Below the pieces are notes generated by a model. The model had not been told where the DNA came from and made no database searches. It worked only from the letters and a program-made list of their open reading frames with translations. A DNA stretch of 21,942 nt from a virus. The position numbers and the translations under genes were made by a program. The stretch is from the IMG/VR virus record IMGVR_UViG_3300040815_003420, positions 1 to 21,942 of that record. One strand, written 5' to 3'. Positions 1 through 21,942 of this stretch are shown here, one piece after another (the stretch's first letter is position 1; each line of letters opens with the position of its first letter).

Positions 1-1
1 A

Positions 2-547
2 GATGGTAGCATTATATTATTAGGTTCAGGACAATACAAACTTCCATTCCAACCTGGTACAGTTGATGATAATGGTAGTTCTGATTTTGAAACCTTACCC
101 GATTCATTTAAAGATTACCCATCCGAACTATTAGGAAATCAACTATTACTTAATTCAGGTAGAATTATTCTTTCAGCAAAAGATGCTGAAATGATATTTT
201 ACTCTAAAAAGAATTATGGATTTATTTCCGATGGTGGATTATCAATTGATAATGCTTTTGGTATTGATGCGAATGTAAATGATAATATTAATATTACCAC
301 AAATGATTTTGATGTAAATATCAATAGTGGTAATGGTAAAATAAATCTTGGTGATAAATCATTAGAACCAATTGTTAAAGGTGATACTTTAGTTGATTTA
401 CTTTCCCAACTTATTGATGCAATTACACAACAGGTTTACTTAACACCATCGGGTCCAAGTGGAACTGGTCCAACCAATATTGCAACTTTTAATAAAATAA
501 AAAATCAACTAAAAACTGCATTAAGTGAACTTAATTCTACTTCCTAA
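2..547 (+). CDS. Baseplate central spike/hub protein, C-terminal part (gp5/V-like), 5' end outside window
   Basis: The frame is open from the left edge of the window, so this is the C-terminal 181 residues of a longer protein; the ATG at 191 is internal. The visible part begins with hydrophobic beta repeats (GSIILLGSG, NSGRIILSAKDAEMIF) and runs into short alternating Asn/Ile/Asp strands (INITTNDFDVNINSG), the pattern of a trimeric beta-helix spike. It then has NLGDKSLEPIVKGDTLVDLL, a helical segment, a TPSGPSGTGPTN loop and a final helix. A metal- or product-position sentence of the type 'LGD...EPLVLGD.LVDLL' followed by 'TP.GPS' is typical of the C-termini of T4 gp5-like and VgrG/gpV-like spike proteins. 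Position just upstream of gp25 and gp6 agrees with a central cell-puncturing spike at the distal tail tip. It ends in a TAATG overlap with the next gene. The lysozyme domain of T4 gp5, if present, would lie upstream and cannot be judged here. Confidence 0.65.
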   Translation, partial: DGSIILLGSGQYKLPFQPGTVDDNGSSDFETLPDSFKDYPSELLGNQLLLNSGRIILSAKDAEMIFYSKKNYGFISDGGLSIDNAFGIDANVNDNINITTNDFDVNINSGNGKINLGDKSLEPIVKGDTLVDLLSQLIDAITQQVYLTPSGPSGTGPTNIATFNKIKNQLKTALSELNSTS

Positions 548-1107
548 TGTCTTGGCAATTATTCAAAGCAAATATCAAACGAAGGGTAGATAGACCAGAA
601 ACTATTGACGATATTGGTCAGGTAGCAGAATTATGGGCAAACGAATATGATGCAGCTATTAAACGAGGTAGAGATGCAACAAACTTTGTAACTATTCAAC
701 AGGGAAATAAAGCTGGAATGGAAACTTTCTTCAGATTAGGATTACAAATAGGTTCTTTAAGTAACTCTCCTTCATTTCAATTAATTAATGAATTTGGTAA
801 GGGAGTATTAAGTTATTGGACGGGTGCAGTATTACAACCCTTCCCAATACCCGTAATTCCGGCTGCAGGTTCAATCCAAAATATTGCAGTTGTTAGTAAT
901 AATGTAACGATACCTGGTACGTGGTCTCCCGCACCACCAATACCACCCGTTCCTTCAACGGATACGTTTATTGATACCTTTATATTATTTGCAACAACAC
1001 ATTTATCTACTGTTCAAGGAATAGTAACAACAACATCGTTATATCCTGCAGCACCAACACCCATACCAGGGCCAGGTGTTGTACCTTGGTTTGGTTATAC
1101 GGTGTAA
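547..1107 (+). CDS. Uncharacterised baseplate-region protein with Pro-rich C-terminal half
   Basis: I do not recognise a family. The 186-residue product starts at an ATG that overlaps the previous stop codon (TAATG at 545-549). Residues 1-90 are predicted mostly helical and start MSWQLFKANIKRR, with a hydrophobic stretch around FFRLGLQIGSLSNSPSFQLINEFGKGVLSYW. The rest is low in charge and rich in Pro, Val, Thr and Ile (PFPIPVIPAAG, PAPPIPPVPS, PAAPTPIPGPGVVPW). There is no signal peptide and no clear membrane helix. Its place between a spike protein and gp25 suggests a small tail or baseplate component, translated by coupling with the spike gene. That role is inference from position only. 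The next gene follows after a 54-base gap that holds a candidate late promoter. Confidence 0.85.
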   Translation: MSWQLFKANIKRRVDRPETIDDIGQVAELWANEYDAAIKRGRDATNFVTIQQGNKAGMETFFRLGLQIGSLSNSPSFQLINEFGKGVLSYWTGAVLQPFPIPVIPAAGSIQNIAVVSNNVTIPGTWSPAPPIPPVPSTDTFIDTFILFATTHLSTVQGIVTTTSLYPAAPTPIPGPGVVPWFGYTV

Positions 1108-1128
1108 ACTCAAAAAAACCCAAATCAA

Positions 1129-1138
1129 ATATTTATAG
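1129..1138 (+). promoter_or_regulatory. Candidate phage late promoter motif ATATTTATAG
   Basis: The motif lies in the 54-base gap before the gene at 1162, about 24 bases from its start codon, and is followed by an A/G-rich leader. The same ATATTTAT core occurs before the genes at 13197, 15118 and 15974. I found it only once inside + strand coding sequence (5895-5902). It is not an exact Bacteroidetes -7 box. The assignment is inference from position and recurrence. Confidence 0.35.
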
Positions 1139-1161
1139 AGAAAGGAAAACAATATAACAAA

Positions 1162-1689
1162 ATGGATACTGATAAATTAGTAAAAGCAATTCAAATTATT
1201 GTTAAAGAAGAATTAAAAACTATTGTCCCAAAGTTAGTTAAGGAGGGAGTTAAAGCTGAGATGAAACAACTTTTAAGAGAAAACAAAGAGTTGAGAGAAT
1301 CTTTAAAAAAATCAAGAACTCCAAAACAACCAACTTTTATGGACAAACCTGTTGTTGAAACAGTAACCCAACCACAAAGACAATTGAGTAATAATCCTGT
1401 GTTAAATGAAATCTTAAATGAAACTCAAGGATTCAACTCAAGTCAATCAACGAGTGAGGAATATAGAACTATGAACTTCACTACAAATATGGCACAAGGT
1501 GGTGTTGAAGGTATGAGAGCTCAAATGGCAGCCAAGATGGGATTATCTGATATGGGTATGGGTGCCCAACCAAATGGTGTTGGAATTGACACGGGAAATG
1601 ACATAGTGAATAAAGCACTTAATAGAGATTATTCTCAGTTAATGAAAGCAATAGATAAAAAGAAAGGTCCGTTTAGACCAGGAATGTAA
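1162..1689 (+). CDS. Uncharacterised structural-region protein with N-terminal coiled coil
   Basis: The 175-residue product has a charged helical N-terminus of about 55 residues (IQIIVKEELKTIVPKLVKEG, then KQLLRENKELRESLKK) with heptad-like spacing, so a coiled coil is likely. A disordered Gln/Thr/Ser-rich middle (about 55-110) and a Met/Gly-rich stretch (AAKMGLSDMGMGAQPNGVG) follow, and the tail is basic (DKKKGPFRPGM). T4-like marine phages often carry a short helical protein of unknown function directly upstream of gp25, and the position here is the same. A chaperone-like or assembly role would be a guess. It is preceded by a 54-base gap and ends two bases before gp25, so it probably opens a gp25-gp6 transcript. 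Confidence 0.85.
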   Translation: MDTDKLVKAIQIIVKEELKTIVPKLVKEGVKAEMKQLLRENKELRESLKKSRTPKQPTFMDKPVVETVTQPQRQLSNNPVLNEILNETQGFNSSQSTSEEYRTMNFTTNMAQGGVEGMRAQMAAKMGLSDMGMGAQPNGVGIDTGNDIVNKALNRDYSQLMKAIDKKKGPFRPGM

Positions 1690-1691
1690 TT

Positions 1692-2114
1692 ATGGCAATA
1701 GTATTAGGACAGAAGAATGTAAAGGATACCGAATCGTTTAACGATTACGCAATAGGGATAACTTTACCCATTCAGATTACTAATACTGCATTTGCTCAAT
1801 CTTTTACAACAAGAGAACAGGTTTCATCAAATATTAAAAATTTATTACTAACCAAAAAGGGAGAACGTATTTTACAACCTGAGTTTGGTAGTGGTTTACA
1901 AGAATTATTATTCGATTTTAATAATGATGAATTACCAACAAAAATAGAAGATACAATTACTGCGGCGTTAGAACAATGGTTACCTTACGTTACAATTGAT
2001 AGTATTGATGTTGAACAAACTGATTACTTGAAAGATAGGAACCGAGCAAATGTTTCAATTAAATTTAAAATTGGAGATGATGTTCAATTAAACGAGGTAA
2101 CATTTACAGTATAA
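1692..2114 (+). CDS. 25: Baseplate wedge subunit, GPW/gp25 family
   Basis: This is the gp25 (P2 gpW) wedge protein, a small conserved subunit of contractile-tail baseplates that joins the inner wedge to the hub and initiates sheath attachment. The 140-residue length is close to T4 gp25 (132). The family core is plain: SSNIKNLLLTKKGERILQPEFGSGLQELLFDF at about residues 46-78 (given here as the contiguous helix-turn with the KGER and PEFG motifs), followed by an amphipathic helix (TKIEDTITAALEQWLPYV) and two beta strands ending EVTFTV. The start at 1692 lies two bases after the previous stop. The next gene, gp6, begins one base after its stop, as is usual for the gp25-gp6 pair. Confidence 0.93.
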   Translation: MAIVLGQKNVKDTESFNDYAIGITLPIQITNTAFAQSFTTREQVSSNIKNLLLTKKGERILQPEFGSGLQELLFDFNNDELPTKIEDTITAALEQWLPYVTIDSIDVEQTDYLKDRNRANVSIKFKIGDDVQLNEVTFTV

Positions 2115-2115
2115 G

Positions 2116-4149
2116 ATGGCGATAACAAAAATAAATAAAAACTTTAAGAATAGAGGAAAGGATATTAAGTACCTCAACAAAGATTTCTCACAATTTAGAG
2201 GAAACTTAATTGAGTTTGCTAAAACATATTTCCCAAGAACTTATTCTGATTTCAATGAATCATCACCTGGTATGATGTTTATTGAAATGGCATCATATAT
2301 TGGTGATTCTCTTTCATACTATGTTGATGATACTTTAAAAGAATCATTAATGGTTCATGCTGATGATGTTGAAAATGTGATATCATTGGCTCAATATTTG
2401 GGATATACTCCAAAGGTAACATCACCATCAGTAACAACTCTTTCAGTTTATCAATTAGTTCCCGCAACAGGAACGGGTGCAAATAACACTTACAATGAAA
2501 CCTATTTCCTACGTATTAAAGAAGGAATGCAAGTTGAAGCAGAGAATGGTACCAACTTTATCACTCAGGATGTGGTAGATTTTTCAGATGATACCGATAG
2601 AGAAATTACGGTATATCAAAGAGATGGTGATACTGGAGAAATCACATTTTACTTAGTTAAAAAACTAGTTAAGGCAATATCTGCAACTATTGAAGAGGCT
2701 GAATTTGATTTTGGTGCATATGAAGCATTTAGAACTATCGATTTAGGTGCAACTAATATAATTGATATTTACGATGTACGAGATGGTAATGGTAACAAAT
2801 ATTATCAAGTTCCATACCTTGCACAGGAAATGGTATTTACTGATTATCCAAACACGGAGGTAAATGACCCTGATTTATATCAGTTCAAATCAACTGTACC
2901 TTACATCCTTGAAACGATTAAAACATCAAGAAGATTTGTACGAAAGGTAAATGGTGATAGTACAACTACAATTCAGTTTGGAGCAGGAGACCCTTCTGCA
3001 AATGATGAGGTACTAATCCCCAATTTAAAGAATGTAGGATTAGGATTACCAAACTCAATTAGTAGATTGGAGGAATCCTTTGACCCAACAAACTTCTTAA
3101 AAACAAAATCATACGGAACATCACCTTCAAATACAACGATTACCGTAAAGTATTTAGTTGGTGGGGGTATTGCATCAAATGTTGGTAAAGGTACTATTAC
3201 ACGTATTACAAACGTAGAATATGATGAAGATACAACGTTATTCACTTCTGCACAACTTGGAGTGTATAATTCAATCAAAAACTCAGTAGCCGTAGATAAT
3301 GAAGTTCCTGCAACAGGTGGTAAGGGTGGTGATACTATTGAAGAAATTAGACAAAATGCTTTGGCAAACTTTGGTTCTCAAAACAGAGCGGTAACTTCTA
3401 AAGATTACCAAGTAAGGGTTTTGGCAATGCCATCAAAGTATGGTTCAATTGCAAAAGCATATGCAACCGCCGATGGAACATTGGATAATAATTCACCATC
3501 ATCTATTCTTGCTTCACCAAACGCATTAAATGAGTTTACCGATTTGGTACAATCATTTGTGGATAAACCTGAAAGCGAGGAACCAAATAGACAAACCATT
3601 CAGGATGAACTTAAAAAATTTCTAATAGGTAAAACATCCAATGAGAATGAAAAAAATAACCCATTTGCAATTAATTTATATCTACTTGGATATGATAGTG
3701 ATGGTAAGTTGAGTGGATTGAACAGAGCAGTAAAAGAAAATCTTAAAACGTATCTAAATGAATTTAGAATGTTAACCGATGGAATTAATATTTCTGATGG
3801 TTTTATTATTAATATTGGATTTGATTTTGAAATTATTGTTCAAAGAGATTATAATAAAAGTGAAGTTCTTGTAAATTGTATTCAGGAGTTAAAGGATTAT
3901 TTCCAAATTGATAATTGGACATTTAATCAAACAATTAACATAAGTGAATTAGAACTTTTAGTTGCGAATGTTGAAGGTGTGAGTTCAGTACCCGAATTCA
4001 AAGTAGTGAATAAATGTGGTGGAAGATATTCAGCTAATTCATATGATATTAATGCAGCAACCAAGGGTAAAATTATTTATCCATCTTTAGACCCATCGGT
4101 CTTTGAGGTTAAGTATCCTGATGCTGATATAAGAGGGAGAGCAAAATAA
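2116..4149 (+). CDS. 6: Baseplate wedge protein gp6 (J-like)
   Basis: The 677-residue product matches T4 gp6 (660 residues), the protein that forms the inner baseplate ring by dimerising between wedges. The N-terminus is characteristic: IKYLNKDFSQFRGNLIEFAK, then YFPRTYSDFNESSPGMMFIE, and SYIGDSLSYYVDDTLKESLM at about residues 55-80. A large beta-rich middle follows. The segment around residues 400-450, GDTIEEIRQNALANFGSQNR followed by AVTSKDYQVRVLAMP, is the J-like motif of baseplate_J proteins that places the chain in the ring. The C-terminal part resembles a repeat of a ferredoxin-like module (IIQRDYNKSEVLVNCIQEL). It starts one base after gp25 and overlaps the next gene in TAATG (4147-4151). 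Confidence in family is high; details of T4 domain boundaries are inferred. Confidence 0.95.
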   Translation: MAITKINKNFKNRGKDIKYLNKDFSQFRGNLIEFAKTYFPRTYSDFNESSPGMMFIEMASYIGDSLSYYVDDTLKESLMVHADDVENVISLAQYLGYTPKVTSPSVTTLSVYQLVPATGTGANNTYNETYFLRIKEGMQVEAENGTNFITQDVVDFSDDTDREITVYQRDGDTGEITFYLVKKLVKAISATIEEAEFDFGAYEAFRTIDLGATNIIDIYDVRDGNGNKYYQVPYLAQEMVFTDYPNTEVNDPDLYQFKSTVPYILETIKTSRRFVRKVNGDSTTTIQFGAGDPSANDEVLIPNLKNVGLGLPNSISRLEESFDPTNFLKTKSYGTSPSNTTITVKYLVGGGIASNVGKGTITRITNVEYDEDTTLFTSAQLGVYNSIKNSVAVDNEVPATGGKGGDTIEEIRQNALANFGSQNRAVTSKDYQVRVLAMPSKYGSIAKAYATADGTLDNNSPSSILASPNALNEFTDLVQSFVDKPESEEPNRQTIQDELKKFLIGKTSNENEKNNPFAINLYLLGYDSDGKLSGLNRAVKENLKTYLNEFRMLTDGINISDGFIINIGFDFEIIVQRDYNKSEVLVNCIQELKDYFQIDNWTFNQTINISELELLVANVEGVSSVPEFKVVNKCGGRYSANSYDINAATKGKIIYPSLDPSVFEVKYPDADIRGRAK

Positions 4150-5231
4150 TGGCATACTATTTTCTTACAGCATCAAAAGATGCATCGGTTTATTTACAAC
4201 AACCTGACCAGAATTGTGGTTTGGATGAAGTATTAGAAGTTAGTAAGGTGTACTATGGTAACATCAAAGATGTATCTCGTGCTCTTCTTAATTTTGAAAC
4301 AACTAATTTATCATCATCTATCGTATCGGGAGATGTTGAAGTTGAAGAGGCAACTCTTATATTGAGAGAAACTGAATCTGAAGAAATTCCTTTAGATTTT
4401 ACACTTTATGCATATCCTATTTCTCAATCATGGGAAATGGGTAAAGGTACTCGATTTGATAATATTGAAACCGCAGGTGTAACATGGAATTATCGCGAAG
4501 GTGATTCTAATTTAAGATGGGTAAATACAATCGTTGATGGATTACCTGTATTTGCTGGAACCTCAACTGGTTCATTTGCTGGTAGAGGTGGAGTGTGGTA
4601 CTCGGATGTATCGGGTTCTCAAAACTTTTCTTATCAATCACGTGATGTAAATATGAACGTGCGTGATGTCATGTTAGATTGGATTAGTGGTTCTAAGGAA
4701 AACAATGGATTAATTGTTAAACTTGACAACTCTCTTGAAAATGATACAAATGATTATGGTATTCTTAAATTCTTTAGTAAAGAAACTAATACCATTCATC
4801 AACCAAAAATTAGAATTGGTTGGGATGATTCATCATTCTCAACAGGTTCATTAACTGAGCTATCTGCAGATGATATTAAAGTAACATTCGGAAACTTTAA
4901 GAAAGAATATAAAGTAAATACAACTCCACGAATCAGAGTTAATGGTAGGGAACTATATCCTGTAAAAACCTTTAGTTCAACATTTAGATATGCAGTTAGT
5001 AGTTTCTTACCAACCACTTCCTATTATCAAATTAGAGATTATCATACTGATGATATTATTGTTCCATTTTCTAATTATACCAAAATAAGTTGTGATTCAA
5101 ATGGTAATTATTTTGATTTAAACTTATCAAATTGGGAAACGAATAGAACATATAAAGTAGAAATAAAAGTTACAAGAAGTGGTATTGATGAATACTTTGA
5201 TGATGATTATACCTTTAACGTAATATCTTAA
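4149..5231 (+). CDS. Virion structural protein with DNRLRE-like beta-sandwich domain
   Basis: The 360-residue product starts in TAATG overlap with gp6. Residues 1-225 resemble a DNRLRE/CBM96-type beta-sandwich: an opening strand ASKDASVYLQQPDQNCGLDE, a return strand VSRALLNFETTNL, then a strand VEEATLILRETESEE, the strand TLYAYPISQSWEMGKG, a W-rich loop (GVTWNYREG, RWVN), and a closing MNVRDVMLDWISG with NNGLIVKLDNS. In extracellular proteins this fold is linked to carbohydrate or matrix binding. Residues about 235-360 form a second beta domain (TPRIRVNGRELYPVKTFSS to YTFNVIS). Because it sits directly after gp6, where T4 has gp7, it is probably a peripheral wedge protein. I see no sequence similarity to gp7. 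The domain call is by pattern, not by search. Confidence 0.85.
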   Translation: MAYYFLTASKDASVYLQQPDQNCGLDEVLEVSKVYYGNIKDVSRALLNFETTNLSSSIVSGDVEVEEATLILRETESEEIPLDFTLYAYPISQSWEMGKGTRFDNIETAGVTWNYREGDSNLRWVNTIVDGLPVFAGTSTGSFAGRGGVWYSDVSGSQNFSYQSRDVNMNVRDVMLDWISGSKENNGLIVKLDNSLENDTNDYGILKFFSKETNTIHQPKIRIGWDDSSFSTGSLTELSADDIKVTFGNFKKEYKVNTTPRIRVNGRELYPVKTFSSTFRYAVSSFLPTTSYYQIRDYHTDDIIVPFSNYTKISCDSNGNYFDLNLSNWETNRTYKVEIKVTRSGIDEYFDDDYTFNVIS

Positions 5232-6268
5232 TGGAAAAGAAAGGTTTACAGAACGAAAAATTTATTCGGGAGATTAAAAAGACCGGGTCTAAAGCATTAA
5301 AACCAAAAAATGATGTTGGTGTAAATGTTGTAGAAAAATCCGATGTGTCTGCTGGATTAATATCGGGTAAACTAATTAGACCAAGATATAATGAAGAAGA
5401 GTTATTAAAATCAGTTGATACTGCAATTGTAGAATTATTACCAAGAGAACGACCATTATTACCAGATACAGTTTTACGTTCTATATATGATGAAGCAATT
5501 CAATCAATTAATGATTTAACTCTTCAAGTTGAAAGTTTAGAATCGCAAGTAGGTTCATTAACATCAGAAATAGAATCCTTAAATGCAACTAATGAAAGTT
5601 TAAGACGAGAATTAGATGGAGTAACTATATCAAAAGTATCTTCGGATGAACAACTTGTAGTTACTCAGGAAAGTTTTTCAACTGCTCAATCAGATTTACA
5701 AATTGCAATTCAAAACTCAACTCAAGAAGCAATTCAACGAGTATCATTAACTGCTAGAAATGAATCGTTATTACAGGAGGTAGATTTACTAAGAGAACAA
5801 TTATTTGGTAGAACTGCACAATTGGCAGCAGGAGCAGATTCTTTAAGTGAAACTGTAACCATTAATAACCTAAATAAAGGAGGTGGTGAATTTGATATTT
5901 ATGCAGAATCATTAAAAGGTACTGATGGATTCCGAGGTTTTAAATCGGGTGAGAAATTTGAAATTGTAAATAGTGGAGCAGATGCAGTAACTGTTAAGTT
6001 TGAAAAAAGTGATGATGGTGATACGGGTTGGTTTAGTATTCAAATACCGGGTAGTACACAAACTGCAAGAGGTAGACAAGTATCAATTCCTGGAGGTGCA
6101 CAAGTTGTGGTTACTATTAAAGAAAGTATGAGTGTTATCAATAATAAAAGACCAACGGGTTGGGGTAAAACACGAAACTATGATGGTAAAGTAGTTGTAA
6201 CAACACCATCGGGTGAAGTTCAATATACGACACGATTAAGAAAAGCAAGAAAAGCAAGTAAATTATAA
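5231..6268 (+). CDS. Coiled-coil baseplate-region structural protein
   Basis: I do not recognise a named family. The 345-residue product has a basic N-terminus (MEKKGLQNEKFIREIKKTGS), a linker, then a long heptad-patterned coiled coil at about residues 85-195 (NDLTLQVESLESQVGSLTSE, ESLRRELDG, LLQEVDLLREQLFGR). From about 200 there is a beta-rich globular domain (FDIYAESLKGTDGFRGFKSG, EKFEIVNSGADAVTVKFEKS, SIPGGAQVVVTIKE) and a basic tail (RLRKARKASKL). A trimeric or dimeric stalk carrying a C-terminal beta domain would suit a peripheral baseplate or short-fibre part. Both ends are TAATG overlaps (5229-5233 and 6266-6270), so it is probably translated in coupling with its neighbours. The function is inferred from shape and position. 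Confidence 0.85.
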   Translation: MEKKGLQNEKFIREIKKTGSKALKPKNDVGVNVVEKSDVSAGLISGKLIRPRYNEEELLKSVDTAIVELLPRERPLLPDTVLRSIYDEAIQSINDLTLQVESLESQVGSLTSEIESLNATNESLRRELDGVTISKVSSDEQLVVTQESFSTAQSDLQIAIQNSTQEAIQRVSLTARNESLLQEVDLLREQLFGRTAQLAAGADSLSETVTINNLNKGGGEFDIYAESLKGTDGFRGFKSGEKFEIVNSGADAVTVKFEKSDDGDTGWFSIQIPGSTQTARGRQVSIPGGAQVVVTIKESMSVINNKRPTGWGKTRNYDGKVVVTTPSGEVQYTTRLRKARKASKL

Positions 6269-7536
6269 TGGCAATTAAAACATTCAAGGAAATATTAAAT
6301 AACAGGGGGTATCGAATCTCTAAAAAGGACAGAGAGATTTTCGAAGAGGGAACTTTGCAATCTTTCTTTGGGTTTTCTGATTCTGATGTTATTGAATTTA
6401 TTGCATATGATATAAATGATAACCAACTTCCACTTCAATTAAATCCTGCAGGTGATACTGCTTTAGTTAGGTATATTCCACTAACAACGGAAAATATTAA
6501 AGATTATTTTTTAATAGCAGAAGGTACTACTTTACAATTGGGAAATTTTCCAAAAGAATATTTTATCGATGTTAGTAAACTTCTAAAAGAATCGGGATAT
6601 GATGCAGGAATCTTTAAGACACAGGTAACATTATTAAATAGAAGAGTTGGTGATTATCGTCCAAATATAAATGCGAAACTTTGGATAAAGGAAATTTCTC
6701 CATCACGTACTGAAATTAAGGTTTTACCTCAGCGTAATGACGTTGCAGATTCAACCGATTTAGGAAAACGTTTTGGAATGATGTACAACAACTCACAGTT
6801 TAGAGATGATGTATTACCATTCGTATTTCAGTTTGTATATCAAATAACACCAGATACAATTGATACTTTCTTAAAGCAATTTTATACAACTAAATGGTTT
6901 GATAAATTAAAAGATGAATTCAACATAAAAGAGTTTGATAGATTTGCAACTCGAATTCACAAAAAATATTTAGAAGCAGTAACAAACGAATATCAAAATA
7001 AAATATCAAATATAAATGATGCTAATTTCGGTAAAAGAAAAGCAGCACAACCTTCTTTAGAATTAACAGTAGAATCGGTTGAACAAACTTGTTTAAAAAT
7101 ATTAGTTGATGTTGTTGATAGGGAATTACCAAAAAGACAACTTCAAAAAACTCAAGTTGATACTGAGTTGGATAGAAGTATAGATAGAACACGGTCAATT
7201 ATAGAACGAAGAGAATCTGATTTAGTAGTTAATGCAATTGTTCCAAGTATTGAGGTAACGATAGATAAAGATGTTCCAATTAAAGATGTTCAATTGAACA
7301 CTAAGATTGATGATGAAAAACAATTAACTAATGTATCTGAACCAATTGAATTTGTTGACCCAAATCCAATAAAAACAGTTGAGATAGTACCAAACCCAAC
7401 CCCATCACGTGGTGGAGGTGGTGGTGGTGGTAGACCAATTTCTGTATTTGATGGACAATATGAAGAAGAAATAAATCCATTCGAAAATAGAGGAGATTTT
7501 GTTAACAGACCTAATGAACAAATAACCCGATTATAA
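6268..7536 (+). CDS. Uncharacterised baseplate-region structural protein with poly-Gly linker
   Basis: The 422-residue product has a folded N-terminal domain (about 1-160) starting AIKTFKEILNNRGYRISKKD, with two beta-strand patterns, YFIDVSKLLKESGYDAGIFK and AKLWIKEISPSRTEIKVLP. I recall closely similar sentences in uncharacterised structural proteins of T4-like marine phages, but I cannot name the family. A helical region (about 190-300) with WFDKLKDEFNIKEFDRFATR follows. The last 120 residues are a low-complexity, probably disordered tail with a run of seven glycines (382-388). Both ends overlap neighbours in TAATG. Position between gp6 and the large gpI-like protein suggests a wedge or fibre-attachment part. 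Confidence 0.85.
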   Translation: MAIKTFKEILNNRGYRISKKDREIFEEGTLQSFFGFSDSDVIEFIAYDINDNQLPLQLNPAGDTALVRYIPLTTENIKDYFLIAEGTTLQLGNFPKEYFIDVSKLLKESGYDAGIFKTQVTLLNRRVGDYRPNINAKLWIKEISPSRTEIKVLPQRNDVADSTDLGKRFGMMYNNSQFRDDVLPFVFQFVYQITPDTIDTFLKQFYTTKWFDKLKDEFNIKEFDRFATRIHKKYLEAVTNEYQNKISNINDANFGKRKAAQPSLELTVESVEQTCLKILVDVVDRELPKRQLQKTQVDTELDRSIDRTRSIIERRESDLVVNAIVPSIEVTIDKDVPIKDVQLNTKIDDEKQLTNVSEPIEFVDPNPIKTVEIVPNPTPSRGGGGGGGRPISVFDGQYEEEINPFENRGDFVNRPNEQITRL

Positions 7537-8906
7537 TGGCTTATATAGAAAGATATTATTTAGAAGACCTAAACCAAAACAATGGTATGGCTGAGTTTGA
7601 CCAAATCGGACCAGGTGGTACCGGTGGTGGTGGTAATGGTGATGGTTCTACTGGTGGTGGAGGTGATACTCCAAACAATGATTTAACACCTGATGGAGAT
7701 AACGATATATCTACTACATTAGGTGATAATTTAAATCTTGCAGATGAGTATGTGTTTAAAATTACTACTGAGTTTTTAGAAGGTGAGCCTAAAGGTGCAA
7801 CTGTACACGTAAATGGAATGCCACTACCTGGTCAAGCACCTAAAGAATATAAAGTTAAATTATCAACTTTATTTAATAGTGGACCACAAACGATAGAGGT
7901 TAAAAAATCAGATTATACATCTAATCAAAAATATATTTTAGAAGTAGTAGGTACAGGTACCGAAACTATCGAAGATGTTACCTTATTAGAAGACCCCATT
8001 TCAAGACAAATATTGGGTATAAATAAACTACAATTAAAGGTAAAGTATTTTGAGGATAATCAAGAAAAACCATTTAATATTGGTAATAGTACACTTGTAA
8101 GTTTACCATTTATTCTTGCAAAGAAACCTACACCCAAACAAAGTTCAGAAAAAAATACAGTAATAATAAAGTTAATAGGACCAAATTCATCCGTATCAAT
8201 TATATCAAATAATGAAGAGGATTTATTAGATTCAGGGTTAGAAACTTTTACCGAAACACGTGGTACTAAGTATTTTATAAAATCACCAGATACTACATTA
8301 TATAGAATATCGGAAATTATTATAACTGATATGGATGGTAATACTGAAACTTTAACTGCAGGAAGTAGTGAATCCATTTCAATGGAACTTGTAATTAATA
8401 AAGACTTGGATGTTGATATTTTATCACATAGAGTAGTTAAGAAAAAAGTATTAAAACCAATTATTAGATTGAAAAGTCCATCAACTAAAAAATATAATAT
8501 AAATGATAAAACGGATATTCCATTAATTGTTGAAAAAAATGATGATGTGGTAGCAATATCTATGGTCATTGGTAAGGAAATTTTAGAATTTGATAATCTC
8601 CAACGAGGACCTTATGCCGGTATTAAGATACCACATAGATTGATTGATAAAATTGGTAAGTATAATATAAAACTATTCCCATATTCTATTTCAGAATTAC
8701 AACGGGGACAAAAGAATAAAAATATCGGTCGTAGTGGTAGTGGTGTTGGACGTAGTGGAAGTGGTAGAAATACTTCAATTGGACGTAGTGGAAGTGGTAA
8801 AAGGGTTACTGAGAAAAGTGTGTTAGTCAACACTCAGGTAGAAACCGATACATCTCTACCACCAATACGAAAAGCAAATACTTCAATTGGAAGAAGTGGG
8901 TCGTAA
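7536..8906 (+). CDS. Structural protein with Gly-rich N-terminus and GRSGSG repeats
   Basis: The 456-residue product is not from a family I can name. After a short start (MAYIERYYLEDLNQNNGMAE) there is a Gly-rich linker at about residues 28-48 (GGTGGGGNGDGSTGGGG). The middle (70-390) is beta-rich and looks like two or three Ig-like or beta-sandwich domains (EYVFKITTEFLEGEPKGATV, then TVIIKLIGPNSSVSIISN and KPIIRLKSPSTKKYNIND). The C-terminal 60 residues hold four copies of GRSGS(G), two of them extended to NTSIGRSGS, and the protein ends on the last copy. The chain therefore looks like folded domains between flexible ends, as in a connector or fibre-anchoring protein. It starts in TAATG overlap with the previous gene. 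Confidence 0.85.
   Translation: MAYIERYYLEDLNQNNGMAEFDQIGPGGTGGGGNGDGSTGGGGDTPNNDLTPDGDNDISTTLGDNLNLADEYVFKITTEFLEGEPKGATVHVNGMPLPGQAPKEYKVKLSTLFNSGPQTIEVKKSDYTSNQKYILEVVGTGTETIEDVTLLEDPISRQILGINKLQLKVKYFEDNQEKPFNIGNSTLVSLPFILAKKPTPKQSSEKNTVIIKLIGPNSSVSIISNNEEDLLDSGLETFTETRGTKYFIKSPDTTLYRISEIIITDMDGNTETLTAGSSESISMELVINKDLDVDILSHRVVKKKVLKPIIRLKSPSTKKYNINDKTDIPLIVEKNDDVVAISMVIGKEILEFDNLQRGPYAGIKIPHRLIDKIGKYNIKLFPYSISELQRGQKNKNIGRSGSGVGRSGSGRNTSIGRSGSGKRVTEKSVLVNTQVETDTSLPPIRKANTSIGRSGS
8727..8903 (+). repeat. In-frame repeats coding GRSGS(G), with two NTSIGRSGS copies
   Basis: Copies begin at residues 398, 405, 416 and 452 of the 456-residue protein. The copies at 412-420 and 448-456 extend to NTSIGRSGS, and the last copy is the C-terminus. 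The DNA copies differ at synonymous positions (cgt/aga, ggt/gga/ggg), so the conservation is at the protein level rather than a recent slippage. Confidence 0.85.
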
Positions 8907-8931
8907 TGTGGAAGAATATAAATTTTAAGAA

Positions 8932-11900
8932 ATGTCAAGGATTGATTTAGATAACATATTAAAAAGATTAAACGAAGAGATTTTGGAAAATCCACTATCT
9001 CCGATTAATCAACGCCCCAAAATTTCTAAAATTATTAAAAAAGGGAGAAGAAAAGACGAACTTGGACTTCCGAGTATATTAAGACCTATAAAAGATTTAC
9101 CACAGGTATCATTATCAGACAAACCATTACCTTCAGTAAAAGAAGAGTATGTATCTGAAGAGTTAAATACAAAACCTGCAGAACAAGCCCAAGATTCTTT
9201 TGATATTCTTGATAGTGCAGTTGATTTTACCCTTGAAGTGGTAGATGAAGTTTCTATCGAAGTACCCGATATTCGAAGTATTCAATATCCTAAAGAAATT
9301 AGGGGTGGTGATTTCATTGGATATGATGTAGATTTTCAAATTTCATTTTTGGCAACACCAACAACATCTTATGTAGATATTGGAATTGGTAGAGTTAAAA
9401 ACGCATTAAGAAGAACTGCAAATGAACGAAACCCGTTTGCAAAACAGCAAGGTAGGGATGTATATGAAGAACCCACACCAAATGATAGCTATGTTTTAAA
9501 ATTTAATGTAAAGGAACTATTAATCAACTATCTCGATTTAGAAGGTACTGAAGGTATTGATATTATTAAAATTCCATTTACATTAACTCCGGTAAACGCA
9601 AATGGTAAAAAACCTGTTAATGGAAAGACGGAAACATTTACAGTAGTATTTGATAAAGGTGATTTAGAGATACCAAGGTCAGTTGCTGTTAATAGAATTG
9701 TTGAGGCATTTAAATCACAATTAAACAACAACATATTCTCAGATTCTAAGTACTTAACTCACTTAGCACATTTAGGTGATGGTGACAATAAATTAATTGC
9801 TAATTGGGCACCAAACACTCAGGATAATTCGTTAATTCTTAAATTATATGAACCACTTCCTGCAAGTGTTCAACCAAACCAAAAGGTATGGATATCTAAA
9901 CTTCAATCAGAACCATTTATTGAAACAATAACATTAAATGGTGAAGATGTGGATTACTGTCCACCACTTCAAGGGCCTAATTTTTCTTTAGAAGTAGATA
10001 GTGGAATTGGTTATCAGATTTATGACGATTTATTAGCAAGTGGTTCTCAATCATCTACTAACTTAGTAAATGCGTACACATCAACTCTTGGTATTGATAC
10101 TGAAAAGTTGACTATTCAATACGTAAGTGGTTCCGATTATACTTTTGAAAATTATGTAAGATTTGGTTCTGCAGAAGAAAGGATTAAAAACTTTTGGTAC
10201 AAGGTAGAATTACTTGAGGGTTATGAAGAATCTCTATCGGGATTGACTGGAGTCGAAGTAGAGGTTGGTACAATAGAAACTGAAGATGGATTTGTTCTTC
10301 TTACGGAAGATGGTAAAACATTAAGTATTGATTCACTTTCAATTACACAACAAACACAGGTTGAAGCAACTAAAGTAACCAATAATATTAATTCATTAAT
10401 TCGTACTTTCGATGGATTTGAAAAATTCTTATACTCTTCATCTGATGATTTAGCATACCCAAAAAGTGGAAACACTCTTGTAGCATCTACATCAAATGAT
10501 GCTCAAACTTGGTATAATTCAGCAATAAATTATGCTGCTAATTATGATAAGAATAATGTAAACTATTTAATTAATAACTTACCTGAATATCTAAGAGAAG
10601 ATTACGATAACGAAGAATATATGTTGTTCTTAGATATGATAGGACAACACTTTGATGTTATTTGGGCATATATCAACGGTATTTCAAATTCTAAAAAATT
10701 AGAACACAAAGTTACCACAGGTATTCCCGATACATTGGTCTCACATATGTTAGAATCATTTGGTTGGGATGATAGAAGAGCATATGATTCACAATTCCTA
10801 TGGGAATATGCGTTAGGATTAAACAAAGATGGTACTCAAAAGTATGATAGAAGTTTAAAAGATGCTAACGAAGAAATTTGGAGAAGAATCTTAAATAATT
10901 TACCATATTTACTAAAACATAAAGGTACTAAACGTTCTTTAAAAGCAATACTTGCAACATATGGTATTCCACAATCACTTCTTACGATTATGGAATTCGG
11001 TGGACCTCAAGACCCAACACGAGGTGGTAGTACATCATTTACGTTTGAAGATAGAACTGCTGCAATTAAATTAAGTGGTTCACAATACATTAAAACCTAT
11101 TGGAATCAAAGTGAAACGATACCGGGTAGTGTAGAATTAAATGTTAAATTCGATGAAGCTGGAAATCATGGATTACTATACAACACGACTACTAATGGTG
11201 AAGATGTTGCATGGAAACTTGAGGCAATTCAAACTACTGGTTCCTTCGGTAAAATTAAATTAAGCATATCAGGTAGTTCAGAATTAAAAGAACTCGAATC
11301 ATCTGAAATTAGATTGTTTAATGATGTGTATAAACACATTACATTAACTCGTGAAGAATCATCTCCATCACATTCAATAAACCTTTACGTAAAAGAAGCA
11401 AAAGGAGATAGATTACGAATTGATGATTTACAAACTTTAGAAATTGAAACAACTAATGGTTGGGATACTCATGATTTACTTAAGGTAGGTGGTAACGAAA
11501 TTAATGGAAGTAGTGATATCGCAGGAGGATTGACAGGTTCAATTGATGAATTTAGAATTTGGAAAACTCCTCTTGAAAACACCGTAATTACAAATCATGC
11601 TAAAATACCTGATGCTATTAATGGTAACAACTATACCGCATCATCTGAAGATTTATTATTAAGACATGATTTCGAATATCCAAAAAATAGACACTCGAGT
11701 GGAGATGTTGAAATAATCAACGTATCTATAAGTAACGAGTATGTAGATGGAGCAACAGAGCCTGTAACAAGTTCTATTGCAGTTGGGTTTGCTAATTTAT
11801 CATCGTATCCATATAATTATGAATCTTATGAAAGAAGTGTAACTGCACAAGTTCCTTCAATGGGATTCAATTTTGCTAACAAGATTAGATTTGAATCTCA

Positions 11901-13143
11901 AACTGATTTAAATGGTAATGATGTTTCTAATGGAATTGCTTTATCTCATAGAGTAAGGGCAACTAAAAAATCATTTGACCAATCTCCTGTGGATTCCCCT
12001 AAATTAGGATTATTCTTCTCGCCAACAAAGGAGTTGAATATGGATATTCTAAAATCAATGGGTAATTTTAATATTGATAATTATATCGGTGACCCACGTG
12101 ATGAGTACAATGATGAATATTCAGAACTCAATACTCTTAGAGAATACTACTTTGAAAGAATTAATTTAAATGTTCAAGAATATATTCAACTTGTTAGAAA
12201 CATTGATAAATCATTATTCGATGTACTTACCGATTTAGTCCCTGCAAGAGCAAAAGTTGCTAAGGGTTTATTGATTGAACCTCACATTCTTGAAAGAAGT
12301 AAACAAAAATGGGAAAAACCAACTTCTGAAAAAAGAGATTATGAAACTGAAATAAACATCGATGATAATAATCAAATTGAATTAACTTATGATGTTCAAT
12401 TAGCAGAAATAAATGTTGATGATGGTGTAACTTTTGAACCTTCATACGATACATATGATGGAACTTTAGAAGCAAACGATGAAATTAACTTAGTATCTAA
12501 TTACGATACATATCAGGGACTTATTTCAGGTTCAGATGCTATTACCTTAACAGGTGATTATCCTACTTACGTAGGTGTAGCACAAACTACACTTGGAGAA
12601 GAATTGACAGCTGTAGTTAACTTATCAGATTTTACATTTGTAGGTCAGGAAGATGGTGGATTTGGATTGTATGCATCTGCATCACATGGTAAAGTAACTA
12701 CATTAGATGCGTTGGGTAATATAACTTCAAGTAGACAACAAATTTTTGGTATAGACGAAACTTTTGAGGTTGCAATAACTGTTTGGGGAGACCCATTTAA
12801 CGCGGGTGCATATGCACCATATACTGATTATATTACAAAACCAAAATTTGTGATAGCTAAACAACCATTTGGAAGTACTCCACCATCTGCACCAAAGAGT
12901 TTACCCGGTGGTAAGGAAATAGTTGAAGTAACTCCATTAAATGGTTATTTCCCATCACACTATAAGTTTGTGAAAAACCATTCTTTAGGATTTGAAAGAA
13001 GTTTCTTCAGAGGTTCACAGCAAACAACAGCAACTACTCCCGATGGATTATCACCAGTAGAAACTATTACTACTAATCCAAATATCTTGAAAGTTGCTGA
13101 TACGGGAAGAGGTTCGGGTGAACCAATCCTTGAGGTTGATTGA
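8932..13143 (+). CDS. Large baseplate/tail-tip protein with P2 gpI-like core, LamG-like domain and 19-residue repeats
   Basis: The 1403-residue product is the largest complete gene here. Residues 1-110 are a charged linker. Residues 110-450 are beta-rich (IRSIQYPKEIRGGDFIGYDV, SLILKLYEPLPASVQPNQKV). Residues about 545-690 resemble tail protein I: LPEYLREDYDNEEYMLFLDM near 550, then NNLPYLLKHKGTKRSLKAIL and ATYGIPQSLLTIMEFGG near 655-690; the 'LPYLL+HKGT' helix followed by a second helix is the family's hallmark. Residues about 713-893 look like a LamG/concanavalin-type lectin domain (SGSQYIKTYW, HITLTRE, SINLYVK, GGLTGSIDEFRIWKTPL). Residues 1144-1219 hold four 19-residue repeats, and the final 180 residues form another beta domain. 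It starts 25 bases after the previous stop. It probably forms the outer wedge and carries host-binding or fibre-binding domains. The gpI-like and LamG calls are by pattern. Confidence 0.88.
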   Translation: MSRIDLDNILKRLNEEILENPLSPINQRPKISKIIKKGRRKDELGLPSILRPIKDLPQVSLSDKPLPSVKEEYVSEELNTKPAEQAQDSFDILDSAVDFTLEVVDEVSIEVPDIRSIQYPKEIRGGDFIGYDVDFQISFLATPTTSYVDIGIGRVKNALRRTANERNPFAKQQGRDVYEEPTPNDSYVLKFNVKELLINYLDLEGTEGIDIIKIPFTLTPVNANGKKPVNGKTETFTVVFDKGDLEIPRSVAVNRIVEAFKSQLNNNIFSDSKYLTHLAHLGDGDNKLIANWAPNTQDNSLILKLYEPLPASVQPNQKVWISKLQSEPFIETITLNGEDVDYCPPLQGPNFSLEVDSGIGYQIYDDLLASGSQSSTNLVNAYTSTLGIDTEKLTIQYVSGSDYTFENYVRFGSAEERIKNFWYKVELLEGYEESLSGLTGVEVEVGTIETEDGFVLLTEDGKTLSIDSLSITQQTQVEATKVTNNINSLIRTFDGFEKFLYSSSDDLAYPKSGNTLVASTSNDAQTWYNSAINYAANYDKNNVNYLINNLPEYLREDYDNEEYMLFLDMIGQHFDVIWAYINGISNSKKLEHKVTTGIPDTLVSHMLESFGWDDRRAYDSQFLWEYALGLNKDGTQKYDRSLKDANEEIWRRILNNLPYLLKHKGTKRSLKAILATYGIPQSLLTIMEFGGPQDPTRGGSTSFTFEDRTAAIKLSGSQYIKTYWNQSETIPGSVELNVKFDEAGNHGLLYNTTTNGEDVAWKLEAIQTTGSFGKIKLSISGSSELKELESSEIRLFNDVYKHITLTREESSPSHSINLYVKEAKGDRLRIDDLQTLEIETTNGWDTHDLLKVGGNEINGSSDIAGGLTGSIDEFRIWKTPLENTVITNHAKIPDAINGNNYTASSEDLLLRHDFEYPKNRHSSGDVEIINVSISNEYVDGATEPVTSSIAVGFANLSSYPYNYESYERSVTAQVPSMGFNFANKIRFESQTDLNGNDVSNGIALSHRVRATKKSFDQSPVDSPKLGLFFSPTKELNMDILKSMGNFNIDNYIGDPRDEYNDEYSELNTLREYYFERINLNVQEYIQLVRNIDKSLFDVLTDLVPARAKVAKGLLIEPHILERSKQKWEKPTSEKRDYETEINIDDNNQIELTYDVQLAEINVDDGVTFEPSYDTYDGTLEANDEINLVSNYDTYQGLISGSDAITLTGDYPTYVGVAQTTLGEELTAVVNLSDFTFVGQEDGGFGLYASASHGKVTTLDALGNITSSRQQIFGIDETFEVAITVWGDPFNAGAYAPYTDYITKPKFVIAKQPFGSTPPSAPKSLPGGKEIVEVTPLNGYFPSHYKFVKNHSLGFERSFFRGSQQTTATTPDGLSPVETITTNPNILKVADTGRGSGEPILEVD
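12361..12588 (+). repeat. Four tandem 57-bp/19-residue repeats inside the 1403-residue protein
   Basis: Starting at residues 1144, 1163, 1182 and 1201, four contiguous 19-residue units align without gaps. The shared pattern is x-D-x-I/V/F-x-L/F-x-x-x-Y-D/P-T-Y-x-G-x-L/I, with YDTY or YPTY in units 2 to 4 and YDVQ in unit 1. Copies are well diverged at the DNA level, so this is an old protein repeat, probably a small beta-solenoid or beta-hairpin stack. Confidence 0.85.
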
Positions 13144-13167
13144 TGAAATTAAAAAAATTAGATATTT

Positions 13168-13184
13168 ATATTTATTAAAAAGAA
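13168..13184 (+). promoter_or_regulatory. Candidate late promoter/leader motif (17-mer, copy 1)
   Basis: The 17-mer ATATTTATTAAAAAGAA lies 12 bases before the start codon at 13197. The identical 17-mer occurs at 15952-15968 before the gene at 15974. A second overlapping ATATTTATA begins at 13162. Downstream, AAAGGAAAAG could also serve as a weak ribosome-binding sequence. The promoter role is inferred. Confidence 0.4.
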
Positions 13185-13196
13185 AAGGAAAAGACC

Positions 13197-13826
13197 ATGG
13201 CATATTTAGATAATACATCCATTACGGTTGATGCGATACTAACTAAAAAGGGTAGACAAAAGTTAGCATCGGGTCAATCTCTCAATATCACCAAGTTTGC
13301 ATTAGGTGATGATGAGGTAGATTATTCGTTATACGAACCAGCACATCCGCTAGGTTCTGCTTATTATGATTCAGCAATTACTGCAATCCCTATTTTGGAG
13401 GCAACACCAGATGAAACTCAAGCATTGAGATACAAATTGGTAACTCTAAATAAAGGAACAGTCCAAATTCCAATTGTTTCACTTGGAGTTAGTTCAATAG
13501 GTGTGTATCAAGACGAAGGAGAAGTTGCTCTTTCACCAACTACATCACCTGCAGGAAATACAAATGCTGGATATACCGTAGTGTTGGCAGACCAACGAGC
13601 AGGAACATTAACAGTTACACAAGGAGCAACGGCAGCAGCAACAATACCTGTTGGATTAGGAACTGAAGTGACAACTACTGCACAAGTAGTATCGGGATTA
13701 ACATTCAACTTCATTCCAAATTCAAGTTTGACATCGAACGTTTCAACAACCATCACTGTATTCGGAAATGAAACAGGTGGTTCAATTTCGATTCCTGTAA
13801 CCGTAACATATAGAACAACAGTTTAA
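13197..13826 (+). CDS. Conserved phage structural protein, beta-rich (fibre or tail surface candidate)
   Basis: The 209-residue product begins MAYLDNTSITVDAILTKKGR, then ITKFALGDDEVDYSLYEPAH and IPILEATPDETQALRYKLVT. I recall this N-terminal domain (about residues 1-90) as a widespread module in tail and structural proteins of marine T4-like phages, without an assigned function. The remainder (about 95-209) is Thr/Val/Ser-rich beta, resembling an Ig-like fold that ends VTVTYRTTV. There is no signal peptide. It follows a 53-base gap with a candidate late promoter and precedes the 396-residue gene by 12 bases, so these two genes probably form one transcript that ends at the terminator at 15060. 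Confidence 0.85.
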   Translation: MAYLDNTSITVDAILTKKGRQKLASGQSLNITKFALGDDEVDYSLYEPAHPLGSAYYDSAITAIPILEATPDETQALRYKLVTLNKGTVQIPIVSLGVSSIGVYQDEGEVALSPTTSPAGNTNAGYTVVLADQRAGTLTVTQGATAAATIPVGLGTEVTTTAQVVSGLTFNFIPNSSLTSNVSTTITVFGNETGGSISIPVTVTYRTTV

Positions 13827-13838
13827 ATAGGATAGAAG

Positions 13839-15029
13839 ATGGCAATAATTAATGACTCAGCGATATCGAATCAGATAGCAAATTTAGTAAACGGAGGTGC
13901 GTTTGATGTATCAGAATTAACATCAATCATTAACTCAGGTTTACCAACAGGGCAACAACTTCAAGTAAGTGCCGGATTATTGAGTGGTCCATTTAAAAGA
14001 TTTGGTTCTTTTGATAAAGTTGATGCTAAAACCGAAGTAGTAACTACTGGTTTATGGACAGGTGATGTAGGTTCTTTAACTTCCTTTTTTACCTCATCTA
14101 CCCAAACAGCAGCAACATCAGGAGATTACTACTATAATGTTTATCAGGCAGACCCAAGTGGTGCTGATGCAGAAGTACAATTTGCAGTAGCATATGGACA
14201 CGTTGATGGAAGTGGTTCAGTATCATTAGCAAACGATGATACATCTACATTACCAACTAAGGCAACTTATAAGCAATATGGTTCTACCCTATTAAACGAT
14301 GCAGATAATAAATTCGCATTTGAAAATGGAAGTGGTGTAGCAACTGATTCTAATTCAATTTACGCAATTAACTTATCAAGAAATAGATTTAGAGAAAAGA
14401 TGGACCCAGGCAACTGGTCATTACAACTATCAGGTTCTAATGGTTTGTTTACATTTATTGATAATAGTGGTAAGAAATTTGGAGATACGTTAGGAAATGC
14501 AGGTAGAGTATTTAAAGTAGTATCGGGTTCTCTTAACTTAGGAACTGAAAATGATGCAACCATTAATACAACTACATCATCGGGTGATGAAGGATTTGGT
14601 TTATTCTATCCTGATAGAGGTGTTTTAATTCTTAACCCATCTGCAATTCAAGCAACAGTAGGTTCGGTACCTTACGGAAGTTTAGCAGGTGATGAAGGTG
14701 TTGATGCAGATAAACAAAATCATAAGAGAATATTCCAAGCAATTGAACTTGGTGGTGATTTTGAAGCAAGAAGAACTGAAAATGTATCTACACAACACTT
14801 CTTTGTAAGAGCAACCAATAGAGAGTTCAACTATTCAAATAACCCAACATACACAAATACTGATGGTACATTTGTTGAAACTTCATTTGAAACAGACCCA
14901 AAAACTTACATTACAACCGTAGGTTTATATAATGATTCAAATGAGATGATTGCAGTAGCAAAAACTTCTCAACCCGTACCAAAATCATTTGATAAAGAAG
15001 TATTAATCAAAGTTAAACTTTCATTCTAA
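13839..15029 (+). CDS. Structural protein, probable fibre/surface component (paralogous C-terminal domain A)
   Basis: The 396-residue product starts 12 bases after the previous stop, with AGGA nine bases upstream of its ATG. The N-terminal region (1-60) is helical (DSAISNQIANLVNGGAFDVS). The middle is Ser/Gly/Asp-rich and beta-like, with NRFREKMDPGNWSLQLSGSN and GFGLFYPDRGVLILNPSAIQ. The C-terminal 70 residues contain FFVRATNREFNYSNNPTYTN and YITTVGLYNDSNEMIAVAKT, ending in a strand LIKVKLSF. The same C-terminal pattern closes the next gene product. I recall the 'YITT(V/I)GLYND' ending from T4-like marine phage structural proteins without known function. The gene ends just before the rho-independent terminator at 15060-15083. 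Confidence 0.85.
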   Translation: MAIINDSAISNQIANLVNGGAFDVSELTSIINSGLPTGQQLQVSAGLLSGPFKRFGSFDKVDAKTEVVTTGLWTGDVGSLTSFFTSSTQTAATSGDYYYNVYQADPSGADAEVQFAVAYGHVDGSGSVSLANDDTSTLPTKATYKQYGSTLLNDADNKFAFENGSGVATDSNSIYAINLSRNRFREKMDPGNWSLQLSGSNGLFTFIDNSGKKFGDTLGNAGRVFKVVSGSLNLGTENDATINTTTSSGDEGFGLFYPDRGVLILNPSAIQATVGSVPYGSLAGDEGVDADKQNHKRIFQAIELGGDFEARRTENVSTQHFFVRATNREFNYSNNPTYTNTDGTFVETSFETDPKTYITTVGLYNDSNEMIAVAKTSQPVPKSFDKEVLIKVKLSF

Positions 15030-15059
15030 TTAAATTTATTAAAATATAAATCATAGAAG

Positions 15060-15083
15060 AACCCCACCAAAAGTGGGGTTTTT
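15060..15083 (+). terminator. Rho-independent terminator after the 396-residue gene
   Basis: AACCCCAC (15060-15067) pairs with GTGGGGTT (15073-15080) around a five-base CAAAA loop, giving an 8-bp GC-rich stem in otherwise AT-rich DNA. The T-run extends to 15083 and is followed by CGTTT. It lies 31 bases after the stop codon at 15029. It is the only clear intrinsic terminator I found in the window. Confidence 0.9.
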
Positions 15084-15092
15084 CGTTTCATG

Positions 15093-15101
15093 ATATTTAT
15101 A
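15093..15101 (+). promoter_or_regulatory. Candidate late promoter motif ATATTTATA
   Basis: The motif starts ten bases after the terminator T-run and ends 16 bases before the ATG at 15118, where a new promoter is needed to express the next gene independently. The core is shared with the other late-gene gaps. Confidence 0.4.
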
Positions 15102-15117
15102 CAAAAGAATTATTTAA

Positions 15118-15948
15118 ATGTTTAAGAACATACCAAAATCAGATATTAATGTTAATCCGTTTAAGGTTTATAAGGAATGGTCATTAGATGAAAATGATTT
15201 AACTCCTTATTTTGGTCAAGAAATAACAGGCTCCTTATTTGATGCTAATACTGATATAAAATCTAATGGTATCTATAAAAGATTACTTTATGACTCAATT
15301 AAAACTCAATTTTATTTAAACCCAGCAACAGGTTCAATTCTTACCGAGGTTGGATTGAGAGAATCATATGTATCTACTGATGAAAGAGAGATAGAAGCTG
15401 AAATAGCAGTACTTGCAATTCCTCAAGAATATTATGGTGAAGGGTTAAAAGTAGGTTCGGTATCTCTCAATGATGGTGGTGTAATTCTAACCGATGATGG
15501 TTATTCTAATTTAAAAAATACATCAAACGAAATTAAGGGAAATATTTTTTATGATAGAGGATTGATAGTATTGACAAAAGATGTAAATCCCGCTTCAACG
15601 TTATCTAATTTTCAAATAGATTTCCGCTCAACAATAACAATCTATGAGAATGAAATTTTTCTTCAAGTTGGAGAAAATGAGTTTAATGTATCACAAAATC
15701 CAAGTGCAACCAACAATGGGTTTATTAAGGATATTCAATCATCTATTGATTCAAATGTTATTGCTAAGTTTTCGGATTTTGAATATTCATCTTCAATAGA
15801 CCCAACGGGTTCTTATTTAGCACCTTTTATTACAACTATTGGATTATATGATGATACAAATAATATGGTTGCAGTAGCAAAGTTACCAAGACCAATCAAA
15901 TCATTACCTGATTATCCTGTTAACTTTATAGTACGTTTTGATACTTAA
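15118..15948 (+). CDS. Structural protein, probable fibre/surface component (paralogous C-terminal domain B)
   Basis: The 276-residue product is insulated from the previous gene by the terminator and has its own candidate promoter. The N-terminus (MFKNIPKSDINVNPFKVYKE, then WSLDENDLTPYFG) is unlike its neighbour. The part from about residue 140 aligns with the 396-residue protein: NIFYDRGLIVLTKDVN with its LFYPDRGVLIL, IFLQVGENEFNVSQNP with its FFVRATNREFNYSNNP, and the last 40 residues (FITTIGLYDDTNNMVAVAKL onward) with its last 40, where I count 17 identities without a gap. The two proteins probably occupy equivalent or stacked positions in the same structure. No enzyme motif is visible. 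The function is inferred from this relation and the location among tail genes. Confidence 0.85.
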   Translation: MFKNIPKSDINVNPFKVYKEWSLDENDLTPYFGQEITGSLFDANTDIKSNGIYKRLLYDSIKTQFYLNPATGSILTEVGLRESYVSTDEREIEAEIAVLAIPQEYYGEGLKVGSVSLNDGGVILTDDGYSNLKNTSNEIKGNIFYDRGLIVLTKDVNPASTLSNFQIDFRSTITIYENEIFLQVGENEFNVSQNPSATNNGFIKDIQSSIDSNVIAKFSDFEYSSSIDPTGSYLAPFITTIGLYDDTNNMVAVAKLPRPIKSLPDYPVNFIVRFDT

Positions 15949-15951
15949 CTA

Positions 15952-15968
15952 ATATTTATTAAAAAGAA
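15952..15968 (+). promoter_or_regulatory. Candidate late promoter/leader motif (17-mer, copy 2)
   Basis: This is an exact second copy of the 17-mer found at 13168-13184. It fills most of the 25-base gap before the gene at 15974 and ends five bases before the ATG. At this distance, if transcription starts downstream of the core, the leader would be very short. Confidence 0.4.
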
Positions 15969-15973
15969 CAATT

Positions 15974-16180
15974 ATGACTTTAGAAGATAGATTAAAAAAT
16001 AGCCCACCTGCAACATCAAAAGCAAACACCAAAGGTGGTGATAAAACTCTAATCGAGGCAGATGGTGGATTAGACCTAATGCTGAACCAAGACCTTATTA
16101 AGAGTTCTGGTGGTAGAGAAATCGGACAAGGAGCTGGTGGATATGCACCATCTAAAACTTATTCTGATACTTTCAAATAA
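15974..16180 (+). CDS. Small uncharacterised late protein
   Basis: The 68-residue product (MTLEDRLKNSPPATSKANTK start, GGYAPSKTYSDTFK end) has no recognisable domain. It is rich in Gly, Ser, Lys and Asp and looks mostly disordered apart from a short acidic helix (DGGLDLMLNQDLIKS). Coding status is supported by the dedicated motif 5' of it, by tight spacing (25 bases before, five after) and by the same codon preferences as its neighbours. It is the last gene of the structural block. Confidence 0.7.
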   Translation: MTLEDRLKNSPPATSKANTKGGDKTLIEADGGLDLMLNQDLIKSSGGREIGQGAGGYAPSKTYSDTFK

Positions 16181-16185
16181 ATTTA

Positions 16186-16599
16186 ATGCAAAATTGGTTA
16201 CACGAAAATACAGAGGTTACTGATGAAAGTATCCCTGAGGGAAGTGAAGGATTCGTATATAAGATTACTCACATCCCAACGGGCAAATACTATATTGGTA
16301 AAAAATCTCTTTGGGCACATAGAACCTTACCACCTTTAAAAGGTAAGAAACGAAAGCGTAAGGTTATCAAAGAATCGGATTGGAAGAAATATCATTCATC
16401 TAACGATTGGATTAAGGAACAAGTAAAGGAAGGAAACGAGGATGATTTCAAACGAGAAATCATTCAATTCTGTCCTTCTAAAAAATCACTAACTTATTAC
16501 GAACTACGTTGGCAGATGTACTACGATGTACTTGCCGATGATAACTGTCTGAATGAAAACCTTTTAGGTAAATTCTATCGAAAAGATTTGTTATTATAA
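16186..16599 (+). CDS. GIY-YIG nuclease (SegE-like)
   Basis: The 137-residue product carries a GIY-YIG domain near its N-terminus: GFVYKI at 22-27 in place of GIY and YYIGKKS at 35-41 containing YIG. A basic stretch (KGKKRKRK) follows, then the WKKYHSSNDWIKEQVKEGNE segment and YYELRWQMYYDVL, where the Glu is a likely metal ligand, and CLNENL near the end. This arrangement is that of the SegE-type GIY-YIG proteins of T4-like phages, some of which act as free-standing homing nucleases. It could equally serve host-DNA degradation or phage DNA processing. No extra DNA-binding domain (such as an NUMOD) is visible. It lies exactly between the structural block and the replication block and starts five bases after the preceding stop. 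Confidence 0.85.
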   Translation: MQNWLHENTEVTDESIPEGSEGFVYKITHIPTGKYYIGKKSLWAHRTLPPLKGKKRKRKVIKESDWKKYHSSNDWIKEQVKEGNEDDFKREIIQFCPSKKSLTYYELRWQMYYDVLADDNCLNENLLGKFYRKDLLL

Positions 16600-16618
16600 A
16601 ATATTTTTCGTAACTTAG
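16587..16618 (+). promoter_or_regulatory. Bacteroidetes-type promoter 1 (before the 66-residue gene)
   Basis: TTTG at 16587-16590, a 20-bp spacer, then TAACTTAG at 16611-16618 preceded by TTCG. The -33 box lies inside the 3' end of the nuclease gene. The start codon at 16642 is 24 bases beyond the -7 box. This is the weakest of three promoters with the same geometry, because its -7 box ends TTAG rather than TTTG. Confidence 0.55.
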
Positions 16619-16641
16619 TACCTAACTATAAAAACAACAAT

Positions 16642-16842
16642 ATGAGATTACAAGATGTATGTGTTAAGTATAGAATTTCTGATTCTTTTCTTAATTCTAA
16701 AGAAGATGGATTAAAAGTAGCAGCAAAATCAATTGATGATATTATTGCTGAACTTAGAAGAAAAAATGAAAGTCCTGATACTGTCATTAAACTTAATAGA
16801 TTAAAAGATTTTCTACTTGATGTGAAAAATTCTTCATTTTAA
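16642..16842 (+). CDS. Small uncharacterised helical protein
   Basis: The 66-residue product (MRLQDVCVKYRISDSFLNSK start) appears fully helical, with an amphipathic segment SIDDIIAELRRKNESPDTVI and a second helix KLNRLKDFLLDVKN. There is no known motif. It has its own promoter-like sequence upstream and a 61-base gap after it that holds the metK promoter, so it is probably an independently transcribed early or middle gene. A helix-rich protein of this size may be a small regulator or inhibitor of a host protein, but nothing in the sequence says which. Confidence 0.7.
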   Translation: MRLQDVCVKYRISDSFLNSKEDGLKVAAKSIDDIIAELRRKNESPDTVIKLNRLKDFLLDVKNSSF

Positions 16843-16843
16843 A

Positions 16844-16875
16844 TTTGGTTTATTGAAAAAATATTCGTATATTTA
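16844..16875 (+). promoter_or_regulatory. Bacteroidetes-type promoter 2 (before metK)
   Basis: TTTG at 16844-16847, a 20-bp spacer, then TATATTTA at 16868-16875, preceded by TTCG. This fits the Bacteroidetes housekeeping consensus TTTG...TAnnTTTG, with A for the last G. The whole promoter lies in the gap, and the leader of about 25 bases is A-rich with no Shine-Dalgarno sequence. Confidence 0.7.
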
Positions 16876-16903
16876 CAATATTTTAATAACCAAAAAAAGA
16901 TAA

Positions 16904-17869
16904 ATGATTAGAACCGCAGAATGTGTATCCCCCATGCATCCCGATAAGATGTGTGATAGAATCTCGGATACGTTATTAGATTTACATTTAAAACAAGACC
17001 CAAACTCACGATGTGCAATTGAAACGTGTGGAGGTTTGGGTGAGGTGTATATTACAGGAGAAATTACTTCAGAAGCAATAGTTCTTGCACCTCAAATAGA
17101 AGAGATAGTTAAGATTATTACCAGAGATGAAAACATTAAGGTAATTATTAACCTTAATCAACAATCTCCTGAAATTGCTAATGGAGTTGATACGGGTGGT
17201 GCAGGTGACCAAGGAATTATGACTGGTTATGCTTGTAGAGAAAATGACCAATATCTTCCACAAGAATACTTCCTAGCACGAGAGCTCAATAAGTTCATCG
17301 TTGAGGTGTTCCCGTTTGATGGTAAAACTCAAATTACTTTAGATAGAAATCGCGTAAGAGTGGTTGCATCTTTCCAAAATGCACCAACAACTGAATTGTA
17401 TCAATTAGTAAATGATTTCTTTAAATCATATCCACAATACACTTTAGAACAAATTCATTGTAATCCCGCAGGTGATTGGAACATTGGTGGGTTTACTGCG
17501 GATGCAGGTTTGACAGGTAGAAAACTTGCAGTAGATAACTATGGTCCTCGTATTCCAATCGGCGGAGGTGCGTTTAGTGGTAAGGATTCAACCAAGGTTG
17601 ATAGAAGTGGTGCATACATGGCTCGTAGAGTTGCGGTGGATATATTAGAACAAAATCCTGAAGCACAAGAAGTATTTGTTCAACTTGCTTACGCAATCGG
17701 ATATGACCAACCATTACAAGCAACTGCAGTAATTGATGGAGTGGAAACTAAGATTCAGGGTTATGATTTATCACCTCAGGGTATTATCAATTTCTTAAAA
17801 TTAAGAGAACCAATTTTTGGAGATAGTGCATCATTCGGACATATGGGTGCTGGATTTTCTTGGAAATAA
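16904..17869 (+). CDS. metK: S-adenosylmethionine synthetase, compact phage form
   Basis: The enzyme makes S-adenosylmethionine from methionine and ATP, releasing phosphate and pyrophosphate. The 321-residue product keeps every family signature I can check: HPDK at 12-15, the ligand-binding Glu at 40 and 53, QQSPEI at 86-91, GAGDQG at 99-104, the DGK pair D139/K141, GLTGRK at 202-207 and GGGAFSGKD at 220-228 followed by KVDRS. It is shorter than bacterial MetK (about 384 residues). The loss is in surface loops, in the stretch before the D139 motif and in the C-terminal tail; it ends at GHMGAGFSWK, where the bacterial enzyme has about 15 more residues. It therefore looks active. It has its own Bacteroidetes-type promoter and lies upstream of primase. 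No methyltransferase or SAM lyase is in the window, so the consumer of the SAM is unknown. Confidence 0.95.
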   Translation: MIRTAECVSPMHPDKMCDRISDTLLDLHLKQDPNSRCAIETCGGLGEVYITGEITSEAIVLAPQIEEIVKIITRDENIKVIINLNQQSPEIANGVDTGGAGDQGIMTGYACRENDQYLPQEYFLARELNKFIVEVFPFDGKTQITLDRNRVRVVASFQNAPTTELYQLVNDFFKSYPQYTLEQIHCNPAGDWNIGGFTADAGLTGRKLAVDNYGPRIPIGGGAFSGKDSTKVDRSGAYMARRVAVDILEQNPEAQEVFVQLAYAIGYDQPLQATAVIDGVETKIQGYDLSPQGIINFLKLREPIFGDSASFGHMGAGFSWK

Positions 17870-17901
17870 TTTGGAATTAAATAAATAAATTCGTATATTT
17901 G
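17870..17901 (+). promoter_or_regulatory. Bacteroidetes-type promoter 3 (before primase)
   Basis: TTTG at 17870-17873, a 20-bp spacer, then TATATTTG at 17894-17901, a perfect TAnnTTTG box preceded by TTCG. Only six bases separate the box from the ATG at 17908, so a transcript starting at the usual distance would be leaderless or nearly so. Confidence 0.75.
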
Positions 17902-17907
17902 GTCCAA

Positions 17908-18849
17908 ATGATTTCTACAAGGGACAAATTAAAAGTAATTAATGTACTTGATAGTACACTCGGAGTGGGTACCTCACTAAAGGGAAACGAACAGGCTCAC
18001 CATTGTCCTTTTTGTCATCATCACAAGAAAAAACTCCAAGTAAATTTAGAAACACAATACTGGCATTGTTGGGTGTGTAACTCTAAAGGTAGAAGTATTC
18101 AATCACTTCTTAAACGTTTACACGTTAATTACTCTCAGATAAATGTAATCATTGGTATCTATGGTGACCAACCAACATCTACATCAAAAGATGTAGAAGA
18201 AAAGATACAACTTAGGTTACCATCGGAGTTCAAATCGTTATTACAAAAACCAAAATCAATCAATCCAATATACAACCAAGCACTTGCATACCTTAAACGA
18301 AGGGGTATCTCAATGGATGAAGTAAGTAAGTACAACATTGGATATTGTGAAGATGGTTTATATGGTGGTAGAATTATTATCCCATCATACGATGAAGATA
18401 ACGAACTAAATTACTTTATTGCAAGAACATTCTATGAGGATGTGGGAATGAAATATAAAAACCCACCTGTTAGTAGAGATGTTATTATATTTGATAATCA
18501 AATCAATTGGAATGAGCCAATTACTTTAGTAGAGGGTGTGTTTGATTCATTCTCAGTAAAAAGAAACGCAATCCCAATGTTGAGTAAGTTTTTGCTATCA
18601 AAGTTAAAAACAAAGATACTTGAAAGGGGTGTAACGGAAATCAACTTACTAATGGATTCAGATGCAGTAGAAGATTCTACCAAACATACTGAGTACTTTA
18701 TTAAGAACGGAATCAAAGTAAGAAATATTATACCTCAAGGTGAATCCGATGCAGCAGATATGGGATTTGATAAGGTAAATGAATTATTAAAAGAAACCGA
18801 AGAAACGGGATGGGATAATCTTATCCTTTCCAAATTAAATAATTTATGA
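17908..18849 (+). CDS. DNA primase (gp61/DnaG-like)
   Basis: The 313-residue product primes lagging-strand synthesis, normally together with a gp41-like helicase that is not in this window. A zinc-ribbon of the CHC2 type occupies residues 31-61, with C33 and C36 (HHCPFCHH) and C54 and C57 (WHCWVCNSKG). The Toprim domain follows: a YLKRRGISMDEVSKYNIGYC lead-in, the catalytic glutamate E209 in LVEGVFDSF, and the DxD pair D250/D252 in LLMDSDAVED. Length is close to T4 gp61 (342). I choose ATG 17908. A TTG at 17899, in frame, lies inside the -7 promoter box and is not needed, and the next in-frame Met falls after the zinc-ribbon. The stop codon overlaps the following ATG in ATGA (18846-18849), coupling it to the recombination fusion gene. 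Confidence 0.92.
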   Translation: MISTRDKLKVINVLDSTLGVGTSLKGNEQAHHCPFCHHHKKKLQVNLETQYWHCWVCNSKGRSIQSLLKRLHVNYSQINVIIGIYGDQPTSTSKDVEEKIQLRLPSEFKSLLQKPKSINPIYNQALAYLKRRGISMDEVSKYNIGYCEDGLYGGRIIIPSYDEDNELNYFIARTFYEDVGMKYKNPPVSRDVIIFDNQINWNEPITLVEGVFDSFSVKRNAIPMLSKFLLSKLKTKILERGVTEINLLMDSDAVEDSTKHTEYFIKNGIKVRNIIPQGESDAADMGFDKVNELLKETEETGWDNLILSKLNNL

Positions 18850-21800
18850 TAGTAGAAAAAATCTACCATTTAGCGGATTTACACATTCGTAACTTAAAAA
18901 GACACAAAGAATATCGTTCGGTATTTGAAAAGTTCTTAGAGAACGTAAGAAAAGATGATATTGAAAAATCAGTTATTTATCTTGCAGGTGATATTGCTCA
19001 TGCTAAAACTGAGATGTCTCCTGAACTTGTTAGAGAAATCAGTTGGTTTTTAACTGAATGTGCAAAACTAAAACACACATTTTTAATCACGGGTAATCAC
19101 GATTGTAATCTCAATAACGATTATCGATTAGATGTATTAACACCAATCGTAGAAAATTTAAACAATGACAGAATACACTATTTACGAGATACTGGCACTT
19201 ACAACTTTGGTAATCTCACTTTTGTGGTTTATTCGATACTCGATAAAAAAGAGAATTGGCCAAAGGCGGAATTGGTAGATGGTGAGAATAAAATTTGTTT
19301 ATTCCACGGACCAGTAAATAAAGCACAAACCGATGTAGGATACACCGTATCATCAAACTCATTTACAGTCGATATGTTCGATGGATTTGATATGGTGATG
19401 TTGGGTGATATCCACAAACGTCAAACATTCGGTGAAGGTTACGAACACATTGCTTACGCAGGTTCAATGATTCAACAAAATCATGGAGAACTCCTCGAGA
19501 ATCATGGTTACTTATTATGGGATGTAGAATCTCGTACCTTTGAAGAGTTCCATATTCATAACGATTATGGTTATTTAACCGTTGATGTAGTGGATGGGGA
19601 GATTCCTCAATGGGTTTATGATGAAGTTGATACCAAACTACCAAAGTACCCACGTTTACGTCTTAGATTCACTCGTACTGAACCGAGTGATACAAAACGT
19701 TGTGTGACAGAACTTAAGAAACTCTTTAAGGTGTCTGAAGTAACGGTAACACGTACTGATACTATTGGACAACTTAAAACCAATCAAAATGTCAACAAGA
19801 ATATTGTTGGTAACGTCAAAGATGAAACTTTTCAAAATCAACTGATTCGTGATTACTTGGAAAGACAGTTTTTGTTAGATGGTGATGAATTAGATAAGAT
19901 TGCTGAAATCAATAAAGAGATAAACTCTCAGGTTGATGATACTAAAGTTGCAGAGAATGTACTATGGGTACCAAAGACATTTGAGTTCTCTAATATGTTC
20001 TCCTATGGTGAAGGTAATAAAGTAAGATTCGATAATGCAAAAGGAATTATGGGAATCTTTGCTCCTAATGCATCAGGTAAATCTTCACTTTTTGACGCAC
20101 TCTCCTTTTGTATCTTTGATAAATCATCACGTACCTTCCTTGCTAAGAATATCATGAACAATCGTAAGGATTGGTTCAAATGCAAGTTCCACTTCCAAAT
20201 CAATGATATAGATTACTACATTGAAAGAAGGGCAAAAACAGTCAGTAAAGGAAAGAGTGTTAAGGTTGATGTGGATTTCTGGTCTGAACAAGGTGGAGTG
20301 ATAACATCTCTTAACGGAGAACAACGTAGAGATACCAACCACATGATTCAACAATACTTAGGTAGTTATGATGATTTCGTATTAACTGCACTATCTCTAC
20401 AAGGAAACAATGCGTTGTTCATTGATAAATCCCAAACGGAAAGAAAGGAAATTCTTTCACAATTTATTGGGGTGGATATCTTTGATAAATTGTATCAACG
20501 TGCGAATGAAGAGTTTAAAGATACTACTACACTCATCAAAAAATTCAAGAGGGATGATTTTACGACTAAACTTGCCGACATCGACACCCAATTAGTTGAG
20601 AAGAAAAACGAATATAAGTTACTGACAACTCAACATGAAGCACTCAAAGAAGAAGAAGAAACTTTAAATAAACAAATCATCTCATTGAACGAGAAGATTA
20701 TTAAATTGAGTGCAGATAGTGGTAAATCAATTGATGAACTCGAAACTACTCACCAATCACTTATTGATAGAAAGAGTAAAATAATTGAACTTAGAGAATC
20801 CATTCAACATCGTATTAACGAAAAAGAAGAGATTCAGATTGAGTTAGAAGAGCAAATCGATGGGTATGATGAAGATAATATTACAAAACGATATAAGGAA
20901 TACACCGACCACGTTGAGGATTTAAAACAACTCAACATTGAATTGGATAAGATGAAAATTCGTGAGGATTCCTTAAAAGAAAGAATCGAACACGTTAAAT
21001 CACATGAGTACAATCCTGAATGTGAAATATGTTTAAAAAACTCTGAAGAGTATATCGATGCAAAGATGAGTTTACAATCTGAACTATCTATTCTTGTTGA
21101 GCAGATGGTTGAGATAAACACGAGTAAAGAATCGATAGAATCATCATTAGAAATTAATTCAGAAGTAAACCAACAGTTTACTAATTTAAATAAACTTAAG
21201 GTAGAAGAAGATAAGATTGATAGAGAAATATCAGGACTTATTAACAAGTTATCAACAACCGAAACTGAAGAATTACGTTTAGATGCACAAGTTACGGAGT
21301 ATCAGAACTTAATCGATGAATATTACAAGAACGAAAAAACTATTGAAAAGAATCGTGAGATTCGTGCTGAGATTAGTGAAGTTCGTAAAAAGTTAGATGG
21401 TATAAAGAAAGAAATTAAAACTACTAACACCAATGTCCTTTCACTTAATGGTAAGGTATCATCACTTCAGAATCAGAAAGAAACTATCGAGGAAAGAATC
21501 AACGAGGTTAAAGATTTAGAAGAACAACACCGATTGTTTGAGTATTACCTAAACTCATTGGGTAAGGATGGTGTATCGTATGAATTGATTTCTAAGGCAC
21601 TTCCAATGATTGAGGGAGAGGTAAACAACATCCTAACTCAAATCGTAGAATTTGGGATGCAGTTGGAGATGGATGGAAAAAACATCAACGCATACATCGT
21701 TTACGATGACCAGAAATGGAGTTTGGAGATGTGTAGTGGTATGGAGAGGTTCATCAGCGGATTAGCAATTAGAATCGCTCTAATCAATGTATGTAACCTA

Positions 21801-21942
21801 CCTCGTCCTAACTTCTTAGTTGTGGATGAAGGGTTTGGAACTTTGGATAACGAAAACCTTACATCATTGTATATGTTGTTCGCTTATCTAAAAACTCAAT
21901 TTGATTTTGTGATGATTATTTCTCACATCGATTCAATGAGAG
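18846..21942 (+). CDS. Mre11-Rad50 (SbcD-SbcC, gp47-gp46) fusion protein, 3' end outside window
   Basis: A single frame of 1032 codons runs from ATG 18846 to the window edge with no stop; I checked the frame at 19389 and 20061. Residues 1-about 330 are a calcineurin-like Mre11 nuclease: D11/H13 (ADLHIR), D49 (AGDIAH), N84/H85 (GNHD), H154 (LFHGP) and D188/H190 (GDIHKRQ). A helical linker (about 330-380) leads into a Rad50-type ATPase that begins near WVPKTFEFSNMFSYGEG: Walker A 406-414 (APNASGKSS), a coiled coil interrupted by a zinc hook C726-x-x-C729, signature SGME (964-967), Walker B D994/E995 (VVDEG), D-loop GTLD and H-loop His at 1027. In T4 these are two proteins, gp47 and gp46, acting in end resection and recombination-dependent replication. 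Here they are fused in that order. The end of the window is close to the usual C-terminus. Confidence 0.93.
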   Translation, partial: MIVEKIYHLADLHIRNLKRHKEYRSVFEKFLENVRKDDIEKSVIYLAGDIAHAKTEMSPELVREISWFLTECAKLKHTFLITGNHDCNLNNDYRLDVLTPIVENLNNDRIHYLRDTGTYNFGNLTFVVYSILDKKENWPKAELVDGENKICLFHGPVNKAQTDVGYTVSSNSFTVDMFDGFDMVMLGDIHKRQTFGEGYEHIAYAGSMIQQNHGELLENHGYLLWDVESRTFEEFHIHNDYGYLTVDVVDGEIPQWVYDEVDTKLPKYPRLRLRFTRTEPSDTKRCVTELKKLFKVSEVTVTRTDTIGQLKTNQNVNKNIVGNVKDETFQNQLIRDYLERQFLLDGDELDKIAEINKEINSQVDDTKVAENVLWVPKTFEFSNMFSYGEGNKVRFDNAKGIMGIFAPNASGKSSLFDALSFCIFDKSSRTFLAKNIMNNRKDWFKCKFHFQINDIDYYIERRAKTVSKGKSVKVDVDFWSEQGGVITSLNGEQRRDTNHMIQQYLGSYDDFVLTALSLQGNNALFIDKSQTERKEILSQFIGVDIFDKLYQRANEEFKDTTTLIKKFKRDDFTTKLADIDTQLVEKKNEYKLLTTQHEALKEEEETLNKQIISLNEKIIKLSADSGKSIDELETTHQSLIDRKSKIIELRESIQHRINEKEEIQIELEEQIDGYDEDNITKRYKEYTDHVEDLKQLNIELDKMKIREDSLKERIEHVKSHEYNPECEICLKNSEEYIDAKMSLQSELSILVEQMVEINTSKESIESSLEINSEVNQQFTNLNKLKVEEDKIDREISGLINKLSTTETEELRLDAQVTEYQNLIDEYYKNEKTIEKNREIRAEISEVRKKLDGIKKEIKTTNTNVLSLNGKVSSLQNQKETIEERINEVKDLEEQHRLFEYYLNSLGKDGVSYELISKALPMIEGEVNNILTQIVEFGMQLEMDGKNINAYIVYDDQKWSLEMCSGMERFISGLAIRIALINVCNLPRPNFLVVDEGFGTLDNENLTSLYMLFAYLKTQFDFVMIISHIDSMR

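Follow-up and report, generated by a model that had tools for sequence, protein, structure and literature searches.

The closest described systems are natural fusions of the Mre11 nuclease to the Rad50 ATPase. Yoshida, Claverie and Ogata reported in 2011 that mimivirus R555 is such a fusion, with a His in motif II of the nuclease and Asp242 at the position of Pyrococcus His206 (PMC3175470). They listed twelve further fusions from bacteria, plasmids, eukaryotes and Bacillus phage 0305phi8-36, claimed several origins of the fusion and noted that R555-type proteins keep the helix-loop-helix, with a tether (PMC3175470). Aquatic metagenomes contained R555 relatives in abundance, with enrichment in the viral fractions and with phage primase genes as neighbours, and some of these metagenomic relatives were suggested to belong to phages (PMC3175470). 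In our search of the open literature, no natural Mre11–Rad50 fusion proved to have been studied biochemically, a weak absence given that subscription papers were mostly outside the search.

Elsewhere the two activities are encoded separately. T5-like phages have two genes, D12 and D13, in the same order as in the fusion and overlapping by 14–20 bases, whereas T4 has two genes, for gp47 and gp46, with small genes in between; the arrangement of nuclease, small gene or genes, then ATPase occurs in T4, Staphylococcus, cyanophage and Xanthomonas phages. These phage pairs share with the fusion their domains, the nuclease-then-ATPase order and a helix pair at the C terminus of the nuclease. E. coli SbcCD and cellular Mre11–Rad50 share its domain content, motifs and matches to solved structures but are two proteins, and E. 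coli SbcC alone is 1048 amino acids in length.

The window analysed here is an entire IMG/VR record (21942 bases), and the frame of interest is therefore cut by the end of the contig. Two adjoining genes are relevant.

17899–18849, + strand: DnaG-like primase gene, a conserved neighbour that overlaps the start of the fusion by 4 bases
18846–21941, + strand: fused Mre11–Rad50 gene with an ATG start, 1032 codons (amino acids) seen, cut by the contig end

No stop codon occurs within the second frame, which remains open at the contig end. The full length is 1052 amino acids in a 99%-identical relative (L002), so the window copy is short by approximately 20 C-terminal residues. Pfam matches above the curated cut-offs place Metallophos at residues 5–191 (7.3e-9) and AAA_23 at residues 382–618 (2e-12), PHROG 77 (SbcC-like) matches residues 283–1030 (8.9e-48), and solved Mre11 and Rad50 chains match the expected halves. 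Judged by its sequence, the gene encodes, in one chain, an Mre11/SbcD nuclease followed by a Rad50/SbcC ATPase that carries a CxxC hook. The original prediction of a single frame with an Mre11-like nuclease followed by a Rad50-like ATPase is thus borne out by Pfam, PHROG, the motifs and the single-frame relatives. We put the probability at about 0.88 that the protein is an ATP-dependent Mre11–Rad50 (SbcDC) nuclease in a single chain, from a large myovirus, of the R555 type and with a role like that of T4 gp46/47.

All five metallophosphatase motifs of Mre11/SbcD were found in the fused protein. Conservation was scored in 49 non-redundant relatives (alignment A1), to which ‘invariant’ refers below.

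18876–18884, + strand: metallophosphatase motif I, D11-L-H13, with D11 and H13 invariant
18987–19001, + strand: motif II, G48-D49-I-A-H52, with G48, D49 and H52 invariant and the His as in R555
19092–19103, + strand: motif III, GNHD (83–86), with G83-N84-H85-D86 invariant
19305–19307, + strand: motif IV, H154, invariant
19404–19415, + strand: motif V, GDIH (187–190), with G187-D188-I189-H190 invariant and the usual first His replaced by Asp
19551–19760, + strand: Mre11 capping domain, approximate (about residues 236–305), placed from split-Mre11 alignments and model strands

The motifs named in advance are all present and conserved in the 49 relatives, except that motif V reads GDIH instead of GHxH. 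This Asp was considered as a mark specific to fusions and rejected: the split T5-like D12 nucleases have GDLH, with the same Asp as D188, so that GDxH is common to them and the window fusion, whereas the fused protein of phage PAU has GHIH. GHxH is also found in T4 gp47 and in E. coli SbcD (GHIH). The substitution could change metal binding, although the split T5-like D12 proteins share it.

The ATPase half carries the complete Rad50/SbcC set.

20052–20084, + strand: Rad50 Walker A, GIFAPNASGKS (403–413), with G411-K412-S413 invariant
20391–20411, + strand: Rad50 Q-loop, LSLQGNN (516–522), with Q519 invariant
21021–21032, + strand: zinc hook CEIC (726–729) in the coiled coil, with C726 and C729 invariant, also in A2
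21732–21746, + strand: ABC signature, CSGME (963–967), with S964-G965-M966-E967 invariant
21813–21848, + strand: Walker B and D-loop, FLVVDE..GTLD (990–1001), with D994-E995 and D1001 invariant
21924–21926, + strand: H-loop His1027, invariant

Between the two halves lie three further features.

19824–19931, + strand: retained Rad50-binding helix pair of Mre11 (residues 327–341 and 346–362), from alignments and the model
19932–19964, + strand: tether of about 11 residues (363–373), coil in the model, with pLDDT <50 at 367–371
19995–19997, + strand: internal ATG (Met384), inside the conserved Rad50 FSNMFSYG and after the first strand (374–382)

When the N-terminal profile of the fused proteins was compared with split phage Mre11 using hhalign, residues 6–361 aligned (probability 98.8), and residue 361 corresponds approximately to the C-terminal end of the split proteins. 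The structure model has helices at 327–341 and 346–362, coil at 363–373 and the first Rad50 strand at 374–382; its overall quality is moderate (mean pLDDT 73.8, pTM 0.38), the P-loop and the final 30 residues are predicted with low confidence, and we drew no conclusions from it about how the domains are arranged. The original prediction had taken residues ~330–380 for a linker replacing the segment of Mre11 that binds Rad50, and had supposed that the fusion removes the need for docking. Both points now have to be given up: according to hhalign and the model, the segment is present as that helix pair, and its retention implies that docking is kept. In the Thermotoga complex, approximately 28 Å separate the Mre11 C terminus from the Rad50 N terminus, a distance spanned by 9–12 extended residues (PMC3175470), which the tether of about 11 residues fits. 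Pairing of nuclease and ATPase within one chain is therefore possible, but swapping between chains may also occur, and the original prediction that the fusion fixes which nuclease sits next to which ATPase thus stands only as a possibility.

The internal ATG bears on whether the single frame nonetheless yields two proteins, either through an internal start around Met384 or through cleavage of the tether by a protease. There is indeed an ATG at 19995, Met384 is conserved and the tether region is of low model confidence; the true start also lacks a Shine–Dalgarno site, in the window contig and in related contigs, so the missing one at 19995 is no argument against its use. However, Met384 follows the first Rad50 strand and is part of a conserved motif in the N-terminal core, and synonymous sites around it are not unusually conserved (same-codon frequency slightly under average, z = −1.1). 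Re-initiation at 19995 to give separate subunits, raised as a way in which the prediction might fail, thus finds no support, and we consider production of two proteins unlikely.

With its helix pair and tether described, the window gene can be set beside R555 as published. Both are single chains with the same domain order, both keep the capping domain and the helix-loop-helix and have a short tether, and both have the motif II His (H52 here) and carry Asp where motif V usually has its first His (D188 here; not specific). The window gene and R555-type relatives also share their occurrence in aquatic viral samples and an adjoining primase. They differ in that R555 has 1351 amino acids and belongs to an amoeba virus, whereas the window fusion has approximately 1052 and belongs to a myovirus-like phage. 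On this comparison, made with the published description of R555, the window gene belongs, as a phage representative, to the R555-type family of fusions reported in 2011.

Knowledge of the family suggests how such a single-chain enzyme would work. Two chains would dimerize through their nuclease domains, and through the Rad50 heads as well once ATP is bound, giving an assembly with the usual two nucleases and two ATPases. The helix pair would dock on the base of the coiled coil, most likely that of its own chain, with the tether of about 11 residues leading to the Rad50 N terminus, and CxxC hooks would join two coiled coils through zinc. Hydrolysis of ATP may then open the heads and allow the nuclease to reach DNA ends or hairpins. 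By the same reasoning from the family, which covers the dimer, metal use, activity, within-chain pairing and role, the function in the phage is most likely DNA-end processing like that of T4 gp46/47. This would comprise the resection and cleaning of ends for recombination-dependent replication and, possibly, breakdown of host DNA, as for T4 gp46/gp47.

The genomic surroundings are consistent with a phage enzyme of this type. A primase gene lies upstream of the fusion in 81 of the 82 loci long enough to show the neighbour. Two baseplate genes in the window, one of them for a gp25-like wedge protein, indicate a myovirus-like phage, and contigs with the fusion gene reach 288 kb. In 12 larger contigs, none of them scored as ≥90% complete, Rad50 has no full-length match other than the fusion, which presumably does the whole job there, although a second copy may lie elsewhere. 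Other metallophosphatase matches in these contigs are separate, smaller proteins.

A role as a Lamassu-like defence or counter-defence SMC–nuclease, rather than as a repair enzyme, was also considered. The PADLOC LmuB model matches residues 389–1026 (3.8e-33) and Lamassu structures are among the PDB matches. Because LmuB is itself Rad50-like, a match of this kind is expected, and Mre11–Rad50 and Mre11 entries rank above Lamassu in the PDB comparison. The nuclease half is a metallophosphatase, and a replication primase adjoins the gene. We therefore reject this reading, the LmuB match being accounted for by the Rad50-like fold, and regard a defence function as very improbable.

The Mre11–Rad50 fusion itself recurs widely. 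In a first scan of IMG/VR, all 80 relatives (47–99% identity) were single-frame, 64 of them complete and the others truncated solely where their contigs end, with no split version of the gene among the 80. A broader scan, which shares some contigs with the first, returned at least 588 relatives; 66 of the 80 retained are complete single frames and 14 are cut. Comparison with an 89%-identical relative (L003) gave dN/dS values of 0.047 for the nuclease, 0.011 for the helix pair and tether, and 0.021 and 0.005 for the ATPase lobes, indicating purifying selection on both halves and across the join. Joining of two adjacent genes by a frameshift, chimaera or assembly error is conceivable in that split T5-like D12 and D13 overlap by a few bases in this order and one indel could join them, but 64 complete, independent contigs, with no split and no frameshift, and several isolates all show this join, which refutes such an artefact; selection across the join also speaks against it. 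Reading the junction in independent assemblies, as had been proposed, thus yields the same structure throughout, and the sequences indicate that the fusion is neither chance nor a sequencing error.

The full-length architecture, which was also to be sought in phage proteins, is present both in the IMG/VR relatives and in several isolated phages. The fusion is one annotated gene in the cultured Microcystis phage Mel-JY01 and in the isolates Tenacibaculum PTm1 and pT24, Chryseobacterium MA9V-1 and Sphingomonas PAU, all of which have the same two halves in a single gene and group with the window fusion against the sampled split pairs. The Mel-JY01 protein is 38% identical to that of the window, and those of PTm1, pT24, MA9V-1 and PAU are more distant and have at least 1300 amino acids. 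In a fold comparison, fused repair proteins of giant viruses ranked first (Tupanvirus, 3.7e-66, 24% identity), phages pT24 and PTm1 were in the list, and the PDB matches were led by solved Mre11 and Rad50 complexes. The suggestion that similar fusions might exist unremarked in phage genomes is therefore half right: they do exist there, but were already described in 2011 (PMC3175470).

To place the fusion relative to the split pairs, we built an unrooted tree from ten split pairs and ten fusions, all from phages, leaving out giant-virus, plasmid and bacterial fusions. Fused and split proteins were parted with a UFBoot value of 99 when the two halves were combined, of 92 when the nuclease was taken alone and of 86 for the ATPase alone, which makes a single origin of the fusion plausible among the sampled phages; the several origins claimed in 2011 lie beyond the reach of this sample. 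Given the 14–20-base overlap of D12 and D13, a fusion might arise by one small change. A broader and more doubtful scenario is that a single old fusion event in viruses lies behind all the fusions of jumbo phages as well as the R555 family of giant viruses, and that the gene passed between viruses of bacteria and eukaryotes, displacing the two-gene version.

Among aquatic phages, a large group has the fusion as a standard, conserved gene, and it is common in large phages. A natural single-chain Mre11–Rad50 would be useful in structural and single-molecule work because its stoichiometry is fixed and partner exchange is limited, and the cultured carriers Mel-JY01, PTm1 and MA9V-1 make the role of the single enzyme testable. 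In the isolates the gene is annotated as metallo-phosphoesterase, DNA repair, AAA domain protein or gp288, and the first three of these names conceal the fused architecture.

Rfam identified no known intron in one relative (L083), and two Bacteroidota-assigned loci (L198 and L199) have the nuclease half only. A first scan of genome contigs returned no loci and a second returned 15, several of which are fusions on short contigs from metagenome bins. One fusion on a genome contig sits in a WOR-3 assembly with phage-like genes adjoining, and is probably phage sequence.

Nuclease-only genes occur in two related loci, which encode the nuclease half by itself as proteins of 277 amino acids (L198:5001-5834) and 302 amino acids (L199:1409-2314). 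The L198 gene has a primase-like gene upstream, and no Rad50 was found near it. Possibly, the two genes have lost the ATPase half or represent split relatives of the fusion.

Other relatives carry variants of the fused protein. The protein from L052 (5001-7991) is missing approximately 57 residues, corresponding to much of the capping domain of Mre11, in an otherwise intact frame; this gap may be a real variant or an assembly error. In a 735-kb phage (L084:6001-9606), the Walker B and D-loop regions are degenerate (DEVINRLV). In the 484-kb phage genome LR756508, an open reading frame (L083:6671-7588) interrupts the fusion gene directly past metallophosphatase motif V, and encodes a TnsA-like endonuclease domain (Pfam, 5.8e-6). 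The interruption is likely to be an intron or another mobile insertion; no known intron was found there using Rfam.

The window gene itself diverges at its 3′ end from that of L002, its 99%-identical relative. Identity falls from around 0.99 to 0.83–0.85 across the final 250–400 bases (21546-21942), where almost all differences are synonymous, and a second, smaller dip occurs at 20796-20945. Intragenic recombination could account for the 3′-end divergence, as could mosaicism at the end of the contig.

Further genes in the window are as follows.

8932-13143, 1,403-amino-acid open reading frame, with no match in Pfam or PHROG
16186-16599, SegE-type GIY-YIG endonuclease
16904-17869, S-adenosylmethionine synthetase (Pfam domains, best 4.2e-35)

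The synthetase gene, flanked by the GIY-YIG gene and the primase, belongs to PHROG 1569, a family without an assigned function, and only 2 of the approximately 70 related loci long enough to show such a gene have one. The GIY-YIG gene is present in 69 out of 83 related loci, and the NAD synthetase label of its family, PHROG 447, appears to be wrong for this gene.
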